Below, piece after piece: positions 1-64,000 of a stretch of 64,000 nt of DNA. The stretch's first letter is position 1. Each line of letters opens with the position of its first letter. A program made the translations under genes and the position numbers. Source of the stretch: Actinomycetes bacterium (GTDB lineage: Bacteria > Actinomycetota > Acidimicrobiia > Acidimicrobiales > Ilumatobacteraceae). Under the pieces are notes generated by a model. The model was not told the origin of the DNA and made no database searches. It was given only the letters and a program-made list of their open reading frames with translations. The stretch spans positions 1 to 64,000 of the forward strand of contig JAIXWJ010000002.1 in the NCBI GenBank assembly GCA_027491335.1, written 5' to 3'.

Positions 1-252
1 CCCTATCAAAAGCACAATTGCTGCATCAGAGATGCCCAAGCGAACCCACGCGATCACGAATGCAATCGGTGTAAGCATCGACGTTGGAGTTAGCGCAATC
101 CCTACTGTCTTGGGAAAGAGAAAAACTCCAATTGCCAACAGGATGCCACCAGAGGCCAATGCTGGTGCGAACTGAAATTGTGTTTCAAAGCCATTCCAAG
201 CCAGGCCAATATAAGAAATAGCCATACCGATGCCGAGAATAAAGCCGATCAT
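1..252 (-). CDS. Partial multi-pass membrane protein, C-terminus beyond window edge
   Basis: An open frame of 84 codons begins with ATG at 252 and runs off the left edge without a stop. The product is strongly hydrophobic, with three likely membrane helices at about residues 2-18, 30-46 and 59-82, joined by short polar loops. I do not recognise the family, so no function is given. Its codons are much less GC-biased than those of the other genes (TTT, ATT, ATA and ACA are common), which suggests a different origin or an AT-rich neighbouring region. An inverted repeat lies 32-47 bases upstream of the start. Confidence 0.5.
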   Translation of the reverse strand, partial: MIGFILGIGMAISYIGLAWNGFETQFQFAPALASGGILLAIGVFLFPKTVGIALTPTSMLTPIAFVIAWVRLGISDAAIVLLIG

Positions 253-283
253 CGGCGAACTATTTCACCGTCTGGTCTACCTA

Positions 284-299
284 GTCAATGAGCATTGAC
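284..299. promoter_or_regulatory. 6-bp inverted repeat upstream of the membrane protein gene
   Basis: GTCAAT and ATTGAC form perfect arms around a 4-base spacer (GAGC). The site lies 32 bases upstream of the ATG at 252, a position typical of an operator. The surrounding 250-330 stretch is AT-rich and contains no gene. The regulator is unknown and chance occurrence cannot be excluded. Confidence 0.3.
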
Positions 300-398
300 A
301 AATGGTGTAGATGTATAAAATCATTTCTCGGGGAATATCGGAAGGTCGCGCTCGTCGACTGACGGAGAATTTGTATCCGACCGCTAGATGTAAGGCGC

Positions 399-1706
399 TC
401 AGTCGCCCAGCACCCGTCCGGTGTAGGCGTTGGCGAAAGTGCGCATGGGGTCGATACGTTGGCGAGCCTGCTGGAACGCGTCCCATTGCGGGTAGAGCCG
501 AGACAGTTCGTCGGCACCCATGAAGTGCATCTTGCCCCAGTGCGGCCGACCGTCGTAATCGGCCATGATCGCGGCCACGTCGCGGAAGTACGGCTCGAAC
601 GGCGTCCCCTTGTACATGTGCACGGCGATGTACGCCGAAGGGCGACCCGACGCGGTGCTCAACGGCACGTCGTCGGGCGCGGTGAAGCGCACTTCCACGG
701 GAAAACTCACCATGTGTCCGCGTTCGTCCACCATGCGCCGCACCCTCTGCAACGCCTCACCACAGGCTTCGCGAGGGATGGCGTACTCCATCTCCACGAA
801 TCGCACCAGGCGCTGACTCGCGAAGATGCGATAGCTCTCATCCACGATGGTGCTTTGACCGGTTGACGGCAGTGCGGTGGCCAAACGGGGAATCAGATTC
901 GGTCGCGCGCGACCCAAACGACACACCGCACCGAAGGCGTAGTTCTCCATGAAGGTCTTGGCGTACCAGTGTTTGACCGGGCTCGGAATCGAGACCGGGT
1001 CGTCGGTGCGGTTGTTGCGCTTGGTGAGGGCCCACTTGGTGTGGGGAATCCAGAAGAACTCGAAGTGATCGTTGTCGTCCACGTGATCGTCCAACTGTTC
1101 CACCAGATCGTCCAGGCGTTGTGCTCCTTCGACCGCCCGCAAGCGAAACGCCGGAACGACGCGCAGGGTGACTTGGCTCACCACGCCCAGCGCTCCCACT
1201 CCCACGCGCGCCGCATGGAACAACGACGGGTGACGATCGGGGCCGAGGTCCAGAACGCTTCCGTCCCCGGCCACCACGCGCATGGCCACCACTTGGGCGG
1301 CGATGCCGGTGAGGTTGCGCCCGGTGCCGTGCGTGCTGGTGGCGATGGCGCCACTGATGGTTTGGTAGGCGATGTCGCCCAGATTGGGCAACGCCAACCC
1401 GAGACCGTTCAGCAACAGGTTCAGGTCGGCGATGGTGATACCAGCCTCCACGGTGACGGTGGACGCCGCGCGATCCACGGCGATCAACCGGCTCAACGAG
1501 CTCATGTCGATCATGGCCCCGGTGGTGACCGAGGTGGCCGTGAAGCTGTGTCCGCTACCGAGCGCCTTCACCGTCGTTCGATCGTTGGCTGCGCGGGTGA
1601 CGATCGCCGACAGTTCCTCCTCGGAGGACGGCCGATGAACCGCGGTCGGTCGAGCCGATTGATTGCCCGCCCAGTTGGTCCACACGCCCCGGCGAATGTT
1701 CGACAT
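399..1706 (-). CDS. FAD-linked sugar-lactone/alditol oxidase (VAO family, ALO type)
   Basis: This 435-aa protein has the two-part layout of D-arabinono-1,4-lactone, L-gulonolactone and alditol oxidases. An N-terminal PP-loop FAD-binding domain carries GSGHS at 50-54, where the His is the usual covalent FAD attachment site. A C-terminal ALO domain contains HWGK at 389-392, a signature of this group. The likely reaction is FAD-dependent oxidation of a sugar lactone or polyol; the substrate cannot be told from sequence. ATG 1706 is chosen because it lies 5 bases after the stop of the upstream SDR gene and the FAD domain starts directly after it. The two genes are probably cotranscribed. Confidence 0.85.
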   Translation of the reverse strand: MSNIRRGVWTNWAGNQSARPTAVHRPSSEEELSAIVTRAANDRTTVKALGSGHSFTATSVTTGAMIDMSSLSRLIAVDRAASTVTVEAGITIADLNLLLNGLGLALPNLGDIAYQTISGAIATSTHGTGRNLTGIAAQVVAMRVVAGDGSVLDLGPDRHPSLFHAARVGVGALGVVSQVTLRVVPAFRLRAVEGAQRLDDLVEQLDDHVDDNDHFEFFWIPHTKWALTKRNNRTDDPVSIPSPVKHWYAKTFMENYAFGAVCRLGRARPNLIPRLATALPSTGQSTIVDESYRIFASQRLVRFVEMEYAIPREACGEALQRVRRMVDERGHMVSFPVEVRFTAPDDVPLSTASGRPSAYIAVHMYKGTPFEPYFRDVAAIMADYDGRPHWGKMHFMGADELSRLYPQWDAFQQARQRIDPMRTFANAYTGRVLGD

Positions 1707-1711
1707 GGTCG

Positions 1712-2581
1712 TCAGTGGGCGCTGGGCCACGTGCCGAGCGGGCGACCGTCGAGTGCGTGCGGAGTGACGCCGAGTTCCTGGATGAGGCTCTGGCTGTAGG
1801 CGACACGACCGGTGAGAGTCGTCGGTTCGGCCGAACACAACTCGAGTGCCGCTTGGGCGATGATCTCCTCGGGTTCGAGGCGGTACTTCTCGACGAGGTC
1901 GTGCACGCCCGCTCCTGGTGTGGGCACGTTGTCCCATGGAGCCAAGGTGTTCACCGCGATGTTGTCGTCGAACAACTCGGCGGCCATGCCCAGCGACAAT
2001 CGCTCGAGCGCGGCCTTGCACAGTCCGTACACCGACGAGTTGCCCGTCTTGTAGAAGTCCTCGTAGGGAGGCCCCATGGGCTTCACGGCCGCGCGCGACG
2101 AGATGTTCAGAATCCAACCGGCTCCTCGCGAACGCATGTCGGGAATCACTTGTTGGGCCAGATCGATGGTGCTCCACACCTGGGTCTCGATCATCAACTT
2201 GAAACGCTTCTCGGGAAACGAGTCGATGGGAAGAAAGAAGGTGACCGCGGCGTTGTTCACGAGAATGTCGATGGGTCCGAGAGCGGAACGCACCTCGTCC
2301 ACCAATCCCTTGCGGTCGTCGGCGTTCGACAGGTCGCCCTTGAACGCCGCGGCCTTGCCGCCGGCCTTCTCGATCATCTCCACGGTCTCGCGCAGCGTTC
2401 CGGGATAACGCGGGTCCGGTTCCATGGTGCGCGCCGTGCAGGCCACGGTGGCACCTTCGGCCGCCAGTCGACGGGCGATGGCGGTGCCGATTCCGCGACT
2501 GGCACCGGTCACCAGTGCCACCTTGCCATCCAATCGTTGTCCGTCGATTCGCTCTTGCATCATGTCTCCGAGTTCAGCCAC
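1712..2581 (-). CDS. SDR-family oxidoreductase
   Basis: The 289-aa protein is a classical short-chain dehydrogenase/reductase. It has the NAD(P)-binding motif TGASRGIG at 25-32, NNAA from 109, and the catalytic Tyr185-x3-Lys189. It also has a C-terminal extension of about 40 residues. An insertion between the first helix and the NNAA motif makes it longer than the usual 250 aa. The GTG start at 2581 gives the full frame; two adjacent ATGs at 2563 and 2560 preceded by GGAGA are good alternatives. It is followed within 5 bases by the FAD oxidase gene, so both may act on one carbohydrate or hydroxy-acid substrate. The substrate is unknown. Confidence 0.85.
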   Translation of the reverse strand: MAELGDMMQERIDGQRLDGKVALVTGASRGIGTAIARRLAAEGATVACTARTMEPDPRYPGTLRETVEMIEKAGGKAAAFKGDLSNADDRKGLVDEVRSALGPIDILVNNAAVTFFLPIDSFPEKRFKLMIETQVWSTIDLAQQVIPDMRSRGAGWILNISSRAAVKPMGPPYEDFYKTGNSSVYGLCKAALERLSLGMAAELFDDNIAVNTLAPWDNVPTPGAGVHDLVEKYRLEPEEIIAQAALELCSAEPTTLTGRVAYSQSLIQELGVTPHALDGRPLGTWPSAH

Positions 2582-2636
2582 TGGTCGTTGTCAATACTGG
2601 CAGGTGAACGGGGTCGGTGGGGTACTGTCGCATCTC

Positions 2637-3566
2637 GTGACCAACGCACCCGAACCGCCCGCCCGACGTTTCCTTCACATGTGCTACTGCTGTGACGACA
2701 CCGACGAGGCCGTCGATTTCCTGGTGAACGTGCTCGACATGCGCGAGGTGATGCGCAACCCGTTGCACCCCTCGGACGGATCGTTGCTGGGTATCGATGG
2801 TGAGATCGTCAGCGGAGCGGCTTTCGTCTACGACAAGCGCGGTCCGCGCACCAGCCCCTCGGTGGAGGTGCAGGAATGGGTGTCGCCCACGGTCATCGGT
2901 ACCCCCATGCGAGACGCCACCCACGTCGGTATGCAATCGCTCGGCGTGGCCGTGCCCGACTTGGCCGACACGTTGAAGCGCATGATGGCCGCGAATTGCA
3001 CCATCGTGGCCGACGGTCGCACGGACTGGACCGACCGTTGGGTGACGGTGGCCGATCCCACCGGAACGTTGTTCGACATGTTCGAGGACGCGACCATTCC
3101 CGTGGGGGAGTCGCGCATGCGTCACCTGCGCATCACCATCACCGACCTCGAGACCTCGTTGCCCTGGTATCGCGGCATCGGTTTCGAAGAGGTGGCGCGA
3201 CACGAGTGGACGTCGGGTGCGCACGTCGGTGTCGAGCAAGCCGACGCGTCGGCGTCGATCGTTCGCATGCGATTGCCCGACGAGCCGTGCGAGGTCGTGC
3301 TCACCCAATGGAACAACCCACGTTCGCATGGTCGTCATCCCGAGCACGCGAATCAGGCCGGCTTGTTCCGCACCGCCGTGGGCGTCGATGACACCGTGCG
3401 TTCGTACGAGGAGTTCGTGGCCGCCGGATGGACTTTCGAGCGCGAGCCGCGTCAGGTCGAGTTGTCCGGCACGAAGGTGCCCGACATGTGGATCTGTTTC
3501 CTCAACGACCCCGACGGAGTTCCGTTCGAATTCGTTCAGCGTCCGCGATCCGCGTTCCGGCCCTGA
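2637..3566 (+). CDS. Two-domain VOC (glyoxalase/dioxygenase superfamily) protein
   Basis: The 309-aa product contains two tandem vicinal-oxygen-chelate modules, one starting near residue 12 with an HMCYC stretch and one near 160 (HLRITITDLE). Each has the usual beta-alpha-beta pattern, and the second ends with a DPDGVPFEF motif carrying the expected C-terminal Glu ligand. VOC proteins include glyoxalase I, extradiol dioxygenases and epimerases; the reaction here is not resolved. GTG 2637 is chosen because a TACTGT hexamer lies 8 bases before it, like the leaderless promoters elsewhere in the window. The frame is open further upstream but lacks family similarity there. It diverges from the SDR gene and converges on the SnoaL-like gene. 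Confidence 0.7.
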   Translation: MTNAPEPPARRFLHMCYCCDDTDEAVDFLVNVLDMREVMRNPLHPSDGSLLGIDGEIVSGAAFVYDKRGPRTSPSVEVQEWVSPTVIGTPMRDATHVGMQSLGVAVPDLADTLKRMMAANCTIVADGRTDWTDRWVTVADPTGTLFDMFEDATIPVGESRMRHLRITITDLETSLPWYRGIGFEEVARHEWTSGAHVGVEQADASASIVRMRLPDEPCEVVLTQWNNPRSHGRHPEHANQAGLFRTAVGVDDTVRSYEEFVAAGWTFEREPRQVELSGTKVPDMWICFLNDPDGVPFEFVQRPRSAFRP

Positions 3567-3573
3567 GCGGTCG

Positions 3574-3999
3574 TCACACCGTTCGCGGAAACAGCGACTC
3601 GGAAACCTGTCCGTCGAGGGTCACCGCGCGCGACGCGAAGAGCCAGCGACCGTCCACGCGCTCGTACTCGTCGACGTAACGCCCCCAGTGATCGAGGCCG
3701 ATGTCGGTGAGGACGGCGAAGTAGGCGCGTCCCTTGGCGTGGTCCTCATCCAGTAGATCGATCTGGTGCGTGGCCACGAAGTGCCGAACGTGCGTGAGCC
3801 CGGGTGTCGACTCCGTCGTGCCCGTGAAGATGGCCATGATCGCCTCGATGCCGCGATGGGGGACGCCCTGAATGGTCATGACGGCGTCGTCCATGAAGAG
3901 TTCGCGCACCTGAGCGAAGCGACCGGTGTCGCCGTTCGCGTTGTAGCGGGTCGCCAAGTCCCGGATGGCCTCACGGGCCGTGACCTGCCAAATCTCCAT
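3574..3999 (-). CDS. SnoaL-like / NTF2-fold protein
   Basis: The 141-aa protein has the length and pattern of the NTF2-like fold: an N-terminal helix with AIRDLATRYNANGDTG, then FMDDAVMTIQG, and paired strands ending in DEYERVDGRWLFASR. Members include SnoaL-type cyclases, ketosteroid isomerase and bile-acid 7-alpha-dehydratase. Which reaction applies here is unknown, and many small members are uncharacterised. The start at 3999 is well supported by AAGGAG six bases upstream, one of the few clear Shine-Dalgarno sites in this part. It is divergent from the amidohydrolase gene, and the shared 150-base intergenic region holds a palindromic operator candidate. Confidence 0.75.
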   Translation of the reverse strand: MEIWQVTAREAIRDLATRYNANGDTGRFAQVRELFMDDAVMTIQGVPHRGIEAIMAIFTGTTESTPGLTHVRHFVATHQIDLLDEDHAKGRAYFAVLTDIGLDHWGRYVDEYERVDGRWLFASRAVTLDGQVSESLFPRTV

Positions 4000-4094
4000 T
4001 GGTGACTCCTTCTCGCCCGGGTCCGCCGACCCGAAGGAGCGGGACCAAGGTCACGACTATGGGTCGAAGTCTCCCACTCCGACCCGAGGGATCA

Positions 4095-4116
4095 TAGAAT
4101 CTGACGAGGCGTCAGA
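4095..4116 (+). promoter_or_regulatory. -10 hexamer overlapping a 7-bp palindrome, candidate repressor operator
   Basis: TAGAAT (4095-4100) resembles a -10 element. It overlaps a perfect inverted repeat, TCTGACG-AGG-CGTCAGA (4100-4116), that would cover the transcription start. Such GACG/CGTC palindromes with a short spacer are typical of TetR-family operators. The site sits between the divergent SnoaL-like and amidohydrolase genes and could control both. No regulator gene is visible next to it. Confidence 0.5.
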
Positions 4117-4149
4117 AACTTTCGGCGCCCCAACGGAGAGGTGGCCACC

Positions 4150-5373
4150 ATGTCGGCAGGTACGGGAACGATGACAGTGGAGCGCAAGGTGCCCGCGGAC
4201 GTCACCTACGGGTTGAGCGACGCCGACCAGCACTACTACGAGGCTCACGACGCCGTCACGCGTCACCTTCCGCGCGAACATCGTCACGCGATCCACTGGA
4301 TCGAGGTCGACGGTCGCAAGACCATGTTGGTGAACAACAAGTTGCTCACCCTCATTCCGAACCCCACCTACGACCCGGTGGGTCAGCCCGGTTCGCTCGA
4401 GTTGTATTTCCGCGCTCAGAACCACGACGGACTCGAGATGCGCGACATCATCAAGATGGGTCCCATTCCGCCGGCGGCCCGCGACCGTGATGCTCGCGTG
4501 CGCAAGCTCGACGAACAGGGTGTCGACCTCGCGTGGGTGTTGCCCAGCCTCGGACTCGGACTCGAGGAGATGATGCGCGACAACCCCGACATGCTCTACG
4601 CCGCGTTCCACAGCTACAACCAGTGGCTCGACGAGGATTGGGGATACAACCGCGACGGCCGCATTCTCACCGGACCGTTGATGTCGTTGGTCGATCCGGT
4701 CAAGGCTCTCGAAGAACTGAAGTTGGTTTTGAACAAGGGCGCGCGATTCGTGACCTTCCGTCCGGCGCCGGTGCATGCCCCCGACGGCTTCCACTCGTTG
4801 GCGGATCCGATGTACGACGAGTTCTGGCACACCGTGGCCGACGCGGGCATCGTGGTCGCATTCCACGGCGCGGATTCGGGTTACGGCGTGTACACGCAGA
4901 TGTGGGGCGAGACCCCGAAGTACACCGGCCACAAGATGTCGGCGCTCAGCGAGGTGATGGGTGTTCACGTCGAGCGTCCGGTCTACGACCTCATCGCCTC
5001 GTTGATCTGCCACGGTCTGTTCGATCGGGTTCCCAACCTGAAGGTGGCCACGGTCGAACTGGGTGCCGGATGGGTGGGCGATCTCAGTCGTCGGCTGAAG
5101 CGTTCCTATGGCAAGACCCCGCAGTTGTACAAGCGCGATCCGCTGGACACCTTCCACGATCACGTGTGGGTGGCTCCGTTCTACGAGGACGACGTGTCGA
5201 ACATTCGCGACCTCATCGGGGCCGATCGCATGTTGTTGGGTTCCGACTGGCCGCACCCCGAGGGTTTGGCCAGCCCCTACGAATGGGCGGCCGACTTCGC
5301 GTCGATCACGCCCGCCGAGCGTCGCATGTGCTTGCGCGACAACATGCGCGCGTTGTCGGGCTTCCCGCTCTGA
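4150..5373 (+). CDS. Amidohydrolase-2 family metal-dependent hydrolase/decarboxylase
   Basis: The 407-aa protein belongs to the ACMSD-like amidohydrolase-2 group of TIM-barrel enzymes. Visible features are DADQH at about 24-28 (variant N-terminal metal motif), FHGAD near 238, and the conserved GSDWPHPEG segment near 364, whose Asp is the usual C-terminal metal ligand. Family members hydrolyse or decarboxylate aromatic and heterocyclic compounds, so a catabolic role is likely; the substrate is not known. ATG 4150 has GAGAGG at suitable spacing; an in-frame GTG at 4141 is less likely. The promoter palindrome at 4100-4116 suggests inducible expression. Confidence 0.85.
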   Translation: MSAGTGTMTVERKVPADVTYGLSDADQHYYEAHDAVTRHLPREHRHAIHWIEVDGRKTMLVNNKLLTLIPNPTYDPVGQPGSLELYFRAQNHDGLEMRDIIKMGPIPPAARDRDARVRKLDEQGVDLAWVLPSLGLGLEEMMRDNPDMLYAAFHSYNQWLDEDWGYNRDGRILTGPLMSLVDPVKALEELKLVLNKGARFVTFRPAPVHAPDGFHSLADPMYDEFWHTVADAGIVVAFHGADSGYGVYTQMWGETPKYTGHKMSALSEVMGVHVERPVYDLIASLICHGLFDRVPNLKVATVELGAGWVGDLSRRLKRSYGKTPQLYKRDPLDTFHDHVWVAPFYEDDVSNIRDLIGADRMLLGSDWPHPEGLASPYEWAADFASITPAERRMCLRDNMRALSGFPL

Positions 5374-5381
5374 GACGCGCG

Positions 5382-6269
5382 TCAGTGCGCGGCGTGGAAC
5401 GTGGCCGCGCACGTGCTCACCACGCGGCCACCGTTGCCGTGATCGATCAGTGACACCCTGACCCCGATCTTTCCGTCGGCGCCGCGGAACGCCTCGCCTT
5501 CGGTTCGGAACGGTCCGGACTTGCCACGATTGACGAACATCACGTACCAGTCGTCGATCTGAAGATCGTGTCCGGCCAACTGCGTGGCCAGCTCGTTGGC
5601 GCACGCTTCCAACACGATGTGTTGCGGGCCGATGTGCAACGCCGCGTCGGGTGAGGCCAGTTCGGCGCTCAACACGGGAATCTCCCACAACCCGGTGGAC
5701 ACCCATGACGCCCCGAACACCTGGTGCAACGGAGGCAGATTCGGTGAGTCCTCCACATCGATGGGTGGATTGTCGATCTTCTGGTATCCCTCGGGTTGTT
5801 CGCCCAACGAGAGGCCGACTCCGGTGGAGATGGCGATCACCCGACTGGTGTCGCGCGCATCCACCACGAGGGCTCGGCTGAAACCCAAACGCCGCCCGGT
5901 GTGCAGATTGTCGGGGATGATCATCAACTCGCGCACGTCCTTGGCCGGATCGAGGATCTGCATCGATGCGATGAGCGGATTCGGCACCACGAGGTCGTCG
6001 TTGAATCCTCCGCATTCCGGTGACGCCACGCACAACGGCGCCGCCATGATTCCTCCGGTGGAGTTGCGCATGTCGTGGCGCAGGGTCATGAAGCTTCCCT
6101 CGACGCCGGTGTCGAGGGACGACCAACGTCGCCCCAGATAGCGATAGGTCAGCAGGGAGGTCCACTTCTCGGCGAACGTCTCCCAGTACTTGTCGGGATC
6201 GGTGTCGCGAATGTCGACGGGCGTGTCGTTCGGCTTGTCGCTCATGTGTTTGCTCTCGCTTTCCGTCAC
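5382..6269 (-). CDS. Hotdog/thioesterase-like protein
   Basis: The 295-aa protein looks like a tandem hotdog-fold protein: two repeat-like halves, the second ending in a strand series typical of acyl-CoA thioesterases (GADGKIGVRVSLIDHG, then RVVSTCAATF). I see no decisive catalytic motif, so the thioesterase assignment is tentative. GTG 6269 gives a four-base GTGA overlap with the stop of the upstream luciferase-like gene, which favours translational coupling. ATG at 6245 (residue 9), preceded by a purine-rich stretch, is an alternative that gives 287 aa. Its context with an F420-type oxidoreductase points to acyl-CoA or lipid catabolism. Confidence 0.5.
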   Translation of the reverse strand: MTESESKHMSDKPNDTPVDIRDTDPDKYWETFAEKWTSLLTYRYLGRRWSSLDTGVEGSFMTLRHDMRNSTGGIMAAPLCVASPECGGFNDDLVVPNPLIASMQILDPAKDVRELMIIPDNLHTGRRLGFSRALVVDARDTSRVIAISTGVGLSLGEQPEGYQKIDNPPIDVEDSPNLPPLHQVFGASWVSTGLWEIPVLSAELASPDAALHIGPQHIVLEACANELATQLAGHDLQIDDWYVMFVNRGKSGPFRTEGEAFRGADGKIGVRVSLIDHGNGGRVVSTCAATFHAAH

Positions 6270-7123
6270 GATGCCAAACGATCGACCATCGCCGCGTATC
6301 TGTCGATGAAGGCGGGAACTCCGGAGGGATCCTCCCAGCCATCGCGTCCGGAACCGACGATGACTCGTTCGATGCCCAGATCGCGGTAGCGCAACAACGT
6401 GTCCAGCGTGGGATCACCGAAGGCGACCATCGAAATCGGCACGTCGGTTCGACCGGCCTCCGATGCGATCTGACGAAACTTGTTCACCCGCTTCTCCACG
6501 TCGCCGAGGGTGACGTCGAGGGGCATCCAACCGTCGGCCCACGCCACGGCATGTTGGGTACCCAGCTTTCCGCCGGTGCCGCACCAGATCGGCGGATGCG
6601 GACGCTGCACCGGCTTGGGTCGACTCCACACCTTGTCGAAGTCGTACCACTCGCCGTGGTGCTCCGACTCGTCGTTCATCCAGAGCGATCGCAGTGCCGC
6701 GACGCAATCGGCGAGGGCGCGATACCTCATCGACCACTTCACATCGTGATGGTTCGCCAACTCCTCGCGGTTCCAGCCCACGCCCACGCCGAACTGAACG
6801 CGTCCGCCGCTCAACACGTCGAGCGTGGCCACCTGCTTGGCGAGCACGAACACGTCGTGCTCGAGGGGGAGCGCCACACCGAGACCGAGCAGCAGTGTCG
6901 GCGCGTGGTCGCCGATCTGCATCAGGCTGAGGAACGGATCCATCATGGTGGTGTACTGCCACGGCATGTCGCCGCCGGTCGGATACGGCGTCTCGCGCGA
7001 CACGGGAATGTGGCTGTGCTCGCCGATCCAGATGGAATCGAAACCGGCCGACTCGAGCAGCGGTCCCAGAACCGGCGGGGCGATGTCCGCCGGTGTGTTC
7101 ATGGTGGTGTAGCCGACTTTCAT
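6266..7123 (-). CDS. Luciferase-like (probably F420-dependent) oxidoreductase
   Basis: The 285-aa protein is an LLM-class TIM-barrel oxidoreductase. Characteristic segments are an N-terminal KVGYTT strand, SIWIGEHSHIP near 32-42, and LDVLSGGRVQFGVGVGWNREE near 100-120, followed by RPHPPIW and VAWADGW. In actinobacteria such proteins usually bind F420 rather than FMN, but the cofactor is an inference. ATG 7123 is chosen because the family begins within a few residues of its first strand; the open frame extends 51 codons further without similarity. It diverges from the yhdH-like gene, with a 58-base intergenic region. Confidence 0.8.
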   Translation of the reverse strand: MKVGYTTMNTPADIAPPVLGPLLESAGFDSIWIGEHSHIPVSRETPYPTGGDMPWQYTTMMDPFLSLMQIGDHAPTLLLGLGVALPLEHDVFVLAKQVATLDVLSGGRVQFGVGVGWNREELANHHDVKWSMRYRALADCVAALRSLWMNDESEHHGEWYDFDKVWSRPKPVQRPHPPIWCGTGGKLGTQHAVAWADGWMPLDVTLGDVEKRVNKFRQIASEAGRTDVPISMVAFGDPTLDTLLRYRDLGIERVIVGSGRDGWEDPSGVPAFIDRYAAMVDRLAS

Positions 7124-7181
7124 GACGTCCCCACGGTAACGGGAGGCGACCCGCCGAGAGGTCCTCGGGTAGGTTTCGGAC

Positions 7182-8183
7182 ATGTCGATCGGACGTTTTC
7201 CCGCCTTCATGTTCACCAACGACCCGGAAGCTCCGCGCCGTGAGGTCGTCGAGATCGGTCTCGAGGATCTGCCCACCGATGGTGTGTTGATCGAGGTGGA
7301 GTGGTCCAGCGTGAACTACAAGGACGGACTGGCCACGTCCCCCAAGGGCAAGGTGGCGCGGATCTCGCCGCTCATTCCCGGAGTGGACCTGGCGGGCACC
7401 GTCGTGGACGCGGGTGGGTCCCGGTTCGCGGTGGGGCAGAAGGTGATCGCGCACGCTTACGACATCGGAGTCGCCCATCACGGCGGGTACGCCCGGTACG
7501 CCCGCATCCCGTCGGAGTGGGTCCTCGAGCTTCCCGCCGGCCTCACCACGCGCGATGCGATGGTCATCGGCACCGGCGGCTTCACCTCGGCGGAATCCGT
7601 GATGGCTTTATTGGATCGCGGACTTCGCCCGTCCGATGGACCGGTGTTGGTCACCGGTGCCACCGGTGGCGTGGGCAGCATGGCGATCACGATGCTGGCC
7701 GCGCTCGGCTTCGACGTGGTCGCGTCGAGCGGCAAGAAGGAGGCCGAGGACTACCTGCGTTCGTTGGGGGCGTCGCGGGTGATCGACCGCGCCGAATTGA
7801 GCGCCGAGGACCCCAAGCCATTGGGGGCCATGACCTTTGCCGGCGCCGTCGACTGCGTCGGTGGCGTGACGCTGGCCAATGTTCTGAAGCGTCTCAACTA
7901 CGGAGCGGCCGTGGCCGCCAGCGGTTTGACCGGTGGCGCGAACCTGGCGACGACCGTGATGCCGTTCATCCTGCGTGGTGTGGCCCTGCTCGGTATCGAC
8001 TCCGTGCAATTGCCGATGGCCCAGCGTGTGGAGGTGTGGCGGCGTTTGGCCACCGATCTGAAGCCCGCCGGTATCGACAAGATCGGCCACGAGATCGGCC
8101 TGAACCAACTGGACGCCGTGCTGACGGCCATCCTGAAGGGCGAGGTCACGGGCCGATACGTGGTCAGTCCGACCGTCGTCTGA
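7182..8183 (+). CDS. YhdH/AcuI-type quinone oxidoreductase (zinc-free MDR)
   Basis: The 333-aa protein matches the YhdH/AcuI branch of the medium-chain dehydrogenase/reductases. It has the early VNYKDGLA segment, the catalytic-domain IPGVDLAGTV, and a Rossmann motif VTGATGGVGSMA near 157-168. No structural or catalytic zinc Cys set is present. AcuI enzymes reduce acryloyl-CoA with NADPH; relatives reduce quinones or enones, so the substrate is uncertain. A TAGGTT hexamer ends six bases before ATG 7182 and no Shine-Dalgarno sequence is seen, so translation is probably leaderless. Confidence 0.85.
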   Translation: MSIGRFPAFMFTNDPEAPRREVVEIGLEDLPTDGVLIEVEWSSVNYKDGLATSPKGKVARISPLIPGVDLAGTVVDAGGSRFAVGQKVIAHAYDIGVAHHGGYARYARIPSEWVLELPAGLTTRDAMVIGTGGFTSAESVMALLDRGLRPSDGPVLVTGATGGVGSMAITMLAALGFDVVASSGKKEAEDYLRSLGASRVIDRAELSAEDPKPLGAMTFAGAVDCVGGVTLANVLKRLNYGAAVAASGLTGGANLATTVMPFILRGVALLGIDSVQLPMAQRVEVWRRLATDLKPAGIDKIGHEIGLNQLDAVLTAILKGEVTGRYVVSPTVV

Positions 8184-8241
8184 CACGGCACGTTCGTCAT
8201 TGGTGATGGGAGAAGGCTCGCGCGTCCATTACGCTGACGAC

Positions 8242-8289
8242 GTGCCGATGAGACGCCGGTCCAGCACCTCGCTCCGACCCACCGAATGA
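8242..8289 (+). CDS. 15-codon leader peptide overlapping phoH start
   Basis: A GTG at 8242 lies six bases after TACGCT (8230-8235), exactly the spacing of the leaderless promoters in this window. It opens a 15-residue Arg/Ser-rich frame ([15 protein letters not shown]). Its TGA (8287-8289) overlaps the phoH ATG as ATGA. If transcription starts at 8242, phoH would be translated by termination-reinitiation from this leader. It is too short to judge by homology. Confidence 0.45.
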   Translation: MPMRRRSSTSLRPTE

Positions 8290-9254
8290 CGCCTCCATCT
8301 CCGACCTCCACCCTGGTGATACCGGGGACGCATCTCATGGCGAACCTGCTGGGCGCTCGTGACGGGCACCTGCGACTCATCGAGTCCGCGTTCTCCGGCA
8401 CCGACATTTCGGCTCGAGGGAACGAGCTGTCCATTGCCGGTCCCGATTCGGCCGTGGTGGCCCGACTGTTCGAGGAACTCGTGCTGTTGTTGCAGCGGGG
8501 CGAGAACGTGGACGAGTCGGTCATCAAGCGCAGCATCGCCATGGTTCGACAGGACGCCAGCCCCAGTTCCGTGTTGACCGACGAAATTCTGCGCGGTGCC
8601 AAAGGGCGCACGATCAAGCCCAAGACCGCCGGACAGAAGCGGTACATCGACGCCATTCGACGCAACGTCATCACCTTCGGCATCGGACCGGCGGGAACGG
8701 GCAAGAGCTGGCTGGCCGTGGCCATGGCGGTGCACGCTTTGCAGACCCGACAAGTGCAACGGATCATCCTCACGCGACCCGCGGTGGAGGCCGGCGAACG
8801 ACTGGGCTTCTTGCCCGGCGACCTGATGGCCAAGATCGATCCCTACCTGCGCCCGTTGTACGACGCCATGTACGACATGGTCGACACCGAGGGCGTGCAG
8901 AAGATGCACGAGAAGCAAGTGCTCGAGGTGGCCCCGTTGGCGTTCATGCGCGGTCGCACCCTGAACAACAGCTTCATCATTCTCGACGAGGCCCAGAACA
9001 CCACGCCGGAACAAATGAAGATGTTCCTCACCCGCATCGGTTTCGGTTCCAAAGTTGTGGTCACCGGAGACGCCACCCAGGTCGATGTGCCCGACGGGCG
9101 CAGCGGTCTGGCCGGTCTCGAACGCATTCTCGGGGGCATCGAAGGCTTGGAATTCGTGCATCTCGACAAGGGCGACGTCGTTCGACATCGCATCGTCGGC
9201 GACATCGTCGCGGCGTACGAGAAGCGCGCGGGGCGAACGGAACGCAATGGTTGA
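8286..9254 (+). CDS. phoH: PhoH-family ATPase / putative RNA helicase
   Basis: The 322-aa protein is a PhoH/YbeZ-type P-loop ATPase. Walker A is GPAGTGKS at 134-141; further on are [18 protein letters not shown] and the Walker B stretch [13 protein letters not shown]. The N-terminal ~100 residues resemble the small domain found in PhoH proteins encoded beside ybeY. These proteins are thought to act with YbeY in rRNA processing. ATG 8286 overlaps the leader-peptide stop. The gene overlaps ybeY by 8 bases, so phoH-ybeY-corC form one operon. Confidence 0.93.
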
Positions 9255-9849
9255 GGGTCCTCCCAGATTCCGACGCAAGTCCAAGGTGGGCGGTGACACC
9301 GATGCCGAGGTCTTCTGCGCCGACGAACAGACCACCGTCGTGGTGGACGTGGCGCGTTGGCAATCCTTGGCTCGCAACGCTCTGGCCATGGAGGGCGTCC
9401 GCGGAGGAACCGAGCTGTCCTTGTTCTTCGTGGAGAAGTCCGACATGGTCGAGTTGAACCTCGAGCACATGGGCGAGGTCGGCCCCACCGACGTGTTGTC
9501 GTTCCCGATCGATGGTGGCGAGGTGTTGGAAGTCGTGAGCGGCCCGAGTGGGGGCACGCGTGGACCCGATCGTTCGCCTCCCGACCGAGGCGACATGCCG
9601 TTGCTGTTGGGTGACATCGTCATCTGTCCGGAAGTGGCCCGAGAACAAGCACCCACGCACGCGGGCACCGAGGACGACGAGTTGGCCTTGTTGGTCGTGC
9701 ATGGTGTTCTGCACATCCTCGGTTGGGATCACGACACCGCCGACAAGACCGTGGCCATGCAGGCGCGCGAACGCGAGATTTTGGTGGCCCATCATTGGAA
9801 CGGGGAAGTTCCCCTGTCCTTCAGTCAGAGCGTTCCGGAGGGAACATGA
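9247..9849 (+). CDS. ybeY: Endoribonuclease YbeY
   Basis: The 200-aa protein carries the zinc-binding signature HGVLHILGWDH, the family's H-G-x-L-H-x2-G-x-D-H pattern, in its last third. YbeY is a metal-dependent endoribonuclease involved in 16S rRNA 3' maturation and ribosome quality control. An insertion of about 20 Gly/Pro/Asp-rich residues precedes the LLGDIVI strand. ATG 9247 overlaps the end of phoH by eight bases; a GTP/ATP-independent cytosolic enzyme is expected. Its stop overlaps the corC ATG (ATGA). Confidence 0.93.
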   Translation: MVEGPPRFRRKSKVGGDTDAEVFCADEQTTVVVDVARWQSLARNALAMEGVRGGTELSLFFVEKSDMVELNLEHMGEVGPTDVLSFPIDGGEVLEVVSGPSGGTRGPDRSPPDRGDMPLLLGDIVICPEVAREQAPTHAGTEDDELALLVVHGVLHILGWDHDTADKTVAMQAREREILVAHHWNGEVPLSFSQSVPEGT

Positions 9850-11141
9850 CCGCATTCGTCGCCGCATTCACCGGGACCGATTGGATCCTGCTCGCGGTCG
9901 TTCTCGTTTTGTTGATCGTGCTGATCTTCCTGTCGTTGGCCGAAATGGGGCTGTCTCGCATGAGCAAGCCCAAGGCGGCCGCCATGGCCGAGGGCGGCGT
10001 GCGCCAGGGCCGTGCCCTGCAGGATCTCGTGGGAGAGCCCGAGAAGTGGGTCAACCCATTGCTGTTGTCGGTCAACGTGTGCCAGACGGTGCAGGCCACT
10101 CTCACCGGTGTGATCGCGGCCCGAGCATTCGGTGCCATCGGAGTGGTCGTCGGCGTGTTGTTGAACGTGGTGGTGTTCTTCGTTCTGGCCGAGGCCGTTC
10201 CCAAGACGTACGCGGTGCTCTATCCGGAGCGCGCCGCATTGAGCACTGCTCGGGGAATTCGTTTGCTGGTGTCGTTTCCGCCTCTGCGCATGGTGTCGGG
10301 CTGGTTGATCTCGTTGACCAACGTCATCGTGAAGGGCAAGGGCCTGGAGCAGGGCCCGTTCGTCAGCGAGCAGGAGTTGCTCGGCATCGTCGAGGCCGCC
10401 ATGAACGACGAGGTCATCGAAGAAGAAGAGCGCGATCTCATCGAGTCCATCATCGAGTTCGGAGACACCGTGGCTCGCGAGGTGATGGTGCCGTTCCCCG
10501 ACATCGTGACCATCGCCGACACCTTCACCGTGCGCGAGGCCGTGGACGTGGCCATCGAACATGGTTTCTCTCGTCTGCCGGTGCTCAGTCCGGATGACGA
10601 CGTGCGTGGGGTCACCTTCATCAAGGACCTCGTTCGTGCGGAACGCTCCGGGCAAGGCGCGCAGTTGGTCACGATGTACATGCGCGACGCCGTGGTGATC
10701 CCCGAGAACAAGCCGGTGGCACAACTGATGCGCGACATGCAGGCCCGCAAGTACCACATGGCCGTGGTGGCCGACGAGTACGGAAGCATCGAAGGAATCG
10801 TCACTCTCGAGGACTGCCTCGAGGAACTGGTGGGCGAGATCGTCGACGAGTACGACAAGGACCACAAATCGATCGTCAAGCACGACGACGGGCAGTACCT
10901 GGTCGACGGAACCACGAGCGTCTCGGATGTGAACGACGAATTGGAGACCGACATTCCCGACGACGAGTGGGAGAGCATCGGAGGCTTCGTGTTCAACACT
11001 CTGGGTCACGTTCCGGCCGTGGGCGAGCACATCGACTTCGACGGTTGGCGATTCACGGTGGCCGAGCTGCAGGGTCGCCGCATTCGGTCCATCCGGGTGC
11101 AGGTGGTGGCCCGGCCCGCGGACGACGAAACCGGTGACTGA
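9846..11141 (+). CDS. CNNM/CorC-HlyC family membrane protein with CBS domains
   Basis: The 431-aa protein has an N-terminal DUF21 (CNNM) transmembrane domain with a helix at about 10-30 followed by more near 75-150. Two CBS domains follow (from about 205 and 270; the EEERDLIESIIEFG segment lies just before them), then a C-terminal CorC/HlyC transporter-associated domain from about 345. Relatives take part in magnesium or cobalt efflux. ATG 9846 has GGAGGG just upstream and overlaps the ybeY stop as ATGA. Its place after phoH-ybeY is conserved in many bacteria. Confidence 0.9.
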   Translation: MTAFVAAFTGTDWILLAVVLVLLIVLIFLSLAEMGLSRMSKPKAAAMAEGGVRQGRALQDLVGEPEKWVNPLLLSVNVCQTVQATLTGVIAARAFGAIGVVVGVLLNVVVFFVLAEAVPKTYAVLYPERAALSTARGIRLLVSFPPLRMVSGWLISLTNVIVKGKGLEQGPFVSEQELLGIVEAAMNDEVIEEEERDLIESIIEFGDTVAREVMVPFPDIVTIADTFTVREAVDVAIEHGFSRLPVLSPDDDVRGVTFIKDLVRAERSGQGAQLVTMYMRDAVVIPENKPVAQLMRDMQARKYHMAVVADEYGSIEGIVTLEDCLEELVGEIVDEYDKDHKSIVKHDDGQYLVDGTTSVSDVNDELETDIPDDEWESIGGFVFNTLGHVPAVGEHIDFDGWRFTVAELQGRRIRSIRVQVVARPADDETGD

Positions 11142-11189
11142 GTTCGGAGACTGAAGCCGATCGCTTCGACTCGTACTAACTTCGGCGAC

Positions 11190-11933
11190 ATGGACGTACG
11201 ACTCGACGGGAAAGTTGCATTGATCACCGGTGCTTCCAAGGGCATCGGTTTGGCCATGGCGAAGATGTACGCCGAGGCCGGAGCCAGCGTGATGATGGTG
11301 TCGCGCAAGATCGGACCCGACGTGATCGCCGAAGCAGGAATCGTGGGCGACGTCGAGACGTTCGCCGCCAACACTGGCGACGTGGAGCAGGGTCGCCGTT
11401 GCGTGGCCGCCACGGTCGAGCGGTTCGGCCCCATCGACATCCTGGTGAACAACGCGGCCACGAATCCGTACTACGGCCCGTCTCTGGGCGTCGACGAAGC
11501 CCGATTCGACAAGACCTTCCAGGTGAACCTGCGCGGACCGTTGTTCTGGACCCAGGCCGTGTGGGACGCGGGCATGAAGGATCGCCCCGGGGTGGTCATC
11601 AACGTTGCTTCGGTCGGCGGAATGCGCACCGAAGGTGCTCTCGGTATCTACAACCTCACCAAGGCCGCGCTCATCCACATGACGCGTCAGCTGGCGGCCG
11701 AGCTGGGTCCCACGCGGGTGGTGGGAATCGCCCCCGGTCTCGTGAAGACCGACTTCGCCAAGGTTCTGGTGGACAACTTCGGTGACCGGCTCGCGGCGGC
11801 ACTACCGCTCGGCCGCATCGGAGTGCCCGACGACATCGCGGCTCTGGCCACCTTCCTGGCGTCCGATCGTGCGTCGTGGATCACCGGTGAGACGTACGTG
11901 ATTGACGGCGGAGCGGGCGTCAAGAGTTCCTGA
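11190..11933 (+). CDS. SDR-family oxidoreductase
   Basis: This 247-aa classical SDR has TGASKGIGLA near 12-21, NNAATNPYY near 87, catalytic Tyr-x3-Lys in IYNLTKAAL, and a C-terminal GETYVIDGGAG typical of FabG-like enzymes. The substrate is unknown. TAACTT ends seven bases before ATG 11190, consistent with leaderless expression. It is transcribed toward another SDR on the opposite strand with only 12 bases between their stops. Confidence 0.88.
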   Translation: MDVRLDGKVALITGASKGIGLAMAKMYAEAGASVMMVSRKIGPDVIAEAGIVGDVETFAANTGDVEQGRRCVAATVERFGPIDILVNNAATNPYYGPSLGVDEARFDKTFQVNLRGPLFWTQAVWDAGMKDRPGVVINVASVGGMRTEGALGIYNLTKAALIHMTRQLAAELGPTRVVGIAPGLVKTDFAKVLVDNFGDRLAAALPLGRIGVPDDIAALATFLASDRASWITGETYVIDGGAGVKSS

Positions 11934-11945
11934 GATCGGACTTCT

Positions 11946-12728
11946 CTACTGGAGCGACGAGAAGATCGCCGGAAGCGTCGGATAGCGACCGGTGTTGCCG
12001 CCACCGTCCACCGACAGGAACGACGCGCTCATGAACGACGACTCGTCGCTGGCGAGAAACGCGGCCACCGAAGCGACCTCGTCCGGGGTGGCATGACGTC
12101 CGAGTGAGGCGTTCTCCTCGAACTGTCGAATGACCTCGGGCACCGCGAACATTCCCGCCGTCGCGTTCGTCGGAACCAAGCCCGGGGCGATGGTGTTGAC
12201 GCGCACACCGCGCGCGCCCATCTCCATGGCCGCCACCCTCGTGAGCATGGCCACGCCAGCCTTGGCCGCGCAATACGCCGACATTCCGGCCGACGGTTGA
12301 ATCGCGTTGAGCGAGGAGATGGTGATGATCGAACCGCCATCGTTCACGTGGGCCGACGTGGCTTTCAGGGTGATGAACACACCCACCAAACACAGATCGA
12401 TGATGCGCTTCCAATCCGCCAGATCGTGATCCTGAATGAGTCCGTACGTTCCCGCGCCGGCGTTGGCCACCACGACGTCGATGCCGCCGAAGACCGCGAC
12501 TCCCGAAGTGACCGCGTCGGCCATGGTTCGCTCGTCGGTGACATCGGCCGTCACCACGTGCACTCGCTCCGGATCGAGTTCGCGCAGACGACGCAGACCC
12601 TCGGGGTCGATGTCGGTGGCGATCACTCGCGCTCCTTCGTCCAGGAATCGCCGGCAGATGGCGGCGCCGATTCCGGAGGCCGCCCCGGTGACGAAGGTCG
12701 TCTTGTTCGTGAGACGGTTGGTGGTCAT
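11946..12728 (-). CDS. SDR-family oxidoreductase
   Basis: The 260-aa protein shows TGAASGIGAA near 14-23, VVANAGAG near 86, catalytic Tyr-x3-Lys in AYCAAKAGV and a C-terminal SVDGGGN segment. It is a general SDR of the glucose/3-oxoacyl dehydrogenase type, with unresolved substrate. A TAGCGT hexamer ends six bases before ATG 12728, and its first three bases are the TAG stop of menE, so the promoter is embedded in the end of the upstream gene. It may therefore have its own promoter as well as readthrough from menE. Confidence 0.88.
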   Translation of the reverse strand: MTTNRLTNKTTFVTGAASGIGAAICRRFLDEGARVIATDIDPEGLRRLRELDPERVHVVTADVTDERTMADAVTSGVAVFGGIDVVVANAGAGTYGLIQDHDLADWKRIIDLCLVGVFITLKATSAHVNDGGSIITISSLNAIQPSAGMSAYCAAKAGVAMLTRVAAMEMGARGVRVNTIAPGLVPTNATAGMFAVPEVIRQFEENASLGRHATPDEVASVAAFLASDESSFMSASFLSVDGGGNTGRYPTLPAIFSSLQ

Positions 12729-12737
12729 GAGAGAACG

Positions 12738-13853
12738 CTAGTGCCGTTGGTCCGGACGCATGTCGCGAACGACGGCGGCCAGGTCGGAGCGGCGGACCTT
12801 CCCCGAGGCCGTGCGCGGGATGGACTCCACTCGGACCATGGCGGTGGGGGCGCAATAGGCGGGCAACGACTGTTTCACGAGATCTCGAATCTCCGCGAGG
12901 CTCGGCGCGACGTCGGTGTGCACCAGTAGAACCCGTTCCCCCCACTCGGGGTCCGGCAGCTTGACCACCGCGAAATCGTTCAGGCGATCGGCGATGGCTC
13001 GCTCGACGCTCTCGGGCCAGATCTTTTCGCCGCCGCTGACGATGACGTCTCCGATGCGTCCGTCGACGTGCAGCCGACCGTCCTCGTCCAAACGTCCGGC
13101 GTCACCGGTGCGAAGCCAGCCGTTGGCGTCGATCGAGGTCGGTCCATCGCGGTAGCCACGCATCAACATGGGTCCGCGCACGGCGATCTCGCCGTCGAAG
13201 ACGGTTAGTTCGACGTCGGGAATTGCGAAGCCGTCGTACACCACTCCTGATCCGGTCTCGGTCATTCCGTAGGTGGCCACGCAATTGGAGGGTCGTTGTT
13301 CCGGCGGTCTCGAGCCGCCGATGAGAATGCGCCGGAATCGCGTGGCGTCGACACGGGCGAGCGCGGTGGCGACCAAGGAGATCAGGGTGCTGTCGCTGGC
13401 ATTCACGCGAACGGCGTCGAAGCCGTCGTGCACCTCGAGGGCGACGTCGGTGAGCACCGCGCGACTGATGACGGAAAACCCACCGATGTGCGCGACCGGA
13501 AGGCAGGCCAACCAGCGATCGTCTCGCGTCACTCCGAGTGCGGACGACGTTGCGCGCGCCGAGGCCACGAGCCCGTCCATGGTGTGAACGACTCCTTTGG
13601 GGTCGCCCGTGGAGCCGCTGGTGGCGATGACCAGTGCGTCGCCGATCTCGGTCTCCAGCGGGTCCGGCAAGGCGTGTTCGCCGGAGGTGGAGCGAATCGC
13701 GTGGGGTCGCATGATGCTCAGTAGACGTTGCTTGGCCGGTTCGGGAAGTCGCGAGTCGATGGGCAGAACCGCGTCTCCCGCGTCCCAGATCGCGCGAACG
13801 ATCGCGACGTAGGCGTCGTTCGTCGGCATGTCGAGAGCGACGAGACGGGGCAC
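12738..13853 (-). CDS. menE: O-succinylbenzoate-CoA ligase
   Basis: This 371-aa adenylate-forming enzyme has the ATP-binding loop SGSTGDPKG, YGMTETGSG, and the C-terminal GRIGDVIVSGGEKIWP and SGKVRR segments that close the active site. It is shorter than typical acyl-CoA ligases, as MenE often is. MenE makes o-succinylbenzoyl-CoA in menaquinone synthesis. The specific assignment rests on the adjoining menA, menH, menD, menF and menG. GTG 13853 is preceded at six bases by TAGAGT (minus strand), so the mRNA is probably leaderless. It is divergent from menA. Confidence 0.85.
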   Translation of the reverse strand: MPRLVALDMPTNDAYVAIVRAIWDAGDAVLPIDSRLPEPAKQRLLSIMRPHAIRSTSGEHALPDPLETEIGDALVIATSGSTGDPKGVVHTMDGLVASARATSSALGVTRDDRWLACLPVAHIGGFSVISRAVLTDVALEVHDGFDAVRVNASDSTLISLVATALARVDATRFRRILIGGSRPPEQRPSNCVATYGMTETGSGVVYDGFAIPDVELTVFDGEIAVRGPMLMRGYRDGPTSIDANGWLRTGDAGRLDEDGRLHVDGRIGDVIVSGGEKIWPESVERAIADRLNDFAVVKLPDPEWGERVLLVHTDVAPSLAEIRDLVKQSLPAYCAPTAMVRVESIPRTASGKVRRSDLAAVVRDMRPDQRH

Positions 13854-13923
13854 GAGCAGACTCTAGGCAGAATTCGTCCGCATCATCCGACCGACGTCGA
13901 GCGGCGTGATTTAGCGTGTGCTC

Positions 13924-14787
13924 GTGAACAAGTGGATCGTTGGAGCTCGTGTGCGCACTCTTCCGGCGGCCGTGGTGCCGGTGGCCGTGGGCGCCGCGGT
14001 CGCGGTCGGTGAACCGGACGTTCGCTGGTGGCGCGTCGCGCTGGCCGGTGTGGTGAGCGTGATGTTGCAGGTTGGGGTGAACTACGCCAACGACTACAGC
14101 GACGGCATCCGGGGTACGGACGACGCTCGCGTCGGACCGGCCCGTCTGGTGGGCGGGGGATTGGCGTCGGCGCGCTCGGTGAAGATCGCGGCTCTGTCGT
14201 CGTTCCTGATGGCGGCCGTGTTCGGTTTGATTCTGACGATCGTCACCAGTCCGTGGTTGCTCGTTGTCGGAGCGGCGTCGATCCTGGCCGGATGGTTCTA
14301 CACCGGGGGAAAGCATCCGTACGGCTATCTCGGGTTCGGTGAGTTGTTCGTGTTCGTGTTCTTCGGATTGGTCGCCACCGTGGGCACCACCTACGTGTTG
14401 GCCGAACGCATCACCGCTTTGGCGTGGCAATTGGGTGTGGCCGTGGGTGCCTTGGCGTGCGCTTTGCTGGTGACCAACAATCTGCGCGACATTCCCACCG
14501 ACCGCGAGGTGGGCAAGAAGACGTTGGCTGTTCGTCTCGGCGACGCCCGTACCCGAACTCTGTTCGTCGCTCTGGTGGTCGGAGGTGTGCTCGTCGGCGC
14601 GGGGGCCGTGTGGGAACGTCCGTTGGCGGCCGTCATCGCCGTGGTTCTGCTGGTGGCCATCGAACCGGTGCGACGAGTGCGCGCCGGCGCCGCGGGGCGC
14701 GACCTGATCGCCGTGTTGGGGGCCACCGCGAGGGTGCAACTGGTTTTCGGCGTGGTGGCCACGTTGTCGCTCGCCATCGGAGCCTGA
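13924..14787 (+). CDS. menA: 1,4-dihydroxy-2-naphthoate prenyltransferase
   Basis: The 287-aa integral membrane protein is a UbiA-family prenyltransferase. It has the first Asp-rich motif in NDYSDGIRGTDD, the second in TNNLRDIPTDREVGKKT, and about eight hydrophobic helices. MenA joins a polyprenyl chain to dihydroxynaphthoate at the membrane. GTG 13924 lies six bases after TAGCGT (13912-13917), whereas the GTG at 13918 would touch that hexamer, so 13924 is preferred. The menE/menA pair shares a 70-base divergent promoter region. A hairpin follows the stop. Confidence 0.92.
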   Translation: MNKWIVGARVRTLPAAVVPVAVGAAVAVGEPDVRWWRVALAGVVSVMLQVGVNYANDYSDGIRGTDDARVGPARLVGGGLASARSVKIAALSSFLMAAVFGLILTIVTSPWLLVVGAASILAGWFYTGGKHPYGYLGFGELFVFVFFGLVATVGTTYVLAERITALAWQLGVAVGALACALLVTNNLRDIPTDREVGKKTLAVRLGDARTRTLFVALVVGGVLVGAGAVWERPLAAVIAVVLLVAIEPVRRVRAGAAGRDLIAVLGATARVQLVFGVVATLSLAIGA

Positions 14788-14799
14788 GTCCGTCGGATC

Positions 14800-14821
14800 T
14801 CGATCGTTCGATTTCGATCGA
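14800..14821. terminator. Hairpin between convergent menA and menH
   Basis: TCGATCG and CGATCGA form a perfect 7-bp stem with an 8-base loop (TTCGATTT), directly between the stops of two converging genes. It lacks a long T tract, so it may act as a bidirectional terminator only in part. Confidence 0.4.
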
Positions 14822-15610
14822 CTAGCTCAGCCAGTCGCGCACGATGCTCGCGACCGCATCGGGTCGCTCCAGATGGGCGGCGTGACCACTGTCGGGAACC
14901 GAGACGAAACGGGCGGTGTCTCCGATGGTCTCGGCCATGCGTCGTCCGATGGCGTCGAACTTGGTGTCGCGTGAACCGGCCAGCACCAGCACGGGAATCT
15001 CGATGTTGGGCAGTTGGTCCCACAGCGGTGTCTGCTGTCCGACGCCGCAATGGCGCAGGCTGGAGATCAAGCCGTCGGCCGTGTTGAGTCGGCGTTCGGC
15101 GATGTCGTCGCTGGTCGGCTTGAATCCGTCGAAGAGCGGTTGACTCAACCACCACTCCAGGAATGTCTCCACTCCGTCGGTGGCGATGCGGCGAGCGAGA
15201 ACGGCGTCCGATTCGCGACGGTCCGCGCGTTCGCGATCATCCTCGATGCCGGGCGTGCCGCCGATGAGAACGAGGCCCGACATCCGTGGGGAGTCGAGAG
15301 CGGCGTGCAGCAAGATGCGGGCACCCATGGAGTAACCGACGTACGTGCCGTCACCAGCCGACGCGACGACCGCTCGGGCGACGCCGAACAGATCGTCGTC
15401 GAGCATCGGTGATCTTCCGTGTCCCGGGGCGTCGACTCGGCACATCGAGGGTCCGTCGCCGAGTGCATCGACGAACCCGTCCCATGATCGACACGTTTGG
15501 GTGAAGCCGTGCAGCAAAATCAGGCGCGATCGATCGTCGGTTCCCGCCGAATCCTCCGCGTGCAGAATCGCTCGGCGTGGGGTCCACGAACGCGGCACGA
15601 CCGGGGTCAC
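14822..15610 (-). CDS. menH: MenH-like alpha/beta hydrolase (SHCHC synthase)
   Basis: The 262-aa alpha/beta hydrolase has LLHGFTQ (oxyanion region), the nucleophile elbow GYSMGAR with Ser, an Asp in AGSRDTKFD, and the catalytic His in SGHAAHLE. The GYSxGxR elbow and the H-x2-HLE end match MenH, which eliminates pyruvate to form SHCHC. The menaquinone context supports this, though generic hydrolases share the fold. GTG 15610 forms a GTGA overlap with the end of the upstream DsbA-like gene, indicating coupled translation. In-frame GTGs at 15601 and 15598 are alternatives. Confidence 0.75.
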   Translation of the reverse strand: MTPVVPRSWTPRRAILHAEDSAGTDDRSRLILLHGFTQTCRSWDGFVDALGDGPSMCRVDAPGHGRSPMLDDDLFGVARAVVASAGDGTYVGYSMGARILLHAALDSPRMSGLVLIGGTPGIEDDRERADRRESDAVLARRIATDGVETFLEWWLSQPLFDGFKPTSDDIAERRLNTADGLISSLRHCGVGQQTPLWDQLPNIEIPVLVLAGSRDTKFDAIGRRMAETIGDTARFVSVPDSGHAAHLERPDAVASIVRDWLS

Positions 15611-16281
15611 TCCGCCGACGCGGCCTTGCGCTCGATCGATCGACGAATGACCCGCTCGAACGTGTCGGTGTCCTGTGCTCCGGGGATGGCCCACGCACCG
15701 TCGATCACGTACGTGGGGACGCCGGTGATGCCGTGGCCGATGGCTTGTGCCAACTCTTCGCTGACCTCTCCGCGGCCGCTGTCGCTGGCCAGCATGGCGG
15801 TGACGTCGGAGGTGGCGCAACCGATGGCGGTGGCGGCGAGCTCGGCGAGAACGTCGGTGTCGGCCACGTCGAGGCCGCGAGTGAAATAGGCATCGAGGAA
15901 GGCCGTCTTGACTCGGGACTGGGCTTGCGTGCCATGAGTCGCGGCCGTCCACCACAGGATGCGGTGAGCGAGCAACGTGTTGGCGCGCTTGGCGATATCC
16001 ATGCGGAAGTCGAGGCCGTCCTCGCGAGCGGTGGCGGTGAGGTTCTCGATGATGCGATCGGCTCGGTCGTAGCCACCGAACTTCTTCGCGTAGGTGTCGC
16101 GGACCGGATTCGACGTGCCCACCGGGGCGGTGGGGTCGAGCTGGTACGCGCGGTAAACGACCTCGATGGGTTCGTTCACGGCATCGGGCCCGCTGGTCAG
16201 GGCCTCGATGGCCCGATCGAAACGGACCTTCCCGATGTAACACCAGGGACACACGACGTCGGACCAGATCTCTATGACCAC
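15607..16281 (-). CDS. DsbA-family oxidoreductase, FrnE type
   Basis: The 224-aa protein is a thioredoxin-fold DsbA/FrnE-like enzyme: it opens with VVIEIWSDVVCPWC, giving CPWC in the active site, and has the helical insertion and the GITGVPTYVI cis-Pro segment. It has no signal peptide, so it is cytosolic. FrnE-type proteins act as disulphide oxidoreductases or isomerases of small molecules. GTG 16281 is six bases after TAGGTT (minus strand); GTG 16287 is less likely. It is divergent from menD and coupled to menH, an unexpected position in a menaquinone cluster. Confidence 0.85.
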   Translation of the reverse strand: MVIEIWSDVVCPWCYIGKVRFDRAIEALTSGPDAVNEPIEVVYRAYQLDPTAPVGTSNPVRDTYAKKFGGYDRADRIIENLTATAREDGLDFRMDIAKRANTLLAHRILWWTAATHGTQAQSRVKTAFLDAYFTRGLDVADTDVLAELAATAIGCATSDVTAMLASDSGRGEVSEELAQAIGHGITGVPTYVIDGAWAIPGAQDTDTFERVIRRSIERKAASAE

Positions 16282-16337
16282 GAACACAACCTACTCAGCG
16301 GGTCATGGGGTGCGAGGACGAAGGTAGCGTCACGTTC

Positions 16338-17987
16338 GTGAGGAAGCCCGAGGACGTTCAGGCGTCGTTCTGTGCCACGCTCGTGGACGAGTGGGTCCGC
16401 ATCGGATTGCGCTCGGCGATGATCGCTCCCGGCTCGCGCTCCACACCGCTGGCCGTGGCGCTCGTGGCCAACCCCGCGGTGAATGTCTCGGTGTTTCTCG
16501 ACGAGCGCTCCGCGGCTTTCGCCGCTCTGGGTTCGGGCATGGCCACGGGTGAACCATCGCTGGTGCTGTGCACGTCGGGGACGGCGGCCACCCACTTTCA
16601 CGCCGCGGTTGCCGAAGCAGATCTGTCGGGCGTCCCGTTGTTGGTGATCACCGCCGATCGTCCGCCGGAGCTGCGAGACGTTGGCGCGCCGCAGACGATC
16701 GACCAGACGGATCTGTTCGGCAAGAAGGTGCGCTGGTTCCACGAACCGGGCGTGGCTCAGGATGCGGCGAAGGCGTCGTGGCGGTCGTTGGCCGCTCGTT
16801 CGTACGCCGCCACCATTTCATCGGCGCCGGGACCGGTTCATCTCAATCTCGCGTTTCGCGAACCGCTGCTGGGCGAGGCCACGATCGAACGTGACGACGC
16901 GGTGCGCGTCACGCACACCGGTCGTTCGGTTCCTTCGGCCGCCACCGTGGCCGACATCGTCGAACGTTGGTCCGGACGCCGCGGGGTGTTGGTGGCCGGG
17001 CGGGGGTGCGCGTCCGCGGAGTCGATGCATCGGCTCGCCGCGGCTCTGGGCTGGCCGTTGCTGGCCGAGCCCCGATCGGGTGCGCAAGGCGATTCGATCC
17101 TGCATTACGACTCGATCGTTCGAGCGGCCGACTCCGCTTTGGCCCCCGATTTGGTGGTCAGGTTCGGCGAAGCGCCCTCGTCGAAGGTTCTCGGTCGATT
17201 CCTGTGGGAGTCCGGCGCCGAACAGTGGCACGTGTCGGCCGCTGGACGTCCCTTCGATCCAGATTCCCGTGTGTCCGGCTTCGTTCGATGCGACCCCGAG
17301 AGTCTGGTGGAGGCGATCGTCGGAGTGGTCCGGTCGGCTCCACAGCAGTGGTGCGCGGAATGGCGACGCCGCGATGAGTCGGCCCGAAAGGCGTTCGCCT
17401 CATTGGACGCGGTCGATGGCGCCGTCACCGGACCCCGAGTGGCTCGCCACGTGGTGTCCGGGCTTCCCGAAGGTGCGAACCTCGTGGTGTCGTCCTCCAT
17501 GCCCATTCGCGACGTGGAATGGTTCGCCGGTGATTGCTCTCACCTCCAGGTGTTCGCCAGCCGCGGAGCCAACGGCATCGATGGTGTCATCGCCACCGCG
17601 ATCGGAGTGGCGACGGCGACCGGGCTACCGACCGGCTTGCTCATCGGCGACGTGGCTTTCGTTCACGACGCGTCGAGTCTGGCCGGGGTCAAGAGTCGTG
17701 GTCTCGATCTGCGCATCGTCGTGACCGACAACGACGGTGGCGGCATCTTCCATCATCTGCCACAGAAGGCGAATCTCGACCCAGTCGTGTTCGAGACGCT
17801 GTTCAGCACCCCGCATGGCACCGATCTGGAACTGGTCGGTCGGGCGTTCGGCATCGACTCCGAGACGATCGTTGGAATCGCGGATCTGCGCGAGCGAATC
17901 GGACGGCGCGGGCCGACCATCTCCATCGCACGCACCGATCGCGAGCGCGACGTGGCCGAACACCGACGCCTACACGCGTCGATCTGA
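16338..17987 (+). CDS. menD: SEPHCHC synthase (MenD)
   Basis: The 549-aa ThDP enzyme has the MenD markers GSRSTPLA near 32, LDERSAAFAALG with the ThDP-activating Glu, SSMPIRDVEWF in the C-terminal part, and the ThDP/Mg-binding stretch VTDNDGGGIFHHLP. MenD condenses isochorismate with 2-oxoglutarate. The length is normal for the family. GTG 16338 is chosen over the upstream ATG 16305 because TAGCGT ends seven bases before it and the family similarity starts there. It converges tightly (2 bases) with menF. Confidence 0.93.
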   Translation: MRKPEDVQASFCATLVDEWVRIGLRSAMIAPGSRSTPLAVALVANPAVNVSVFLDERSAAFAALGSGMATGEPSLVLCTSGTAATHFHAAVAEADLSGVPLLVITADRPPELRDVGAPQTIDQTDLFGKKVRWFHEPGVAQDAAKASWRSLAARSYAATISSAPGPVHLNLAFREPLLGEATIERDDAVRVTHTGRSVPSAATVADIVERWSGRRGVLVAGRGCASAESMHRLAAALGWPLLAEPRSGAQGDSILHYDSIVRAADSALAPDLVVRFGEAPSSKVLGRFLWESGAEQWHVSAAGRPFDPDSRVSGFVRCDPESLVEAIVGVVRSAPQQWCAEWRRRDESARKAFASLDAVDGAVTGPRVARHVVSGLPEGANLVVSSSMPIRDVEWFAGDCSHLQVFASRGANGIDGVIATAIGVATATGLPTGLLIGDVAFVHDASSLAGVKSRGLDLRIVVTDNDGGGIFHHLPQKANLDPVVFETLFSTPHGTDLELVGRAFGIDSETIVGIADLRERIGRRGPTISIARTDRERDVAEHRRLHASI

Positions 17988-17989
17988 CT

Positions 17990-19180
17990 TCAGGGGCGCA
18001 CGATCGCCGACAACATGGCCTGAAACTTGGCCTGAGTTTCGGCCAGTTCGGCCAGCGGGTCGCTGTCGGCCACGATGCCTCCACCGGCCGTGAGCACGGC
18101 GGAGCGGCGATCGGGCGAAAGGGTGGCACAGCGAATGGCCACGGCCCACGTTCCGTTGCCGTGAGCGTCCACCCAACCGATCGCCCCGCCGTAGTTCCCG
18201 CGAGCGAAGCCCTCGATGCTGTCGATCAGTTCGAGGGCCTCGGTGCGCGGGTGACCGCCGAGAGCCGGGGTGGGGCAGAGGGCGCGAACGAGATCGAGGA
18301 TCGGCGGATGGTCGGCCCGAAGTCGTCCTTCGATGAGCGTTCCGAGATGCTGAACGTTGGCCACCTTGACCACCGATGGTTCGGGCTCCCAGTCGAGGTA
18401 ACTGCAGTGAGGCAGGAGCATGTCGTGGATGACGTCGATGACGACGCGGTGTTCGATCTGATCCTTGATGCTGGCCAACAACTTGCGGGCCAGTTCGTCG
18501 TCGGTGGCGGGGTCACCCGTGCGCGGTGTGGTGCCCGCCAGGGGATGCGAGCGCACCACGTCGTCCTCGATGGAGAGAAGCAGTTCGGGAGACGCTCCGA
18601 TGAAGCCGTCGAAGGAATAGCGATGACTGGAGCCGAACGAGTTACGAAGACGCGTCAACACCGAGTGCACCGGAATCGGCTCCGAGGCTCGGACCTCCAC
18701 TTGCCGAGCGATCACGGCCTTGATGAGGCGACCCTCGCGCACCGCGTCGCGCGCGGCCGTGACCGCGGCGAGGTACGAGTCGACGGGAGTGAGGGGCGAC
18801 ACCTGAAACGAGGCGGCCATCGGCGGAGGAGGTGACGAAAAAACCGGCATCGGCTCGTCATCGATGGTGGTGCACCAGCATCGACCCGAACCGTCCTTGC
18901 CCACCAAAAGACGGGGGATGACGGCCGTTCCCGCGAAGGCGTCGGAAAACGGCATCGTGCCGAGAGCGATGGGACCCGGTGCGTTCGTTCCCGACTCGTC
19001 GGTGTGGACGATCGTGTTCAACAGATGTGGGATGTCGTCCCATGTGCCGCGTACGGCGACGCCACGCCCGGCGAAACCGACTCCATCGCGCACGAACAAG
19101 TAACCATCGTCTCCGGCGACGTCGTTCAGATCGGGGGCGACGTCGAGAAGGCGGGTGGTCGCGCGCACGGACGCCGTCAA
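17990..19180 (-). CDS. menF: Isochorismate synthase
   Basis: The 396-aa product is a chorismate-binding enzyme of the MenF/EntC type. The C-terminal domain has KAVIARQVEV, SFDGFIGASPELL, HPLAGTTPRTGD, HDMLLPHC and the PTPALGGHPR stretch, ending with YGGAIGWVD and IVADSDP. It converts chorismate to isochorismate for MenD. TTG 19180 gives a TTGA overlap with the menG stop and is my choice; GTG at 19168 is an alternative. Direct coupling to menG and convergence with menD place it in the menaquinone pathway rather than siderophore synthesis. Confidence 0.88.
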   Translation of the reverse strand: MTASVRATTRLLDVAPDLNDVAGDDGYLFVRDGVGFAGRGVAVRGTWDDIPHLLNTIVHTDESGTNAPGPIALGTMPFSDAFAGTAVIPRLLVGKDGSGRCWCTTIDDEPMPVFSSPPPPMAASFQVSPLTPVDSYLAAVTAARDAVREGRLIKAVIARQVEVRASEPIPVHSVLTRLRNSFGSSHRYSFDGFIGASPELLLSIEDDVVRSHPLAGTTPRTGDPATDDELARKLLASIKDQIEHRVVIDVIHDMLLPHCSYLDWEPEPSVVKVANVQHLGTLIEGRLRADHPPILDLVRALCPTPALGGHPRTEALELIDSIEGFARGNYGGAIGWVDAHGNGTWAVAIRCATLSPDRRSAVLTAGGGIVADSDPLAELAETQAKFQAMLSAIVRP

Positions 19181-19908
19181 TCCCTGGTGGCGACCAACAA
19201 CTGGGTGATGCCGCCCGACAGTTGACGATGCGTCGCGTCGGAGAAGCCGGCCTCTCGCAGTTGACGAAGCATCACCTCGGGTTCGGGGAGGTACGCCACG
19301 CTCTTGGGGAGGTAGCGATAGGCCGCGGGGTCCGACAGCCAACCACCGATGCGCGGAACGATGCGTCCGAAGTAGATGCCGTTTCCGAATCGGATTATCG
19401 GATTGCGCGGAACACCGACGTCGAGCAAGGCGATTCGCCCGCCGGGCCGAACGACGCGTCCGAGCTCGTTGAAAAAGCTGGGCAGGTCGAGCAGGTTGCG
19501 CAGAGCGAAGCCGCAGGTGGCGCCGTCGACGCTGGCGTTCGCGATGGGCAGATTCAGAATGTCGGCCTGGCTGCGCGGTGCGCCGGAGCGATCGGCGGCC
19601 AGCATTCCGAAGCTCAGATCCATGGACAACGGACGAATGCCGACCCGCTCCAGATCGACGCACAGATCGCCGGTGCCGCTGGCCAGGTCCAGAACCAGGC
19701 TTCCGGGGGCCAGACCGAGCAAACGAACGGCCTTGCGACGCCAGCGGGTGTCGAGGCGGAAGGTCATGATTCGGTTGACGAGGTCGTACCGAGGGGCGAT
19801 GGCGTCGAACATCTCGCGAACGGCGGTCACCTTGGCCTCGCCCTCGGGCAGACGGTCGGTGTCCCAGGATGGGGTATCCGAGGAAGAGGTGTCCGGAGTG
19901 CGATCCAC
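19177..19908 (-). CDS. menG: Demethylmenaquinone methyltransferase
   Basis: The 243-aa SAM-dependent methyltransferase matches UbiE/MenG: MFDAIAPRYDLVNRIMTF near 33-50, the SAM motif VLDLASGTGDL, and CGFALRNLLDLP plus GGRIALLDVGVP further on. MenG adds the last methyl group to menaquinone. GTG 19908 lies six bases after TAACCT (minus strand), so leaderless translation is likely. It is the first gene of the menG-menF unit. Confidence 0.93.
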   Translation of the reverse strand: MDRTPDTSSSDTPSWDTDRLPEGEAKVTAVREMFDAIAPRYDLVNRIMTFRLDTRWRRKAVRLLGLAPGSLVLDLASGTGDLCVDLERVGIRPLSMDLSFGMLAADRSGAPRSQADILNLPIANASVDGATCGFALRNLLDLPSFFNELGRVVRPGGRIALLDVGVPRNPIIRFGNGIYFGRIVPRIGGWLSDPAAYRYLPKSVAYLPEPEVMLRQLREAGFSDATHRQLSGGITQLLVATRD

Positions 19909-19978
19909 GACGTCAGGTTAGGTGTGACATCGGCGTTCGGCGTGACTCGGGGTCGTGGGCATCGGTCACCGAGCGTCA

Positions 19979-20004
19979 TAATTGGTCATCGGGCGTCGCG
20001 CCCG
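19979..20004 (+). promoter_or_regulatory. TAATTG -10 candidate followed by a 6-bp palindrome
   Basis: TAATTG (19979-19984) is followed six bases later by CGGGCG-TCG-CGCCCG (19990-20004), a perfect inverted repeat that would lie at the transcription start of the acyl-CoA dehydrogenase gene. The arrangement resembles the site at 4095-4116. The high GC of the repeat makes chance plausible. Confidence 0.3.
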
Positions 20005-20029
20005 TCGACTGCCATGGGGAGGCATTCCG

Positions 20030-21268
20030 ATGATCGATTTCACTCTCGCACCCGAGCACGAGGCCATTCGGTCCAAGGTTCGCGACTTCGTCGATGGAGA
20101 GATTCGTCCGGCCATCGAGCCGTTCGGCCATCGCGAGGAAATGGACGGTGAGGCACACAAGAAGTACGTCGCCGAGCTGATTCGTCTGCGCAAGAAGGCC
20201 GTCGAGGTGGGACTCTGGTTGCCGCACATGCCCAAGGAATGGGGAGGCATGGGCCTCGGTCACGTTGCGTTGGCGATGGTTCAGGCCGAAGCCGCCAAGA
20301 CCCGCGTCGGACCTTGGGTGTTCAACTGTCAGGCGCCCGACGAGGGCAACATGCACACCTTGCTGCACTGGGCCACGCCGGAGCAGAAGGAGAAGTACCT
20401 GAAGCCGTTGTGCAACGGAGTCTCATCGTCGTGCTTCGCCATGACCGAGCCCGAGGTGGCGGGTTCGGACCCGACGCTCATCAAGACCTTCGCCATCAAG
20501 GACGGCGACGAATGGATCATCAACGGTCACAAGTGGTTCATCTCCGGCGCGAATCGCGCGAAGTTCGCGATCCTCATCGCTCGCACCGAGCTCGACGTTC
20601 CCGAGGGCTCGCGCGGTGCCAACACGGCGTTCATCATCGACCTTCCGACCGAAGGATGGAACAACGTTCGCGAAGTCGAGACCATGCATGGTCCGGGCGG
20701 TCACAGTGAGATCGTGATCAGCGACCTTCGGGTTCACGATTCGCAGATTCTGGGTGGTCGCGGAAACGGCCACCGTTTGGGTCAGTACCGCCTCGGGCCG
20801 GCTCGTTTGGCGCACTGCATGCGTTGGATCGCCCAAGCCGAAACGGCGCTGAACATGATGGTGGACCGTTCGCTGAAGCGTTACTCGCACGGCTCCTACC
20901 TGGCCGAGAAGCAGGGCGTGCAGTGGATGATCGCCGACTCGGCGATGGAGATCTATCAGTGCAAGTTGATGATTCTTCATGCCGCGTACAAGATCGACCG
21001 TGGCGACGACTTCCGCACGGAGGTGTCGATGGCCAAGCACTTCGTGGCCAACAGTCTGAACCGCATCATCGATCGCGCCATCCAGGTTCACGGCGCACTC
21101 GGCTATTCCACCGACACTCCGCTGGCGAACATGATGCAGCACGCTCGCTGGGCTCGCTTCGCCGATGGCGCCGACGAGATCCATCAGATGCGCATCGCCG
21201 AGAACACCATCAAGGCGTTCACCGACACCGGCACCACCAGCAAGGCCACCGGCGACCTGCCGATCTGA
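20030..21268 (+). CDS. Acyl-CoA dehydrogenase family protein
   Basis: The 412-aa flavoprotein has the acyl-CoA dehydrogenase segments CFAMTEPEVAGSDP (FAD/substrate loop), GHKWFISGA, MHGPGGHSEIVI and the C-terminal IQVHGALGYSTDTPL followed by RWARFADGADEIHQMRIAE. The last stretch resembles the ACAD10/11 group, which includes enzymes acting on unusual or branched acyl-CoAs. The substrate is unknown. ATG 20030 has GGGGAGG at good spacing. It converges with an acyl-CoA ligase, with which it may share a pathway. Confidence 0.9.
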   Translation: MIDFTLAPEHEAIRSKVRDFVDGEIRPAIEPFGHREEMDGEAHKKYVAELIRLRKKAVEVGLWLPHMPKEWGGMGLGHVALAMVQAEAAKTRVGPWVFNCQAPDEGNMHTLLHWATPEQKEKYLKPLCNGVSSSCFAMTEPEVAGSDPTLIKTFAIKDGDEWIINGHKWFISGANRAKFAILIARTELDVPEGSRGANTAFIIDLPTEGWNNVREVETMHGPGGHSEIVISDLRVHDSQILGGRGNGHRLGQYRLGPARLAHCMRWIAQAETALNMMVDRSLKRYSHGSYLAEKQGVQWMIADSAMEIYQCKLMILHAAYKIDRGDDFRTEVSMAKHFVANSLNRIIDRAIQVHGALGYSTDTPLANMMQHARWARFADGADEIHQMRIAENTIKAFTDTGTTSKATGDLPI

Positions 21269-21281
21269 CCCGATTCGGGTC
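21267..21281. terminator. Short hairpin between convergent genes
   Basis: GACCCG-ATT-CGGGTC is a perfect 6-bp hairpin that overlaps the stop of the acyl-CoA dehydrogenase gene and precedes the end of the converging ligase gene. No T tract follows, so termination strength is uncertain. Confidence 0.35.
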
Positions 21282-21289
21282 GAGGCGGT

Positions 21290-22903
21290 TCAGGGCTTCG
21301 ACGCGACTTCCTTGGCCCAGCGATAGTCGGCCTTGCCGGCCGGCGACCGAACGATGGAATCGACGCGCACGATCGCTTTGGGCAACTTGTAGCGGGCGAT
21401 GTGCCGCGCGGCTTCCTCCAGGATGTCCTGGTCGCTCGGATTCGTCCCCGGTCGTAGTTGAATCACCGCCACCACCTCGTTGCCCCAACGCTCGCTCGGA
21501 CGACCCGTCACGACGCAGTCGAACACGTCGGGATGCGGCTTGATGGCCATCTCGACTTCCTCGGCGAAGATCTTCTCGCCTCCGGAGTTGATGGTCACCG
21601 AGTCCCGTCCGCGCAATTCGACGATGTTCCCGTCCAGAAGCACCGCTCGATCGCCCGGCACCACGTACCGAACACCATCGATGACGGGATACGTGCGCGC
21701 GGTCTTGGCGGGATCACCCAGGTAACCCAACGCGAGACGTCCGCTCTTGGCCAACCAACCCACCTCGGGGTCGCCTGGCTCCAGCACACGATCCAGGTCC
21801 TCGGAGAGAACGTGGTTGCCCGGGGCCAAGGGGAAGGTTCCGGTGGATGCGCCGCCCGCGGCCGAGACGTGCGTGAGTTGGCCACCGGCCTCCGACGAAC
21901 CCAGACCGTCGATGATCATCAGATGGGGTGCGATCGCGAGCAGCTCTTCCTTCAAGTGCGCCGACAAGGCGGCTCCACCCGAGAGCAACACGATCAGCGA
22001 GGACAAGTCGTAGGGCTTGCGCTTCAGTTCGTCCACCAGCGGACGCGCGAACGCGTCGCCCACGATCAACAGGAAGTCGATTCGTTCGCGTTCGACGATG
22101 CTCCAGATGTCGGCCGGGTCCAATCGCTCCGGAATGCTGGGAACGAAAACCGTTCCGCCGGTGTTCCACGTGCCCATGCTCACCCAATGACCGGCCCCGT
22201 GCATGAACGGGGGAGCGATCAGGGCGCGACGGCCGGTGGCGGCGGCCACGATTTCGTCCACGGACTCCGCCGTTTTGGGAGCGCCGAAGCATTCGACCAA
22301 GGCATCGCCTTGTCGCCACATGACGCCCTTGGGCATGCCCGTGGTTCCTCCGGTGTAGAGGATGTACAGATCGTCGGGCGAGGCCTCAGTGTTGAGTTCC
22401 GGAGAAGCCGAGGCGATGGCGTCCTCGTACCACGACGCGTCGGGCAAGAGTTCGTGACCGGAATCGTCGGCCACTTGCAACAACACCCGCAAGTCGGGAA
22501 GTGATGCGCGAATCGATTGGAGCACGGGAGCGAAGGTGGAGTGATAGACGATCGCGGTGGCTTTGGAATCCAGGAGTAGATAGGTGAGCTCCTCGGCGAC
22601 ATAGCGGTAGTTCACGTTGAACGGCGCGACGCGGGCCTTGAACGACGCCAACATGCACTCGAGGTACTCGTTGCCGTTGTGCAGGTAGATGGCCAGATGG
22701 TCCTGCCCACTTTCGGAGCCGGACAACTGGCCGCGTTCCGTGTGGCACCCGAGCCCCGCAAGGTTCAGATGGTTCGCCAAACGGTCGGTGCGTTCCGACA
22801 CCTCGTTCCAGGTCAACCGACGGTCCCGAAAGACCAGGCATTCCTGATCCGGACGCGTGCGGGCGATTGCTTCGTGAACGGAACCAACGGTGAATTCTCT
22901 CAC
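21290..22903 (-). CDS. Acyl-CoA synthetase (AMP-forming)
   Basis: The 537-aa adenylate-forming ligase has YTGGTTGMPKGVMW (ATP loop), GSSEAGGQ, the GRDSVTINSGGEKIFAEEVE core and a C-terminal SPAGKADYRWAKE segment with the catalytic Lys. It probably activates a fatty or aromatic acid to its CoA thioester. GTG 22903 is preferred because TAATTT lies seven bases before it (minus strand) and the 29 upstream residues lack similarity. It is divergent from an F420-type oxidoreductase gene. Confidence 0.88.
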   Translation of the reverse strand: MREFTVGSVHEAIARTRPDQECLVFRDRRLTWNEVSERTDRLANHLNLAGLGCHTERGQLSGSESGQDHLAIYLHNGNEYLECMLASFKARVAPFNVNYRYVAEELTYLLLDSKATAIVYHSTFAPVLQSIRASLPDLRVLLQVADDSGHELLPDASWYEDAIASASPELNTEASPDDLYILYTGGTTGMPKGVMWRQGDALVECFGAPKTAESVDEIVAAATGRRALIAPPFMHGAGHWVSMGTWNTGGTVFVPSIPERLDPADIWSIVERERIDFLLIVGDAFARPLVDELKRKPYDLSSLIVLLSGGAALSAHLKEELLAIAPHLMIIDGLGSSEAGGQLTHVSAAGGASTGTFPLAPGNHVLSEDLDRVLEPGDPEVGWLAKSGRLALGYLGDPAKTARTYPVIDGVRYVVPGDRAVLLDGNIVELRGRDSVTINSGGEKIFAEEVEMAIKPHPDVFDCVVTGRPSERWGNEVVAVIQLRPGTNPSDQDILEEAARHIARYKLPKAIVRVDSIVRSPAGKADYRWAKEVASKP

Positions 22904-22977
22904 CCGATGGAAATTAGGGCTCGGCCGAATCGGCCCACGAATCCAGCGATCGGCGTGCCGTTGGTTATGGTTCGCCC

Positions 22978-23976
22978 ATGTCCGAAACACATTCCACCGT
23001 GCGGGGTACGTCGCCCGACGGAATCGTGTTCGGCATGTTCGTGCCCCAGGGCTGGAAGATGGAGTTGTCGTCCATCGAGGATCCCGCGGCGAAGTGGGCC
23101 AAGACGGTGGAGGTGGCCGAGGCCGCCGAACGTCTCGGATACGACTCGATCTGGGTGTACGACCACTTCCACAACGTGCCCCGCCCGGCGCACGAGACGG
23201 TGTTCGAATGTTGGTCCACCATCGCGGCCATCAGCCAGCGCACATCGCGGATACGACTCGGCCAGATGGTGGGTTGCAACAGCTACCGCAATCCGGGTTT
23301 GTTGGCCAAGGTGACCTCGACGGTCGACGTGATCTCGGGTGGACGTCTGGAGTGGGGGATCGGCGCGGGGTGGTATGAAAACGAATACCGCGCCTACGGC
23401 TACGACTTCCCCAAACCCAAGGATCGCATCGGCATGTTGCGCGAAAGCGTGGAGATCGTTCGCTCCATGTGGACCGAGGCCGAGACCACCTACAAGGGTC
23501 GCTATTACGAACTCAATCGGGCGAACTGCGACCCCAAGCCGCTGCAGTCACCGATGCCGCCCATCTGGATCGGTGGCGGAGGAGAGCAACTCACGTTGCG
23601 CGTGGTGGCGATGTACGCCGATTGTTCGAACTTCGGTGGCAATCCCGAGGAATGGGAGCGCAAGAGAAACACGCTGTGGAACCACTGTCGTGTGGTTGGT
23701 CGCGATCCGTCGACGATTCGCATGACCTGGTCACCCGAAGTCTTCATTCGCGAAACCGAAGCCGAGATCGACGCGGCCGGCTCGCGCAGTCTGTGGGGCG
23801 AGGATGCCACCTCATGGCGCGAGGGCAATCTCGTCGGTACGCCGGAGCAGGTGTGCGAAAAGATCGAGCGGTACCTCGCTCTGGGTTGCCGCGGCTTGGT
23901 GCCGTGGTGTCCGGACTACCCGAACCTCGAGACCCTGGAGTTGTTCGCCACGAAAGTGATGCCGAACTTCCGCTGA
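22978..23976 (+). CDS. Luciferase-like (probably F420-dependent) oxidoreductase
   Basis: The 332-aa protein is an LLM-class oxidoreductase with IVFGMFVPQG near 16-25, YDSIWVYDHFHNVP near 58-71, STVDVISGGRLEWGIGAGWYENEY near 118-141 (family core) and PPIWIGGGGEQ near 198. The cofactor is inferred to be F420. TATGGT ends six bases before ATG 22978, so translation is probably leaderless. It shares a divergent promoter region with the acyl-CoA ligase. Confidence 0.85.
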   Translation: MSETHSTVRGTSPDGIVFGMFVPQGWKMELSSIEDPAAKWAKTVEVAEAAERLGYDSIWVYDHFHNVPRPAHETVFECWSTIAAISQRTSRIRLGQMVGCNSYRNPGLLAKVTSTVDVISGGRLEWGIGAGWYENEYRAYGYDFPKPKDRIGMLRESVEIVRSMWTEAETTYKGRYYELNRANCDPKPLQSPMPPIWIGGGGEQLTLRVVAMYADCSNFGGNPEEWERKRNTLWNHCRVVGRDPSTIRMTWSPEVFIRETEAEIDAAGSRSLWGEDATSWREGNLVGTPEQVCEKIERYLALGCRGLVPWCPDYPNLETLELFATKVMPNFR

Positions 23977-23998
23977 CCGCCGTCCGGCGACGAACGCC

Positions 23999-24457
23999 TC
24001 AGACGTACGAGCGGAAGATGATCTCGGCGACGCACGAAGGCTTGGGAGCACCTTCGCATTCGAAGGTGAACTCCATGGTGGTCTGAACGCCTCCGGCGAT
24101 CTCTTCCACTTGCAACAGTTTCACGCCGAGACGCAAACGTGCACCCACGGGAACCGGTGATGGGAAACGAACCTTGTTGGCGCCGTAGTTCACGCCCATC
24201 GAGAAGCCCTCGATGCGCACCACGGTCGGGTACAACGCCGGTCCGAGCGACAAGGTGAGGTAGCCATGGGCGATCGGGCCACCGAAGGGACCGCTCTTGG
24301 CGCGCTCCACGTCGACGTGGATCCACTGGTGGTCGCCGGTGGCGTCGGCGAACTGGTTCACCCGCTCCTGGGTGATCTCCATGTAGTCGCTGTAGCCGAG
24401 GTGATCCCCGACCGCCGACTTCAGACCTTCGATTCCGTTGATGACGCGCGCGCTCAT
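23999..24457 (-). CDS. MaoC-family (R)-enoyl-CoA hydratase-like protein
   Basis: The 152-aa single-hotdog protein has the hydratase-2 signature: FADATGDHQWIHVD with catalytic Asp and His near 37-48, then FGGPIAHGYLTLSL. Such enzymes hydrate enoyl-CoA in beta-oxidation. ATG 24457 is preceded by CAGGAT at six bases (minus strand). Its place beside acyl-CoA dehydrogenase and ligase genes fits a small lipid catabolism cluster. Confidence 0.88.
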   Translation of the reverse strand: MSARVINGIEGLKSAVGDHLGYSDYMEITQERVNQFADATGDHQWIHVDVERAKSGPFGGPIAHGYLTLSLGPALYPTVVRIEGFSMGVNYGANKVRFPSPVPVGARLRLGVKLLQVEEIAGGVQTTMEFTFECEGAPKPSCVAEIIFRSYV

Positions 24458-24494
24458 GCGCCCATCCTGTCAGATCGGCGGGGTGGCTCGGAAC

Positions 24495-24926
24495 TCAGCG
24501 GTACCAGATGCGCTGATGATCCCGGCTGAGCGGGTGCAAGAGCAGGGCGCACAAAGCGACGTCGAAGATGAGGCTGATGGTGTTTCCACCACTGATGCGG
24601 TCCCATGTCGAAACCGGATCTCCGCTGTAGATCCAGAAGCGCAACAAGAAGGGTGAGAACGCCGCGAACAGGCCGAGGTAATAGCCGAGTCTGCGGTCGT
24701 TGGCCATCAACAGACCACTGGCCACGAAGGCCAGGACGACGGCGAGTCCCACCGCGGTGCCGATGGCACCCTTGTCCACGCGCGCGTAACCGACCCAGTC
24801 GGTCTTGTCCATGAATCCGATCAACGCGAAGAAGCCGTTGAGGTACAGCAACATGGTCGCGATCTGCAGGGTCTGCGGCGCCATGCGGTCGAACCAGCGG
24901 CGGAAATCGATCGAACGGCGAGCCAT
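24495..24926 (-). CDS. Four-helix membrane protein of unknown function
   Basis: The 143-aa product has four predicted membrane helices at about 20-40, 56-75, 81-100 and 113-131, an Arg-rich cytoplasmic N-terminus (MARRSIDFRRWFDR), and a basic C-terminus ending HPLSRDHQRIWYR. I do not recognise a named family. ATG 24926 is the only good start; CAATCT lies six bases upstream on the minus strand. It is divergent from era. Confidence 0.65.
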   Translation of the reverse strand: MARRSIDFRRWFDRMAPQTLQIATMLLYLNGFFALIGFMDKTDWVGYARVDKGAIGTAVGLAVVLAFVASGLLMANDRRLGYYLGLFAAFSPFLLRFWIYSGDPVSTWDRISGGNTISLIFDVALCALLLHPLSRDHQRIWYR

Positions 24927-25008
24927 AGGTACAGATTGTCACAACCACCGACCGTGATCGTGGCGGACCGAGCAAGTGATCTTGTGACTCCCGATAGCGT
25001 CGGAAACG

Positions 25009-25848
25009 ATGCGCTCCGGATTCGTCACGTTGGTCGGTCGTCCCAACGTGGGCAAGTCCACTCTGCTCAACGCCATTTGCGGACAAAAGGTGTCGATCGT
25101 GTCGAACAAGCCGCAAACGACGCGCCGACAGGTGCGAGGAGTGCTCACGCGTCCGGACGCTCAGATCGTCTTCGTCGACACTCCCGGATTGCACAAGCCG
25201 GTGACCGCATTGGGCGAGCGCGTGAACGCGGCCGCCATCGAATCGTTGGCCGACGTCGACGTGGCCTGCCTCGTGCTCGACGGATCGATGCCGTTCGGTT
25301 CGGGCGATCGTTGGGTCGCGTCACGCTTGGACATGTCGAAAACGTTGGTGATCGTCAACAAGACCGATCGTGCGGGTCGAGATCGAACGCTTCAACAGCT
25401 TGCCGCGTCGGCCGAGCTCGACGCGCTGGCCTACTTTGCGGTGTCGGCCAAGACCGGTGAGGGAATCGCCGAACTCGTCGACCACATCTCGTCGCGTCTG
25501 CCCGAGGGGCCGCAGTACTACCCGGACGACGTGGTGAGCGATCTGCCCGAAGCCGAGTGGGTGGCCGAGTTGATTCGCGAACAGTTGCTGGCGGTGTTCC
25601 GCGACGAGCTTCCGTATTCCATCGCCACGCGGGTCACCGAGTGGGAGTGGCCTCGCGTGCGTTGCGAGATCGTCGTCGAGCGCGAGAGCCAAAAGGGCAT
25701 GGTCATCGGCAAGGGTGGCTCGGTGTTGAAGAACGTGGGAATCCTCGTTCGTAAGCAGATGCCCGAGGGCGTGTTCCTCGAGTTGCACGTGGTCGTCGAC
25801 AAGGATTGGCAACATCGCCCCGATCGCGTCGAGCGACTCGGCTACTGA
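25009..25848 (+). CDS. era: GTPase Era
   Basis: The 279-aa protein has the Era GTPase motifs GRPNVGKST (G1, 10-18), DTPGLHKP (G3), NKTD (G4) and SAKTGEG (G5), followed by a KH domain with the VIGKGGSVLKNVG loop. Era binds the 3' end of 16S rRNA and supports 30S assembly. ATG 25009 follows TAGCGT at eight bases. In many genomes era follows ybeY and corC; here that block lies 14 kb away. It converges with the LpqB-like gene, with 1 base between the stops. Confidence 0.95.
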   Translation: MRSGFVTLVGRPNVGKSTLLNAICGQKVSIVSNKPQTTRRQVRGVLTRPDAQIVFVDTPGLHKPVTALGERVNAAAIESLADVDVACLVLDGSMPFGSGDRWVASRLDMSKTLVIVNKTDRAGRDRTLQQLAASAELDALAYFAVSAKTGEGIAELVDHISSRLPEGPQYYPDDVVSDLPEAEWVAELIREQLLAVFRDELPYSIATRVTEWEWPRVRCEIVVERESQKGMVIGKGGSVLKNVGILVRKQMPEGVFLELHVVVDKDWQHRPDRVERLGY

Positions 25849-25849
25849 T

Positions 25850-26509
25850 TCAGCAGGAGTAGCCGGCGGGCAACAGGTTCGCGTAGTCGTCGCAGGCGAC
25901 GGCGTCGCCGGGTCCGGCCAGGTCGCCACGTCCGCGGGGAACGCTTTGCGGACGTGATTCCGATGTGAACTCCACCTGCCCGATGCCGGCCCGGCGCGTG
26001 AGGGTGAGCACGATCTGGGCGATGGCCAATCGTTGCTCGGCGCCGGGAAGTTCGGTGATGAAGGTGGGGGGAAGATCGACGGTCGCGATACCCCTCACCA
26101 CGTCGACCGAGGCCACGAAGCCGACCGGCAATGCCGTTCGAAGGCCCGCGGCGGTGTCGCCCTCGGGAAGTCCCTCGGCCAATGCGGACATCACTTGAGG
26201 AGCGACTGCCGGACTCAAGAGCATGCGATTGATGGGGACCAGTTGCGAGCCGGCCACGTAGAAGAGCGAGACCACCTCGACGGGGACGGTCGTGCTGGTG
26301 GAGGTGCTCGGAGCCACCGGAGTGGTGGTGGTCGCAGGTGAGGTGGTCGTGGGGGCGGCGGTCGTGGTGACGTTGAGTTCGTACGGAATGTCGTCGGGGT
26401 CGATGGTGCGCACCTCTCCGGAGCCCGGAATGGCGCACCCCACCAGGGTCGAGGCCATCAGCATCGCGACAATCAGTTTAGGGAAGATCAGTTTCGGGCC
26501 AGTTCTCAT
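25850..26509 (-). CDS. GerMN-domain lipoprotein, LpqB-like
   Basis: The 219-aa protein starts with a lipoprotein signal peptide whose lipobox is LVGC near residue 25. A Thr/Pro/Ser-rich linker follows (about 46-75), then a GerMN domain (SLFYVAGSQLVPINR to the TLTRRAGIGQVEF stretch). Mycobacterial LpqB, encoded after mtrAB, also has a GerMN domain but is about 580 aa because of a C-terminal beta-propeller that is absent here. ATG 26509 overlaps the kinase stop (ATGA), so kinase and lipoprotein are co-translated. It probably acts outside the membrane as an accessory to the kinase. Confidence 0.8.
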   Translation of the reverse strand: MRTGPKLIFPKLIVAMLMASTLVGCAIPGSGEVRTIDPDDIPYELNVTTTAAPTTTSPATTTTPVAPSTSTSTTVPVEVVSLFYVAGSQLVPINRMLLSPAVAPQVMSALAEGLPEGDTAAGLRTALPVGFVASVDVVRGIATVDLPPTFITELPGAEQRLAIAQIVLTLTRRAGIGQVEFTSESRPQSVPRGRGDLAGPGDAVACDDYANLLPAGYSC

Positions 26510-27918
26510 GATTCTCCCTTGGGGAACGTCACCACGAAGCGGGCACCACCGGACGGAGAGTCCTCCACCCACGTGTGTCCGCCATGAGCCCGCACGTGTT
26601 CGGCCACCAGTGCCAGCCCGAGTCCCGTTCCGCCGGCCCGACTGCGCCCGGCCGAGCCGCGAGCGAATCGTTCGAAGATGCGCGCCCGCTCGCTCGGAGT
26701 GACTCCGGGTCCGGAGTCCTCCACGGCGACGAACACCGCGGAACGCGTTGCGGCGTCGTCGGGGCCCTCGCCGAGAATGTCGCCGATCACCACGCGAGTG
26801 GCACCGCCCCCGTGCAGTCGTGCGTTGTCGATGAGATTGGCCATGATGCGTTCGAAGCGGCGTTTGTCGATGGACGCGATGCCTTCGGATGTCGGCTGCA
26901 CCTCGACGACCAGATCGGTGGCCCCGTATCGCTGCGCGATGCGTCGTACGAGGGGAGCGAGTTCGGTCTCCTCGCGGTGAAGATCGGTGACACCCACGTC
27001 GAGGCGCGACAACTCGAGGAGGTCGATGACCATCTGGTCGAAGCGTCGCACCTGGCTGATGACGACGTCGAGCGCCTGCTGGGTTCGTTCGTTCAAGTCG
27101 GCGCGACGTGCGTCCAGAACCTCGACCGCGGCGGCCAAGGCGGTGATGGGAGATCGAAGTTCATGGCTGACGTCGCTGGCGAAACGCGCTTCGCGCTCGA
27201 TGCGGGTCTGAACCGCGTCGGCCATGCCGTTGAACGAGGTCACGAGGCGGGCCAAGTCCGGATCGACCTCGGAGTCCAGTCGCGTGTCCAGACCGCCTTC
27301 GGCGATGTCACCGGCCGCTTCACTCACTCGTTCCAAGGGGCGCATGATGCGCCGACCGACGGCCACGCCAACGAGACCGGCGAGGAGCGCCACGATCACG
27401 ACACCCACGATGAGGGCCGAGCCGATCGCCGTGAGAGTGCGCTGTTCGTCGTCCAGTGGGAAGGCTTCGAAGTACTGAACGTCGATGTCGGCGATGTGCA
27501 CCGCCACTCCGACGTACGGCTGCTCGTCGATGGTGAAGCGTTGACGCGCGGTGACGCCCGTGAGGGCGGAGTCCACCAATTCGCCGGGGAACGCGGCCTG
27601 GGTGTACCGAATCTCTTGACTGAAGAAGAGATTCTCGGGTTGCAGGTGCAAGACGGCGAACCCGCCCTGTTCGGTGCGCACGTTGCTGATGAGTTCGAAC
27701 GCCTCGCTGCGACGATTACGAATCTGCGAACGGATGAGTTGGGCGTTGTTGAAGGCCTGGCGTTCGACGACTTCGTCTCGGCGTTGGAGGATGTAGGAGC
27801 GCGCCGTCAGGTAACTGGCCGTCGACAAGGTGATGGAGGCCAGTAATCCGGTGGCCGCGAAAAGCAAGGTGACGCGTTGGCGCAGGCTGATGGATCGGAG
27901 TCGCTCGCGCACGGTCAC
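26506..27918 (-). CDS. MtrB-like sensor histidine kinase
   Basis: The 470-aa kinase has two membrane helices (about 16-36 and 170-195) around an extracytoplasmic sensor, a HAMP region, and a HisKA domain with FASDVSHELRSPITALAAA holding the phospho-acceptor His. A C-terminal HATPase follows with N, G1 and G2 boxes (LIDNARLHGGG, DSGPGV, GTGLGLAL). The order kinase then GerMN lipoprotein is that of mtrB-lpqB. GTG 27918 is six bases after CAGGAT on the minus strand; GTG 27936 is an alternative. The likely partner is the divergent OmpR-type regulator starting at 28163. Confidence 0.85.
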   Translation of the reverse strand: MTVRERLRSISLRQRVTLLFAATGLLASITLSTASYLTARSYILQRRDEVVERQAFNNAQLIRSQIRNRRSEAFELISNVRTEQGGFAVLHLQPENLFFSQEIRYTQAAFPGELVDSALTGVTARQRFTIDEQPYVGVAVHIADIDVQYFEAFPLDDEQRTLTAIGSALIVGVVIVALLAGLVGVAVGRRIMRPLERVSEAAGDIAEGGLDTRLDSEVDPDLARLVTSFNGMADAVQTRIEREARFASDVSHELRSPITALAAAVEVLDARRADLNERTQQALDVVISQVRRFDQMVIDLLELSRLDVGVTDLHREETELAPLVRRIAQRYGATDLVVEVQPTSEGIASIDKRRFERIMANLIDNARLHGGGATRVVIGDILGEGPDDAATRSAVFVAVEDSGPGVTPSERARIFERFARGSAGRSRAGGTGLGLALVAEHVRAHGGHTWVEDSPSGGARFVVTFPKGES

Positions 27919-27960
27919 TCGGTAATCCTGCCCCACGACGGGCCACTCCGGACAGCGAAT

Positions 27961-27993
27961 CGCCCGGCTCGGGCTGGGCCAGCGAGCCGGGCG
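27961..27993. promoter_or_regulatory. Perfect 11-bp inverted repeat between kinase and regulator genes
   Basis: CGCCCGGCTCG (27961-27971) and CGAGCCGGGCG (27983-27993) flank an 11-base loop that itself contains CTGG-G-CCAG. It lies in the 244-base divergent gap between the kinase start and the regulator start. It could be a terminator-like hairpin or a regulator site; neither strand shows a T tract. Downstream (28118-28130) is the AT-rich TTTGTAACAAA stretch, which recalls MtrA-type GTAAC boxes. Confidence 0.4.
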
Positions 27994-28162
27994 AGATCCG
28001 GGTCTTGATCACGCCGGGCGGTGAGACCAGGGGGAGGACGGCCCCACCGCACCAGCGTGAACGGGGGTCAGTCTCCCGAGGGTCTGTGAAAAGACGGTGT
28101 GGCTTGTGTGCGTTTTTTGTAACAAATCCGCGAGCGCATCATCGATGAGGGAGAATCGGGAC

Positions 28163-28849
28163 GTGCATTCCCTGCTCTTCATCGAGGATGACGACCAGAT
28201 TCGTCTGGCCCTGCGTCTGGCTCTCGAAGATGAGGGGTACGAGGTGAGAGAGGCGTCCGACGGCGCAACCGGGCTGGCCGCCTTTCATCAGAGCGAACCC
28301 GATCTGGTGCTCCTCGACCTGCGGTTGCCCGACATCTCGGGTTTCGAGGTCTGCCGCGCGATTCGCGCCATGAGCATCGTACCCATCGTCATGGTGACCG
28401 CGGAAACCGACACGTCCGACATGGTGTCGGGCCTGGAGGCCGGGGCCGACGATTACGTCACCAAGCCGGTCGTGCCCAAGGAGTTGGCCGCTCGCATCCG
28501 AGCACACCTGCGTCGGGTTCAGTTGCAGGGGACGGTCGTGATACCGACGTCGGAGACCTTCGGTGACGTGGACCTACGACGCGAACAGGGGTTGGTGTTC
28601 AAGGCCGGCCGCGAGCTGTCGTTGACCAAGACCGAGTACAACCTGCTGTGCGAGTTCGCCGACCATCCGAACGTGGTGCTGTCGCGCGATCAACTTCTCG
28701 AGCGGGTGTGGGGGTACGACTACCTCGGTGACAGTCGGTTGGTCGACGCCCACGTGCGGCGTTTGCGCGTGAAGATCGAGGATCATCCGGACGATCCCCG
28801 GATCATCCTCACCGTGCGCGGTCTCGGTTATCGCTTGATTCCGGGTTGA
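28163..28849 (+). CDS. OmpR-family response regulator, MtrA-like
   Basis: The 228-aa regulator has a receiver domain (acidic IEDDDQ, phospho-acceptor Asp in VLLDLRLPD, switch residues and Lys in VTKPV) and a winged-helix domain ending RLVDAHVRRLRVKIE and VRGLGYRLIPG. The stretch from VPIVMVTAETDT through KELAARIRAHLRR is close to MtrA. GTG 28163 lies six bases after GAGAAT and is preferred over the longer frame from 28097. It is encoded divergently from the MtrB-like kinase, unlike the usual mtrA-mtrB order. Confidence 0.88.
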   Translation: MHSLLFIEDDDQIRLALRLALEDEGYEVREASDGATGLAAFHQSEPDLVLLDLRLPDISGFEVCRAIRAMSIVPIVMVTAETDTSDMVSGLEAGADDYVTKPVVPKELAARIRAHLRRVQLQGTVVIPTSETFGDVDLRREQGLVFKAGRELSLTKTEYNLLCEFADHPNVVLSRDQLLERVWGYDYLGDSRLVDAHVRRLRVKIEDHPDDPRIILTVRGLGYRLIPG

Positions 28850-28898
28850 ACGCTGACGGGCGCTGCTCTCCCGACGCGACAGCACGCGACGTGACGAG

Positions 28899-30824
28899 TC
28901 AGCGGGTGATGTGGCGAAGAAACTCTTCCACCTCGAAACGCGTGGTCGATCGTCTCATCGGTGGCATGGCGGCCAGTATCTCCCGGCGATAGTTCTTCGT
29001 TCCGAGGCGCGGGTCGAACACCGCCACCACACCACGATCGGATGCGTTGCGAATGAGTCGACCAGTGGCCTGGGCCAACAGGGTGGCCGCGCGCGGGAGG
29101 TCGATGTCTCGGAAGGCCCGATCGCCCAGGGCTTCGCGCCGGGCGCTGAGCAAGGGGTCGTCGGGGCGCGGGAACGGGATCCGGTCCAAGGTGACCAACG
29201 ACAGGGTTCGGCCCGGGATGTCGATGCCCTGGAAGAAGCTGGCCGTGGCGAACAAACACGACGTCTCGTCCTCGGAGAACATGCGCACCAACTTGCCGCG
29301 TTGGTATTCGTTCTGCGCGAAGATGGTCACCGACAGACGCTTGCGCATCTCGGTTGCCGCGGCCTCCATGGCCTTGTAACTGGTGAACAGCGCCAAGGTG
29401 CGCCCGCCGGCCGCCGAGATGAGATGGAACAGTTCATCGTGCATGCGCGCGGTGAACAGTGGGGAGTTCGGTTCGGGCAGCGACGTCGAACAGTAGAGAA
29501 TCGAGTTCTCCTGGTAGTCGAACGGACTCTCGACGTTCAGCATCTCCGTTCCTTCGAGCGCGAGCCCGATGCGAGTCGGCATGTTGGCCGGGATCGTGGC
29601 GCTGGTGAGGATCGCCGGATGCTTGGACCAGACCCCTTCGCGAAGAATGGGGGCCACGTCCAGTGGTGCGATGTCGAGTTTGGGTCGATCGGCTCGACCC
29701 GTCACGAAGGGGACGAACGTCGCGTCGATGGCCAACGACGCGTCGAGGGTGGCGGCCAAACGGTTGGCCAACATCTGCGCGCGTAACTTGCGTTGGTTCG
29801 AGTCGTCGTCCTTGGTCTCGATACGTCGCAATCCATCGAGAGTGGCGGCGATGACCAGACGCCCACGAGCCAGCACCTCGGACACGGCCACCGGAAGCGG
29901 AGCGCTCAGGCGATTGCCCACGCTCGGAGACAACACCTCGGTGAGCATCATTCCGACGTCGGTGATGTCACGATCGAGCTTCGGATCGTCGAGGATGCGT
30001 CGTACGGCACCGGCGAAATAGGTGAAGCTGCCCTCACCGATGGAGATACCGATGGTCGAGCTCATGATGTCCTCGAGGCCGTGGGCCTCGTCGACGATGA
30101 CGATGTCGTGTTCGGGCAACAACGCACCCTCGGAGGCGATGTGGTTGCCGTATAGGTGGGTGTTCACGACGATGATCTCGGCCTCGGCGGCGCGAGCTCG
30201 GGCCATTTCTGCGAAACAACTTCCCCCGAACGGACAGCGGTTGGCTCCGGGGCATTCTTCGCTGCCCACCGACACGGCGAGGGTGGCTCGTTCGGACGGA
30301 TTGAAATCCAAATCGGCGAAATCGCCGGTGGGGGTGCGGCCGGCCCAGGTGACGATGCGATCGATCTCGCGTTTGGTCGTCGACGAGAGGTCGTCCAGAT
30401 CGAGCAAGGTGGGGGAGTCGTCGCGTTTGCCCTTTCCCTCGGCTTGGCCCGTGACTTCGGCGATTCGTTGGCGACACACGTAATTGCGACGACCCTTGAG
30501 GACGGCCCACGTCACCTCGTGACCGAGGTATTCAGCGAGAGCTTCCACGAGGAAAGGGAGGTCCTTGCGGGCCAATTGGTCCTGAAGAGCTTTGGTGGCG
30601 GTGGCAACCACCGTGCGTTTGCCGGCCAACATGGCCGGGACCAGATACGCGATGGTCTTCCCGGTGCCGGTGCCCGCCTGCACGACCAAATGACGTCCTT
30701 CGGCGATTGCTTCTTCCACCGCGGTGGCCATTTGGCGTTGTCCGGGTCGAATCTCGGCCGCCGGCAACGCGGACGTCGCGATCTCCAAGGCATCGGAGAG
30801 GGTCCGGCGGGACGGTTTGGGCAT
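28899..30824 (-). CDS. DinG/XPD-type Fe-S DNA helicase
   Basis: The 641-aa helicase has Walker A GTGTGKT at 51-57, a Cys cluster (VCRQR, then ECPGANRCPFGGSC) expected to bind a 4Fe-4S cluster, the DEAH box VDEAHGLED, and C-terminal motifs FASFFQGIDIPG-like and QATGRLIRN. This is the DinG/YoaA group of 5'-3' DNA helicases. ATG 30824 lies six bases after TACGGT (minus strand), supporting a leaderless start. No other subunit is nearby. Confidence 0.92.
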   Translation of the reverse strand: MPKPSRRTLSDALEIATSALPAAEIRPGQRQMATAVEEAIAEGRHLVVQAGTGTGKTIAYLVPAMLAGKRTVVATATKALQDQLARKDLPFLVEALAEYLGHEVTWAVLKGRRNYVCRQRIAEVTGQAEGKGKRDDSPTLLDLDDLSSTTKREIDRIVTWAGRTPTGDFADLDFNPSERATLAVSVGSEECPGANRCPFGGSCFAEMARARAAEAEIIVVNTHLYGNHIASEGALLPEHDIVIVDEAHGLEDIMSSTIGISIGEGSFTYFAGAVRRILDDPKLDRDITDVGMMLTEVLSPSVGNRLSAPLPVAVSEVLARGRLVIAATLDGLRRIETKDDDSNQRKLRAQMLANRLAATLDASLAIDATFVPFVTGRADRPKLDIAPLDVAPILREGVWSKHPAILTSATIPANMPTRIGLALEGTEMLNVESPFDYQENSILYCSTSLPEPNSPLFTARMHDELFHLISAAGGRTLALFTSYKAMEAAATEMRKRLSVTIFAQNEYQRGKLVRMFSEDETSCLFATASFFQGIDIPGRTLSLVTLDRIPFPRPDDPLLSARREALGDRAFRDIDLPRAATLLAQATGRLIRNASDRGVVAVFDPRLGTKNYRREILAAMPPMRRSTTRFEVEEFLRHITR

Positions 30825-30881
30825 CCCGTCACCGTACAGGAGGTGACGGAAGGGAAATGGTGAGAGCGGGTCGTCGGGCCG

Positions 30882-31553
30882 TTACCGGTGTTGATCGCGA
30901 GAGGTCAGAGCCAGATCGACGGCGGCTCGTAGATCATCCGCCGAGTAGTCGGGCCAAGCCGCTGACGCGAACGAGATCGCGGCACCGTGTGCTTGCCACA
31001 GCAGAAAATTCGACACCCGGGTTTCGCCCGACGTTCTCACGAGAACATCGACCGACGGGAGGTCCGGCTCGTACAACGCCGAGTCGATGGCCTCCACGGT
31101 GATGTCTCGACCCGCACGGCGCAGCGTCTCGGCGGCGTGGGCGATCTCGGTACGACTGCCGTAGTCGAAGGCCACGGTGAGAGTCATGCCGGTGTTGGCC
31201 TCGGTGTCGCGGATGGCCTTGGCGATCGCCCGCTGCACGTATCGCGGGGTGCGAGCAGCCGGGTCGTCGAACGGACGACCGATCCATCGCACGCGGACGT
31301 TCAATTCGTTCAGTTCCGCCACTCGTCCGAAGAGTTTCTTGTGCAGTCCGAGAATGTGGCGCACTTCTTGGCGCGGCCGAACCCAGTTCTCGGTCGAGAA
31401 ACCGAACACCGTCAGATGGTCGATTCCGAGGCGCACCGCCGATCGCACCACCGCGGCCAGATTCTCCTCGCCCGCGGTGTGGCCCGCGGTGCGAGGAAGT
31501 CCTCGTTGCTTGGCCCACCGACCGTTTCCATCCATGATGCAGGCGACGTGCAC
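30882..31553 (-). CDS. uppS: Catalytic cis-prenyltransferase (undecaprenyl diphosphate synthase) lacking C-terminal RxG motif
   Basis: The 223-aa protein has all catalytic regions of UppS: CIMDGNGRWA at 5-14 with the Mg-binding Asp, GHTAG, FSTENW at 52-57, and VRTSGETRVSNFLLWQ at 172-187. UppS makes the C55 lipid carrier for the cell wall. The C-terminus differs: after LLWQ the usual AYxEL is AHGAA, so the conserved Glu is missing, and the protein ends LALTSRDQHR with no RRFGG. In homodimeric UppS both elements complete the neighbour's active site. GTG 31553 is six bases after TACGGT (minus strand); ATG 31568 is an alternative. Confidence 0.9.
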   Translation of the reverse strand: MHVACIMDGNGRWAKQRGLPRTAGHTAGEENLAAVVRSAVRLGIDHLTVFGFSTENWVRPRQEVRHILGLHKKLFGRVAELNELNVRVRWIGRPFDDPAARTPRYVQRAIAKAIRDTEANTGMTLTVAFDYGSRTEIAHAAETLRRAGRDITVEAIDSALYEPDLPSVDVLVRTSGETRVSNFLLWQAHGAAISFASAAWPDYSADDLRAAVDLALTSRDQHR

Positions 31554-31629
31554 GGGAGAACCGTACATCCTCCGACGCGCCGTGCACCGGAGCCACCGCG
31601 GGACACTTCTCGTCGGCAACAATGGGAGG

Positions 31630-32190
31630 GTGTTCGATCGCTTCCGACGTCAGCGCGACGTCAAGACCCCCGTGGCCGCGTCTCGGCTGCGTCACGTGGT
31701 CGTTGCGGGCGGGGAACTCGACGAATGGGCCTCGATGTCGTCGGAGCGGTGGGGCGAGAGGATCGCCGTGCTGGCCACGGTCGCGGCCGCTCACGGCGCA
31801 CACTGGGTGAGCGTTTTTCCTTTCGGGGCCCGACCGTCCACTGGGCCGACGATGGAACCGCTCGTGCGTGAAGTGTCCGGTGTGCGCGTGTGCGTCCTGC
31901 CACATGCGGACGGACGGGCGCGTATCGCCGAAACTCTTCGCGGTTCCACGGACGTGGTCTTCGACGAGCGCTCGGTGGAGGAATTGCTGCACGGGGAGGC
32001 GGGTGAACCGGATCTGGTGGTCGTGCTCGGTTCACCCGATCGATTGCCGCCGTCACTCGTTTGGGAACTCGCATACAGCGAGTTGGTGTTCGTCCCGGTG
32101 GAGTGGGTCGCACTCGACTCCGATCGTTTCGACGACGCGCTCGGAGTTTTTTTCGGGCGCGAACGTCGCTTCGGCGGAGTCGATGAATGA
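31630..32190 (+). CDS. Degenerate cis-prenyltransferase paralogue, NgBR-like accessory subunit candidate
   Basis: The 186-aa product aligns with UppS but lacks the catalytic residues. HVVVAGGELDEWA at 22-34 replaces HVAxIMDGNGRWA, SVFPFGARPST at 61-71 replaces the FSTENW region, and DLVVVLGSPDRL at 128-139 replaces DLVIRTSGExR. Its C-terminus is canonical: LVWELAYSELVF at 143-154 with the conserved Glu151, then RERRFGG at 177-183. These are exactly the parts missing from the adjacent catalytic UppS. I infer an accessory subunit that completes a heteromeric enzyme, as NgBR/Nus1 does in eukaryotes. GTG 31630 lies six bases after AACAAT. The stop overlaps recO (ATGA). Confidence 0.75.
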   Translation: MFDRFRRQRDVKTPVAASRLRHVVVAGGELDEWASMSSERWGERIAVLATVAAAHGAHWVSVFPFGARPSTGPTMEPLVREVSGVRVCVLPHADGRARIAETLRGSTDVVFDERSVEELLHGEAGEPDLVVVLGSPDRLPPSLVWELAYSELVFVPVEWVALDSDRFDDALGVFFGRERRFGGVDE

Positions 32191-32957
32191 CGAGCCGGCT
32201 GTACCGCGACCGGGGAATCGTTCTTCGGACCTACAAATCGGGTGAAGCCGATCGCATCGTCGTGTTCCTCACCGAGAACAACGGCAAGGTGCGATCGATC
32301 GCCAAAGGAGTGCGCAAGACACGCTCGAAGTTCGGGGGTCGCCTCGAACCGCTCTCGTTGCTCGACGTGCAGTTCCATCGCGGGCGCGATCTGGACATCG
32401 TGAACCAAGTCGAGACGGTCGACAGCACCCACAACGTCTTCGGCGATCTGGACTCCATGACCGAAGCCATCTCGGTGTTGGAGGCGGTCGATCAGTTGGT
32501 TCCCGATCGTGAGCCGGTGCCACACATGTACCGCATGTTGGTCGGTGCTCGGCGCACGCTCCTGACGCGACCGTCACCGCTCGTGGTTCCGGCGTTCTTG
32601 TGGAAGTTGTTGGCGTCCGAGGGCGTGCATCCGGTGCTCGATCGATGCTCCTTGTGCGACGAGACGCCCGAAGCCGGAATGGAGTTCGGAACGTTCGACG
32701 TGCGACACGGTGGAGTGACGTGTTCGGCGTGTCGAGCCGGGATTCCGGTCAGCCGGGCCGCTCTGGACTTGATGCGCGAGGTGCTCGGAGGTGGTCTGGG
32801 TGAGGCCCTGGATCGGGCGTTCCACCCCGAGGGACAAACGCTCGACGACCCCGTCATCAACGAGGTGTCGGCGTTGGCAACGAAGGCGTTCGAGCATCAC
32901 GTCGAGCGTCGTTTGCGATCCGTGTCGATCTTCGAGCGCCACGACCCGGGTTCGTGA
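32187..32957 (+). CDS. recO: DNA repair protein RecO
   Basis: The 256-aa protein has the RecO N-terminal OB domain (GIVLRTYKSGEADRIVVFLT, then GKVRSIAKGVRKTRSKFGGRLEP) and a C-terminal domain with a zinc-binding set CSLC and CSAC. RecO loads RecA on SSB-coated DNA with RecR. ATG 32187 overlaps the stop of the UppS-like paralogue as ATGA, so the two are translated together. RecO and UppS genes are neighbours in many actinobacteria, which supports the origin of the paralogue by duplication of uppS. Confidence 0.95.
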   Translation: MTSRLYRDRGIVLRTYKSGEADRIVVFLTENNGKVRSIAKGVRKTRSKFGGRLEPLSLLDVQFHRGRDLDIVNQVETVDSTHNVFGDLDSMTEAISVLEAVDQLVPDREPVPHMYRMLVGARRTLLTRPSPLVVPAFLWKLLASEGVHPVLDRCSLCDETPEAGMEFGTFDVRHGGVTCSACRAGIPVSRAALDLMREVLGGGLGEALDRAFHPEGQTLDDPVINEVSALATKAFEHHVERRLRSVSIFERHDPGS

Positions 32958-32988
32958 TCCGGCCTTCGTCCCCTTAGCCTTGACCGTC

Positions 32989-34299
32989 ATGCCGGCCACG
33001 GACCTCGAACAGATCGTCAACTTGTGCAAGCGGAGGGGTTTCGTTTACCCGTCCGCCGAGATCTACGGAGGATTCCGTAGCTCGTACGACTACGGTCCGC
33101 TCGGATCGCTGATGTTGCGCAACGTTCGCGAGTCCTGGGTGCGCACGATGGTGCAGAAGCGCGACGATGTGGTCCTCATCGACGCCGCGATCCTCGGTCC
33201 GCCGCAGGTTTTCGAAGCCAGTGGTCACCTCGCGAACTTCAGCGATCCGTTGGTCGACTGCAAGAAGTGCAAGCAGCGTTTCCGTGAGGATCACCTCGAG
33301 AACCCTCTCGTTTGCCCGGGCTGTGGATCCGAGGGCACCCTCACCGAGGCCCGCGCGTTCAACCTGATGTTCAAGACGTTCGCCGGACCGGTGGAGGGCT
33401 CGGGCGCCGAGGTCTATCTGCGTCCCGAGACCGCCCAAGGAATGTTCGTCAACTTCACCAACGTGCTGCAGACGAGTCGCAAGAAGCCCCCTTTCGGAAT
33501 CGCTCAGGTGGGCAAGAGTTTCCGCAACGAGATCACGCCCGGAAACTTCATCTTCCGCACCCGCGAGTTCGAGCAGATGGAGCTGGAGTTCTTCGTTCCA
33601 CCGGCCGAAGGACCCAAGTGGTACGAGTACTGGTGCAACGCACGTATGCAGTGGTACGTGGATCTGGGTATCCCGGCCGAGATGCTCCGCCTGCGGGCGC
33701 ACGACGCCGACGAGTTGTCCCACTATTCGGCGGGCACCGCAGACGTCGAGTTCGCCTACCCGTGGGGATGGGGCGAATTGGAGGGCATCGCCCAACGCAC
33801 CAACTTCGACCTGAATCAGCACGCGACTCATTCGGGCCAGAAACTCGATTACTTCGATCAGGCCACCAACGAGCGCTATGTCCCGTTCGTGATCGAGCCG
33901 GCGGCCGGAGTGAACCGTGCGATGGCGGCGTTTCTGTTGGCGGCGTACGAGGAGCAGGTGGTGGGCGAGGAGACTCGCACGGTTCTTCATCTCCATCCTC
34001 GTCTCGCGCCCTACAAGATCGCGGTGTTGCCGCTCAGCAAGAAGGACACGCTGACGCCGTTGGCTCGTACGATCTTCGAGTCGCTCGGCGAGCGTTACAT
34101 GGTCGATTACGACGACACGCAGTCGATCGGAAAGCGGTATCGACGCCAGGACGAGATCGGCACCCCGTTGTGCGTCACGGTCGACTTCGACTCTCTCGAG
34201 GACGGAGCGGTCACCATCCGCGATCGCGACACGATGGAACAGGCCCGAGTGCCGATCGCCGATCTGGAGTCCGAGGTCCGTGCGCGACTGGGCTTCTGA
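32989..34299 (+). CDS. glyS: Glycyl-tRNA synthetase, alpha2 type
   Basis: The 436-aa class II synthetase starts DLEQIVNLCKRRGFVYPSAE, has a zinc-ribbon insertion (CKKCKQRF, then CPGCGSEG), motif 2 with SFRNEITPGNFIFRTREFEQME, and motif 3 near GVNRAMAAFLL. It ends with the anticodon-binding domain (IAVLPLSKKD). It charges tRNA-Gly. ATG 32989 is preceded by TAGCCT at eight bases. No T-box leader is seen in the short region between recO and this gene. Confidence 0.95.
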   Translation: MPATDLEQIVNLCKRRGFVYPSAEIYGGFRSSYDYGPLGSLMLRNVRESWVRTMVQKRDDVVLIDAAILGPPQVFEASGHLANFSDPLVDCKKCKQRFREDHLENPLVCPGCGSEGTLTEARAFNLMFKTFAGPVEGSGAEVYLRPETAQGMFVNFTNVLQTSRKKPPFGIAQVGKSFRNEITPGNFIFRTREFEQMELEFFVPPAEGPKWYEYWCNARMQWYVDLGIPAEMLRLRAHDADELSHYSAGTADVEFAYPWGWGELEGIAQRTNFDLNQHATHSGQKLDYFDQATNERYVPFVIEPAAGVNRAMAAFLLAAYEEQVVGEETRTVLHLHPRLAPYKIAVLPLSKKDTLTPLARTIFESLGERYMVDYDDTQSIGKRYRRQDEIGTPLCVTVDFDSLEDGAVTIRDRDTMEQARVPIADLESEVRARLGF

Positions 34300-34367
34300 G
34301 CCTCGGTCGCGCGCGTCTACGCTGTCGTCGTAGGTTCCAGCTCGAACCTCGATCATCAGGAGGGGAA

Positions 34368-34673
34368 ATGTCCAAGGTCGCCGTCATCGCCAAGATCGCC
34401 GCTCAGGAAGGAAAGCGAGCCGATCTCGCTCGCGCACTGCAGGCCGCACTCGACACCGCCCAGGGCGAAGTCGGCACCGAGGCATACATCCTTCACGAGG
34501 ACGCGTCGGATGCGAACCTGTTGTGGATGTACGAGATGTACACCGATCAGGAAGCCCTCACCGTGCACATGGGCTCGGAGGCGTTCAAGGCCCTCGGACC
34601 GTCGATCATGCCGTTTCTCGCGGGCCGTCCCGAGCTGATCTTCGTGACACCCATTGGCGGCAAGGGCGCCTGA
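34368..34673 (+). CDS. ABM-domain (antibiotic biosynthesis monooxygenase-like) small protein
   Basis: The 101-aa protein has the ferredoxin-like ABM fold: an N-terminal VAVIAKIAAQEGKRADL strand-helix, HEDASDANLLWMYEMYTDQEAL, and a final AGRPELIFVTP. Such proteins act as monooxygenases, quinone-related stress enzymes or heme/small-molecule binders. ATG 34368 has AGGAGGGG four bases upstream, one of the strongest ribosome sites in the window. It is two bases upstream of trpC and probably cotranscribed with it. Confidence 0.8.
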   Translation: MSKVAVIAKIAAQEGKRADLARALQAALDTAQGEVGTEAYILHEDASDANLLWMYEMYTDQEALTVHMGSEAFKALGPSIMPFLAGRPELIFVTPIGGKGA

Positions 34674-34675
34674 TC

Positions 34676-35467
34676 TTGAGCGCTCCGGCGACGTATCTCG
34701 ATCGAATCGTCGCCTGGCATCGCCGACGGGCCGAACGCGACGAGCGTGATCGTGACGATCTGACGGCGAGATGTCTGACCATGGGTCCGACACGGGGCTT
34801 CCGGTCGCGCCTGAAAGACGACGCGTCCGACGGTTTGTCCGTCATCGCCGAGATCAAGCGCCGTTCTCCATCCAAGGGCGACCTTGCCATCGATCTCGAT
34901 CCGGCGTCCCTGGCCGACCAGTACCGAGACGGTGGAGCAAGTTGTCTGTCGGTGCTCACCGATGAGGAGTTCTTCGGAGGATCCATCCGCGATCTGCAGA
35001 TCGCGTCGGCGGCCAGTGGTTTGCCGGTGTTGCGCAAGGACTTCACCGTCGACGTGCTCGACGTGTTGGATGCCCGACTGATGGGCGCCGACTGCGTACT
35101 GCTGATCGCCGCGGCCCTGACGCCGAGCGAGTTGGTCGAGCTTCATCGAGTCGCTCGTTCGGTCGGGCTGGATGCGTTGGTCGAGATCCACGACGAGCAC
35201 GAACTCGAGCGCGCGATCGAGGCGGGTGCGGATCTCGTCGGGGTGAACCAACGCGATCTCGTGACGTTCCGGGTGGATCATGAGCGTGCGTTGCGCATGG
35301 GATCGGCGATGCCGGAATCCGTGGTGCGCGTGGCGGAGAGCGGTGTCCGCGGTCCCGACGATGCCCGTGATCTCCATGCCGCCGGATATCACGCGGTGCT
35401 CGTCGGAGAGAGCCTCGTGACCTCCGCGGAGCCGCGAGGAGCTGTGCGAGCGCTCCGCGAGGCCTGA
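34676..35467 (+). CDS. trpC: Indole-3-glycerol-phosphate synthase
   Basis: The 263-aa TIM-barrel protein has the TrpC markers IAEIKRRSPSKGD with the catalytic Lys, VLTDEEFFGGS, LRKDFTVD, LVEIHDEHELERA and VGVNQRDL, then VAESGV near the phosphate site. It closes the indole ring from CdRP in tryptophan synthesis. TTG 34676 is chosen because it lies two bases after the ABM stop and gives the normal family length. There is no better ATG or GTG before the conserved region. Confidence 0.93.
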   Translation: MSAPATYLDRIVAWHRRRAERDERDRDDLTARCLTMGPTRGFRSRLKDDASDGLSVIAEIKRRSPSKGDLAIDLDPASLADQYRDGGASCLSVLTDEEFFGGSIRDLQIASAASGLPVLRKDFTVDVLDVLDARLMGADCVLLIAAALTPSELVELHRVARSVGLDALVEIHDEHELERAIEAGADLVGVNQRDLVTFRVDHERALRMGSAMPESVVRVAESGVRGPDDARDLHAAGYHAVLVGESLVTSAEPRGAVRALREA

Positions 35468-35516
35468 ACGTCGGGATATCCGCAGACGACTTCGAGAGGC
35501 GGGATACCCTCGGATC

Positions 35517-36170
35517 ATGTTCGTGAAAATCTGCGGGATCACGTCCGAGGACGATGCACTCCTCGCCGTGGCGATGGGCGCCGATGCGGTGGGGTTCGTT
35601 TTCGCGCCGTCACCCCGTCAGGTTTCCCCCCAGGTCGTGTACGACATCACGCGTCGCCTTCCACCGGAGATTCTCACGGTCGGGGTGTTCAAGGACGAGT
35701 TGCCCGATCGCATCTTCGACGTGGTCACCCGATCGGGTGTGAAGGCCGTTCAGTTGCACGGACAGGAGCCCGCCAGCACCGTGGCGGCGGTGTCCGAAAC
35801 CGTTCGCTGGGTCATCAAATCGGTCGTGGCCGGCAGTCGCGAGGCGCGCATCGCCAATCAGTTCGGCACGGACCTCGTGCTGGTGGATGCGCCCCAAGCA
35901 GGCTCGGGCAAGGTGTTCGACTGGTCGTTGGTCGACCAGGTCCCGTCGGGCGTCAGGTTGATTCTGGCCGGCGGTCTGACCCCGGAGAACGTGGCGTCGG
36001 CGGTCGAGTACGTGAACCCGTGGGGCGTCGACGTGTCATCGGGTGTCGAAGCGTCCCCGGGCCGCAAGGATGCCCTCAAGGTGAAGCGTTTCATCGAGAA
36101 CGCCCGGGCCGCCGCTCCGGCCGAGTTCGAGGGCGGCGACGATTTCCCCTACGACTGGGCCGACGAATAA
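35517..36170 (+). CDS. trpF: Phosphoribosylanthranilate isomerase
   Basis: The 217-aa protein starts FVKICGIT (catalytic Cys), and has ADAVGFVFAPSPRQV, VQLHGQE, LVDA with the catalytic Asp, LAGGLTPENV and GVDVSSGVE. It isomerises PRA to CdRP, the step before TrpC. An extra acidic tail (FEGGDDFPYDWADE) follows the barrel. TACCCT ends six bases before ATG 35517, so trpF has its own leaderless promoter candidate inside the trp cluster. Confidence 0.95.
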   Translation: MFVKICGITSEDDALLAVAMGADAVGFVFAPSPRQVSPQVVYDITRRLPPEILTVGVFKDELPDRIFDVVTRSGVKAVQLHGQEPASTVAAVSETVRWVIKSVVAGSREARIANQFGTDLVLVDAPQAGSGKVFDWSLVDQVPSGVRLILAGGLTPENVASAVEYVNPWGVDVSSGVEASPGRKDALKVKRFIENARAAAPAEFEGGDDFPYDWADE

Positions 36171-36265
36171 CACACCATTGATGCGATAACGACTGTGTTG
36201 TTTCGGCTCGAGGGTGCGAACATGGTCGAGTGCGCAACGGCGCACCGCAGGTCCACGGAGAGTCC

Positions 36266-37435
36266 ATGAGCCCCACACCCTCGATCATGTCTCAGCCGTC
36301 CGAAGCCGGTCGCTTCGGTGAGTTCGGTGGGCGTTTCGTCCCCGAGACCCTGGTGCCGGCGTGCCAGGAACTGGAAGCCGCTTTCACCGAGGCGTGGGCG
36401 GACCCGCTGTTTCGTGGAGAGCTCGACGCGATCCTGAAGGAGTACGCGGGCCGTCCGTCGATTCTGACCGAGTGCCACCAACTCGGGGCACGTTTGGGAA
36501 TCCGGCTTCTGCTGAAGCGCGAGGATCTCAATCACACCGGCTCGCACAAGATCAACAACGTGCTGGGACAGACGTTGTTGGCCAAGCGCATGGGCAAGAA
36601 GCGGATCGTTGCCGAAACCGGTGCGGGTCAGCACGGCGTGGCCTCGGCCACCGCGGCGGCCCTGATGGGTCTGGAGTGCAAGGTGTACATGGGGGCCGTC
36701 GACGTGGAGCGGCAGGCGTTAAACGTGTTCCGCATGAAGTTGCTCGGCGCCGAGGTGGAGGCAGTGCATTCGGGTAGCCGAACCTTGAAAGACGCCGTGA
36801 ACGAGGCCATGCGCGACTGGGTCGCTTCGGTGGAGAGCACGCACTATTGCCTCGGTTCGGTGATGGGTCCCCATCCGTATCCCTGGATGGTGCGCGAGTT
36901 CCATCGCGTCATCGGCGACGAGGCCTTCGCGCAATGTCAGGACCGCATCGGGGACGTTCCCGATGTCGTGGTCGCCTGCGTCGGTGGAGGTTCGAACGCC
37001 ATCGGAATCTTCTCGGGGTTCGTCGACACTCGTGCGCGGCTAATCGGGGTCGAGCCCGCGGGTGGTGCAGCCGTCGGCCGTGGGCAGCCCGGCGTGGTTC
37101 ACGGGATGCGCAGCTATTTGATGCAGGACGAGTACGGACAGGTTTTGGAAGCGCATTCGGTGTCGGCCGGCCTCGACTACCCGGGTGTCGGACCTGAACA
37201 CTCGTACTTGGCCTCCATCGGACGAGCCGAGTATCCGACCGTCACCGATGCCGAAGTCATCGAGGCATTCCAATTGATGGCCCGCACCGAAGGCATCATT
37301 CCCGCCTTGGAATGCGCCCACGCCGTCGCCTGGATCACGCGCGAAGCGCCGAAGATGCAGGGTCAGACGATCCTCATGAACCTCTCCGGTCGTGGCGACA
37401 AAGACGTCGGTCAGATGATGGAGATCCTGGGCTGA
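36266..37435 (+). CDS. trpB: Tryptophan synthase beta chain
   Basis: The 389-aa PLP enzyme has [26 protein letters not shown] with the PLP Lys at 95, [11 protein letters not shown] and the phosphate-binding [10 protein letters not shown]. It joins indole and serine. ATG 36266 has GGAGAG upstream and suits the family; the in-frame GTG 36230 is possible. A 95-base gap separates it from trpF; I see no attenuator or Trp-rich leader there. The stop overlaps trpA (TGATG). Confidence 0.95.
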
Positions 37436-38217
37436 TGTCGGGTTTGGACCGTTTGGAGACTCGCTTGCGGGCGTCGCGCGACGCCGGACGCAAACTTCTC
37501 GTTCCGTACATGACCGGTGGTCTGCCCGGCTGGACCGACGGTGTTCGTGCTGCGGCCGCCAATGGGGCCGACGTGATCGAGATCGGCTTGCCATTCTCCG
37601 ACCCGGTGATGGACGGCCCGGTCATTCAGGAGGCGTCCCAGAAAGCGCTGGATTCGGGCGCCACGCCGGTGTCGATTCTCGAAGAGATTCGCACTCTCGA
37701 CGTGGAAGTACCACTGGTCGTCATGTGTTACTACAACACGATTCACCATCCCGGCCATCAGCGCTTCGCGTCAATGCTGGAGTCGGCGGGCGTGTGGGGT
37801 GCCATCGTGCCCGACTTGCCCCTGGAGGAATCGGGGCCATGGTGCGAGGCGGCCGACACCCATGGGGTGTCCACGATCATGTTGGCGGCGCCGACGGCAC
37901 CCGATGCCCGCTTGCCCCGCATTTGCGCCCGCGCTCGCGGTTTCGTCTATTCGGTTGGACTTCTGGGGGTCACGGGCGAACGCACCTCCTTGGCCAGCAC
38001 CGCGACGGAGCTGGCGCGTCGTCTGAAAGCGGTCACCGACGTGCCGGTGATCGTCGGCGTGGGCGTGTCGAACGCCGAGCAAGCGGTGGAAGCCTGCCGT
38101 GTCGCCGACGGTGTGGTTCAGGGCGCATCCGTGGTTCGGCGCTTCATGGCCAGCGGCGCCGATGGGGTCGGGGACTACGTAGCCGAGGTTCGTCAGGCCC
38201 TCGATCGGGGCATTTGA
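37435..38217 (+). CDS. trpA: Tryptophan synthase alpha chain
   Basis: The 260-aa protein has LVPYMTGGLPG, the catalytic Glu in DVIEIGLPFSDPVMDGPVIQ, the second catalytic Asp in IVPDLPLEE, and GFVYSVGLLGVTGER. It cleaves indole-glycerol phosphate. ATG 37435 shares one base with the trpB stop, so the two subunits are translated in balance. A weak 5-bp hairpin (CCGTC/GACGG, 38232-38246) follows. Confidence 0.95.
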   Translation: MSGLDRLETRLRASRDAGRKLLVPYMTGGLPGWTDGVRAAAANGADVIEIGLPFSDPVMDGPVIQEASQKALDSGATPVSILEEIRTLDVEVPLVVMCYYNTIHHPGHQRFASMLESAGVWGAIVPDLPLEESGPWCEAADTHGVSTIMLAAPTAPDARLPRICARARGFVYSVGLLGVTGERTSLASTATELARRLKAVTDVPVIVGVGVSNAEQAVEACRVADGVVQGASVVRRFMASGADGVGDYVAEVRQALDRGI

Positions 38218-38249
38218 CCTGCTTGTGACATCCGTCCTCTTGACGGAAT

Positions 38250-38263
38250 ATTTAGTGCTAAAT
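38250..38263. promoter_or_regulatory. AT-rich palindrome upstream of fasciclin lipoprotein gene
   Basis: ATTTAG-TG-CTAAAT is a perfect 6-bp inverted repeat in a GC-rich setting, 83 bases before the lipoprotein ATG and just after a TTGACG box (38240-38245). It is a good operator candidate. It weakly recalls metal-regulator boxes, but I cannot assign it. Confidence 0.4.
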
Positions 38264-38345
38264 GAAGCACGGACTCCCGAAACAGGGGAAGATGGTTCCT
38301 GACTCATCCGGGTCATCACCCCCTACAGCAATCGGAGAACACATC

Positions 38346-38927
38346 ATGCGCAAGACCATTGGAATCGCCGTGGCCGCGGCCGCCTTGTTGGTGGCCTGTG
38401 GAAGCGACGACAACGACGCCACCACCACCGAGGCCCCCACCACCGAGGCCCCGATGACGACCGAAGCCCCCATGGACACCGAGGCCCCGGCCGAGGAGCC
38501 CGGTGACATCGTCGCCATCGCCTCGGGCAACGAGGACTTCTCGACCTTGGTTGCCGCCGTGTCGGCCGCCGGTCTCGTCGAGACCCTGCAGGGCGAGGGA
38601 CCGTTCACGGTCTTCGCTCCCACCAACGCGGCCTTCGAGGCTCTGCCCGCCGGTCTGGTGGACAAGCTGTTGCTCCCCGAGAACAAGGACCTGCTGGTCC
38701 AGATCCTCACCTACCACGTGGTGTCGGGTGCCGTCATGGCCGCTGACGTCGTGGCCGGTGACGTTCCTTCGGTCGAGGGCAGCAACATCGCCGTCACCAC
38801 CAACGACGGTGGTGTGCAGGTGAACGGCGCCAACGTGACCACCGCCGACATCGTGGCCAGCAATGGTGTCATCCACGTGATCGACGCCGTCATCCTGCCC
38901 CCGGGCGTGGACGTGTCGGCTCTCTGA
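38346..38927 (+). CDS. Fasciclin-domain lipoprotein
   Basis: The 193-aa precursor has a lipoprotein signal peptide with lipobox LVAC (Cys18), an acidic linker of repeated TEAP units (about 24-50), and one fasciclin/FAS1 domain ([63 protein letters not shown]). FAS1 proteins mediate adhesion at the cell surface. ATG 38346 is the signal peptide start; GGAGA lies ten bases before it. An AT-rich palindrome upstream and a strong terminator downstream make it a single-gene unit. Confidence 0.92.
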
Positions 38928-38944
38928 GTCGAACGCTTTCGAAT

Positions 38945-38974
38945 CGAGAGGCGGGCCTTCGGGCCCGCCTCTCG
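38945..38974 (+). terminator. Intrinsic-type terminator after fasciclin gene
   Basis: A perfect 13-bp stem (CGAGAGGCGGGCC / GGCCCGCCTCTCG) closes a TTCG tetraloop. It begins 18 bases after the stop codon and is followed by a short TCGTTT stretch. It is the clearest terminator in the window. Confidence 0.85.
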
Positions 38975-39038
38975 TCGTTTCCGGGCTCGTTTCGTGGAAT
39001 GCCCGATGGCGACGTCGCGACGGGGGAGAATGGGAGTC

Positions 39039-39341
39039 GTGACGTGTGAGTTGTGCGAGGCCTCGCGATTGACAGAGTGGTTCTACGAGGACGACATCTG
39101 TTGGATCGCCGAATGCGAAGCCTGCTGCGTGCCCATGGTGGTGTGGCGCGTTCATGATGCCGCCCCCGACCAAGAAGCAAAAGCCCACATGCATGCGCGA
39201 CTGGCGGCGGTGGTGGGGGAGTTCTTCGAGTACGAGCACTACGTGGACGACAACATGCGCCAGATCCCCGAGCACTATCACGCCCACGCCAGGTCGCGCG
39301 CGGGGTGGTTTGGTCAGCCGGTGCCGCGAAAGGCCCGATGA
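39039..39341 (+). CDS. Small Cys/His-rich protein of unknown function
   Basis: The 100-aa protein has Cys at 3, 6, 21, 26, 29 and 30, His39, and a C-terminal EHYHAHAR stretch (His 79, 81, 83). The paired CxxC motifs suggest metal binding, perhaps zinc. I do not recognise a named family. GTG 39039 is chosen because GAGAAT lies seven bases before it and the Cys motif starts immediately. The preceding strong terminator isolates it from the fasciclin gene. Confidence 0.65.
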   Translation: MTCELCEASRLTEWFYEDDICWIAECEACCVPMVVWRVHDAAPDQEAKAHMHARLAAVVGEFFEYEHYVDDNMRQIPEHYHAHARSRAGWFGQPVPRKAR

Positions 39342-39428
39342 CGAAGTTGTCAGCTGAATCGATCAGTCGAGCTGTTCAGCTGGGACGTTCGGTTCTCGCT
39401 CAGCAAGGGCGGCGAATGGGGCGACCGT

Positions 39429-39572
39429 TCATGCTCTCTCCTCGTTCGACACCGCGATTCGGTGCACGAGTTCGATGAAACCACGAAGAGTGAGCGCCAT
39501 CTCTGGGTCATTCGGACCATTGAGGCGCGAACACCACGGAGAGTGATGTAGCGACTTCGGAGAGTCGATCAT
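39429..39572 (-). CDS. Possible 47-aa small protein in an otherwise empty gap
   Basis: The 265-base gap 39342-39606 has no long gene. On the minus strand an ATG at 39572 opens 47 codons ending at 39429, with a plausible amphipathic C-terminal half (MALTLRGFIELVHRIAVSNEERA). No ribosome site or good promoter is seen, so it may be a remnant or chance. The gap also has an 8-bp inverted repeat, CAGCTGAA at 39351 and TTCAGCTG at 39375. Confidence 0.25.
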   Translation of the reverse strand: MIDSPKSLHHSPWCSRLNGPNDPEMALTLRGFIELVHRIAVSNEERA

Positions 39573-39606
39573 TCAGGGGTGCGACGGATGCTTCTAAGGT
39601 GGAACC

Positions 39607-40059
39607 ATGTTGGCTTCAGGTGATCGCGCTCCGGCGCTCGGATTGCTCGACCAGGACGGGAGCAAGGTGTCGCTGTCCTCGTTCAAGGGTCGTCGCGTGT
39701 TGTTGTACTTCTATCCGAAGGCCGACACGCCCGGTTGCACCGAGCAAACCTGTTTGTTGCGGGACATCTCGAAGAAGATCGGCGATGTTTCGATCGTCGG
39801 AGTCAGCCCCGACGCGGTTGACAAGCAAAAGAAGTTCGCCGTGAAGTACAAGGTTGGATTCCCCTTGTTGTGCGACACCGAACAGGTGGTGAGTCTGAAG
39901 TACGGCGTGTGGCAGGAAAAGAGTCTCTACGGACGAAAGTTCATGGGCATCGTGCGCTCGGCATTCCTGATCGGGCCCACCGGGCGCATCGAGGAAGCGT
40001 GGTACAAGATCAGTCCGAAGGACACGCCGGCGCGACTCTTGAAGGCCCTCGAGTCATGA
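39607..40059 (+). CDS. bcp: Thioredoxin-dependent peroxiredoxin (BCP/PrxQ)
   Basis: The 150-aa protein has the PrxQ signature FYPKADTPGCTEQTC with peroxidatic Cys44 and resolving Cys49, five residues apart as in E. coli BCP. It reduces hydroperoxides with thioredoxin. TAAGGT ends six bases before ATG 39607, so the mRNA is likely leaderless. The stop overlaps the FabZ-like gene (ATGA). Confidence 0.93.
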   Translation: MLASGDRAPALGLLDQDGSKVSLSSFKGRRVLLYFYPKADTPGCTEQTCLLRDISKKIGDVSIVGVSPDAVDKQKKFAVKYKVGFPLLCDTEQVVSLKYGVWQEKSLYGRKFMGIVRSAFLIGPTGRIEEAWYKISPKDTPARLLKALES

Positions 40060-40481
40060 CCCATCCGCGCCCGCAGGATCTGTTGCCGCATCGGCCTCCG
40101 TTTTTGTTCGTCGACGAGATTCTGGATCTCGAGCCGGGTGTATCGGCTCGTGGTGTGTGGCGATTGACGGGCGATGAATGGTTCTTCCCCGGGCACTTCC
40201 CGGGTCGACCGACGTTGCCGGGTGTGTTGATGTGCGAAGCCATCGCCCAGATGGGGGCCATCGCGGTGATGGCCGGTGGAACCGCGGTCGGACGGATCCC
40301 GTTGTTCGGGGGACTGGACGCGGCGCGATTCCGACGTCAGGTCGGACCGGGAGACGAACTCACGCTGGAAGTGACACTCGGACGGATGTCGTCGCGGGCG
40401 GGCAAGGGTTCGGGTCGCGCTCTGCTGGGTGACGTCGTGGCGTGCGAGTGCGACCTGATGTTCGTGCTGGTGGAAGCCTGA
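40056..40481 (+). CDS. FabZ-like 3-hydroxyacyl-ACP dehydratase
   Basis: The 141-aa hotdog protein has LPHRPPFLFVDEI and the FabA/FabZ active site GHFPGRPTLPGVLMCEAIAQ, with His47 and Glu61 in the expected places. It dehydrates hydroxyacyl-ACP during fatty acid elongation. ATG 40056 overlaps the peroxiredoxin stop. It converges with the fab block, which lacks its own fabZ, so it may supply the dehydratase step. Confidence 0.88.
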   Translation: MTHPRPQDLLPHRPPFLFVDEILDLEPGVSARGVWRLTGDEWFFPGHFPGRPTLPGVLMCEAIAQMGAIAVMAGGTAVGRIPLFGGLDAARFRRQVGPGDELTLEVTLGRMSSRAGKGSGRALLGDVVACECDLMFVLVEA

Positions 40482-40504
40482 GACTCGACGCCTGAGATTC
40501 GACA
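40477..40504. repeat. Imperfect 14-bp tandem repeat
   Basis: CCTGAGACTCGACG is followed directly by CCTGAGATTCGACA (two mismatches), spanning the end of the FabZ-like gene and the gap before fabF. A related GTCGACGCCTCGG lies just downstream. No function is apparent. Confidence 0.35.
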
Positions 40505-40547
40505 ACCGAGTGTCGACGCCTCGGGTCGCAACGTCGTGCGAGGAAAG

Positions 40548-41744
40548 TCAGGCCGGGCCGAAGATGATCGACCCGTTGTGTCCGCCGAAGCCGAAGTTGT
40601 TCGACATCGCGGGGGCCGGAGTCCACGGGCGTGCCGACCCGATCACGACGTCGATGTCGACGTTCTCGTCGAGTTCGGTGGTTCCGGCCGTGGGCGGAAT
40701 CTCGCCATGTTGCATGGACAACAACACCGACGCCGCTTCGAGCGCGCCAGCCGCGCCGAGCGCATGACCGGTGACGCCCTTGATGCTGGTGACGGCCGGA
40801 CGGTGTTCGCCGAAAACCGCACTCACGGCGGCGGCCTCGGCTTCGTCGTTGCGCGGGGTGGAGGTTCCGTGCGCGTTGACGTAGGTGACATCGGCGGGCG
40901 AAAGGCCGGCGTCGTCGAGGGCCATCCTCATGCATGCGATGGCTCCCACTCCGCCCGGTGACGGTGCGGTGATGTGGTGCGCGTCGGCGTTGCTGGCCGC
41001 TCCGAGAACTTCGCCCAGAATCACCGCACCACGCGCGACCGCGTGATCCCATTCCTCGAGCACGAAAATCGCGGCGCCTTCTCCCATCACGAAACCATCG
41101 CGCTCGCGATCGAACGGGCGACTGCTTCCGACGGTGGACAATGCGGTCATGTTGCTGAAGCCCGCCAGTGACGACGGTGTCGCGGCGGCTTCGCTGCCAC
41201 CGCTGATGATGGCGTCACAACGACCCATGGCGATGAGGCGTGCCGCGTAGCCGAGGGCGTGAGTTGCCGCGGCGCACGCGGTGCAAATCGTTTCGTTCGG
41301 CCCTTGCAATCCGTAGCGCATGGAGATGGCCGCTCCGGAGGCGTTGGCCATCATCATCGGAACCAGGAACGGCGACACCCGCCGTTCACCTTTCTCCAGA
41401 CGAATCTGCACCTGTTCTTCGAGGGTTCCGAGGCCACCGATGCCGGTGCCGAGAATGACACCGAAGCGAGACGGATCGACGCCGATGGGATTCGAATCGT
41501 GGCCGACCGCACCCGCTTGCGACAGCGCTTCCGCCGCCGCTGCGAGAGCGAATTGTTCGACCCGGTCGGCACGACGTGCTTCTTTGGGGTTGGCAAAAAA
41601 GGGATTGGGGTCCCAATCGTCGATGGTGATCCACTGACGGTTGGTCAATCCGGGGCCGTGCAAGCCGGCCCAAAAGGCCTCCTTGCCGACCCCGCAGGTG
41701 GAGACGACGCCGAGCCCGGTGACTGCGACACGGCGTCCGAGCAT
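40548..41744 (-). CDS. fabF: 3-oxoacyl-ACP synthase II
   Basis: The 398-aa condensing enzyme has the nucleophile in ICTACAAATHAL (Cys157), the two catalytic His in NAHGTSTPRND and KGVTGHALGAAG, and NNFGFGGHNGS at the end. It elongates acyl-ACP with malonyl-ACP. Start ATG 41744 shares one base with the acpP stop, so the two are coupled. It ends the fabD-fabH-fabG-acpP-fabF block. Confidence 0.95.
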   Translation of the reverse strand: MLGRRVAVTGLGVVSTCGVGKEAFWAGLHGPGLTNRQWITIDDWDPNPFFANPKEARRADRVEQFALAAAAEALSQAGAVGHDSNPIGVDPSRFGVILGTGIGGLGTLEEQVQIRLEKGERRVSPFLVPMMMANASGAAISMRYGLQGPNETICTACAAATHALGYAARLIAMGRCDAIISGGSEAAATPSSLAGFSNMTALSTVGSSRPFDRERDGFVMGEGAAIFVLEEWDHAVARGAVILGEVLGAASNADAHHITAPSPGGVGAIACMRMALDDAGLSPADVTYVNAHGTSTPRNDEAEAAAVSAVFGEHRPAVTSIKGVTGHALGAAGALEAASVLLSMQHGEIPPTAGTTELDENVDIDVVIGSARPWTPAPAMSNNFGFGGHNGSIIFGPA

Positions 41745-41983
41745 CAGCCCAGCTTTCCGACGATGAGGTCGAAGGCCTGACCGACGGTCTTGATGTCCTC
41801 GACCTCCTTTTCGGGAACCTCGACGCCGAACTCTTCCTCGAGGGCCATGACGAGCTCCACGAGATCGAGGCTGTCGGCTTCGAGATCGTCGCCGAACGAC
41901 GCCTCGGGGACGACCTTGTCAGCGTCGACGCTCAGAACGTCGACGGCGCACTTGCGGAAACGAGCGAATAGTTCCTGATCCAT
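41744..41983 (-). CDS. acpP: Acyl carrier protein
   Basis: The 79-aa acidic protein has the phosphopantetheine attachment site [13 protein letters not shown] with Ser38 and the usual ACP helices. ATG 41983 is supported by GGAG ten bases upstream. It carries growing acyl chains for the neighbouring enzymes. Confidence 0.95.
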
Positions 41984-42059
41984 GTTGGGCTCTCCTGACC
42001 GCGCCACTCGGCGCTCCTCAAACTGTAAACGGTGGGTGACTCGCGATGAGGTTTCTCGT

Positions 42060-42782
42060 TCAGTGTCCCATACCGAGGCCGCCATCGACGGGCAGCACGG
42101 CCCCGGTGATGTACGCGGCGTCGTCGGAAGCCAGGAACGCGATGGCGGCGGCGATCTCGTCGGCGGAGGCGATACGCGACAACGGAACCGCGGCGGACAG
42201 TTCGGCCAGCCTCTCGGGTCCGAGGGCGGCGGTCATCTCGGTCTCCACCGGCCCGGGGGCCACGACGTTCACGGTGATCGAACGGCTGGCGAACTCTCGG
42301 GCCAGCGAACGAGCCAGTCCGACGAGGCCGGCCTTCGATGCCGCGTAGTTCGCCTGACCGGCGGAGCCGAGCAGGGCCACCACGGAGCCCACGAAGATGA
42401 TTCTTCCGTGGCGTGCACGAATCATTCCCTTGGAGGCTCGCTTGGCCACTCGGAACGCCGCCGTGAGGTTCGCATCGAGCACGTCGGTGAAGGACTCCTC
42501 CGACATCTTCAGCAACAGGCCGTCGCGCGTCACGCCCGCGTTGGACACCACGATCTCGACGGGGCCCAGGGTCTCTTCGACCGCCGTGAACGCGGCATCG
42601 ACGGATTCACCCGATCTGACGTCGCATTGAACCGCCATGAATCCATCGGGAGGGGGAGAGGAGTTGTAGGTCACGGCGACCTTGTGACCCGCCTCGGCGA
42701 ATCGACGCGCGGTGGCCAAACCGATGCCCTTGGACCCGCCGGTGATCAACACCACGCGGCTGCTCGTTGCTGAAGTGGTCAT
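42060..42782 (-). CDS. fabG: 3-oxoacyl-ACP reductase FabG
   Basis: The 240-aa SDR has [11 protein letters not shown] near 13-23, [13 protein letters not shown], catalytic Tyr-x3-Lys in [16 protein letters not shown] and [14 protein letters not shown] at the end, as in FabG. It reduces 3-oxoacyl-ACP with NADPH. ATG 42782 overlaps the fabH stop (ATGA). The TRDGLL segment after NAG is typical of FabG rather than other SDRs. Confidence 0.93.
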
Positions 42783-43777
42783 GGCCGGCCGCCAGATTCA
42801 GTCAGACTCGAGTCAATTGCCTTTGCTTCAGGGTTGCCCCAACGAAGCACCGCACTGGCCGCGGTCATGCCCGCTCCGAAACCGACGAGAAGCACCAGAT
42901 CGCCGTCGCGCAGCCGGTCGTTGTTCAGTGCGTCGACCAATGCGAGAGGTATGGAAGCCGATGAGGTGTTGCCCGTGTAATGAAGCACCGTGGCCGCCTT
43001 TTCGATGGGGATTCCGAGGCGCTCGCACGCCGCCTGAATGATCCGGATGTTGGCTTGGTGCGGAACGACCAATGCGATGTCGTCGGCGTCCACGCCTGCG
43101 GCCGTCAAAGACTTTTGTCCCGAGTCGACCATGATCCGGACGGCGCGACGAAAGACTTCCTTGCCCTCCATCTGGATGTGTCCTCCGATGTCGGAATAGA
43201 GGAGGTCCTCCGCGGATCCATCGGAGTCCAGATCCCAGGCGAGCAATTGTCCGGGACCGTCGACCGCTTCGAGCACCACGGCGCCGGAACCGTCGGCGAA
43301 CAACACCGCGGTGTTGCGATCGGTCCAATCGGTGATGCGCGACAAGGTGTCGGTGCCGATCACCAGCACCTTGCGGGCTCCGATGGCGATGAGTCCGTGA
43401 GCGACCGTGAGGGCGTACACGAAACCGCTGCATGCGGCATTCACGTCGAAGGCCCCGCACGACAATCCGAGCGCGTTTTGCACGTGGGCCGAGGTGGCCG
43501 GCACGGTGCGGTCCGGCGTGGTTGTGGAGAGAACCAATGCGTCGATCTCGCTCGGATCCACCCCCGACATGGCGAGTGCTCGTCGAGCGCTCTCGATGCT
43601 GAGCTCGGCCGTGGTTCCCCCGACATGGCGTTCGGAGATTCCGCTGCGTTCCTTGATCCACTCGTCCGACGTATCGAGCGTCTTGGTCAGATCGGCGTTC
43701 GTGACCACCTTTTCCGGCAATGCGCTGCCCCATCCGGTGATGACGGCTCCCCGAGCACCGGGCATGGTGGCCGGCAT
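42779..43777 (-). CDS. fabH: 3-oxoacyl-ACP synthase III
   Basis: The 332-aa initiating condensing enzyme has DTSDEWIKERSGISERH, nucleophile Cys116 in NAACSGFVYAL, catalytic His in VPHQANIRII and Asn in YTGNTSSASIP. It starts fatty acid synthesis from acyl-CoA and malonyl-ACP. ATG 43777 lies one base from the fabD stop. The gene order matches actinobacterial fab operons. Confidence 0.95.
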   Translation of the reverse strand: MPATMPGARGAVITGWGSALPEKVVTNADLTKTLDTSDEWIKERSGISERHVGGTTAELSIESARRALAMSGVDPSEIDALVLSTTTPDRTVPATSAHVQNALGLSCGAFDVNAACSGFVYALTVAHGLIAIGARKVLVIGTDTLSRITDWTDRNTAVLFADGSGAVVLEAVDGPGQLLAWDLDSDGSAEDLLYSDIGGHIQMEGKEVFRRAVRIMVDSGQKSLTAAGVDADDIALVVPHQANIRIIQAACERLGIPIEKAATVLHYTGNTSSASIPLALVDALNNDRLRDGDLVLLVGFGAGMTAASAVLRWGNPEAKAIDSSLTESGGRP

Positions 43778-43778
43778 C

Positions 43779-44954
43779 TCAGGCCGTCCTCAGCCAGGCG
43801 ATCGGTTGCCGCGGAGTGATTCGCTCGCCGTCGACGGCGATGAAGGCCTGCAGGATTCCGGCGAAGGCGGAGCGCACCTCGGCATCGCCGACGGTTCCGA
43901 TGATCGTTCCGATCTCGATGATCGCTCCGGGCAGCAATTCCGGTCGGGGGCTGAAGATTCCGGCGGCGGGACTGACGACCAACCGTTCGACCGCGAACAG
44001 GTGCTCGCCTTCCAATTGTGCGGGCGAGGTGGGCGAGGAGCTGTTCACCCACTCGATGAATTTGTCGAGATCGTCCGGAGTGGCGATGGAAATCGTGCGT
44101 GCACCGTCGATGGTCCTCTTGGCCATCCCGGTGAGCACCCCTCCGGGTCCGAGCTCGGCGAAGCTGGTGACACCCAGTTCCGACAGGCTGGTCAGACATT
44201 GACGCCAGCGCACCGGGCTCGAGAGTTGTGCCGAGAGCAGGCTGGCCCATTCGTCGCCTCGATCATGGGCGGCGGCGTCGACGTTGGAGATGACCGGCAC
44301 GTCGGTGTCACGGGGATTTGCGGCGGCGATCGCCTGACGCAGATGATCCCGCGCCGGAGCCATGAACGGAGTGTGGAAGGCCCCCGACACCGGCAAAGGC
44401 ATGGCCTTTTTCGCCCCCAACTCCTTGGCGATCTCGATCGCCTTGGCCACACCGTCGGGTGAGCCGGCGATGACGATCTGTCCGGGAGCGTTGAAGTTCG
44501 CCACCCACACGTCGGAGTCGGCTCGGCGACAGGCGACCTCCACCAACTCGTCATCGAGTCCGAGAATCGCCGACATCGTGCCCGGATTGGATGTTCCCGC
44601 CACGTGCATGGCATCGGCGCGTTCGCACACCAGCCGAACCCCATCGTCGAAACCGAGGGCACCGGTGGCGGTGAGGGCCGTGTACTCGCCAAGGCTGTGG
44701 CCGGCACAGAAACTCGGCTCCACTCCGAGCCGTTCCACCGCGTCCAGGACCATCAGGCTGGACACGAAGGTGGTGAGTTGGGCGTTTCGGGTGTCCTTCA
44801 ATTCATCGGCATCGGCGTCGAGGAGCAATCGCGCGACGTCGCGTCCGGCGACTTCGCTGGCCTCGGACACCAGTTCCCACGAATCGTGGTCGGCCCACGG
44901 ACGACCCATTCCGGGCCGTTGCGAGCCCTGACCGGGGAAAGTGAATGCGAGCAC
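43779..44954 (-). CDS. fabD: Malonyl-CoA:ACP transacylase with C-terminal lipoyl-like domain
   Basis: The N-terminal ~310 residues are FabD: FPGQGSQ at 6-12, the nucleophile in GHSLGEY (Ser87), the catalytic His in SGAFHTPFM, and GPGGVLTGM. The last 66 residues (326-391) are an added module that resembles a biotinyl/lipoyl hammerhead (VVSPAAGIFSP, then IIEIGTIIGTV, AFAGILQAF, GERITPRQPIAWL) but lack the MKM lysine. FabD proteins are normally about 310 aa. GTG 44954 lies seven bases after TAAGTT (minus strand). It is the first gene of the fab operon. Confidence 0.92.
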   Translation of the reverse strand: MLAFTFPGQGSQRPGMGRPWADHDSWELVSEASEVAGRDVARLLLDADADELKDTRNAQLTTFVSSLMVLDAVERLGVEPSFCAGHSLGEYTALTATGALGFDDGVRLVCERADAMHVAGTSNPGTMSAILGLDDELVEVACRRADSDVWVANFNAPGQIVIAGSPDGVAKAIEIAKELGAKKAMPLPVSGAFHTPFMAPARDHLRQAIAAANPRDTDVPVISNVDAAAHDRGDEWASLLSAQLSSPVRWRQCLTSLSELGVTSFAELGPGGVLTGMAKRTIDGARTISIATPDDLDKFIEWVNSSSPTSPAQLEGEHLFAVERLVVSPAAGIFSPRPELLPGAIIEIGTIIGTVGDAEVRSAFAGILQAFIAVDGERITPRQPIAWLRTA

Positions 44955-45048
44955 AGCGGAGAACTTAGACCTTCGTCGACCGCCGATCGCGTCTCATGTG
45001 ACGTCGACCGGGTGGACGCGCGAGAGCATCGGGTAGCGTGTCGGGCAC

Positions 45049-45121
45049 GCCCCGGTAGCCCAACGGCAGAGGCAGCGGCTTCAAACTCCGTACGGTGTGG
45101 GTTCGAATCCCACCCGGGGCA
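45049..45121 (+). tRNA. Class I-shaped tRNA with CAA anticodon (Leu-type), unusual
   Basis: A 7-bp acceptor stem (GCCCCGG / CCGGGGC), a 3-bp D stem, a 5-bp T arm (GTGGG, TTCGAAT, CCCAC) and discriminator A form a clear tRNA. No CCA is encoded. The anticodon loop TTCAAAC gives CAA at 45082-45084, but its stem has a C.U mismatch next to the loop and a G.U pair. The variable loop is only five bases, whereas bacterial tRNA-Leu has a long variable arm. A UCA reading with a shifted loop is possible but pairs worse. It may be a divergent or degenerate tRNA. Confidence 0.7.
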
Positions 45122-45151
45122 CAACATTCTCTTTTTCCGTACACTGCCGAC

Positions 45152-45436
45152 ATGGGTCGGCGTCTGATCGAACGTCGTCTGCGAGACGTCGGAGCTCGAT
45201 TACGAACGTTGCGAGCGTCGCTCGCGGTGGCCGAGGAGCAACTCGAGCATCTCGCCGCCGAGGCCGAGGACAAAGGTCTGAAAGCACTGGTCTCGGAGAC
45301 ACCCGGAGCCGACCTCGAGTATCGGGAGGCGCGCCGCCACGCCGACGCCATGGTGCGACATCGAGACGCGGTGAAGGCGTCGATCTCGGAACTGGAAGCC
45401 CGTCAGGATCAACTGCTGGACCAACTGGGTTCCTGA
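45152..45436 (+). CDS. Coiled-coil protein of unknown function
   Basis: The 94-aa highly charged protein is almost entirely helical, with heptad-like spacing from about residue 5 to 90 (for example LRTLRASLAVAEEQLEHLAAEAED). It has no membrane segment or recognised domain. TACACT ends six bases before ATG 45152, so it is likely a leaderless gene. It lies between the tRNA and pdtaR. Confidence 0.7.
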   Translation: MGRRLIERRLRDVGARLRTLRASLAVAEEQLEHLAAEAEDKGLKALVSETPGADLEYREARRHADAMVRHRDAVKASISELEARQDQLLDQLGS

Positions 45437-45510
45437 TCGGGTCGGCGAATCGTCGGGGGTTCGACGGTCACGATCGATGGGCGAGTGCGTCGGGATGGTT
45501 GAATGTCGGC

Positions 45511-46089
45511 GTGAGCGTTCGTGTGGTCATCGCCGAGGACGAGGCAATCATTCGCCTCGACCTGAAAGAGACCCTCGAAGAGGAGGGCTACACGGTCATC
45601 GGCGAAACGGGTCGCGGAGATCAGGCACTCGAACTGGTCCGATCGCTGCAGCCCGACTTGGCGATTCTGGACGTGAAGATGCCCGGGATGGACGGCCTCG
45701 AAGTGGCCAAGGTCATCGGCGACGAACGTATCTGCGGAGTCCTCGTGTTGACCGCGTTCAGTCAACGAGAGATCATCGAGCAGGCACGCGACGCGGGTGC
45801 GCTCGCCTATCTCGTCAAGCCGTATCAGAAGAGCGATCTCATCCCGGCGATCGAGGTGGCGATCGGGCGTTTCCGTGAACTGCAGGCGTTGTCGGGCCAT
45901 GTCGACGCTCTCGGGGAGCAATTGGAGGCCCGCAAGTTGATCGATCGGGCCAAGGGTCGCCTCATCGACGAATTCGCCATGAAAGAGCAGGACGCTTTCT
46001 CCTTCATCCAGCGGACCGCGATGAAGGAGCGCTCCAAGATGCGCGAGGTCGCCGAGCGAATCATCTCCGGCGAACTTCGGCCGTCCTGA
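45511..46089 (+). CDS. pdtaR: ANTAR-type response regulator, PdtaR-like
   Basis: The 192-aa regulator has a receiver domain (IAEDEAIIRLD acidic pair, phospho-acceptor in AILDVKMPGMDG, Lys in VKPYQ) and a C-terminal ANTAR RNA-binding domain (LIDRAKGRLIDEF, then AFSFIQRTAMKERSKMREVAERI). PdtaR-type proteins control transcription antitermination on RNA hairpins. GTG 45511 is six bases after TTGAAT. The gene lies just upstream of polA, as in mycobacteria. No cognate histidine kinase is adjacent. Confidence 0.92.
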   Translation: MSVRVVIAEDEAIIRLDLKETLEEEGYTVIGETGRGDQALELVRSLQPDLAILDVKMPGMDGLEVAKVIGDERICGVLVLTAFSQREIIEQARDAGALAYLVKPYQKSDLIPAIEVAIGRFRELQALSGHVDALGEQLEARKLIDRAKGRLIDEFAMKEQDAFSFIQRTAMKERSKMREVAERIISGELRPS

Positions 46090-46141
46090 CCGTCGGGACC
46101 GGAGCACTTCGCGTGTCGCACCTTCGTGCGAAGATCGTCCC

Positions 46142-48841
46142 ATGACCGACAACGATCGGACCCTGCTCGTCCTCGACGGAAACTCGCTCACCTATCGAGC
46201 CTTCTTCGGCATTCCAGCCGACATGGTGACCGCATCAGGTCAGGTGACCAACGCGGTCTTCGGTTTCACGTCGATGTTGCTCACGGTGCTGAAGGATCGT
46301 CGGCCCGATGGCGTCGTGGTGGCCTTCGACCGCCCCGAGCCAACGTTCCGGCACGTCGCCGAACCTTCGTACAAGGCGCAGCGCGAGGAGACCCCCGACA
46401 TCCTTCGTCAGCAGATGGGAATCGTGAAGGAAGTCCTGGCGGCACTCGGTATCACCACCATCGAATGTGTCGGGTTCGAAGCCGACGATGTCATCGCCAC
46501 CGTCGCCGATCGCGCCGTCGAGGGCGGGTACAAGGTCATCATCGTCACGGGAGACCGCGACAGTTACCAGTTGGTTCGTGATCCCGGCGTTCGGGTTCTC
46601 TACAACAAACGCGGCGTCACCGATTACGCGCTCTACGACGAGGCGGGAATTCTCGACAAGACGGGCGTGCGCCCGGACCAGTATCCGGCGTACGCCGCTC
46701 TTCGCGGTGATCCCAGCGACAACCTGCCCGGTGTTCCCGGGGTGGGCGAGAAGACCGCGGCCAAGCTGATCACGCAATACGGAGACCTCGACGGAATCTT
46801 CGCGCACGTGTCGGAGCAGACGCCGAAACTTCAGGCGGCGTTGCGCGACAACGAAGGCGTCGCCCGCAAGAACCTCGAACTGATGGTGTTGCGCCACGAC
46901 GCACCCATCGAATTCGAACTCGAACACGTGGCCATCACGCCGGACATGCCCAAGGTCGTCGAACTGTTTCGGGCCCTCGAATTCCGAACGATGGGTCAAC
47001 GTCTCGCCGAAGTTCTCGGCCTCTTGGGAGGGGCTGGCGCCGAGTTCACATCCGGTGCCGACTCCCTCGAACTGGGCGTTTCGACCGAACGGCGGGTTTT
47101 GTCCGCCGAGGTCTCCGGATCGTCGGTGGCGGAATCATTGGCGAAGTTGAATGGGCTCGCCGAGGTGGCCGTGGCCGGACATTGGTCGGGTCAGCCCGGA
47201 CGTTCCACCCTGACGGGCATCGCGGTCGTCGTCGATCGGGACTCTTGCGAGGTGGCATGGCTCGACCACCGCGCATTGGTCGAGGGTCACGTGCGCGAAT
47301 GGTTGTCGTCGGTGGCGCTGGTGGGACACGATGCGAAAAGCTTGATGCGGTCGCTCCTCGACATGGGCATCGATCTGAAGGGACTGCGTCTCGACACCGC
47401 CATCGCCGCGTACCTGATCGACCCCGCCAAGAACGATTACTCGGTGGCGGATCTGTTGAATCGATACACCGATCTGGAATTCGGGACCGACACGAGTGCG
47501 CAGGGCGAGCTCGACCTCGACGGAACGGCGCTGTCCGAAGCGTCCGAGGCCGGCCGAAACGCGCTCGGGATCTCCCATCTGGTCGCACCTTTGCGAGAGG
47601 CTCTGGAAGCGCAAGCGATGACGTCGTTGCACGACGACATCGAGAACCCGCTCGTGCGAATTCTGGCGCGGATGGAGCATGTCGGCATCGCGGTGGATCG
47701 CGAGGCACTGAGGCGCATCTCCGATCGGCTCACGATCGAGACCAAAGAATTGGGGGAGGCCCTTCAGCGCATCGCGGGCAGTTCCTTCAATCCGAATTCA
47801 CCGTCGCAACTCGGTCGGATCCTGTTCGACGAGAAGGGCCTCACGCCGCCGAAGAAGACCAAAACCGGGTATTCCACGGACGCGGCCACGCTGGAGAAAC
47901 TGCGTGACGAGTGGCCCGAGTTCATCGATCCCTTGATGCGTTTCCGCGAGGTCGACAAGTTGCGGGGCACCTACGGGGAAGGGCTCTTGGCCGAGGTCGC
48001 GTCCGACGGACGCATCCACGCGACCTTCAACCAAACCGTGGCTCGAACCGGACGCCTCTCGAGTGATCGCCCGAATCTGCACAACATCCCGGTGCGAACC
48101 GACGAGGGTCGGGTGTTCCGAACGGCATTCGTTCCCCGAGCCGGTTCTCGATTGCTGGTCGCCGATTACAACCAGATCGAACTTCGATGCATCGCACATC
48201 TCGCCGATGATCCCGGATTGATCGCGGCCTTTCGCGAAGGGCGCGACGTGCACAATGCGACGGCGGCGCGCGTGTTCGGCGTGGACGTGGATCAGGTCAG
48301 CCACGAGCAACGTTCGCGGGCGAAGATGGTTTCGTACGGTCTCGCGTACGGCATGGAGGCCTACGGACTGGGGCAGCGACTCGCCATCAGCACGGGTGAG
48401 GCCGCCGAGATCCTCGATGCGTATTTCGCCGCTTTTCCCAACGTGCACGACTACATGGAGCGAACCGTGGCCGAAACCAAGACGCGCGGCTACACGTTGA
48501 CGATGTTCGGGCGCCGACGTCGCATTCCCGAACTGGAGAATTCGAATTTCCGGATCCGACAGATGGGTGAACGCCAGGCCATGAACGCTGGCATCCAGGG
48601 CCTGGCGGCCGACATCTTCAAGATCGCTCTCATCGGAATCGACCGTGCGTTGGAGTCGGAAAACCTGCAGTCGCGTCTCGTGCTTCAGGTCCACGACGAG
48701 GTGATCGTCGAGGCGCCCGATTCCGAAGTCGAGCGGGTCGAGTCCTTGGTTCTCGGCATCATGCAAGGTGCCGTCGAACTGAAAGTGCCCCTCGCGGTGA
48801 ACTCGGCGTGGGGTCTGTCGTGGGCGGACGCCAAGGGTTGA
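46142..48841 (+). CDS. polA: DNA polymerase I
   Basis: The 899-aa enzyme has an N-terminal 5' nuclease domain (YRAFFGIP, EADDVIATVA, TGDRDSYQL, DNLPGVPGVGEKTA), a middle domain at the 3'-5' exonuclease position lacking the acidic D-x-E motif, and a polymerase domain (TGRLSSDRPNLHNIP, VADYNQIELR, AKMVSYGLAYGM, VLQVHDEVIVE). Proofreading is therefore probably absent. The O-helix has Tyr732 where E. coli has Phe762. ATG 46142 follows GAAGAT at six bases. Confidence 0.97.
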   Translation: MTDNDRTLLVLDGNSLTYRAFFGIPADMVTASGQVTNAVFGFTSMLLTVLKDRRPDGVVVAFDRPEPTFRHVAEPSYKAQREETPDILRQQMGIVKEVLAALGITTIECVGFEADDVIATVADRAVEGGYKVIIVTGDRDSYQLVRDPGVRVLYNKRGVTDYALYDEAGILDKTGVRPDQYPAYAALRGDPSDNLPGVPGVGEKTAAKLITQYGDLDGIFAHVSEQTPKLQAALRDNEGVARKNLELMVLRHDAPIEFELEHVAITPDMPKVVELFRALEFRTMGQRLAEVLGLLGGAGAEFTSGADSLELGVSTERRVLSAEVSGSSVAESLAKLNGLAEVAVAGHWSGQPGRSTLTGIAVVVDRDSCEVAWLDHRALVEGHVREWLSSVALVGHDAKSLMRSLLDMGIDLKGLRLDTAIAAYLIDPAKNDYSVADLLNRYTDLEFGTDTSAQGELDLDGTALSEASEAGRNALGISHLVAPLREALEAQAMTSLHDDIENPLVRILARMEHVGIAVDREALRRISDRLTIETKELGEALQRIAGSSFNPNSPSQLGRILFDEKGLTPPKKTKTGYSTDAATLEKLRDEWPEFIDPLMRFREVDKLRGTYGEGLLAEVASDGRIHATFNQTVARTGRLSSDRPNLHNIPVRTDEGRVFRTAFVPRAGSRLLVADYNQIELRCIAHLADDPGLIAAFREGRDVHNATAARVFGVDVDQVSHEQRSRAKMVSYGLAYGMEAYGLGQRLAISTGEAAEILDAYFAAFPNVHDYMERTVAETKTRGYTLTMFGRRRRIPELENSNFRIRQMGERQAMNAGIQGLAADIFKIALIGIDRALESENLQSRLVLQVHDEVIVEAPDSEVERVESLVLGIMQGAVELKVPLAVNSAWGLSWADAKG

Positions 48842-48852
48842 CCGAGGACCCC

Positions 48853-49602
48853 ATGCCCGACGCCCCCGATACGACCGAACCGGTGGACACGCATTGGTTC
48901 GAGGCCTTGGCCCGTCACATGGGCGGCGCCTATCTGCGCTATTCCTTCACCAAAGGGACCGCGCAGGAGATCGACCATTTGATGACGGCACTCGACCTGC
49001 GTCCCGGTATGCGGGTCCTCGACGTCGGTTGTGGTCCCGGTCGTCATTCGCGGGAGTTGGCGCGCCGAGGTGTCCACGCGCACGGAGTCGACGTGAGTGC
49101 CGACTTCGTCGACCTGGCCCGTACCGATGCGCCCTTCGGGGCCACGTTCGAGCGCTGGGACGCCCGTGAACTGGCGAATGCGCACCACCTACATGGTGCT
49201 TTCGATGCCGTGATCTGTCTGTGCCAGGGTGCCTTCGGTCTGAACCTGGACGACCATCAGGACCGTCGGGTGATGGCCGGGATCGCGACATGCCTTCGAC
49301 CGGGTGGCCGATTGGCGCTGAGCGCTTTCAATGCGTTCTTCGTGGTGAAGCACCACGTCGAAGCCACCTTCGACCCGGCCACCGGGGTGTCGGTGGAGGA
49401 GACCGTCGTCCGCAACGGGTCGGGCGAGGGCAAAGACGTGCTGTTGTGGACCGGGTGCTACACCCCGCGCGAGTTGCGCCTACTACTCGGCTCCGAAGGA
49501 TTCGGGGTCGAGAGCATCTCCTCGGTGGAGCCGGGGGCGTACGGCGACGCCCCGCCGTCCGTGGACAGCCCCGAGTTCCTGGTGATCGCCCGACGGGTCT
49601 GA
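48853..49602 (+). CDS. Class I SAM-dependent methyltransferase
   Basis: The 249-aa protein has the SAM-binding motif VLDVGCGPGRHSRELARRG, an acidic residue in GVDVSADFVDLAR, and the post-motif LRPGGRLALSAFN. The substrate is unknown. ATG 48853 has GAGGA five bases upstream and lies 11 bases after the polA stop; TTG 48838, which overlaps that stop, is an alternative. Its position between polA and rpsA suggests cotranscription with polA. Confidence 0.85.
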   Translation: MPDAPDTTEPVDTHWFEALARHMGGAYLRYSFTKGTAQEIDHLMTALDLRPGMRVLDVGCGPGRHSRELARRGVHAHGVDVSADFVDLARTDAPFGATFERWDARELANAHHLHGAFDAVICLCQGAFGLNLDDHQDRRVMAGIATCLRPGGRLALSAFNAFFVVKHHVEATFDPATGVSVEETVVRNGSGEGKDVLLWTGCYTPRELRLLLGSEGFGVESISSVEPGAYGDAPPSVDSPEFLVIARRV

Positions 49603-49738
49603 GGTCGTGCGTCCCGTCCGAAGGGGTGCGCCGGAGGGAATCCCGGGCGAACGCTGGTAACTTTCAGTGGTTCGTCGGGCTCGTCCGGCGAGCGTGTCCC
49701 TGTCCCTCTAGTTACATAGTTCGAAAGCGATCAGTCCC

Positions 49739-51049
49739 TTGTCCGACACCATGACCCCCGCCTCGTCCGAATTCGCTCCCATGGGAACGGTCGACGCAGA
49801 CGGCAATTACACCCCCCGCAAGATCACCGAAAACGACCTGGCGGGAACCTTCGCCGACGCCATCGAAGGCACGATGACCAAGCTCGCCGACGGCGAAGTG
49901 GTTCGTGGAACCGTGGTGAAGATCGACAAGGACGAGGTTCTGGTCGACATCGGATACAAGAGCGAGGGTGTGATCCCCGGTCGCGAGTTGAGCATTCGCA
50001 ATGACGTCGACCCCGGCGAGATCGTGAAGTTGGGTGAAGAGGTCGAGGCTCTCGTTCTCACCATGGAGGACAAGGAAGGTCGCCTGATCCTCTCCAAGAA
50101 GCGCGCGCAGTACGAGCGCGCGTGGGGCACCATCGAGAAGAAGAAGGAAGCCGAGGAGATGGTCGAGGGTCTGGTCATCGAGGTGGTCAAGGGTGGCCTC
50201 ATCGTCGACATCGGACTGCGCGGATTCCTTCCGGCATCGTTGGTGGAACTGCGTCGTGTCCGCGACCTCCAGCCGTACGTGGGCAAGGTTCTGCAGGCCA
50301 AGATCATCGAACTCGACAAGAACCGCAACAACGTCGTGTTGTCGCGCCGCGCTTATCTGGAAGAGACCCAGAAGGAGGCCCGCGACGGTTTCCTCACCAA
50401 CCTCAAGGTCGGCGACGTCCGCGATGGTGTGGTGTCGAGCGTGGTGGCCTTCGGTGCGTTCGTCGACCTCGGCGGCATGGATGGACTCATCCACGTCAGC
50501 GAGTTGTCCTGGAACCACGTCGACCATCCGGGTTCGGAAGTCAAGATCGGTGACCCCGTCACGGTGAAGGTTCTCGACATCGACTACGAGCGTGAGCGCA
50601 TCAGCCTGTCGCGCAAGCAGACCCAGAAGGACCCGTGGGAGGTCTTCGCCTCCGGGCACGAGGTCGGTCAGCTGGTGTACGGCCGTGTCACCAAGTTGGT
50701 GCCGTTCGGTGGATTCGTTCAGGTCGGAGAGGGCATCGAGGGTCTCGTGCACATCAGCGAGATGAGCACCCAGCATGTCGAGGCCCCCGAGCAGGTCGTG
50801 GCCCCCGGTGAAGAATTGTGGGTCAAGATCATCGATCTGGATCTCGCGCGTCGTCGCATCAGCCTCTCGATCAAGCAGGCCGCCGAGGGTGGCGAACTGG
50901 CCGAGGAGTACCGCAAGCACTTCGAAGTGGACGAGCACGGCAACTGGACCGCGGGCGCCGACGATGCTTCGCGCGAGGCCACGTGGGCCGAGTACTACGG
51001 CGAGGGCGGCGAGGGTGCCCCCGAAGCCGAGGCGGCTCCCGAAGCCTGA
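49739..51049 (+). CDS. rpsA: 30S ribosomal protein S1
   Basis: The 436-aa protein has four S1 RNA-binding domains, beginning near residues 50 (GEVVRGTVVKIDKDEVLVDIG), 138, 223 and 308, each with the VxGxV and F/G-aromatic pattern. An acidic Ala/Glu tail follows. S1 helps initiate translation on structured mRNAs. TTG 49739 gives the longest frame and ATG 49751 the shorter; I cannot choose firmly. A CATAGT promoter element lies about 30 bases upstream. Confidence 0.95.
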   Translation: MSDTMTPASSEFAPMGTVDADGNYTPRKITENDLAGTFADAIEGTMTKLADGEVVRGTVVKIDKDEVLVDIGYKSEGVIPGRELSIRNDVDPGEIVKLGEEVEALVLTMEDKEGRLILSKKRAQYERAWGTIEKKKEAEEMVEGLVIEVVKGGLIVDIGLRGFLPASLVELRRVRDLQPYVGKVLQAKIIELDKNRNNVVLSRRAYLEETQKEARDGFLTNLKVGDVRDGVVSSVVAFGAFVDLGGMDGLIHVSELSWNHVDHPGSEVKIGDPVTVKVLDIDYERERISLSRKQTQKDPWEVFASGHEVGQLVYGRVTKLVPFGGFVQVGEGIEGLVHISEMSTQHVEAPEQVVAPGEELWVKIIDLDLARRRISLSIKQAAEGGELAEEYRKHFEVDEHGNWTAGADDASREATWAEYYGEGGEGAPEAEAAPEA

Positions 51050-51067
51050 TCTTCCGTTCGAAACCGC

Positions 51068-51086
51068 CGAACGCAGAATGCGTTCG
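51068..51086. terminator. Hairpin between convergent rpsA and response regulator
   Basis: CGAACGCA-GAA-TGCGTTCG is a perfect 8-bp hairpin 18 bases after the rpsA stop and 19 bases before the end of the converging regulator gene. It is a candidate bidirectional terminator with no T tract. Confidence 0.5.
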
Positions 51087-51105
51087 AACACTCGGATTCG
51101 AACAG

Positions 51106-51744
51106 TCAGTTGGTGTCGTCGATACGGACGACACCCATGCGTATGGCCTTCACCACCGCTTCGGTGCGATCGCGGGCGTCCAACTTCGCGTAAATGGCCG
51201 CGAGATGGTTCTTCACCGTCTTCTGGCTGATGAAGAGTCGCTGGGCCACCTCGGGGGTGGAGCATCCGGTGGCCACTTCGCGCAGCACTTCCAACTCTCG
51301 TTCCGTGAGGTCGTGATCGGGCATTTCGTCGACGACCGCCAGCATCGCCTCGGCGACCTTCGGCGACAATGTGACGTCGCCTCCGAGGATCTGATTCATC
51401 AGGTCGACGACATGGTCGATCGACGAGGACTTGTCGATGTATCCCACGGCACCGGCGTTGATGGCCTCGCGAATGGTTCGGGCGTCGGAGTGCATGGAGA
51501 GGACCAGAACACGCTGTCGTCCGTCGGCCCGCATGATCGATCGGGTGGCCGAGATGCCGTCCCCGCCGGGCATGGAGATGTCCATCAACACGAGATCGGG
51601 TCGCAGTTCGAGCGCGAGAGCGACCGAAGTCGGACCGTCGGAGGCTTCGGCCACGACCTCGAAATCGCAAGCCTCGAGATTTCGTCGCAAGGCCTCGCGA
51701 AGCAGTTGATGGTCGTCGACCAGCAAGATGCGTCGAGGAGTCAT
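51106..51744 (-). CDS. NarL/LuxR-family response regulator
   Basis: The 212-aa regulator has a receiver (LLVDDHQLLREAL, phospho-acceptor in LVLMDISMPGGDG, Lys in YIDKSSS) and a C-terminal LuxR helix-turn-helix (LTERELEVLREVATGCSTPEVAQRL, then ISQKTVKNHLAAIYAKL). It is the partner of the preceding kinase, with an ATGA overlap at 51741-51744. Its targets are not evident. Confidence 0.93.
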   Translation of the reverse strand: MTPRRILLVDDHQLLREALRRNLEACDFEVVAEASDGPTSVALALELRPDLVLMDISMPGGDGISATRSIMRADGRQRVLVLSMHSDARTIREAINAGAVGYIDKSSSIDHVVDLMNQILGGDVTLSPKVAEAMLAVVDEMPDHDLTERELEVLREVATGCSTPEVAQRLFISQKTVKNHLAAIYAKLDARDRTEAVVKAIRMGVVRIDDTN

Positions 51745-52973
51745 GGCATCGACTCCTCGAGCGGCAGGCGAATCGTCACCGCAGTGCCATCGGCACCGGA
51801 GTCGATGAGGAGGGAGGCGCCGATCCATTCCGCTCGCTCCCGCATACCGGAGATTCCGTGGCCCCGAAGTTCGGGGTCGAATCCGCGCCCGTCGTCTCGA
51901 ATGACCACGTTCACCTGATCGTCGCTCAGGGAGAGATCGAGGACCACGTGGCGAGCCCGCGCGTGACGCTCGACGTTCAGCAATGCCTCGCGCATCATGA
52001 GGTGAATCTCGGTGGCCGTTCCGTCGGTGGCCAGTTGGTGCAAAACAGAATCCGAATCGATGCGGTGGTTCACGGTGACTTTCACCCCGGAACGTCGAGT
52101 CATCCGATCGGCGAGTTCTTTCACCGAGGACGCGTCGAGGGCGCGGCCGTCTCGATCCGCACGAAGATCGTCGAGCAATCGTCGAATATCGGAGATCGTC
52201 GAGCCCACGTGTTCGCGGACCCGCATGATCTCGGCTCGTTTCGCCTCGTCCACACCTCGCGAGAGGTCGTCCAGTTCGAATCCGATGGCCGCCAGGGAAC
52301 CCGACACGCGATCATGCAACTCACGAGCGACGCGGGAACGTTCGTCACGAGCCACCCGTTCGGCCAGTCGTGCGAAGATGCGAGCGTTGTCCAGTGCCAA
52401 TGCGAGAGCGTCGGCCACCCCGACGATGGCCTCGCGTTCGGCGACGGTCGCACTGCGACCCTGGGTCCATTCGCCGGCGATGAAACCCAGAACCTGACCT
52501 CGAGCGCGCAATGCGTGGTACACCCCGTGGCCGGCCATGCGCCAGAGGGTTCCGTCGCTGGTTTCGATCGGGCGATCGTTGTCGAGACATCGCAACGCGG
52601 GAGAACGTTCGTTCAGTGGGTCGGTCGCGATCACATCGTCGGGACCGGCGACGACCGACCAACTCCCGTCGGTCTGGTTGATCAAGGCGACGATGATGGC
52701 GTCGGCCGACACCACTCGTCGGGCATTCTCCACACCGCGTTGCACCACCTCATCGGCGTCGAGGCTCGATGACAAAGTGACGGCCATCTTCTGCAGTGAG
52801 AGAAGCAACTCGTTCGCTCGCGCCAACTGTTCGAGGTGACCGGAGGGGTCGTCGGAGCGAACCGATCGACGACGTTCCACCAAGGGCCACGACATCTCGC
52901 CGGTCTCATCCTGCACCGGCACCGGACGTAGGGCGGGGTGGTTGGGGGACCGGCGGCGACGACGATCGGACAC
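51741..52973 (-). CDS. NarX/LiaS-type sensor histidine kinase, cytosolic
   Basis: The 410-aa kinase lacks membrane helices. It has a GAF domain (about 55-195), a HisKA_3 dimerisation helix with the phospho-acceptor His in ARELHDRVSGSLAAIGFEL, and a C-terminal HATPase (MREALLNVERHARA, DDGRGF, GHGISGMRERA). It may sense a cytosolic ligand or a redox signal. GTG 52973 lies six bases after TACCCT (minus strand). The kinase/regulator pair sits between rpsA and coaE, on the opposite strand. Confidence 0.92.
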   Translation of the reverse strand: MSDRRRRRSPNHPALRPVPVQDETGEMSWPLVERRRSVRSDDPSGHLEQLARANELLLSLQKMAVTLSSSLDADEVVQRGVENARRVVSADAIIVALINQTDGSWSVVAGPDDVIATDPLNERSPALRCLDNDRPIETSDGTLWRMAGHGVYHALRARGQVLGFIAGEWTQGRSATVAEREAIVGVADALALALDNARIFARLAERVARDERSRVARELHDRVSGSLAAIGFELDDLSRGVDEAKRAEIMRVREHVGSTISDIRRLLDDLRADRDGRALDASSVKELADRMTRRSGVKVTVNHRIDSDSVLHQLATDGTATEIHLMMREALLNVERHARARHVVLDLSLSDDQVNVVIRDDGRGFDPELRGHGISGMRERAEWIGASLLIDSGADGTAVTIRLPLEESMP

Positions 52974-53014
52974 AGGGGCAGGGTACCGGTCGGGCTTCGG
53001 CGTAGCGTGTCGCC

Positions 53015-53653
53015 ATGATTCTGGTTGGACTCACTGGTGGCATCGGATCGGGCAAATCCACCGTCTCGGCCCGTCTGGCATCCCGCGGCGCGGTCATCAT
53101 CGATGCGGACGCCATCACGCGGGAGGTTCAGTTGCCCGGGTCCGATGTCGTGAAGGAATTGGCGGAGCGATTCGGCCCCGAGGTTCTGGCGGCCGATGGC
53201 TCGTTGGAGCGCCAAGCTCTGGCGAACATCGTCTTCACCGACCCCGAGGCGTTAAAGGCTCTGAACGCCATCGTTCATCCCGCCGTCGGTCGCGAGATGA
53301 ACCGCCGCATGATCGAGCAACGAGCGACCACCAACGTCGTCGTTCTCGACATTCCGTTGCTCACCGAGAATCCGCGGGAGGGATTGCAGGGTCGCATCGT
53401 GGTGGACGTGCCGGTGGAGACACAGGTGCAACGACTCGTGGCGCATCGTGGCTTCGACGAGGCCGATGCTCGGGCCCGCATCTCACGACAGGCCTCCCGC
53501 GAGGACCGACTCGCCAAAGCGGACTTCGTGGTCGACAACAGTGGAGCACCCGAGGATCTCGACGCGCAGATCGATCGGTTGTGGGATTGGTTGATCTCGT
53601 TGCCCCAACTTCCCGCGGACTACGAGCCGGTGACACCAATCCCCAAGGGATGA
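53015..53653 (+). CDS. coaE: Dephospho-CoA kinase
   Basis: The 212-aa P-loop kinase has GLTGGIGSGKST near 5-16, DADAITREV with the catalytic Asp, and DIPLLTE, as in CoaE. It carries out the last step of CoA synthesis. TAGCGT ends six bases before ATG 53015. Only 41 bases separate it from the divergent kinase start. Confidence 0.95.
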   Translation: MILVGLTGGIGSGKSTVSARLASRGAVIIDADAITREVQLPGSDVVKELAERFGPEVLAADGSLERQALANIVFTDPEALKALNAIVHPAVGREMNRRMIEQRATTNVVVLDIPLLTENPREGLQGRIVVDVPVETQVQRLVAHRGFDEADARARISRQASREDRLAKADFVVDNSGAPEDLDAQIDRLWDWLISLPQLPADYEPVTPIPKG

Positions 53654-53683
53654 ATCTCGGGCTCCCAAAGGATGATTCTCGGG
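53647..53683. repeat. Two imperfect 15-bp direct repeats after coaE
   Basis: GGGATGAATCTCGGG (53647-53661) and AGGATGATTCTCGGG (53669-53683) are direct repeats at 22-base spacing. A weak hairpin follows (AGGTGT/ACACCT, 53687-53706). These are the only notable elements between coaE and uvrB. Confidence 0.35.
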
Positions 53684-53727
53684 AACAGGTGTTCGCTCGG
53701 ACACCTCGAGCGACCTAGGATCGTGAG

Positions 53728-55779
53728 GTGAGCAGTGGCGTCGAGTCCCGCGACGGGATCCCCTTTCGGGTGGTGGCCGATTACGCACCGGCGGGCGATC
53801 AACCCAAGGCGATCGCCGAGTTGTCGGATGGAATCGAAACCGGTCTGCGTTATCAGACGCTTCTCGGAATCACGGGTTCGGGCAAGAGTGCCACGATCGC
53901 CTGGACCATCGAACGCACGCAACGACCAACCCTGATTCTCGCTCCCAACAAGAGCCTCGCCGCTCAGTTGGCTCAGGAGATGAAGGAGTTTTTCCCCGAC
54001 AATCGGGTCGAGTACTTCGTCAGCTACTACGACTATTACCAGCCGGAGGCCTACATCGCCTCGAGTGACACCTACATCGAGAAGGACTCGTCCATCAACG
54101 ACGACATCGATCGGCTTCGTCACTCGGCAACCGCTGCGCTTCTGACGAGGCGCGACACGATCGTGGTGGCGTCGGTGTCGTGCATCTACGGAATGGGTGA
54201 TCCGGACGAGTACCGCGGGCAATTGCTCGAGCTGCACGTCGGTGTGGACTACGACATGCGAAGCGTCTTGCGTCGTCTCGTGGACCTTCAATACGACCGC
54301 AACGACATGAGTCTCGGGCGTGGCAACTTCCGGGTTCGGGGCGACACCATCGAAATCCATCCGGCCTACGAGGAATCGGTGTTGCGGGTCGAGATGTTCG
54401 GTGACACGGTCGATCGATTGACCATGATCGATCCATTGACCGGTGAAACCTTGCGCGAGTTGCCGGCCACCGTGGTTTTCCCCGCGACCCACTACGTCAC
54501 CGGTGAGGAGCGCATGCGCCGAGCGATGGTCGGCATCGAAGCCGAGTTGCAGGAACGCTTGGCGCAGTTCAAAGCTGAGGGAAAGTTGCTCGAGGCCCAA
54601 CGACTGCAGATGCGCACCCAACACGATCTGGAAATGATGCAGGAGGTCGGCTACTGCAACGGCATCGAGAACTATTCGATGCACATCGACGGACGTCAGC
54701 CGGGCGAGCCTCCTTTCACCCTTCTGGACTACTTCCCGAAGGACTACTTGTTGGTGATCGACGAGAGCCACGTCGCGGTTCCCCAGCTGCACGGTCAGTA
54801 CGCCGGCGATAGAAGCCGCAAGGACATCCTCGTCGAGCACGGTTTCCGACTTCCCAGTGCTCGGGACAATCGACCCTTGCGGTTCGAGGAAGTCGTCGAG
54901 CGAGTCAATCAATGCGTGTTCCTGTCGGCGACGCCGAGTCCGTACGAGCTGAAGGAGTCCCAACGGGTCGTCGAGCAAATCGTGCGTCCGACCGGGTTGG
55001 TCGACCCCGAGGTCGTCATCAAACCCACGAAGGGCCAGATCGACGATCTCATGGAGCAAGTCAACACTCGCGTGACCATGGGTGACCGCGTGCTGGTGAC
55101 GACCCTCACCAAGAAGATGGCCGAGGATCTCACTGAGTACCTGCTGGAGCAGGGCATGCGAGTTCGTTACCTGCACAGCAACATCGACACCATCCAGCGA
55201 ATCGAAATTCTGCGTTCGCTGCGTCTCGGCGAGTTCGACGTGTTGGTGGGTATCAACCTGCTTCGCGAGGGTTTGGACCTCCCGGAGGTGAGCCTGGTCG
55301 CGATCCTCGACGCCGACAAGGAAGGATTCCTTCGCAGCGAGACCTCGCTCATTCAGATGATCGGACGCGCCGCACGAAACGTCGACGGTCAAGTGATCAT
55401 GTACGCGGATCAGATCACACCGTCGATGCAGCGGGCCATCAGCGAGACGAATCGTCGTCGGGGATTGCAATTGGCGCACAACAAGGAACACGGCATCAAT
55501 CCGCAGACCATCCGCAAAGCGGTTGGTGACATCCTCTCGATGCTGAGACCCGACGGTGACCACACGGCACCGGTTCCGGGCAAGGACCGTCGTCGGCAGA
55601 AGGAGCGGGACAAGGTGCAGCGGGAGTTGCGAACCCTCCCGCAGCAGGAGCTCGCGCGACTCGTGCAGACGCTCGAGGAGGAAATGCATGAGGCCGCCGC
55701 CGATCTCAAGTTCGAGTACGCGGCGAGACTGCGTGACGAAATCAACGAACTACGACGGGAGATGCGCGATGCCGGTTGA
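53728..55779 (+). CDS. uvrB: UvrABC system protein B
   Basis: The 683-aa helicase-like protein has Walker [13 protein letters not shown], the damage-clamping hairpin region [21 protein letters not shown], and later helicase motifs ([20 protein letters not shown]). The C-terminal UVR motif near 640-680 binds UvrC. It locates damage with UvrA. GTG 53728 lies six bases after TAGGAT. It heads the uvrB-uvrA-uvrC cluster. Confidence 0.97.
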
Positions 55780-55812
55780 GAGCCGGTGAAGCGCGATGGG
55801 TAGTCTCCGAAC

Positions 55813-58659
55813 ATGTCCGATCGTCTGGTGGTTCGTGGTGCGCGTGAGCACAATCTGAAGAACATCAGCGTCGATCTTCCCCGCGACAAGATGATCGTGT
55901 TCACCGGTCTCTCGGGGAGCGGAAAGTCATCGTTGGCTTTCGACACGATCTACGCCGAAGGACAACGTCGATACGTCGAATCGTTGAGTGCCTACGCCCG
56001 ACAGTTCCTCGGCCAAATGGACAAGCCAGATGTCGACGTCATCGAGGGTCTGTCGCCCGCCATTTCGATCGACCAGAAATCTGGTAGTCGCAACCCGCGT
56101 TCGACCGTGGGAACCATCACCGAGGTGTACGACTATCTGCGACTGCTCTACGCGCGCATCGGTCAGCAGCACTGCCCGACCGACGGAACCCGTTTGGCGC
56201 GTCAAACGCCGCAGCAGATCGTCGATCGGGTGTTGACGCTCGGCGACGGGACCCGATTCCAGGTGTTGGCTCCGGTGGTGCGGGCACGCAAAGGCGAATA
56301 CGAGACCCTCTTGAACGATCTCGCCGGACAAGGGTTCGTGCGCGCACGTGTGGATGGCGAGGTCGTGGACATCGTCGAATTCCTGAAGCGGGACACGAAG
56401 TTGGCTCGGTACGAACAGCACACGATCGACGTCGTCGTCGACCGCCTCGTTCGCAAGGACGGAATCGAACGCCGCCTGACCGACAGCCTCGAGACGGCTT
56501 TGCGCCTGGCAGACGGTGTGGCGACGGTCGAGATCATCGGGGACAAGGGTGCCGAGGACGAAAGCCTCACGTTCAGTCAGCACCTGGCGTGTCCTTCGTG
56601 CGGCTTGTCGTTCGAGGAACCCGCGCCCCGCAACTTTTCTTTCAACTCGCCGTTCGGTGCGTGCGAAACGTGTGATGGGCTCGGCACCACCTTCGAGGTG
56701 GATCCCGAGCTCGTGATTCCCGACCCCGATCTGGCCTTGAGTCAGGGTGCCATTGCTCCGTGGCGCAGCGCGACCACCGGTTTCTTTCAGCGAATTCTCG
56801 AGTCCGTCGCCGGTGATCACGGAATCGACCTGAACAAGCCGTGGGGCAAGTTGCCGGCTAAATCGCAGAAGATCGTGCTGAACGGTCTTCCCGGAAACAT
56901 CACTGTGAAGTTCAAGAATCGTTACGGCCGAGCCCGCCAGTTCAACACCACCTTCGAAGGTGTCATCCCCTGGATCAAACGTCGTCACGAGGGAGCCGAG
57001 AGCGACTGGAGCCGCGAGCAGTACGAGGGCTACATGCGGTTGGTGCCGTGCTTGGCCTGCTCCGGCATGCGCCTCAAGCCCAGCACGTTGGCGGTCACCA
57101 TCAACGACAAGAACATCTCCGAGGTCTGCGAGATGTCCATCGCCGATTCGGCTTCGTTCCTGGCCGGACTGGTGTTGTCGGATCGGGATCGCATCATCGC
57201 CGAACGCGTCGTGAAGGAGATCAACGCGCGCTTGGGCTTCCTTCTCGACGTGGGTCTCGATTACCTAACTTTGGCTCGCTCGGCGGGCACTTTGGCCGGA
57301 GGAGAGGCGCAACGCATCCGTCTCGCGAGTCAGATCGGATCCGGATTGGTGGGAACTCTCTATGTTCTGGACGAACCATCAATTGGACTGCATCAGCGCG
57401 ACAATCGTCGCCTGATCGACACGCTCATTCGTCTCCGAGATCTGGGAAACACGGTGCTGGTGGTCGAGCACGATGAGGAGACGATCAAGGAAAGCGACTG
57501 GATCGTGGACATCGGGCCCGGAGCCGGCGAACACGGCGGTGAGGTCGTCTATAGCGGTCCCGTGAAGGGGATCGGCAAAGTGAAGGAGTCGGTCACCGGC
57601 CAGTACATCACGGGCAAGCGTTCCATTCCGGTGCCCGAGAAGCGTCGGGTGCCGGGCAAAGAGTGGCTGGAGATCGTGGGTGCGCGCGAGCACAATCTGC
57701 GCGATGTCACGGCCCGCATTCCGTTGGGGTGTTTCGTCGCGGTGACCGGCGTGTCGGGCAGCGGGAAGAGCACCCTCGTGCGCGACATTCTTCTGCCGGT
57801 GCTGATGCAGCAGATCTACAAGTCGAAGGATCCCGCCGGTCGTCACAAGCGCATCAACGGCATCCAGTTCCTCGACAAGGTGATCGACATGGATCAGTCA
57901 CCGATCGGTCGCACGCCACGGTCGAACCCGGCCACGTACACCGGTGTGTTCGACAACATTCGCAAGTTGTTCGCCACCACGGCCGAAGCGAAGGTTCGTG
58001 GCTATATGCCCGGCCGATTCTCGTTCAACGTGCAGGGCGGTCGCTGCGAAGCCTGTTCCGGCGATGGAACGATCAAGATCGAAATGCACTTCCTGCCCGA
58101 TGTGTACGTTCCCTGCGAAGTGTGCAAGGGCGCTCGGTACAACCGGGACACCCTGGAGATTCAGTTCAAGGGAAAGAACATCTCCGAGGTCTTGGACATG
58201 CCCATCTCCGAGGCGGTCGAATTCTTCTCCAACCAACCGGCGATCGCTCGACACATGCAGACCCTCGTCGATGTCGGATTGGGTTACGTTCGCCTCGGAC
58301 AATCGGCGCCGACGTTGTCGGGTGGCGAGGCGCAACGCGTGAAGTTGGCGACCGAACTCGCCAAACGAAGCACCGGACACACCATCTACCTGCTCGACGA
58401 GCCGACGACCGGACTTCATTTCGAGGATGTACGTCGCTTGCTCACCGTGCTGTCTCGTCTCGTGGATCAGGGAAACACGGTTTTGGTGATCGAACACAAT
58501 CTCGACGTCATCAAGACCGCCGACTGGCTCATCGACCTTGGTCCCGAGGGCGGTAGTGGTGGCGGTTCGATCATCGCGGAGGGTTCTCCCGAGGAGGTGG
58601 CCCGCGCGGCCACGAGCCACACTGGCCGGTTCCTCGCCCCGCTTCTGGCCAAGGGCTGA
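55813..58659 (+). CDS. uvrA: UvrABC system protein A
   Basis: The 948-aa ABC-type ATPase has two nucleotide-binding domains: Walker [10 protein letters not shown] near 32 and [10 protein letters not shown] near 645, and ABC signatures [12 protein letters not shown] and [12 protein letters not shown]. Cys-rich zinc sites include [11 protein letters not shown] and [16 protein letters not shown]. It scans DNA for lesions. TAGTCT ends six bases before ATG 55813, so uvrA has its own promoter candidate. Confidence 0.98.
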
Positions 58660-58665
58660 GTCGTC

Positions 58666-60549
58666 GTGGTGGCTCGACCGGAAGCCGGAACGATTCCCGA
58701 GCTTCCGGGTTCGTACCAATTCAAAGACGAATTCGGCCGCGTCATTTACGTGGGCAAAGCCACGAACCTGCGACAACGGTTGAGCAGTTACTTCCAGGAT
58801 CCGGTGCACCTTCATCCGCGCACCGCGCAGATGGTGGCCACGGCGACGTCGGTCGAGTGGATGACCGTGCGCAACGAGGTCGAGGCCCTCATTCTGGAGT
58901 ACTCGCTGATCAAGCAGCATCGCCCGCGTTTCAACGTTCGACTTCGCGATGACAAGAGCTACCCGTTCCTCGCCATCACGCTCGACGAGGAGTGGCCGAG
59001 AGCGGTGGTGGTGAGGGGCACGAAGAAGCGTGGCGTGCGCTACTTCGGTCCGTATCCGCACGCGTACGCCATTCGCGAAACCCTCGATCTGCTGTTGCGC
59101 ACATTCCCCGTTCGAACCTGCAGTGCGGGCAAGTTCAATCAACACCAACGACTCGGCCGGCCCTGTCTCTTGTTCCACATCGAGAAGTGCAGCGGACCCT
59201 GCGTCGGCGAGGTCGACGCCGAGAAGTACGCGTCGATGGTCGAGGACCTGTGTTCCTTTCTCGATGGGGAGACCGACGACATAGTGCGGCGAATGAAAGT
59301 CGAGATGGAAGAGGCATCGAAGGCTCTCGAGTTCGAGCGAGCGGCGCGAATGCGCGACAGGTTGGCGGCGGTGTCGAAGGCCGTCGAGAAGCAACAGATC
59401 GTGGGGGAGCGTTCGGAGGACATCGACGTCATTGGCGTTGCCCAGGACGAGTTGGAGGCCGCGGTGCAGGTTTTCTTCGTTCGCAAGGGTCGCATCGTCG
59501 GTCGCAAGGGCTTCGTCATGGACAAAGTGGAGCAACTGGAGAACCAGACTTTGATGAACCGGCTCGTGGAGGGTTTGTACGGTGAAGAGCCACCCCTCGG
59601 AGTGCCCAAGATGATCCTCGTGCCGGTCCAGCCGTCGTCGTCGCAGGTGCTCGAAGACTGGTTGAGCGCGGAACGGGGAAGTCGCGTGGAGATTCGCGTC
59701 CCGGTTCGGGGCGACAAGCGCGAACTCATGGAAATGGTCGACCGCAACGCCAAGGAGGATTTCCATCGCCACCGTCTCAAGCGGTCGAGCGACCACAACA
59801 GTCGTAGTCGAGCCTTGAGCGAACTGCAGGATCTTCTGGGACTTCCGGAGGCTCCCCTTCGCATCGAGTGTTATGACATGGCGCATCTGCAGGGAACCGA
59901 CTACGTCGGATCGATGGTGGTTCTGGAGGATGGTCTCCCTGCCAAGCGCGAATACCGTCGCTTTCGCGTGAAGGAAGTTCCCGGAAACGACGATTTCGCG
60001 GCCATGGAGGAAGTCCTGACTCGACGTTTGAAGGCCTACCTCGAGGAAAGAGATGGGGTATTGGCGGATGAGACGACGAACGAAAGAGCACGAGCGCGAA
60101 AGTTCGCCTACCCCCCGCAACTGCTTTTGGTCGATGGTGGCAAGGGCCAGTTGGCGGTGGCCGAACGGGTCGTTCGCTCCCTCGGGTTGGAGAGCGAAAT
60201 CCCGGTCGCATCGTTGGCCAAGAGATTCGAGGAAGTCTTCGTGCCGGGTCGATCGGAGCCGGTCGACGTTCCTCGGGGGAGTGAAGCGTTGTTCATGTTG
60301 CAGCGCATTCGCGACGAGGCCCACCGTTTCGCGAACACGTTCCATCGTGAAGTCCGTGGGAAACGAATGGTGGCCAGTGCATTGGACGACATCGACGGCC
60401 TCGGGGAGGCCCGCAAGAAGAAGCTGATCAAGGCCTTCGGTGGTGTGAACGCGGTGAAGAAGGCCACGCTCGAGGAGTTGACGGCGCTCTCGTGGCTACC
60501 GGAAGCGGTGGCCCGAAACGTGTTCGAGAAGTTCCACCCACTCGGTTGA
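58666..60549 (+). CDS. uvrC: UvrABC system protein C
   Basis: The 627-aa nuclease has an N-terminal GIY-YIG domain (GSYQF then VIYVGKATNLRQR), a Cys-rich region (CSAGKFNQHQRLGRPCLLFHIEKC trimmed here to its Cys positions near 148-179), a UVR motif near 205-240, a C-terminal RNase H-like endonuclease domain (CYDMAHLQG, LVDGGKGQLAVA) and a final HhH pair. It makes both incisions. GTG 58666 is six bases after the uvrA stop, so they are likely cotranscribed. Confidence 0.97.
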   Translation: MVARPEAGTIPELPGSYQFKDEFGRVIYVGKATNLRQRLSSYFQDPVHLHPRTAQMVATATSVEWMTVRNEVEALILEYSLIKQHRPRFNVRLRDDKSYPFLAITLDEEWPRAVVVRGTKKRGVRYFGPYPHAYAIRETLDLLLRTFPVRTCSAGKFNQHQRLGRPCLLFHIEKCSGPCVGEVDAEKYASMVEDLCSFLDGETDDIVRRMKVEMEEASKALEFERAARMRDRLAAVSKAVEKQQIVGERSEDIDVIGVAQDELEAAVQVFFVRKGRIVGRKGFVMDKVEQLENQTLMNRLVEGLYGEEPPLGVPKMILVPVQPSSSQVLEDWLSAERGSRVEIRVPVRGDKRELMEMVDRNAKEDFHRHRLKRSSDHNSRSRALSELQDLLGLPEAPLRIECYDMAHLQGTDYVGSMVVLEDGLPAKREYRRFRVKEVPGNDDFAAMEEVLTRRLKAYLEERDGVLADETTNERARARKFAYPPQLLLVDGGKGQLAVAERVVRSLGLESEIPVASLAKRFEEVFVPGRSEPVDVPRGSEALFMLQRIRDEAHRFANTFHREVRGKRMVASALDDIDGLGEARKKKLIKAFGGVNAVKKATLEELTALSWLPEAVARNVFEKFHPLG

Positions 60550-60558
60550 CAAATTTGG

Positions 60559-61479
60559 TTAACAAAATGCGGGAATGACGTCCCGGGCGAAACGTTCGTA
60601 GGACTCGCGCCGGACCTCGGCCGAATCACCGAGCACGAAGTCGGGAACGATGATCTCGTCGAAACCAAGGTCCCGATAACGAGCAATGCTTTGGATCATG
60701 ACCTCGGCGTTGCCCACGATCGATCGGTCGATCGGTGCCTTCTCGGCCACTTTTCGGGCCACGTTGTCGTCGTCGACGAAGAAGAACAAGGCCTGCACCG
60801 AACAACGGATCGTCCCGGGATCTCGCCCGACCCGCTCGCACGCCTCACGAAGCGCACGAATTCGCCCGGCGGCGGTCTCCGGTGTTCCCCAGGTGTTCCA
60901 CTCGTGGGCGTGTCGCGCGGTGATCTCGGTCATGCGGCGACCTCCGGTGCCCACGAGAACCGGCAAAGGTGTCTGAACGGGTTTCGGTTCGCACGGTGCG
61001 TCCCGCATGACGAAATGGCGACCGTCAAAACTCGTTCGTTCGTTGGCGAGGAGGTCGTTGATGATCACGATGGCCTCTTCGAAACGATCCACCCTGGCGG
61101 CCGGATCCATGAGGTCGACACCGTACGCGTCGTGCTCATTGACCTGCCACCCGGCTCCGACACCGAGCACGAGTCGACCGTTCGATTGGCGATCGATCGT
61201 CGCGGCGGTGTTCGCCAACACCGCGGGATGGCGAAAAGTCGTGGGAGACACGAGTGAACCAACGCGAATCCGGTTGGTGATGGCCGCGATGGCGGCGATC
61301 GTCGACCAACACTCGGCGACATCTCCAGCTTTGGTGGTGTGGTTCTCGGAGTTCGGCATGAAGTGGTCGGCGCACCACATACCGTGCCACGGGCCGTCGT
61401 CGACCCACCTTGCCAACGAGGAGGTTTCACTCCAGTCGCGTTGTGGGGACGGCCACACGGAGAATCGCAACATGCTCAC
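60559..61479 (-). CDS. Luciferase-like (probably F420-dependent) oxidoreductase
   Basis: The 306-aa protein is an LLM-class oxidoreductase with GMWCADHFMPN near 33-43, STIAAIAAITNRIRVGSLV, and the family core ATIDRQSNGRLVLGVGAGW near 91-109. The cofactor is inferred. GTG 61479 is six bases after TACCCT (minus strand). It converges with uvrC and is divergent from a methyltransferase gene across 33 bases. Confidence 0.83.
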   Translation of the reverse strand: MSMLRFSVWPSPQRDWSETSSLARWVDDGPWHGMWCADHFMPNSENHTTKAGDVAECWSTIAAIAAITNRIRVGSLVSPTTFRHPAVLANTAATIDRQSNGRLVLGVGAGWQVNEHDAYGVDLMDPAARVDRFEEAIVIINDLLANERTSFDGRHFVMRDAPCEPKPVQTPLPVLVGTGGRRMTEITARHAHEWNTWGTPETAAGRIRALREACERVGRDPGTIRCSVQALFFFVDDDNVARKVAEKAPIDRSIVGNAEVMIQSIARYRDLGFDEIIVPDFVLGDSAEVRRESYERFARDVIPAFC

Positions 61480-61485
61480 CCGGCA

Positions 61486-61506
61486 AGGGTACCGAGGTCG
61501 TAGTCT
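61486..61506. promoter_or_regulatory. Pair of facing leaderless promoters in a 33-base gap
   Basis: TACCCT on the minus strand (61486-61491) and TAGTCT on the plus strand (61501-61506) each end six bases before their start codons (61479 and 61513). With only 33 bases between genes, each -35 region must lie in or next to the opposite gene's coding sequence. Firing from both sides is therefore likely to interfere. Confidence 0.6.
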
Positions 61507-61512
61507 CGCCTC

Positions 61513-62247
61513 GTGAACGATGCGCCGCGCGACCTGTGGGAGACGAACGCGTCATGGTGGATCGATGGCTTCACCGACGGCGTCGACGCCGAGTACGAGG
61601 AACAGATTCTTCCGTTGGCGGCCGAAGAGATGGCCGGTGGCCGTCGCATACTCGACATCGGCTGCGGAGAGGGTCAGGTGTCCCGCTTGGCCAAGCGAAT
61701 CGGTGCCGAGTTGGTGGTGGGTGTCGACCCCACCTGGAATCAGGTCCGGGTGGCCGCGGAGCGAGGTGGCGGAGTGCACGTCGCGCGGGCCGGAGCCGAT
61801 GGTCTTCCGTTCGCCGATGAACAATTCGACGTGGTCGTCGCTTGCTTGGTCTTCGAACACATTCGCGAGGTCGATGCGGCCATCGCGGAAGTGGCGAGGG
61901 TCCTGCGACCGGGTGGTCGTTTCTGTTTCTTCTTGAACCATCCGCTGCTTCAGACGCCCGGTAGCGGCTGGATCGACGACCAGATCCTGGATCCGCCCGA
62001 GCAGTACTGGCGAATCGGCCCGTATTTGATCGAAGAAGAGTCGGACGAGGAGGTGGAGAAGGACGTCTTCATCCCCTTCATTCATCGTCCCATCAGTCGA
62101 TACCTGAACGCGTTGATCGCGAACGGCCTGTACCTCCATCGCATTTGTGAGCCGGCCCCTCCGCCGGGTTTCCTCGCTCGGGCAGCCGAGTACGAGGCCG
62201 CCTCGACCATTCCGCGTTTGCTGTACTTGCGCACCGTCAAGGCCTGA
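61513..62247 (+). CDS. Class I SAM-dependent methyltransferase
   Basis: The 244-aa protein has ILDIGCGEGQVSRLAKRIG near 45-64, VVGVDPT, and an acidic LPFADEQFDVVVACLVFEHI followed by LRPGGRFCFFLNHPLL, typical of UbiE/COQ5-like methyltransferases. The HP end motif recalls small-molecule methylases. The substrate is unknown. GTG 61513 is six bases after TAGTCT. Confidence 0.85.
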   Translation: MNDAPRDLWETNASWWIDGFTDGVDAEYEEQILPLAAEEMAGGRRILDIGCGEGQVSRLAKRIGAELVVGVDPTWNQVRVAAERGGGVHVARAGADGLPFADEQFDVVVACLVFEHIREVDAAIAEVARVLRPGGRFCFFLNHPLLQTPGSGWIDDQILDPPEQYWRIGPYLIEEESDEEVEKDVFIPFIHRPISRYLNALIANGLYLHRICEPAPPPGFLARAAEYEAASTIPRLLYLRTVKA

Positions 62248-62263
62248 GCGATAACTCTCCTCG

Positions 62264-63016
62264 ATGAAGATCGGCGTGCAGTTCCAGACCCATGGTGTCG
62301 ATGCGAAGCGCTTCGTGTCGGTCGCCCGTGCGGCGGCGGAGATGGGTGTCGATGGCATCTTCTTGTGGGATCACATGGTTCCTTTCGTGGGTTCGCCCGA
62401 TGACTCGGCGTGGGAGACGTGGTCGTTGCTCGGCGCGATGTCCGCGGTTGGTTCCGACTTCCCCGTCGTTCTGGGTGTGCTGGTGTCACCGCTGAGCTTT
62501 CGTCATCCTCAGGTGCTGGCGCGAGCCGCGGCCACCGTGGCGCGATTGTCGGGTGGCGGGTTCGTGCTCGGGGTCGGCGCGGGAGGATTCGTGCACGATG
62601 ATCGATTGTTCGATGATCGACGCACGACGTCGGAACGAATGGCGAACTTCCGAAAAGAAGTCGAGACCCTTCGGCACGCGGTCGATGATCAGAACCGTCG
62701 GCACGGAACTCGGGTTCGGGTCTGGGTGGGGGGAGACGGACCACGGGTCACGGTTCCGTTGGCGGCGCGTTGGGCGGACGGTTGGAGCGGATTCGCCCCG
62801 CTGGAGCGTTGGCGCGATCGCAAGGTTCTGTTGGACGAGCTGGCGGATCGACGGCCCATGGAGACCAGCGTTCTTCTCACTCCGCTGGACGAGACGGCCG
62901 ATGTTCACGCGTGGCGGAGCGCGGGGACGGATTGGATCATCAGAAGCCTGCGACCCGACGGTCTTGGCGACTTCGACCTCGCCCCCATACGGCACCTTCT
63001 GGCGGATGCTCGCTAG
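62264..63016 (+). CDS. Luciferase-like (probably F420-dependent) oxidoreductase
   Basis: The 250-aa protein is a short LLM-class enzyme: MKIGVQFQTHG, DGIFLWDHMVPF near 30-41, LSFRHPQVLARAAATVARLSGG near 75-95, then FVLGVGAGG. It is shorter than the usual 280-330 aa, mainly through a compact C-terminal half. The cofactor is inferred. ATG 62264 lies six bases after TAACTC. Confidence 0.78.
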   Translation: MKIGVQFQTHGVDAKRFVSVARAAAEMGVDGIFLWDHMVPFVGSPDDSAWETWSLLGAMSAVGSDFPVVLGVLVSPLSFRHPQVLARAAATVARLSGGGFVLGVGAGGFVHDDRLFDDRRTTSERMANFRKEVETLRHAVDDQNRRHGTRVRVWVGGDGPRVTVPLAARWADGWSGFAPLERWRDRKVLLDELADRRPMETSVLLTPLDETADVHAWRSAGTDWIIRSLRPDGLGDFDLAPIRHLLADAR

Positions 63017-63025
63017 TTTCTGATC

Positions 63026-63868
63026 ATGGCCGACATTCTCGTGATCACCGGTTTGTCGGGTGCTGGGCGATCGGCCACGGCGGCCGTTCTCGAGGATCTC
63101 GATTGGTACGTCGTGGACAATCTTCCGACGTCGTTGGTCGACACGATCGTCGAATTGGCCAGCGCGCCGGGTTCGGGTATCGAACGGCTCGCGCTGGTGG
63201 CCGGCCGACAGCATCTCGAGTTGATGCCCAAAGTGGCGCGAATGCGCGCGGAGGGTCATCGAGTTCGCGTGGTGTATCTGGATGCCTCCACGCGGGAGCT
63301 GGTGAAGCGCTACGAGGCGTCCAGGCGCCGGCATCCGTTGGCCGCCGAGGCCGACGGGCTCGTGGAGTCGATCGAACTGGAGAGGTCCCTACTCGAGCCC
63401 ATGAAGGCCGATTGCGATCTGGTGATCGACACCTCGGAGCTGAACACGAATCAGTTGAAGACCAAACTTTTGGGCCTGTTCGACGACGTCCGCGAGCACC
63501 TGCAGATCACGGTGGAATCGTTCGGCTTCAAGCACGGGCTACCGCTCGATGCCGACATCGTGATGGACGCTCGCTTCCTCCCCAACCCGCATTGGGACGA
63601 AAACCTGCGACCGCTGTCCGGGCTGGACCAGCCGGTTCGCGACTTCGTCCTGGGTCAGGAGCAGGCCGAGGAGTTCGTGGCCAAACTGGTCGATCTTCTG
63701 GCCACCATCGTTCCTCTCTACGCCGCCGAGGGAAAGAGCTACCTCACGATCGCGATCGGGTGCACGGGTGGTCGCCATCGGTCGGTCGCCATCGCCACCG
63801 AGATCGCCGATCGGATGCGGGCCTCGGGCCAGCCGGTGCGGGTAGGTCATCGTGACATCGGTCGTTGA
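63026..63868 (+). CDS. rapZ: RapZ-family nucleotide-binding protein
   Basis: The 280-aa protein has Walker A TGLSGAGRSATAAVLEDL near 8-25, with Arg instead of the usual Lys as in other actinobacterial members. VVDNLP follows, then the C-terminal IGCTGGRHRSVAIA. RapZ controls amino-sugar synthesis in E. coli; its actinobacterial role is less clear. TAGTTT ends six bases before ATG 63026. The neighbours yvcK and whiA often follow in this family. Confidence 0.92.
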   Translation: MADILVITGLSGAGRSATAAVLEDLDWYVVDNLPTSLVDTIVELASAPGSGIERLALVAGRQHLELMPKVARMRAEGHRVRVVYLDASTRELVKRYEASRRRHPLAAEADGLVESIELERSLLEPMKADCDLVIDTSELNTNQLKTKLLGLFDDVREHLQITVESFGFKHGLPLDADIVMDARFLPNPHWDENLRPLSGLDQPVRDFVLGQEQAEEFVAKLVDLLATIVPLYAAEGKSYLTIAIGCTGGRHRSVAIATEIADRMRASGQPVRVGHRDIGR

Positions 63869-63971
63869 CGGCTCCTTTTCGGTGTCGGCTCCCGCGGTGA
63901 AACCCTCCGGTGGAGTGGTTGCCGACTAGTTTTGCTTCGGTTCGCCGGCTCCCGAGGCGACCCACGAAAGG

Positions 63972-64000
63972 ATGATCATGAGCCCCTCCAAGACTGTTCG
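63972..64000 (+). CDS. Partial gene start at right edge
   Basis: An ATG at 63972 (or 63978) is preceded by GAAAGG and begins a frame read as MIMSPSKTVR before the sequence ends. A TAGTTT element lies near 63927, giving a leader of about 35 bases. The visible part is too short to assign a product. Confidence 0.4.

Follow-up and report, generated by a model that had tools for sequence, protein, structure and literature searches.

A leucine tRNA gene with an unusually short variable loop lies in the 64,000-nucleotide stretch of DNA analysed here (the window), on a contig from an actinobacterium of the Ilumatobacteraceae. We put the probability at roughly 93% that it yields a working, UUG-decoding tRNA-Leu with a class I-like core, charged by the cell's one LeuRS. 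According to this explanation the molecule would have lost the long variable arm and had its core of D stem and variable loop rebuilt in class I fashion, while the elements that bacterial LeuRS reads were retained; it is presumably expressed, and the single LeuRS would charge it alongside four class II tRNA-Leu. It would also have taken the place of a class II tRNA-Leu(CAA) at the same chromosomal site, and it would be one member of an arm-less ("class I") family whose members carry the leucine anticodons in one genome or another and are frequent in the tRNA arrays of phages and plasmids. The observations that bear on this are the sequence of the gene, its conservation and covariation, the leucine-only anticodons of its family, mutual exclusion with class II forms, a shared locus, and the use and meaning of the UUG codon.

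The gene and its conservation

ARAGORN reports a single tRNA in the window, Leu(CAA) at 45049-45122 on the forward strand, and RF00005 of Rfam matches 45049-45121 of the same strand with 54.0 bits (E 7.9e-09; gathering score 29), which bears out the complete cloverleaf and the CAA anticodon of the original prediction. Read from the sequence, the cloverleaf is of the 7/3/5/5 form, with acceptor stem GCCCCGG/CCGGGGC, a D stem of 3 bp (GCC/GGC), anticodon arm GCGGC-UUCAAAC-UCCGU and T arm GUGGG-UUCGAAU-CCCAC, position numbers being assigned by analogy. The variable loop has the five bases that had been noticed at the outset, which places the molecule with the class I elongators as defined by RF00005 (7/5 cloverleaf, variable loop of 4-5 nt) and outside the tRNAs with a long arm of at least 10 nt. 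Its D arm has A14, A15, G18G19 and the GGNAGA loop in common with the class II tRNA-Leu of the same genome, but carries C12-G23 and C13 where those have G12-C23 and G13; likewise, A9 and A26 stand against G9 and G26. The features of the locus are collected in Table 1.

Table 1. Features of the tRNA locus and its neighbours (window coordinates).
Feature	Position	Strand	Remarks or basis
fabD, divergent upstream neighbour	43779..44954	-	synteny anchor; 39% identical to E. coli FabD
Class I (short variable loop) tRNA-Leu(CAA) gene	45049..45121	+	ARAGORN, Rfam, conservation, covariation
D arm GCC-C-AAC-GGCAGA-GGC	45058..45073	+	sequence, comparison with own-genome tRNAs
Anticodon CAA, reads UUG	45082..45084	+	ARAGORN, sequence; loop register set by relatives with paired 31-39
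Variable loop ACGGU, 5 nt, ends in U48 (Levitt partner of A15)	45092..45096	+	sequence, alignment
Frame with response-regulator gene	45097..46089	+	true start well inside the frame
Discriminator base A73	45121..45121	+	sequence, own-genome comparison
94-aa ORF of unknown function, between tRNA and response regulator	45152..45436	+	synteny anchor; conserved in order
polA, 23 TTG codons	46142..48841	+	DNA polymerase I matches in PDB: 6vde, Taq

Two further peculiarities had been pointed out, and both are real. The letters 3′ of A73 are CAA, so that CCA is not encoded; this absence is uninformative because relatives with an identical tRNA (L003, L007, L009, L012 and others) do encode CCA. At the base of the anticodon loop, C31 faces U39 (45079/45087), and this mismatch is a local quirk: the corresponding bases are U.U in the other congeners read and a U-A pair in three members of the family that belong to other genera (G029, G036 and G035), whose loop is CUCAAAC with U at 33 and CAA at 34-36.

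The mismatch, the lack of CCA and the short variable loop could all be taken as signs of a decaying tRNA-Leu copy heading for loss. Such a fate is hard to reconcile with the fact that the tRNA is matched over its full 73 nt at 95% identity or better in 24 of the 24 congeneric genomes searched, and is identical in 12 of them, or with an alignment of 12 relatives in which compensatory change on both sides is seen at 14 of 20 stem pairs (a degree of covariation reached by 0 of 500 shuffles). In that alignment, 97.9% of the cells are paired, and A14, A15-U48, G18G19 and the extra D-loop base A20a are invariant. The gene has only the one mismatch, and no other tRNA with its anticodon was found for a codon that accounts for 27% of leucine codons, so that decay strikes us as exceedingly improbable. 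Matches to the exact core are found on Acidimicrobiia and Ilumatobacteraceae contigs, and conservation and covariation together take the tRNA gene far beyond chance.

Against the covariation evidence must be set the minimum-energy fold of the bare window RNA, which is not the cloverleaf but an alternative D/anticodon fold; bare tRNAs often prefer non-cloverleaf folds on thermodynamic grounds. A scan limited to promoters of the sigma-70-like type, together with a search for terminators, found neither near the gene. Judged by its sequence, 45049-45121 is a genuine tRNA gene, and the tRNA appears functional by every test of this kind that was available.

Leucine identity and the meaning of UUG

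A 2023 review gives the identity of E. coli tRNA-Leu as A73, A15-U48, G18G19, A20a and loop-loop contacts, adds U8-A14 as an identity element in Aquifex tRNA-Leu, and states that the sequence and folding of the long arm are uncorrelated with leucylation in E. coli, where arm-less variants are still active (PMC9976931). The premise of the original prediction that LeuRS expects a long arm was therefore too strong for bacteria. The published elements A73, A14, A15-U48, G18G19 and the GGNAGA D loop are all present in the window tRNA, which shares them, together with a leucine anticodon and a 3-bp D stem, with bacterial class II tRNA-Leu; the GGCAGA version of the loop is identical in the window tRNA and the class II Leu of its own genome. 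What sets it apart is the variable loop of 5 nt as against about 15.

The Rfam search of its own genome (an assembly 94.6% complete) gave 41 tRNAs, all of which were read. The leucine tRNAs with CAG, UAA, GAG and UAG anticodons are class II molecules of 83-87 nt, each having a long arm. For CAA, no leucine tRNA gene was found but the short-loop one of the window, and the normal class II tRNA-Leu(CAA) that it had been proposed to look for is not among the 41. Other genomes give similar inventories. G019 (97% complete, 7 contigs, all 9 class II matches read) has class II CAG, GAG, UAA and UAG with class I CAA; G035 (99% complete, one contig, all 8 class II matches read) has class II UAA, CAG and GAG with class I CAA and UAG. 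Among complete genomes of other families, G399 has class II GAG, CAG and UAG with class I UAA and CAA, and G508 has class II GAG (two), CAG, UAA and UAG with class I CAA. Only one form of each leucine anticodon was found in each of these five genomes. G508 (L354 and L421), which looks Streptomyces-like because we take its class II UAA gene to resemble bldA of Streptomyces, thus employs a class II tRNA for UUA and a class I tRNA for UUG within one genome.

Among the leucine codons of 53 predicted ORFs of the window, an uncurated set picked by length and GC3, 453 of 1684 (27%) are TTG and 9 are TTA, and UUG is thus one of the most-used leucine codons of the bacterium. The class II Leu(UAA) could also decode it by wobble. 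The meaning of the codon was assessed by aligning nine proteins (polA, uvrA, uvrB, uvrC, fabD, fabF, fabG, fabH and rpsA) with those of E. coli K-12 and taking the columns with good local context: TTG falls on an E. coli leucine in 49/77 columns, as frequently as CTG (54/99) and CTC (71/126), while the columns of GTG, ATG, TTC and ATC are leucine in 9-20%. Since TTG aligns to leucine as CTG and CTC do, UUG means leucine in this bacterium.

These data bear on the possibility that another synthetase charges the window tRNA and that UUG is ambiguous or reassigned in the lineage. The window tRNA lacks the long arm that marks bacterial tRNA-Leu as class II, and among the 41 tRNAs of the genome A15, U48 and A73 occur jointly in the window tRNA, in three class II Leu and in Lys(CUU) only. 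The latter (L065) is the sole non-leucine tRNA with this combination, and it is without the leucine-type D loop. Given that the D loop of the window tRNA is of the tRNA-Leu and not the Lys type, that TTG columns behave as leucine columns, and that tallies made blind to the anticodon are purely leucine (see below), we regard charging by another synthetase as very unlikely. One full-length LeuRS above the cut-off was found in 17 of the 18 genomes checked, G196 being the exception with a LeuRS short of full length on its contigs. One LeuRS per genome is circumstantial evidence for the charging of the window tRNA, and is consistent with the cell's single LeuRS charging tRNAs of both shapes.

An arm-less family and its chromosomal site

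Arm-less leucine tRNAs form a large family in Acidimicrobiales, other Actinomycetota, phages and plasmid tRNA arrays. A covariance model built from 12 of them was run on 298 genomes of Acidimicrobiales. Of the 90 loci read, 89 contain a tRNA whose variable loop is short and whose anticodon (CAA, UAA, UAG or CAG) belongs to leucine. The match at L173 (70.1 bits) was rejected as a member, the locus holding other tRNAs, and matches near 70 bits were not counted for this reason. Within the family there is free variation in the acceptor and anticodon stems, and what mostly persists is the D arm CCCAA-N-GGNAGAGG, the CAGU that ends the variable loop, and A73. Of 396 genomes searched across the phylum, 129 have a match at E 1e-14 or better, the weakest of which may be other tRNAs, a part of the matches having been read. 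In four Acidimicrobiales loci (L157, L158, L159, L187) a class I Leu(CAG) sits with many odd isoacceptors in dense tRNA arrays, which are likely to be mobile elements. At L164, a class I tRNA-Leu(UAG) with the loop UUUAGGG was miscalled Pro(AGG) by ARAGORN, and L422, also a tRNA-Leu(UAG) with this loop, was miscalled tRNA-Pro(AGG), the pair being one class II and one class I gene; automatic inventories will misplace such tRNA-Leu(UAG) genes.

A pattern that required YAR as the anticodon would have been circular, so the family was also searched with the D arm and CAGU fixed and the anticodon left free. In viral contigs, 78 of 78 distinct cores among the matches listed have leucine anticodons (UAA 31, UAG 19, CAA 16, GAG 7, AAG 4, CAG 1), as do 58 of 58 matches in actinobacterial chromosomes outside the order (44 UAA, 14 CAA). 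Inside the order there were 77 matches, of which 39 strings (37 distinct) were tallied by script as UAG 18, UAA 9, CAA 7 and CAG 3, and inspection by eye found no other anticodon among the remainder. The core of D arm and CAGU thus predicts leucine, and these counts are underestimates because the exact pattern misses even the window's own gene, with its loop ACGGU.

Further evidence comes from the distribution of the two classes. In 74 genomes, class II tRNA-Leu was sought with D-arm patterns, one for CAA and one for UAA/UAG, and set against the class I genes that had been read; both forms of one anticodon were found together in 0/14 cases for CAA, 0/23 for UAG and 0/36 for UAA (corrected). 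The Fisher probabilities of 3e-6, 1e-12 and 3e-6 (corrected), respectively, are overstated, the genomes being related and not independent. An apparent coexistence for UAA (1/36, in G180) was rejected when the class II pattern match proved not to be a tRNA, and the class II UAA-like matches in G180, G301 and G069 are no tRNAs. Neither form was matched in 20/74 genomes for CAA, 8/74 for UAG and 22/74 for UAA (corrected), from which it follows that the strict class II patterns miss some genes.

Two other roles can be weighed against these results. A tRNA-like RNA with a non-decoding role, be it a regulator or an aminoacyl donor in a non-ribosomal reaction, has nothing found in its favour except the unusual class, and is scarcely credible for a molecule whose anticodon stays leucine while its acceptor and anticodon stems drift, and which excludes the decoding class II form one for one. 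A decoder of opal (UCA) or selenocysteine is suggested by the UUCAAA of the window tRNA, which we take to resemble the anticodon loop of bacterial tRNA-Sec. In relatives, UCA is preceded by C and not U (GGU-CUCAAAC), the UCA register breaks the 5-bp anticodon stem, and sister genes carry UAA, UAG and CAG. Allo-tRNAs and tRNA-Sec have long arms, whereas the window tRNA has none and shows 7/5 acceptor-T geometry. This reading, which had been thought to fit poorly from the start, is now discarded as next to impossible. Of the alternatives first entertained for the gene, the divergent tRNA stands, and the degenerate gene and the tRNA-like RNA with another role have given way, the one to conservation and covariation, the other to the retention of a leucine anticodon.

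Returning to the arm-less leucine tRNA as the preferred reading, its history can be approached through its site. Class II tRNA-Leu(CAA) genes occupy the place between fabD and the 94-aa ORF and response regulator in G024 and G025, of the same family, and in G052 and G059, of the same order. The T arm of the window tRNA is identical in 17 of 17 positions to those of the class II genes of G025 and G052, its acceptor and anticodon arms are close to those of the class II gene at the matching site, and the main changes relative to these two genes are the long arm itself and core positions 9, 12, 13, 23 and 26. Three changes of class are required on a FabD tree built from 17 loci plus E. coli, and well-supported branches force at least two of them; the site has thus seen more than one change of class in its tRNA. 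As to direction, class I may have replaced class II here. Class I matches also adjoin the response regulator in several distant families of the phylum. The 94-aa ORF adjoins the tRNA in many Acidimicrobiales, and no NCBIfam match was found for its longer frame; the response regulator in the frame at 45097..46089 is presumably PdtaR-like.

The family is well represented outside chromosomes. The window tRNA matches 144 viral records and its UAA version 274, not all of them necessarily class I. In the stretch seen of Felixounavirus LTH02, three leucine tRNAs are all short-loop, and in Mycobacterium phage Bonray two are short and one is long. Plasmids pA of Kovacikia minuta (L400) and pRUMAL01 of Ruminococcus albus (L401) carry arrays with short-loop leucine tRNAs, some of which bear a class II type D arm, which suggests a second, independent route to arm loss. 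Among the tRNA-Ser of the viral loci 0 of 53 were short, so what is seen in the leucine tRNAs is not a general loss of the arm. In four viral contigs (L373, L374, L376, L281), a class I tRNA-Leu has the anticodon AAG, which would want A34-to-inosine editing.

It is possible, though on the whole unlikely, that the resident class II gene was converted horizontally by an arm-less tRNA-Leu of phage or plasmid-array origin, as opposed to losing its arm in place. The same core of D arm and variable loop is common in such arrays, and the class at this site has changed at least twice. Against this stand the identical T arm and the closely similar acceptor and anticodon arms of the same-site class II gene, which would confine any conversion to the D arm and variable loop, and the presence of class I genes at the response-regulator site across the phylum. 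A broader and more doubtful idea is that the arm-less leucine tRNAs are a coherent mobile bacterial lineage in phage and plasmid arrays, maybe spared, for want of the long arm, by host or toxin nucleases that recognise class II leucine tRNAs, and that this lineage has been repeatedly domesticated as the only UUG, UUA or CUA isoacceptor across Actinomycetota.

Known systems and what the family means

A close parallel in shape is the animal mitochondrial tRNA-Leu(UUR), whose short variable loop and mismatch beside the loop in the anticodon stem recall the window tRNA, and whose identity is said to rest on A73 and A14, with a weak anticodon stem (PMC9976931). The window tRNA differs from it in being bacterial and in having canonical D and T loops, and arm loss in the two probably had independent origins. 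Allo-tRNAs and tRNA-Sec likewise have a shape unusual for the amino acid assigned to them, but their geometry is 8/4 or 9/3, in contrast to 7/5 and a short loop (PMC7609411).

Within Actinomycetota, one sentence of a 2019 paper notes that the variable loop is short in a Mycobacterium tRNA-Leu(TAG) encoded in a tRNA gene cluster, which is the only earlier mention of a short-loop bacterial tRNA-Leu that was found in open PMC papers; that tRNA is an array extra beside a normal gene, whereas the window gene is the only CAA gene and lies at a core site (PMC6582537). The arrays of LTH02, Bonray, pA and pRUMAL01 also include tRNA-Leu without the arm, in many of which the D-arm core is that of the window tRNA, and differ in the same way: their copies are supplementary, and the window gene is a lone core gene. 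Altered arms in array tRNAs have been noted in another paper (PMC12803027). No description of an arm-less tRNA-Leu as sole chromosomal isoacceptor was found in open PMC papers, and the 2023 review calls the long arm of tRNA-Leu universal outside animal mitochondria (PMC9976931).

The spread of arm-less tRNA-Leu in related bacteria and phages means that the textbook rule of tRNA shape has many exceptions. Whole bacterial families make use of arm-less leucine tRNAs, among them the complete genomes G399 and G508 from outside the order, and in G399 such tRNAs serve both UUA and UUG. The purpose of the long arm thereby becomes a natural experiment, with both shapes in one cell, where we infer that the same LeuRS must handle them, and with the class switched at least twice at one locus. 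The family also bears on tRNA annotation, on the design of orthogonal tRNAs and on what phage arrays gain from unusual leucine tRNAs.
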